From NCBI GenBank assembly GCA_018715445.1, contig DVLP01000201.1, forward strand, positions 1 to 10,164: a stretch of 10,164 bases of DNA. Reading direction: 5' to 3'. The translations under genes were made by a program, and so were the position numbers. The notes under the pieces were generated by a model, which saw only the letters and a list, made by a program, of their open reading frames with translations, made no database searches and was not told the origin of the DNA. Every line of letters starts with the position of its first letter. The stretch's first letter is position 1. This DNA comes from Candidatus Avipropionibacterium avicola (GTDB lineage Bacteria > Actinomycetota > Actinomycetes > Propionibacteriales > Propionibacteriaceae). Positions 1-10,164 of the stretch are shown in pieces.

Positions 1-345
1 GGCCAACCTGGCCGGTGCCTGCACGCAGTACGAATCGGTGAGCAGCTCGCGCAGCTCGTCCCAGTCGGTGGCCTCGTCCAGCACGATGCCGACCGCGTTG
101 GACGACCAGCCGGCCCGGAAGTAGGGGTGGCCGAGATGCTCGAAGGCCATCACCTCGTCGGGTTCGGCGCGGAACATGATCCGGTACAGCTGGTCCTCGC
201 CCCCGAAGACATGCGCCACGGTGGCCTGGCCGACCCGCCACCGCACCCCCGTCCAGGCATCCTCGCTGTGGCACTCGGGGAAGGCGTCGAGGATGGCCGC
301 CAGACGGCGGACGGTCTCGGTGGGGACATCGGGGCGTTCGGACAC
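1..345 (-). CDS. MmcQ/YjbR family protein (partial, C-terminus beyond window)
   Basis: This is a partial gene: 115 codons are open from a GTG at 345 to the window edge, with no stop inside. The visible protein has the N-terminal helix and strand pattern of the MmcQ/YjbR (DUF419) family: an early AFPECHSEDAW segment (residues 21-31), a WRVGQATVAHVFGG strand pair (36-49), a GWSSNAVGIVLD segment (79-90), and the family's closing block DWDELRELLTDSY...APARLA (94-115). Family members are about 110-120 residues with a CyaY-like fold; they are often called DNA-binding, but their cellular role is unclear. The GTG at 345 is chosen because an AGG lies about 9 bases upstream and the sequence resembles the family from there. 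An in-frame GTG at 375 would add ten residues that look less protein-like. The gene is transcribed divergently from rpsF. Only a few C-terminal residues should be missing. Confidence 0.75.
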   Translation of the reverse strand, partial: MSERPDVPTETVRRLAAILDAFPECHSEDAWTGVRWRVGQATVAHVFGGEDQLYRIMFRAEPDEVMAFEHLGHPYFRAGWSSNAVGIVLDEATDWDELRELLTDSYCVQAPARLA

Positions 346-393
346 AGGTGCAAGCCTGACAGAAGCCTGTGACACCGAAGCCGTGACCACGAC

Positions 394-423
394 TTGGGGC
401 CGGGGCCGACCCTCCGCTAGAGT
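394..423 (+). promoter_or_regulatory. Candidate sigma-70-type promoter of the rpsF operon
   Basis: TTGGGG (394-399) and TAGAGT (418-423) are separated by 18 bp. The -10 fits the actinobacterial TANNNT pattern, and the -35 keeps TTG. Transcription would begin near 430, giving a 5' leader of about 90 nt before rpsF. This is the best promoter match in the 346-522 divergent spacer. I see no equally good match facing the minus-strand gene at 345. It is assigned by pattern only. Confidence 0.5.
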
Positions 424-465
424 GGTCAGCTGGCTGACTTCGATGGTCGGCCGATGCATTTACGC

Positions 466-511
466 CCTCCTGCCACGGGGCCGTCCCGTGGCCGCAACAG
501 ACCAGAGGAGG
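466..511 (+). promoter_or_regulatory. Structured rpsF leader, candidate S6:S18 complex-binding motif
   Basis: An 8-bp perfect hairpin, GCCACGGG (472-479) and CCCGTGGC (485-492) with loop GCCGT, is enclosed by a second helix. In that helix CCTCCT (466-471) pairs with AGGAGG (506-511), the Shine-Dalgarno of rpsF. The 3' side between the helices is an unpaired bulge (493-505) that begins at a CCG (492-494). The described S6:S18 complex-binding motif of rpsF leaders is a CCG in a bulge flanked by a stem and a hairpin, so both position and shape fit. The inferred role is translational feedback: the S6:S18 complex would hold the Shine-Dalgarno in the helix. The fold was worked out by hand and no energy was computed. 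Confidence 0.55.
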
Positions 512-522
512 TGGAGTTGCGT

Positions 523-810
523 ATGCGCAAGTACGAAGTCATGGTGATCCTGGATTCCGACGTCGACGACCGCCAGGTGCAGCCCACGATCGATGGACAC
601 CTGAAGACCGTCACCGACGAAGGCGGAACGATCGACAACATTGACGTCTGGGGACGTCGTCGGTTCGCCTACGAGATCAACAAGAAGCCCGAAGGCATCT
701 ACGCGGTGATCGACCTGACCTGCGAGCCCGCCACGGTCAAGGAACTCGAGCGCCTGATGGCGATCAACGAGAAGGTCGTGCGCACCAAGGTGCTGCGTCC
801 CGGCAAGTGA
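523..810 (+). CDS. rpsF: 30S ribosomal protein S6
   Basis: This is a 95-residue protein of normal S6 length. It opens with the family start [15 protein letters not shown] and contains the segments [19 protein letters not shown] (42-60) and the closing helix and strand [22 protein letters not shown] in shortened form at 74-95. S6 binds S18 and the central domain of 16S rRNA in the small-subunit platform. ATG 523 is chosen because the protein then begins at the conserved MRKYE; the Shine-Dalgarno AGGAGG ends 11 bases upstream. An in-frame TTG at 517 lies closer to it (5 bases) and would add two residues, so the true start could be either. It is the first gene of the rpsF-ssb-rpsR-rplI operon and is probably autoregulated through the leader structure that covers its Shine-Dalgarno. 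Confidence 0.97.
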
Positions 811-817
811 CCGCCTG

Positions 818-853
818 AACCGTCTCGGGACCGCATGTCGGACCCGTACGGTT
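818..853 (+). promoter_or_regulatory. Long imperfect hairpin in the rpsF-ssb spacer
   Basis: AACCGT (818-823) pairs with ACGGTT (848-853), CGGG (826-829) with CCCG (843-846), and CCG (831-833) with CGG (839-841), around a CATGT loop. This gives 13 bp interrupted by CT/T and A/A mismatches. It begins eight bases after the rpsF stop. No U-run follows, so a full terminator is unlikely. A partial attenuator, RNA processing site or 3'-end stabiliser that sets the S6:SSB ratio is possible. The function is inferred. Confidence 0.5.
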
Positions 854-896
854 TGATGGTCGCCAGAGGCAAACCCAACTCACAGGGGAGACAGAC

Positions 897-1457
897 ATGG
901 CAGGCGAGACACCCATCACCGTGATCGGCAACCTGACGGCCGATCCCGAACTGCGCTTCACCCAGTCCGGTGCGGCCGTGGCGAACTTCACCGTCGCCTC
1001 GACCCCGCGGACCTTCGATCGCCAGACCAATGAGTGGCGTGACGGTGACGCGATGTTCCTCGGCTGCTCGGTCTGGCGTCAGGCCGCTGAGAACGTGGCC
1101 GAGTCGCTCCAGAAGGGCATGCGCGTCATCGTCCAGGGCCGGCTCAAGTCACGGTCCTACGAGACCCGTGAGGGCGAGCGTCGCACGGTCTTCGAGATCG
1201 ACGTCGACGAGGTCGGTCCCGCCCTGCGCTATGCCACCGCCAAGGTCACCAAGACCGGCGGCGGGGGCGGCGGAGGCTACTCCGGTGGGCAGGGCTCCGG
1301 CGGAGGCAACGGTGGCGGCTACTCCGGTGGGGGTGGCGGCGGCCAGAGCCGCGGCGGCGATGACCCGTGGGGTGGCGGTGGCTCCGGTGGCGGTGGCAAC
1401 CGCGGCGGAGGCAACGATCCCTGGGCGACCCCGCAGAACGACGATCCGCCCTTCTGA
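897..1457 (+). CDS. ssb: Single-stranded DNA-binding protein
   Basis: This 186-residue SSB coats single-stranded DNA during replication, recombination and repair. Residues 1-115 form the OB fold, with the family segments [26 protein letters not shown] and [14 protein letters not shown]. Residues about 120-178 are a disordered Gly-rich linker broken by two DPW motifs (near 156 and 174). The protein ends in DDPPF, the acidic-aromatic tip that recruits partner proteins. ATG 897 is preceded by GGGGAG (885-890) at 6-base spacing. The gene lies between rpsF and rpsR, the usual actinobacterial arrangement, and is the essential-type copy rather than a competence or phage paralogue. A structured spacer lies on each side of it, which could uncouple its expression from that of the ribosomal proteins. 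Confidence 0.97.
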
Positions 1458-1509
1458 TCCGTCGTTCTGACCAACAACTGAACAGACACCAAGCACACAA
1501 AGGCACATT

Positions 1510-1523
1510 CCGACGTACGTCGG
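1510..1523 (+). promoter_or_regulatory. 14-bp perfect palindrome just upstream of the rpsR ribosome-binding site
   Basis: CCGACGTACGTCGG is its own reverse complement. It ends eight bases before the AAGGAG (1532-1537) of rpsR. As RNA it can form a 5-bp stem with a GUAC tetraloop; as DNA it could be a dimeric operator. It is the only strong symmetry in the 87-base ssb-rpsR spacer. I cannot say which use, if any, is real. Confidence 0.35.
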
Positions 1524-1544
1524 GCTTCTGGAAGGAGCACCACA

Positions 1545-1781
1545 ATGGCCGCTGCACCCAATCGCAAGCCGAAGAAGAAGATCGCACCGACCAAGACCAC
1601 CCGGGTGGGCGAGGTCAACTACAAGGACGTCACGCTCCTGCGCAAGTTCATCTCCGAGCGCGGCAAGATCCGCGCGCGTCGGGTCACCGGACTGTCGGTC
1701 CAGGACCAGCGCAAGGTCGCCATGGCGATCAAGAACGCCCGCGAGATGGCGCTGCTCCCGTACGCGTCGACCGCACGCTGA
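1545..1781 (+). CDS. rpsR: 30S ribosomal protein S18
   Basis: This is a 78-residue S18, the partner of S6 in the small-subunit platform. The family core is clear: [19 protein letters not shown] (24-42), [14 protein letters not shown] (45-58) and [13 protein letters not shown] (61-73). The N-terminus is Lys-rich (RKPKKKIAP). The protein has no cysteine, so it is the zinc-independent form of S18; some actinobacteria carry a second, Cys-containing copy elsewhere. ATG 1545 follows AAGGAG (1532-1537) at 7-base spacing. The rplI start is 20 bases after the stop, consistent with one transcript. Confidence 0.97.
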
Positions 1782-1801
1782 GAAGAAGGCAGGAGACATC
1801 C

Positions 1802-2254
1802 ATGAAACTCATCCTGACTGCTGAGGTCCCCAAGCTGGGCCTGGCCGGCGACATCGTCGAGGTCAAGGACGGCTACGGCCGCAACTACCTGCTTCCCCAG
1901 GGCTACGCCATCGTGTGGACCAAGGGCGGCGAGTCGCAGATCGAGGGCATCAAGCGCAGCCGTGACGCCCGCGAGATCCGCGACCTGGACCACGCCAAGG
2001 AGGTCCGCGACCAGATCGAGGGCCTGCAGGTGCAGCTCCCGGTCCGCTCCGGCGAGAACGGCACGCTCTTCGGTGCCGTCACCCCCGCGCTGATCGCGTC
2101 CGCGATCCGCAAGGCCGGTGGCCCCAGCGTTGACAAGCGCAGCGTCGAGGTCGCCAAGCCGATCAAGTCGCTGGGCAACCACACCGTCGGTGTGAAGCTC
2201 CACGAGGCCGTGACCGCGCACTTCTCCCTCGGAGTCGTCGCCGAGGAGGCCTGA
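1802..2254 (+). CDS. rplI: 50S ribosomal protein L9
   Basis: This 150-residue L9 has the full two-domain length. The N-terminal 23S rRNA-binding domain (1-about 50) carries the signature VKDGYGRNYLLPQGYA (21-36). A charged connecting helix (about 45-75) follows, then the C-terminal domain (about 80-148) with NGTLFGAVTPALIASAIRKA-type sequence and a VDKRSVE...IKSLGNHTVGVKLHEAV end. L9 reaches out from the L1 stalk base and limits frameshifting and ribosome collisions. AGGAG (1791-1795) lies 6 bases before ATG 1802. It is the last gene of the operon: a strong terminator begins 32 bases after its stop. In many bacteria dnaB follows rplI, but here an unrelated operon does. Confidence 0.97.
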   Translation: MKLILTAEVPKLGLAGDIVEVKDGYGRNYLLPQGYAIVWTKGGESQIEGIKRSRDAREIRDLDHAKEVRDQIEGLQVQLPVRSGENGTLFGAVTPALIASAIRKAGGPSVDKRSVEVAKPIKSLGNHTVGVKLHEAVTAHFSLGVVAEEA

Positions 2255-2286
2255 GCCTCCCGGGTCGTCACGACCCACTGAACCGA

Positions 2287-2324
2287 CCACAGGCCCGTCC
2301 GGATCCGTCCGGGCGGGCCTGTGG
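2287..2324 (+). terminator. Intrinsic terminator of the rpsF-rplI operon
   Basis: CCACAGGCCCG (2287-2297) pairs perfectly with CGGGCCTGTGG (2314-2324). A U-G pair and a further 5 bp, CCGGA (2299-2303) with TCCGG (2308-2312), follow, and a TCCG loop closes the hairpin. The total is about 17 bp. The tract that follows (CGTTGTCT) is only mildly T-rich, as is common in GC-rich actinomycetes. The position just after rplI supports the call. Confidence 0.85.
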
Positions 2325-2340
2325 CGTTGTCTGACCGAAC

Positions 2341-2384
2341 TCACAGGTTGCGCACAGGACTCCCTCAGCCACCCCACAGGGGGG
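2341..2384 (+). promoter_or_regulatory. Four 11-bp-phased CACAGG-like units, candidate response-regulator site
   Basis: Consecutive 11-bp units read TCACAGGTTGC (2341), GCACAGGACTC (2352), CCTCAGCCACC (2363) and CCACAGGGGGG (2374). Three carry an exact CACAGG and the third unit carries CTCAGC. Direct 11-bp repeats are the layout of PHO boxes bound by OmpR/PhoB-family regulators in Streptomyces. TCACAGC-N4-TCACAGC is the described Mycobacterium PhoP site, close to the first two units here. The array sits upstream of an operon with a polyphosphate polymerase domain, which suits phosphate or envelope-stress control. I see no convincing -10 downstream, so the operon's promoter is not placed. Confidence 0.35.
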
Positions 2385-2424
2385 CGGTGTGGCATGGACC
2401 CACATCGAACGAGAAGGAGTCCTG
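2355..2424 (+). promoter_or_regulatory. Anti-Shine-Dalgarno pairing in the DUF4956 gene leader
   Basis: CAGGACTCC (2355-2363) is the exact reverse complement of GGAGTCCTG (2416-2424), which contains the GGAG of the ribosome-binding site. A small inner hairpin is possible, CCCC (2372-2375) with GGGG (2379-2382). If the transcript includes 2355, the 9-bp helix would hide the ribosome-binding site and allow translational control. If transcription starts later, it has no effect. The 5' arm overlaps the 11-bp repeat array. Confidence 0.4.
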
Positions 2425-2427
2425 CCC

Positions 2428-3030
2428 ATGTCACCGATCCTGTTGGTCGCTGATCTGGTCGCGATGGCGATCCTGGTCCTGGCCACCTACCTGCCCCGCC
2501 ACGGCCGTCGCGACCTGATGGTGGCCTTCGGGGTGGTCAACGTCGCCGTTCTGGCGGTCGCGATCGCCCTGTCGACCAGTGCGGCGGCGGCCGGGTTGGG
2601 CCTCGGCCTGTTCGGCGTGCTGTCGATCATCCGGCTCCGTTCGGAGGAACTGACCCAACGTGACGTCGCGTACTACTTCGCCTCCTTGGCGCTCGGCCTG
2701 ATCGCCGGGATCGGTGCCGACACGGTGATCAGCATCGGGTTGATGCTGGCGATCGTCACGGTGCTGTTCATCGGGGACCACCCGCGGCTGGCCCGTCGGA
2801 CGATCACCAGTCAGCTCGTGCTGGACCGGGTCCACACCGATCCGGCCGACCTGCGGGCGCGGGTCGGTGAACTGGTGCCGGGCTCGCTCATCGACGTCAC
2901 CGTCACCAAGCTCGACCTGGTCAACGACACCACCTGGGTGACGGTACGGGCCGTGCAGGACGCGCCGCGTCGTGACCGGACGATGACCGAGGTCGCGGCC
3001 GTACCCCAGGAACGGCAAGCCGTCCGATGA
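2428..3030 (+). CDS. DUF4956 domain membrane protein
   Basis: This is a 200-residue protein with about four membrane segments (roughly 3-21, 31-50, 80-97 and 98-117) and a soluble C-terminal domain (about 120-180). The diagnostic DUF4956 segment GLFGVLSIIRLRSEELTQRD occupies 60-79 and is followed by AYYFASLALGLI. The function of the family is unknown, but its genes are repeatedly found beside VTC-type polyphosphate polymerase genes, as here. ATG 2428 is chosen because AAGGAG (2414-2419) lies 8 bases upstream; an upstream in-frame start near 2389 has no comparable site. Its stop overlaps the start of the next gene (ATGA, 3027-3030), so the two are probably translationally coupled. The inferred role is membrane partner or regulator of the polymerase. 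The ribosome-binding site can be sequestered by an upstream 9-base complement. Confidence 0.85.
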   Translation: MSPILLVADLVAMAILVLATYLPRHGRRDLMVAFGVVNVAVLAVAIALSTSAAAAGLGLGLFGVLSIIRLRSEELTQRDVAYYFASLALGLIAGIGADTVISIGLMLAIVTVLFIGDHPRLARRTITSQLVLDRVHTDPADLRARVGELVPGSLIDVTVTKLDLVNDTTWVTVRAVQDAPRRDRTMTEVAAVPQERQAVR

Positions 3031-3845
3031 CCACCACCGCAGCACAGCCGGCCTGGGCCGAGCGACTGACCGGCATCGACCTCACCGAGCTCGTCGACCG
3101 GGCCCCGTTGATGACCCGGGTCGACCGCAAGTACCTCATCGACGCGGCCTGCCTGCCGCCGATCGTCGACGCACTGGCCGCTGATCCCGACAGCCGTACC
3201 CGAGTCCTCGAGATCGAGGGCCGACGGACCTTCTCGTACCGCTCGTCCTACCTCGACACACCCCGACTGACCACCTGGTACGCCGCGGCACGAGGCCGGC
3301 GCCGCCGGTTCAAGGCTCGGGTCCGCGACTACTGCGACACCGGGCAGCGCTGGCTCGAGGTCAAGACCCGTGGTCCGCGAGGGACCAGCGTGAAGCGTCG
3401 CATCGCCGTGGTCGGCCAGCAGGAGCGGCTGGGCCCGGAGCAGACCCGGTTCGTGGCCGAGGTGTTGGCCACCGAGCGGATCGACCCGGCACTGGCCGAC
3501 GAGCTGCAGCCCAGTCTGGTCACCACCTACCGACGCACCACCCTGCACCACCACGACGCCGTCCGCGAGTGCCGGATCACGCTCGACTCCGACCTCGGCT
3601 TCACCTCCCCAGCCGGGGTGACCCGGTCGGCGCCGGGGCTGGTCGTCGTCGAGGTGAAGGCCGGTCCGAGCCCGATGCCGGTCGAGCACCTGTTGTGGCG
3701 GCACGGGCACCGCCCCATCACCACCAGCAAGTACGGCGTCGGGATGGTCTGGACCCATCCCGAGCTGCCGGCCCTGAAATGGCGCCGGGCACTCGCCCGT
3801 CATCGTTGCGCCGCCACCCCCACCTCCCAAGGAGCACCGTCATGA
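3027..3845 (+). CDS. VTC-type polyphosphate polymerase domain protein
   Basis: This 272-residue soluble protein has the triphosphate-tunnel fold of the VTC domain. Tunnel-lining basic and acidic residues appear in order: RVDRKYLI (31-38), the YRSSYLDTP strand (71-79), RRRRFKARVR (91-100), LEVKTR (110-115), K123/R124, YRR (168-170), RITLD (183-187), VVEVK (207-211) and the closing SKYGVGM (234-240). In yeast Vtc4 this fold makes inorganic polyphosphate from ATP; bacterial single-domain homologues are annotated by homology and few have been tested. There is no signal peptide or membrane segment, so it probably acts in the cytoplasm against the membrane protein encoded upstream. Both ends overlap neighbours by ATGA. 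It could also be a non-synthetic polyphosphate or nucleotide sensor, since tunnel folds serve several reactions. Confidence 0.88.
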   Translation: MTTTAAQPAWAERLTGIDLTELVDRAPLMTRVDRKYLIDAACLPPIVDALAADPDSRTRVLEIEGRRTFSYRSSYLDTPRLTTWYAAARGRRRRFKARVRDYCDTGQRWLEVKTRGPRGTSVKRRIAVVGQQERLGPEQTRFVAEVLATERIDPALADELQPSLVTTYRRTTLHHHDAVRECRITLDSDLGFTSPAGVTRSAPGLVVVEVKAGPSPMPVEHLLWRHGHRPITTSKYGVGMVWTHPELPALKWRRALARHRCAATPTSQGAPS

Positions 3846-5461
3846 CCACCCATCCGTTCCGTCCCTGGCGCCGTCGACTGGTCGCCGGACTGGCCGCCAT
3901 GGCCCTGACCGTTGGCATCGTCGGCTGCAGTGTGCCCGGCACCAGCGACCCTGCCGGCGGCGAGCCGGCGACCACCGGTGCAGCCGCGGTCTCGACTGCG
4001 ACCGGCTTCTCCGACAATGTCGAGAGCCATGCCGATGCCGACGACGCCGACTACGACCAGGCCGAGGCGACCACGATCGACCTGGCCGACGGATCGACCA
4101 GCGTCAGTGGGCAGGACGAGGACGGCGTGGAGGTCGACGGTGACCACGTCCTGATCTCGGCGCCCGGCACCTACGTCGTGAGCGGCATCCTGACCGACGG
4201 GCAACTGGAGATCGACAGCGAGGCCGACGGCAAGGTCCGGATCGTGATGGCCGATGCGAGCCTCACCTCCACCACCGGGTCACCGTTCGTGGTCACCGAG
4301 GCCGACGAGGTCGTCCTCGTGCTGGCCGACGGCACCGTCAACGACCTGACCGACGGCACCGGCTATGACGATGACGCCGACGACGCCCCGAACGCCGCCC
4401 TCTTCTCGATGGCCGACCTGACCATCGGTGGCACCGGCGAACTCCACGTCACTGGCAACACCAATGACGGGATCGCCACCAAGGACGGCCTGGCGATCCT
4501 GTCCGGGACCGTCACCGTCACTGCCGTCGACGACGGGATCCGTGGCAAGGACTACGTCGACGTCACCGGCGGCACGGTCACCGTCGAGGCCGAGGACGAC
4601 GCCATCAAGTCCGACAACGAGGACGACGACACCGTCGGCTGGGTCCGGATCAGTGACGGCACCGTGACGATCACCGCCGGGGACGACGGGATCCACGCCG
4701 AGGGCGACCTGGAGATCGCCGGCGGCACCGTGACCGTCGCCGAGTCGGTCGAAGGACTGGAAGGGGTCACCGTCACCGTCTCCGGCGGCGTGGTCGACAT
4801 CACCAGCTCCGACGACGGTCTGAACGCGACGGCCGGCTCGACCACCGACGAATCCGGTGACGAGTCGGGTCGTGGGGCCGGGCCCGGTGGCGGTGGTGGC
4901 GGCATGGCCAATGACGGCTCAGTGCTCACCATCTGTGGTGGTGAGCTGACCGTCGATGCCGAGGGTGACGGGCTCGACTCCAACGGCAACCTCATCGTCA
5001 CCGGCGGCGTGACTGTGATCAACGGTCCGACGAGCAACGGCAACGGGGCGCTGGACGCCAACGGCACGATCACCGTCGACGGCGGCACACTGGTCGCCAG
5101 CGGCAGCTCCGGGATGGCCGAGTCGCCGGCGGCCGGTGAGGCCGGCTGGTTGGCGGTGGCGTTCGACTCCACCCTCGAGGCGGGCACCACCGTGGTCGTC
5201 CTCGACGGTGACACCGTGATCGGCAGCTTCACCTCGACCAAGGCCGCCGACTCGTTGGTGCTCTCGGTCGACGGCATCACCGAGGGCCAGACCTACACCA
5301 TCGCGACGATCTCGGACGACCGTACGGCCGGTTGGGCCGACGGTGGCAGCGCCGACGGCACGACCACCCTCACCGAGGTGACCGCCGGTGAGGCCATCGC
5401 CGGCGGTATGGGAGGTGGCCCCGGCGGTGGTGGCCCCGGCGGTGATCGCCAGCCACGCTGA
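3842..5461 (+). CDS. Acidic beta-helix lipoprotein, carbohydrate-binding DUF4353 (Cthe_2159) type
   Basis: This 539-residue protein starts with a basic n-region (RPWRRR), a hydrophobic stretch and lipobox IVGC with Cys29, so it should be a surface lipoprotein. After an acidic linker (about 50-80) come repeating strands of a right-handed beta-helix. Turns read DDGI, DDAI, DDGI, VEGL, DDGL and GDGL about every 20-24 residues, each followed by a GGTVTV-like strand (about 220-425). A Gly-rich insert (about 345-354) interrupts the helix, residues 430-515 form a separate beta domain, and the tail is GGMGGGPGGGG. This matches Cthe_2159-like proteins; the Clostridium thermocellum founder binds cellulose and pectin and has calcium sites. 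Asp-rich turns here suggest Ca2+ binding. ATG 3842 has AAGGAG (3829-3834) 7 bases upstream and overlaps the polymerase stop. The ligand is unknown. Confidence 0.85.
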   Translation: MTTHPFRPWRRRLVAGLAAMALTVGIVGCSVPGTSDPAGGEPATTGAAAVSTATGFSDNVESHADADDADYDQAEATTIDLADGSTSVSGQDEDGVEVDGDHVLISAPGTYVVSGILTDGQLEIDSEADGKVRIVMADASLTSTTGSPFVVTEADEVVLVLADGTVNDLTDGTGYDDDADDAPNAALFSMADLTIGGTGELHVTGNTNDGIATKDGLAILSGTVTVTAVDDGIRGKDYVDVTGGTVTVEAEDDAIKSDNEDDDTVGWVRISDGTVTITAGDDGIHAEGDLEIAGGTVTVAESVEGLEGVTVTVSGGVVDITSSDDGLNATAGSTTDESGDESGRGAGPGGGGGGMANDGSVLTICGGELTVDAEGDGLDSNGNLIVTGGVTVINGPTSNGNGALDANGTITVDGGTLVASGSSGMAESPAAGEAGWLAVAFDSTLEAGTTVVVLDGDTVIGSFTSTKAADSLVLSVDGITEGQTYTIATISDDRTAGWADGGSADGTTTLTEVTAGEAIAGGMGGGPGGGGPGGDRQPR

Positions 5462-5592
5462 CCACGCCCGCCGAGCCCGTACTCCACGCACGCCGAGCCC
5501 GTCGAGGCGCCACCCCACGCCCGCCGAGACTGCTCTCCACGCCCGCCGAGCTCGTCGAGGCGCCACCCCAACGCCCGCCGAGCTCGTCGAGG
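5462..5592 (+). repeat. Tandem repeat, 53-bp period built from 22- and 31-bp subunits
   Basis: Starting at the first base after the lipoprotein stop, five subunits begin at 5462, 5484, 5515, 5537 and 5568. Each opens with CCACGCCCGCCGAG or a one-base variant. Subunits 1 and 3 are 22 bp, with divergent ends CCCGTACT and ACTGCTCT. Subunits 2 and 4 are 31 bp and continue through (C/T)CGTCGAGGCGCCACC. The larger unit is therefore 53 bp, present twice, plus a partial third copy. The core CCGAGC(C/T)CGTCGAGG is the same as in the dispersed repeats at 8812 and 9368. The whole 5462-5629 spacer holds nothing else that I recognise. Confidence 0.85.
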
Positions 5593-5629
5593 TGTGTCGC
5601 TTCCCGGCCCACGGTGCCACCATGGAGAC

Positions 5630-5908
5630 ATGAGCGAACTTCACTGTCCGGCCCGGTTCGTGGTCTTCTCCGATGCCGACGCACCGGAGGTCGTCGATGC
5701 CCTCGGCCGTGAGCACATCGCCCTGGCCGTCACCGGCCAGGTGGATCCGCGGCTGACCGACGCCGCCACCGTGCCCGAGGCCCTCGCCGACCTCGCGGAC
5801 CGCTACCGGGGCGAATGCGTCTCGGTCCAGTTGGCCCCCGAGGTCCGCAACAGCCTGGACGACACCACCCCACCGCCCGCCGACCAGCAGATCACCCTGC
5901 TCCCCTGA
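5630..5908 (+). CDS. Small hypothetical protein
   Basis: I do not recognise this 92-residue protein. It is acidic and soluble, with no signal peptide or membrane segment. A likely strand ARFVVFSDA (8-16) is followed by a helix, a strand IALAVTG (30-36), a helix (48-59), a strand ECVSVQLA (62-69) and a disordered Pro-rich tail. That alternation suggests a small alpha/beta domain. G/C third positions support real coding. ATG 5630 is chosen because family-like sequence appears to begin there, although GGAG (5624-5627) is too close to be a good ribosome-binding site. A GTG at 5594, in frame, would add 12 residues and start at the edge of the tandem repeat. It stands alone between the repeat and a convergent terminator. 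Confidence 0.55.
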   Translation: MSELHCPARFVVFSDADAPEVVDALGREHIALAVTGQVDPRLTDAATVPEALADLADRYRGECVSVQLAPEVRNSLDDTTPPPADQQITLLP

Positions 5909-5930
5909 TCGGATCCACGTACTCTGCGCT

Positions 5931-5979
5931 GATCCACGCCCGCTGCAGCGTGCGTCGATGAGCACGAAGGGCGTGGATC
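5931..5979. terminator. Hairpin between convergent transcripts, likely bidirectional terminator
   Basis: GATCCACGCCC (5931-5941) and GGGCGTGGATC (5969-5979) form an 11-bp perfect stem. A nested 5-bp helix, CGTGC (5949-5953) with GCACG (5962-5966), lies inside the loop. It sits between the stop of the small plus-strand gene (5908) and the stop of the minus-strand sulfatase gene (6008), where transcripts from both sides must end. A second GATCCACG at 5912-5919 could replace the 5' arm. There is no strong T-run on either side. Confidence 0.6.
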
Positions 5980-6007
5980 ATGTTGGGGGAGGCGCGCAAC
6001 CCCGCGG

Positions 6008-7429
6008 TCAGACGGGGAGTTGGTTGGGGTGGGGCTTGTCGCCGACCGACTCCTGGTGGCGGCGCAGCCGCGCGATGAGCTCCTGGCGGACCTCGGCGTA
6101 GGCGGGGTCGTGGAAGACATTGGTGAGCTCGTGGGGATCGGCCTCGAGATCGTACAGCTCCCACTCCGGGGGGAAGGTCTTGGTCGAGGTGCCCGGCAGA
6201 CCCAACCCGTCGTTGTAGAAGTAGATGATCTTGTAACGCTCGGTGCGCAGCCCGTAGTGGGCCAGGGTGGCGTGCTCGGTCTCGTCGTTCTGCCAGTACC
6301 GGTAGTACGCCTCGCCCTCCTCGGGGTCGACGGCCTCGCCGGTCAGCTGGGGCCAGAAGCTCTCACCCTGCATCCGTTCGTGCGGCTCGACCCCGGCCGC
6401 CTCGAGCAAGGTCTTGGCGAAGTCGACATTGGTGACGATCTTGCGTACGGGCTCGGTGCTGGCCGGGATTCGTGAGGGACAGCTGACCAGGAAGGGCATC
6501 CGCAGCGATTCCTCGTACATGAACCGCTTGTCGAACCAGCCGTGGTCGCCGAGGAAGAAGCCCTGGTCCGACACGTAGCTCAGCACGGTGTCGTCGAACT
6601 GGTCGTGCTCGTCGAGCCAGTCGATCAGCCGCCCCACGTTGTCGTCGACCGAGGCGACACAGGCCAGGTAGTCCTCGAGGTAGCGGCGGTACTTCCACTT
6701 CGCCAACTCCACATGGTCCAACCCGGGCGGGGGAGTCTGCTTCAGGTCCCGTTCGGTGAGGTCGTCGGCCACCCGCATCAACGCTCGCTGGGCCGCGCTG
6801 CTGCGGGTCGCGTAGTCGTCGAAGAAGGTCTCCGGCAGCGGGATCTCTGCGTCGGCGTACATCCCGGCATGCTTCTCGTCCGGCTCCCAAGGACGGTGCG
6901 GGGCCTTGTGGTGCACCAACAGGCAGTACGGCTGGTCCTGCGGCAGGCTCTCCACCCACTCCAGGGCCATGTCGGTGATGATGTCGGTCGCGTAGCCCTG
7001 GACCTGCATCGGGCCGTCCTCGGTGAGGAACTTCGGATCGTGGTAGTCGCCCTGACCGGGCAGCACAGCCCAACGGTCGAAGTCGACCGGGCTGTGGCCG
7101 AGTCCTTCGCCGAGGTGCCACTTGCCGAAGATCGCCGTCGCGTAGCCGGCCTTCTTCAACTGGGAAACGAAAGTGGGCTGGTTGGACAGCATCGGCGTCG
7201 CCAGGGTGAAGACACCGTTCACGTGCGAGTGGGTGCCGGTGAGGATCGAGGCTCGGCTCGGCGTGCAGATCGAGTTCGTGACATAGCAACGGTCCATCCG
7301 CCGGCCCCGCTCGGCGATCTCGTCGAGCCGCGGGGTCTGGTTGACCCGAGAACCGTAGGCGCTGATCGAGTGGGCAGCGTGGTCATCAGTGAGGACCATG
7401 ATGATGTTCGGGCGGCGGCGATCGGTCAT
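6008..7429 (-). CDS. Formylglycine-dependent sulfatase (family S1)
   Basis: This 473-residue sulfatase would cleave sulfate esters, probably on a sugar. The maturation signature is CTPSR at 55-59, where Cys55 should be converted to formylglycine. Metal-site residues appear as LTDDH (13-17) and SDQGFFLGDHGW (287-298, with D288). Active-site GKWHLG (102-107), HHKAPH (173-178) and K301 are present. Residues about 385-470 form the C-terminal subdomain, with YGLRTERYKII and WELYDLEADPHELTN. The nearest recognised groups are N-acetylglucosamine-6-sulfatase or mucin-desulfating types; the substrate is not assignable. There is no signal peptide: the protein starts MTDRRRPNIIMVL, so it seems cytoplasmic. 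ATG 7429 is chosen for that family-like start, but no good ribosome-binding site precedes it; an in-frame start at 7474 would overlap the MATE gene. No maturase gene is in the window. Confidence 0.93.
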   Translation of the reverse strand: MTDRRRPNIIMVLTDDHAAHSISAYGSRVNQTPRLDEIAERGRRMDRCYVTNSICTPSRASILTGTHSHVNGVFTLATPMLSNQPTFVSQLKKAGYATAIFGKWHLGEGLGHSPVDFDRWAVLPGQGDYHDPKFLTEDGPMQVQGYATDIITDMALEWVESLPQDQPYCLLVHHKAPHRPWEPDEKHAGMYADAEIPLPETFFDDYATRSSAAQRALMRVADDLTERDLKQTPPPGLDHVELAKWKYRRYLEDYLACVASVDDNVGRLIDWLDEHDQFDDTVLSYVSDQGFFLGDHGWFDKRFMYEESLRMPFLVSCPSRIPASTEPVRKIVTNVDFAKTLLEAAGVEPHERMQGESFWPQLTGEAVDPEEGEAYYRYWQNDETEHATLAHYGLRTERYKIIYFYNDGLGLPGTSTKTFPPEWELYDLEADPHELTNVFHDPAYAEVRQELIARLRRHQESVGDKPHPNQLPV

Positions 7430-7445
7430 GGGCTGACTGTACTGC

Positions 7446-8789
7446 TCACGCACCGGTGCGAAGCCAGCGGTCACCCACCGCGCGGACCCCCAGCGTCACC
7501 AGTCGCGCCACCATGAACCCGGTGTAGGCGATCCACAACCAGACCAGGCCTGCAGCGCCCATCCCGCCGGCGAAGTGGTGCACCGCCCACGCCAGGACGA
7601 GGTAACTCCCGGTTGCGATCATCCCGGCCAGCGCCAGGTAGCGGGCATCGCCGGCACCGATCAGCACACCGTCGAGGACGAAGACTGCCGCGCTGACCGG
7701 CGTGACCACCGCGACCACCAGCAACACGTGGCCGAGCAACTCCTGGACGGCCGGGTCAGGGCTGAAGAAGCCGGCATAGACGGGGTGGGTGAGCCAGACC
7801 AGCACGCCGAAGCCGACCCCGGCGACGACACCCCACCACAACATCCGCTTGGTCAGCAGGCGGGTGACGGTGACATCGCCGGCGCCGAGGTAGCGCCCGA
7901 TGATGGCCTGGGCGGCGATCGCCACCGCATCGAGCATCATCGCCAACATCATCCACAACGCGTTGGTGATCTGATGGGCTGCAATGGCAATGGTGCCGAA
8001 GCCGGTCGCCAGCACCGTCGTGGTGGTGACGGCGATCTGCAGGCTCAGGGTCCGCAGCACCAGCCAGCCACCCTGACGCGCGTTCGCCAGCACCCCGGAA
8101 CGCGTCGGACGCAGCGGTACGCCCTCGCGTCGCGCCTTCACCGTGACGATCGTGGCGAGCAGCAGCCCGCCACTGACCTGGGCGATCGCCGAGCCGATGC
8201 CGGCGCCCATGATGCCGAGGCTGGTCCCGTGCACCAGGCTGATCGTGAGGATCGCGTTGGCGACATTGATCCCGATCGCCACCCACAAGGGTGTGCGGGT
8301 GTCCTGCAGCCCGCGCAGCACCCCGGTCGAGGCCAACATCATCAACAGCCCGAACAGTCCCAGCGCGGCAAACCGCAGGTATCGCACCGACTCGTCCGCG
8401 ACCTCGGGGGCCGGGCCGTACAACCCGACCAGGAACGGCGCCGCCAGGCTCATCCCGACCGCGAGGACGACTCCGAGCCCTGCGCCCAGCACGATCCCGT
8501 CCAGGCCGCTGCGCAGTGCCCGGTCACGATGACCGGCCCCCAACTGACGTGCGACGGTGGCGGTCGTGCCGTAGGCGAGGAAGATGCACAGCCCGACCGG
8601 GATCCCGAGCAGGTTGGCGGCGATCCCGAGCCCGGCCAGCGAGACCGTCGACAGGTGCCCGACCACAGCGGCGTCGACCATCACCATCGCCGGCTCGGCG
8701 ACCAGGGTCGCGAAGGCCGGGATGGCCAGCGCGAGGACCTCTCGGGTCAACCCGCGCGGCGTCTCGGTCCGGGACGTGGCAGTGGGCAC
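7446..8789 (-). CDS. MATE family efflux transporter, DinF subfamily
   Basis: This is a 447-residue integral membrane transporter with about 12 hydrophobic segments arranged as two six-helix halves. The first helix carries VMVDAAVVGHLSTVSLAGLG (36-55). Its Asp39 lies where DinF-type members use an Asp for proton coupling, and EP (32-33) is also conserved. The family exports cationic or bulky compounds with H+ or Na+. Residues 1-15 are hydrophilic and cytoplasmic. The start is GTG 8789, with only a weak GGGGCG-like site upstream; an ATG eight bases earlier is out of frame. The stop is 16 bases before the sulfatase ATG, so the two may share a message. The substrate cannot be told from sequence; a link to sulfated or desulfated compounds is only a guess from the neighbour. 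Confidence 0.92.
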   Translation of the reverse strand: MPTATSRTETPRGLTREVLALAIPAFATLVAEPAMVMVDAAVVGHLSTVSLAGLGIAANLLGIPVGLCIFLAYGTTATVARQLGAGHRDRALRSGLDGIVLGAGLGVVLAVGMSLAAPFLVGLYGPAPEVADESVRYLRFAALGLFGLLMMLASTGVLRGLQDTRTPLWVAIGINVANAILTISLVHGTSLGIMGAGIGSAIAQVSGGLLLATIVTVKARREGVPLRPTRSGVLANARQGGWLVLRTLSLQIAVTTTTVLATGFGTIAIAAHQITNALWMMLAMMLDAVAIAAQAIIGRYLGAGDVTVTRLLTKRMLWWGVVAGVGFGVLVWLTHPVYAGFFSPDPAVQELLGHVLLVVAVVTPVSAAVFVLDGVLIGAGDARYLALAGMIATGSYLVLAWAVHHFAGGMGAAGLVWLWIAYTGFMVARLVTLGVRAVGDRWLRTGA

Positions 8790-8811
8790 CGCCCCATTGT
8801 CTCCGCCCGTC

Positions 8812-8830
8812 CCCCGAGCTCGTCGAGGGG
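8812..8830. repeat. Short dispersed palindromic repeat between the hydrolase and MATE genes
   Basis: CCCCGAGCTCGTCGAGGGG fills most of the 41-base gap between the hydrolase stop (8831-8833) and the MATE start (8789). It has complementary CCCC/GGGG ends and a CGAGCTCG palindrome inside. The same core recurs at 9368-9386 and in the tandem array at 5462-5592. It looks like a REP-type element; similar CCCTGAGCTTGTCGAAGGG-like sequences are common in bacterial genomes. The position right at a stop codon is typical of such elements. Confidence 0.75.
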
Positions 8831-9643
8831 CTACCGCAGCGCCGCGTTGTCCAGCACCGGCAGGGCCCGGCGCGCCTGCCCGACCAGGTCGTGGTCCAGG
8901 TCGACCACCAGCAGCTCCGGTCCGGCTCCGGCCTCAGCGACGATCCGGCCGAGCGGGTCGACGACCATCGAGTGACCCACCCCCAGGGGCGCGGTCCCGA
9001 CCTGCTCGCCCTGCGGCTCGGCCTGGTCACAGGCGATCACCCAGCAGGTGGTGTCGAGCGCCCGGGCGGTGGACAGGGTGCGCCACTGCTCCAGCTTGCC
9101 CGCACCGGCACCCCAGGACGCCGAGACCAGCAGCAGCTCGGCCCCGGCGTCGGCATAGCCAGTGAAGAGCTCGCCGAAGCGCAGGTCATAACAGATCGCG
9201 ACCCCGGTCGGCCACGTGCCGAGGGTGAGCTGCAGGGTCTGGGTGCCCGGACTGACGGTGTCGGACTCACGGTGCCCGAACGCATCGAAGAGGTGGATCT
9301 TGTGGTAGCGGTGGTGCGCGGTCCCGTCGGTCAGCAGCAAGGTGTTGCGGACCTTGGCACTCCTGCCCCCCGAGCCCGTCGAGGGGTCCTCAGCGCGGGT
9401 GAACATCCCGACCGCGACGGTGAGCTGGTGGCGTCGGGCGATCGCCGCGACCTCGGCAGCCCAGGGCCCGTCGGTCTCCTCAGCGGTCGTTGCCGGATCG
9501 GCGGCGAACCAGGCCATGGTCGCCTCCGGGAAGACGACCAGGCTCGCCCCGGCCTCGGCGGCACGGGCGGTCCACTCCTCGACCAGGGCGAGATTGTCCT
9601 CGGGCCGTGGCCCGCTGGTCAGCTGGGCGAGGGCGACACGCAT
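8831..9643 (-). CDS. Carbon-nitrogen hydrolase (nitrilase superfamily, Nit/omega-amidase-like)
   Basis: This is a 270-residue amidohydrolase of normal length for single-domain members. The Glu-Lys-Cys triad is visible: E40 in VVFPEA, K115 in YHKIHLFD and C151 in ICYDLRF. The fold's other blocks are present: AQLTSG at the N-terminus, HSMVVDPLGRIVAEAG near 223-238 and a C-terminal DNAALR. Members cleave side-chain amides; the KIHLFD and ESDTVSPG pattern resembles Nit1/Nit2 enzymes that repair deaminated glutathione or act on omega-amides, but the substrate is unproven. ATG 9643 has an excellent GGAGGTGAG upstream (9654-9646). It starts 23 bases after the crgA stop. Residues 86-93 (DPSTGSGG) are encoded by an inserted short repeat in a surface loop before the KVRNTLLLTDG strand, so activity need not be lost. 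Confidence 0.92.
   Translation of the reverse strand: MRVALAQLTSGPRPEDNLALVEEWTARAAEAGASLVVFPEATMAWFAADPATTAEETDGPWAAEVAAIARRHQLTVAVGMFTRAEDPSTGSGGRSAKVRNTLLLTDGTAHHRYHKIHLFDAFGHRESDTVSPGTQTLQLTLGTWPTGVAICYDLRFGELFTGYADAGAELLLVSASWGAGAGKLEQWRTLSTARALDTTCWVIACDQAEPQGEQVGTAPLGVGHSMVVDPLGRIVAEAGAGPELLVVDLDHDLVGQARRALPVLDNAALR
9368..9386. repeat. Copy of the short palindromic repeat inside the hydrolase gene
   Basis: CCCCGAGCCCGTCGAGGGG differs by one base from the copy at 8812-8830. It is in frame with the minus-strand hydrolase gene and is read there as about seven or eight residues of DPSTGSGG. Nitrilase relatives usually have a shorter loop at this place, which supports a real insertion (comparison from memory). 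Confidence 0.75.
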
Positions 9644-9666
9644 GGCTCACCTCCGGTGGTGGGCGG

Positions 9667-10164
9667 CTACTTCCACTGGGTCGCGACGATGAAGGAGATG
9701 GCCATCAGGCCCATCCCGATCAGGATGTTCCAGTTGCCGAGCTGCATCATGAACGACAGCACGGCCGAGGCTTCGGGGTAGTAGGACACGATGTAGTAGA
9801 CGATCAGCCACAGCGCACCCAGCACGAAGGCTGCGACGAAGGTGGGGGCAACCCACCGGCGGCTGGCGGGGCTGCGGCGCGCCGGTGTGTCGCTGCGCCG
9901 CTTGCTCGCCACGCCGCGTCGCTCGGCGGTGGTACGGCGCCGGGTGGTGTCCCGGCTGGAGCCCTTGTCGCCCGAGTCCTTCGCATCCGAGTCCTTCGAC
10001 CCGGACTTCTTGGAGTCGGTGCCCTTCGATCCGGACGCCTTGGAGTCCGAGCCCTTCTTCCTGCCGGCGGGCGCGTCGTCCTTGGCCGCCGCCTTGTCGG
10101 CGCGGCGCTCGGCGGCCTCGGCCCGTCGTTCGGCGCGACGGCGCTCCGCCGCGGTGGGGGCAGT
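9667..10164 (-). CDS. crgA: CrgA-like septation protein with long N-terminal extension (partial)
   Basis: The reading frame is open from the window edge to the TAG at 9667, giving 165 visible codons. The last 62 residues are a typical CrgA core: VAPTFVAAFVLGALWLIVYY (first membrane helix), an external loop with YYPEASAV, the conserved GNWN and a second helix ending FIVATQWK. CrgA is a small divisome protein that links FtsZ/FtsI and restrains or times septation in actinomycetes; known forms are about 80-95 residues. Here the core is preceded by an Ala/Arg/Glu stretch (AERRRAERRAEAAERRA), then a Lys-Ser-Asp-Gly low-complexity tract. A GTG at 9912 would give a normal 81-residue CrgA but has a poor ribosome-binding site, and the upstream codons have the same GC-rich third positions. 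I therefore infer that the start lies beyond the window. Confidence 0.8.
   Translation of the reverse strand, partial: TAPTAAERRRAERRAEAAERRADKAAAKDDAPAGRKKGSDSKASGSKGTDSKKSGSKDSDAKDSGDKGSSRDTTRRRTTAERRGVASKRRSDTPARRSPASRRWVAPTFVAAFVLGALWLIVYYIVSYYPEASAVLSFMMQLGNWNILIGMGLMAISFIVATQWK
9972..10052. repeat. Short tandem repeats inside the crgA extension
   Basis: Two 30-bp units (9993-10022 and 10023-10052) match at 25 of 30 positions, and two 15-bp units (9972-9986 and 9987-10001) share CCGAGTCCTTCG. All lengths are multiples of three, so the frame is kept. They encode the SDSKASGSKGTDSKKSGSK-type tract. This suggests that the extension grew by repeat duplication. Confidence 0.7.

Follow-up and report, generated by a model that had tools for sequence, protein, structure and literature searches.

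What task could join a membrane protein, a triphosphate tunnel protein and an acidic surface protein encoded by three overlapping genes? We have analyzed this in a window (the whole stretch of DNA considered, 10,164 nucleotides from Candidatus Avipropionibacterium avicola) that carries, all on the forward strand, the genes of a DUF4956 membrane protein (2428..3030, ATG start at 2428, 200 aa), a VTC-domain protein (3027..3845, 272 aa) and a Cthe_2159-family lipoprotein (3842..5461, 539 aa). The reading we prefer, with a probability of about 0.45, is that the trio forms one envelope module, in which the VTC and DUF4956 proteins would make polyphosphate and a surface effector would act on a glycan or matrix.

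The second and third genes start inside ATGA overlaps (3027-3030 and 3842-3845), and both junctions and the exact coordinates bear out the coupling described in an earlier, sequence-only reading. Its family assignments were all recovered by Pfam: PF16316 for the DUF4956 protein (E 8.7e-51; 172.4 bits vs a curated cut-off of 30.6), PF09359 for the VTC protein (E 1.6e-21) and PF14262 for the lipoprotein (E 1.4e-72; 244.5 bits vs 25.8). An NCBIfam search assigned no family to the three proteins. Open reading frame starts are mechanical; that of the DUF4956 gene lies 8 bases after GAAGGAG (2413..2419, forward strand), read from the sequence as its probable ribosome binding site. Further upstream, a hairpin after rplI (2287..2324, forward strand), with perfect 11-base outer arms, was read from the sequence and is probably the terminator dividing the trio from the ribosomal-protein genes. 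The region 2270-2340 folds at -40.4 kcal/mol (z -5.18, with 0 of 200 shuffles equally good); no T run follows the hairpin and a simple terminator scan did not pick it. No RNA families or tRNAs were found in the window, and its annotated genes include no glycosyltransferase, phosphodiester glycosidase (NAGPA) or two-component gene.

The tunnel-fold protein and its membrane partner

The VTC protein is probably a polyphosphate polymerase with the triphosphate tunnel fold. A single-sequence search against solved structures gave nothing useful and a profile was needed; with it, yeast Vtc4 was found at E 2.2e-22. The best solved match of the structure model (pLDDT 91.2) was also Vtc4 (3g3r, E 8.3e-12), as the fold proposed earlier would predict, the basic tunnel being judged by its residues. 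Specifically, we compared eleven charged positions of Vtc4 (R196, K200, R264, R266, K281, K294, R361, R373, E426, K428 and K458). The tunnel residues, which had looked intact in the window, look intact well beyond it: all eleven were kept in the 111-113 VTC sequences compared (a set that excludes two weak VTC frames), with the one exception of a Lys at the position of R183 in the numbering of the window. In this protein R98, R100, K113, R170, R183, E209 and K235 correspond to Vtc4 R264, R266, K281, R361, R373, E426 and K458. We take K281, R361 and R373 to be tunnel residues. The tunnel or catalytic role of R264, R266, E426 and K458 comes from published work, in which R264A/R266A/E426N is described as an impaired Vtc4 mutant (excerpts of PMC9911596). 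The position of Vtc4 T198 is acidic in the bacterial copies (D in 90, E in 21 and T in 1 of 112). Since the Vtc4 residues are conserved, it is likely that the VTC protein makes polyphosphate from ATP. No membrane segment was found in the protein of the window, and neither a lipobox-like motif nor a hydrophobic stretch appeared in the searched part of any of the 113 VTC proteins.

The first gene had been taken to encode a membrane protein of unknown function; the membrane location stands, and to it we can now add a remote kinship with MgtC/SapB. The model (pLDDT 74.7) has five predicted helices followed by a β-α-β-β domain, and no solved structure matched it at E 0.001 or better, the weak matches being left unused. 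When the DUF4956 profile, rebuilt without one MgtC-like row (L139), was aligned by hhalign with 14 MgtC proteins, the E value was 2.5e-8 (probability 94), against 0.15 for the reversed profile and 0.007 for the best of 40 neighbour clusters. A smaller set of 11 sequences gave 3.1e-4 (probability 39), and 115 sequences gave 1.5e-7 (probability 90.7) with a profile that included L139. The similarity spans the membrane and C-terminal regions, and a protein that is MgtC-like by eye scores E 6.7e-4 with the DUF4956 profile. As judged by these profiles, the DUF4956 protein is a remote MgtC/SapB relative. It nevertheless belongs to a separate Pfam family (PF02308, MgtC/SapB, was not listed for it at E up to 0.01), is genetically tied to VTC, and has in the class of the window a conserved motif, GLGLFGVLSIIRLRS, that differs from the one of MgtC/SapB. 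For one homologue such a likeness, with an MgtC domain plus an ACT domain, is already in print (parts of PMC12345266).

This kinship also fits a different reading, in which the VTC and DUF4956 proteins are a sensor-regulator and catalysis is secondary. The tunnel domain would bind a nucleotide, PPi or polyphosphate, the MgtC/ACT-like protein would signal across the membrane, and the signal would tune the surface protein and exopolysaccharide assembly. The ACT-like C-terminal domain of the homologue fits such a role, as do the deletions described for the Pel-linked trio of S. intermedius (SIR_1592-1594): according to excerpts of PMC12345266, loss of the DUF4956 or CotH gene changed aggregation and the level of Pel, and for loss of the VTC homologue no change in either is reported there. 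Response regulator and histidine kinase genes were found near 33 of 113 loci each, with the regulator at 3 kb or less in 25, these being raw counts with no chance control. However, sensing alone would hardly require the full set of Vtc4 residues, which has been kept across two divergent VTC classes, and we regard this explanation as rather doubtful.

The VTC protein might also be a triphosphatase or another tunnel-enzyme hydrolase instead of a polymerase. Thiamine triphosphatase, ygiF, AtTTM3 and CyaB-like structures match the model too, and one of the acidic-patch positions of the hydrolases is acidic in bacteria (D33). Nonetheless, of four positions occupied by Glu in such hydrolases (excerpts of PMC4641920), two are basic in the window (R31 and K211; three of the four could be mapped, in a register inferred from the text of that paper), and the catalytic Lys458 of Vtc4 has been kept. 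A hydrolase appears quite unlikely.

Conservation of the pair and exchange of the third gene

The pairing of DUF4956 and VTC exceeds chance and the unit is real. Among 296 genomes of the phylum of the window, DUF4956 stood beside VTC, on the same strand and within 1.2 kb, at 34 of 35 VTC places (38 matches, three of which were further stretches of genes already counted), which is the conserved adjacency in relatives that had been put forward as a check. The junction itself is also maintained, with an in-frame 4-base overlap at 77 of 90 DUF4956-VTC junctions (57 ATGA and 20 GTGA).

The third gene is more variable. Our sample of relatives consisted of the best 80 of 542 candidates. It is biased towards the kin of the query, and some of its species may also occur in the phylum sample. 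At the 77 VTC loci among these best 80, Cthe_2159 alone was found at 47, CotH alone at 19, both at 5 and neither at 6. The two families avoided each other (Fisher p 9e-9 and 6e-6), "near" meaning 6 kb in the phylum sample, 5 kb at the 77 loci and 4 kb for the tree labels; in the phylum sample 18 of 35 Cthe_2159 rows were used, weaker rows and second stretches having been dropped, and all 31 CotH rows. On the VTC tree, the product of a short search and with several long branches, the CotH/Cthe_2159 label changed 8 times at fewest. Counting each label against all others, the well-supported branches by themselves force 6 changes for CotH and 8 for Cthe_2159, fewer than the 12 and 14 required on the best tree. 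The sequence-only reading had CotH as a frequent addition to such clusters, which has to be amended: CotH as a rule takes the position that Cthe_2159 has elsewhere. Its absence from the window was correctly noted, and the whole genome gave no CotH match either; because one family mostly substitutes for the other, CotH is not simply missing here. The genome of Corynebacterium glutamicum, included as a control, has matches to VTC, DUF4956 and CotH. At three inspected loci of the six with neither, the next genes differed (by eye, an aldo/keto reductase at L203, an aldolase at L140 and a partly masked nuclease-like gene at L211), and these three loci therefore revealed no further partner family.

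That the trio are merely co-transcribed cell-surface genes with no joint pathway is improbable, since the near-obligate adjacency of DUF4956 and VTC and the avoidance and repeated swaps of Cthe_2159 and CotH stand against it, even if those six loci (among the best 80 of 542 candidates) keep the pair without either third gene and VTC is present in only 15 of 57 genomes of the family and absent from the one other genome of the genus.

Both partners carry signs of an extracytoplasmic location. By a simple pattern, a lipobox-like motif was found in 60 of 71 Cthe_2159 proteins and in 14 of 46 CotH proteins, 35 of the latter having a hydrophobic stretch; in 26 scanned CotH proteins there were 4 Fn3_assoc, 3 LTD and 2 CBM_2 domains. 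The description of the third protein as an acidic β-helix lipoprotein holds well: besides PF14262, it matches the solved structure 4peu/4phb (E 2e-34), its translated lipobox IVGC ends at Cys29, and it contains 64 Asp and 28 Glu against 5 Lys and 11 Arg. Motifs of the type [DN]D[GA][IL] form a ladder at residues 208, 230, 252, 281 and 324, with weaker ones at 375 and 401. Calcium binding is a property ascribed to the Cthe_2159 family. The window protein has the β-helix domain in common with Cthe_2159 of Clostridium thermocellum; it differs in its length (539 aa vs a 313-residue chain), its lipid anchor and its tie to VTC and DUF4956. The original Cthe_2159 binds cellulose and polygalacturonate, according to excerpts of PMC6712302. 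A phage origin found no support in one scan of viral contigs with the lipoprotein, which reaches close relatives only and gave none.

Pel clusters, surface glycans and polyphosphate

Gram-positive Pel clusters include CotH, polyphosphate polymerase and DUF4956 accessory genes (parts of PMC7112168). As in the window, a VTC/DUF4956 pair is accompanied there by an extracytoplasmic partner, and we count their tie to a surface polysaccharide as a further likeness. In the window, by contrast, the partner is Cthe_2159 and not CotH. PMC12345266 states that its analyses did not detect this trio of genes anywhere but in the Pel locus; in our phylum sample CotH and DUF4956 lay within 6 kb at 19 of 35 VTC places, and none of the genomes concerned has a PelG match. 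No PelG match was found among the 32 VTC genomes. The window's own genome (91% complete) gave none, on which ground we rejected a Pel accessory cluster there, and no pel families appeared among the scanned window proteins. The gene set, then, does not belong to Pel synthesis alone.

Outside the window's own genome, the genes around such loci suggest chemistry of surface glycans and phosphodiesters. NAGPA and a GT2/GtrA glycosyltransferase were nearby at 21 of 113 loci, in 16 of them as a five-gene run, which occurs for example in Arthrobacter or Paenarthrobacter. Of the genomes searched for NAGPA, ten were flagged ones, and in each of these the single match of the genome falls inside the VTC locus. 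Because of these neighbours, the published Pel clusters and the carbohydrate-binding domains on some CotH proteins, the envelope module that we prefer would have the joint task of building or modifying, on the cell surface, a glycan or matrix that carries phosphate. The cytosolic VTC enzyme would likely make polyphosphate from ATP. The MgtC-like DUF4956 protein may hold it at the membrane, control it or pass its product outward, the last in the way that the membrane portion of yeast VTC does. Outside, the effector would be the lipid-anchored acidic β-helix of the window, probably binding cations and acidic glycan, or a CotH-type kinase in other lineages. Polyphosphate export and the glycan role are inferred steps in this picture. 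Points against the module are the acidic residue at the Vtc4 T198 position, the S. intermedius VTC deletion with no reported change, PPK1 beside VTC in most of the genomes, the lack of a solved match for the DUF4956 model and the lack of glycan genes in the window.

A narrower version, which we consider unlikely, makes VTC and DUF4956 a polyphosphate synthesis-and-export machine feeding the exchangeable effector, CotH or Cthe_2159. Such a machine would parallel the eukaryotic VTC complex independently, its membrane component being of the MgtC type. The polyphosphate outside would be a phosphoryl source or a calcium-bound matrix for the effector. The yeast complex (Vtc4 with Vtc1/2/3) shares with the window trio the Vtc4-like tunnel domain with its eleven residues and a membrane partner, which is MgtC-like in the window, unlike in yeast. 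Vtc1 is of the DUF202 type. The SPX and Vtc1-type membrane domains are absent from the three window proteins, in which Pfam detected only DUF4956, VTC and Cthe_2159. To our knowledge, a CotH kinase outside the cell otherwise has no obvious phosphoryl donor, and export, if true, would explain bacterial surface polyphosphate and the supply of such kinases where ATP is scarce.

We know of no agreed role for CotH-like kinases outside the cell, for MgtC-like membrane proteins or for bacterial VTC domains; the DUF4956-VTC pairing and the exchange of CotH and Cthe_2159 tie the three kinds of protein into one system. PPK1 is also present in 24 of the 32 VTC genomes, that of the window included, indicating that these genomes do not depend on VTC for their ordinary polyphosphate.

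Conservation of the DUF4956-VTC pair

Three genes with Pfam matches follow each other on the + strand of the window: DUF4956 (2428-3030), VTC (3027-3845) and the Cthe_2159 lipoprotein (3842-5461), with ATGA overlaps at both junctions. Upstream are the genes for S6, SSB, S18 and L9, while the genes for a sulfatase, a MATE transporter, a carbon-nitrogen hydrolase and CrgA are located downstream on the - strand. Because RNA folding places a strong hairpin at the end of the ribosomal-protein gene group, ahead of the trio, the three genes are probably transcribed as a unit of their own. A search of 2200-6100 of the window for sigma-70-type promoters gave no match. Its gene complement, together with the closest of the named loci, points to an actinobacterium.

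We have examined a phylum sample of 296 genomes, in which 33 matched DUF4956, 32 VTC, 16 Cthe_2159 and 21 the CotH-type kinase. All 32 VTC genomes were among the 33 with DUF4956. At 34 of 35 VTC places the DUF4956 gene adjoined on the same strand within 1.2 kb, so that the coupling proposed by the sequence-only reading corresponds to a true, conserved unit. The DUF4956 genome without VTC (G274) had a sole match, below the cut-off (E 6.7e-4, fetched locus L139:7315-8001), in a protein that by eye is MgtC-like. In the named sample (the best 80 of 542 candidate loci), VTC was present in 77 of 80. Two gene orders were found among the loci listed, DUF4956 then VTC (90 junctions) and VTC then DUF4956 (21), and 77 of the 90 junctions of the first class had an in-frame 4-base overlap (57 ATGA, 20 GTGA). 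At one fetched locus (L149:8998-11121) Cthe_2159 comes directly after DUF4956, with no VTC match within that locus. VTC was found in 15 of 57 genomes of the window's family and 0 of 1 of the same genus, a patchy distribution, as would suit an accessory trait of the cell surface.

Two alternating outer partners

The sequence-only reading held that related clusters often add a CotH gene. CotH is indeed present near many VTC places, but mostly it alternates with Cthe_2159. Within 6 kb of the 35 VTC places of the phylum sample we found Cthe_2159 alone at 12, CotH alone at 19, both at 1 and neither at 3 (Fisher p 6e-6, counting related loci as independent). The 77 named loci, from the best 80 of 542, gave 47, 19, 5 and 6, respectively (p 9e-9, under the same assumption). 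With Cthe_2159 and CotH as labels, a quickly computed VTC tree (114 rows) required at least 8 changes, and each label was found in both gene-order classes.

The original Cthe_2159 protein of Clostridium thermocellum is a calcium binder. Its binding of cellulose and polygalacturonate is described in PMC6712302. Among the 26 of 47 CotH proteins scanned, the domains were CHB_HEX_C_1 (4), Fn3_assoc (4), LTD (3) and CBM_2 (2). One genome (G294, L130:6510-8882) has a single 790-aa open frame with a VTC and then a CotH domain, possibly a natural fusion. Its linker is in part positively charged and includes a lipobox-like hydrophobic segment, as expected if VTC were inside and CotH outside. In Rothia aeria (L162:11037-16422) six successive Cthe_2159-matching frames follow VTC, by local duplication or breakage.

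The probable polymerase and the membrane protein

The VTC profile matched yeast Vtc4 (2.2e-22), and the model of the window protein (pLDDT 91.2) had as best solved match 3g3r, the Vtc4-AppNHp-Mn complex (E 8.3e-12, TM 0.61 by query length). Specifically, R31, K35, R98, R100, K113 and K123 align with Vtc4 R196, K200, R264, R266, K281 and K294, and R170, R183, E209, K211 and K235 with R361, R373, E426, K428 and K458. All eleven charged positions are kept in the 111-113 sequences listed, window included, with the exception of one Lys at R183, in agreement with the earlier view that the tunnel residues are intact. The positions other than R264, R266, E426 and K458 we take to be tunnel residues. 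Among published findings, Vtc4 R264A/R266A/E426N is an impaired mutant (PMC9911596) and Lys458 is termed catalytic (PMC4641920). According to the latter source, hydrolases of this fold have a patch of four Glu at positions that are basic in Vtc4. With an inferred register, these positions are mixed in the window protein, two basic and one acidic (D33, Vtc4 T198). Judged by its sequence, the window VTC is likely an active polyphosphate polymerase. PPK1 is also found in 24 of the 32 VTC genomes of the phylum sample, an observation that points to a distinct purpose or place for VTC. Any mechanism of the trio beyond the VTC chemistry is one that we infer.

The DUF4956 model has five helices and a β-α-β-β end, with a modest pLDDT of 74.7, and no solved structure matched it at E 0.001. 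When a profile of 115 DUF4956 sequences was compared with one of 14 MgtC proteins, the result was E 2.5e-8 (probability 94), against 0.15 for a reversed MgtC profile and 0.007 for the best of 40 neighbour-gene clusters taken as controls. A DUF4956 homologue had already been described as MgtC plus ACT (PMC12345266).

Neighbouring genes and Pel clusters

Neighbours were surveyed at 113 loci (80 named, the best of 542, 32 from the phylum sample and the window), labelling families by one representative per cluster. Members of the NAGPA (phosphodiester glycosidase) cluster lay within about 8 kb at 24 of the 113 loci listed, including all 21 with the GT2/GtrA glycosyltransferase cluster. At 16 of the loci listed, NAGPA and GT2/GtrA came ahead of DUF4956, VTC and Cthe_2159 with all genes in one orientation, a five-gene run found in Arthrobacter, Paenarthrobacter, Microbacterium, Agrococcus and one record titled Sporosarcina; the other five had a different arrangement. 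In that last record (L145) both the run and VTC are Arthrobacter-like, by contamination or transfer. NAGPA was found in 16 of 19 genomes searched, as a single match in 14 of the 16; in the ten flagged genomes among them the lone match was inside the fetched locus. Response regulator and histidine kinase clusters were each near 33 of the 113 loci listed, both at 31. None of these four neighbours is among the annotated genes of the window, and the one NAGPA match of its genome is on another contig.

There is prior evidence of related groupings. Genes for CotH, polyphosphate polymerase, DUF4956 and DUF4832 have been described as adjoining Pel genes (PMC7112168), and a C. perfringens locus includes VTC and CotH genes (PMC2879425). 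For S. intermedius, PMC12345266 reports that deletion of DUF4956 or CotH slightly reduced aggregation in buffer (significant for DUF4956) and by more than 50% in artificial sputum, with Pel up in the DUF4956 mutant and down in the CotH mutant; its section on these mutants mentions no change for the VTC mutant, and the section title states that these genes are not required for Pel production. The study also states that the three-gene arrangement was not found outside Pel in the analyses of that study. Here, in contrast, CotH and DUF4956 were both within 6 kb of VTC at 19 of 35 places of the phylum sample, in genomes without a PelG match. Of the 296 genomes, 3 have PelG above the cut-off and 6 have it at E 0.001, none of them among the 32 with VTC. 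Judged by titles and abstract starts, in a literature with few subscription journals covered, no paper was found on the swapping of CotH and Cthe_2159 or on the run of five genes. Our analysis adds this swapping of the outer partner, the residue conservation, the separateness from Pel among the genomes sampled, and the link of the trio to phosphodiester and glycan genes.

The window also contains CCGAGCYCGTCGAGG in five exact copies (5493-5507, 5546-5560, 5578-5592, 8814-8828 and 9370-9384), four intergenic and one within the carbon-nitrogen hydrolase gene. Allowing up to 2 mismatches there are 9 copies in the window, against 0.29 expected, and they have the look of a repeat element that is dispersed. 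The inverted repeat TGATCCACGCCC / GGGCGTGGATCA (5930-5980) lies within a longer palindrome, in the interval that separates a short ORF from the sulfatase gene.
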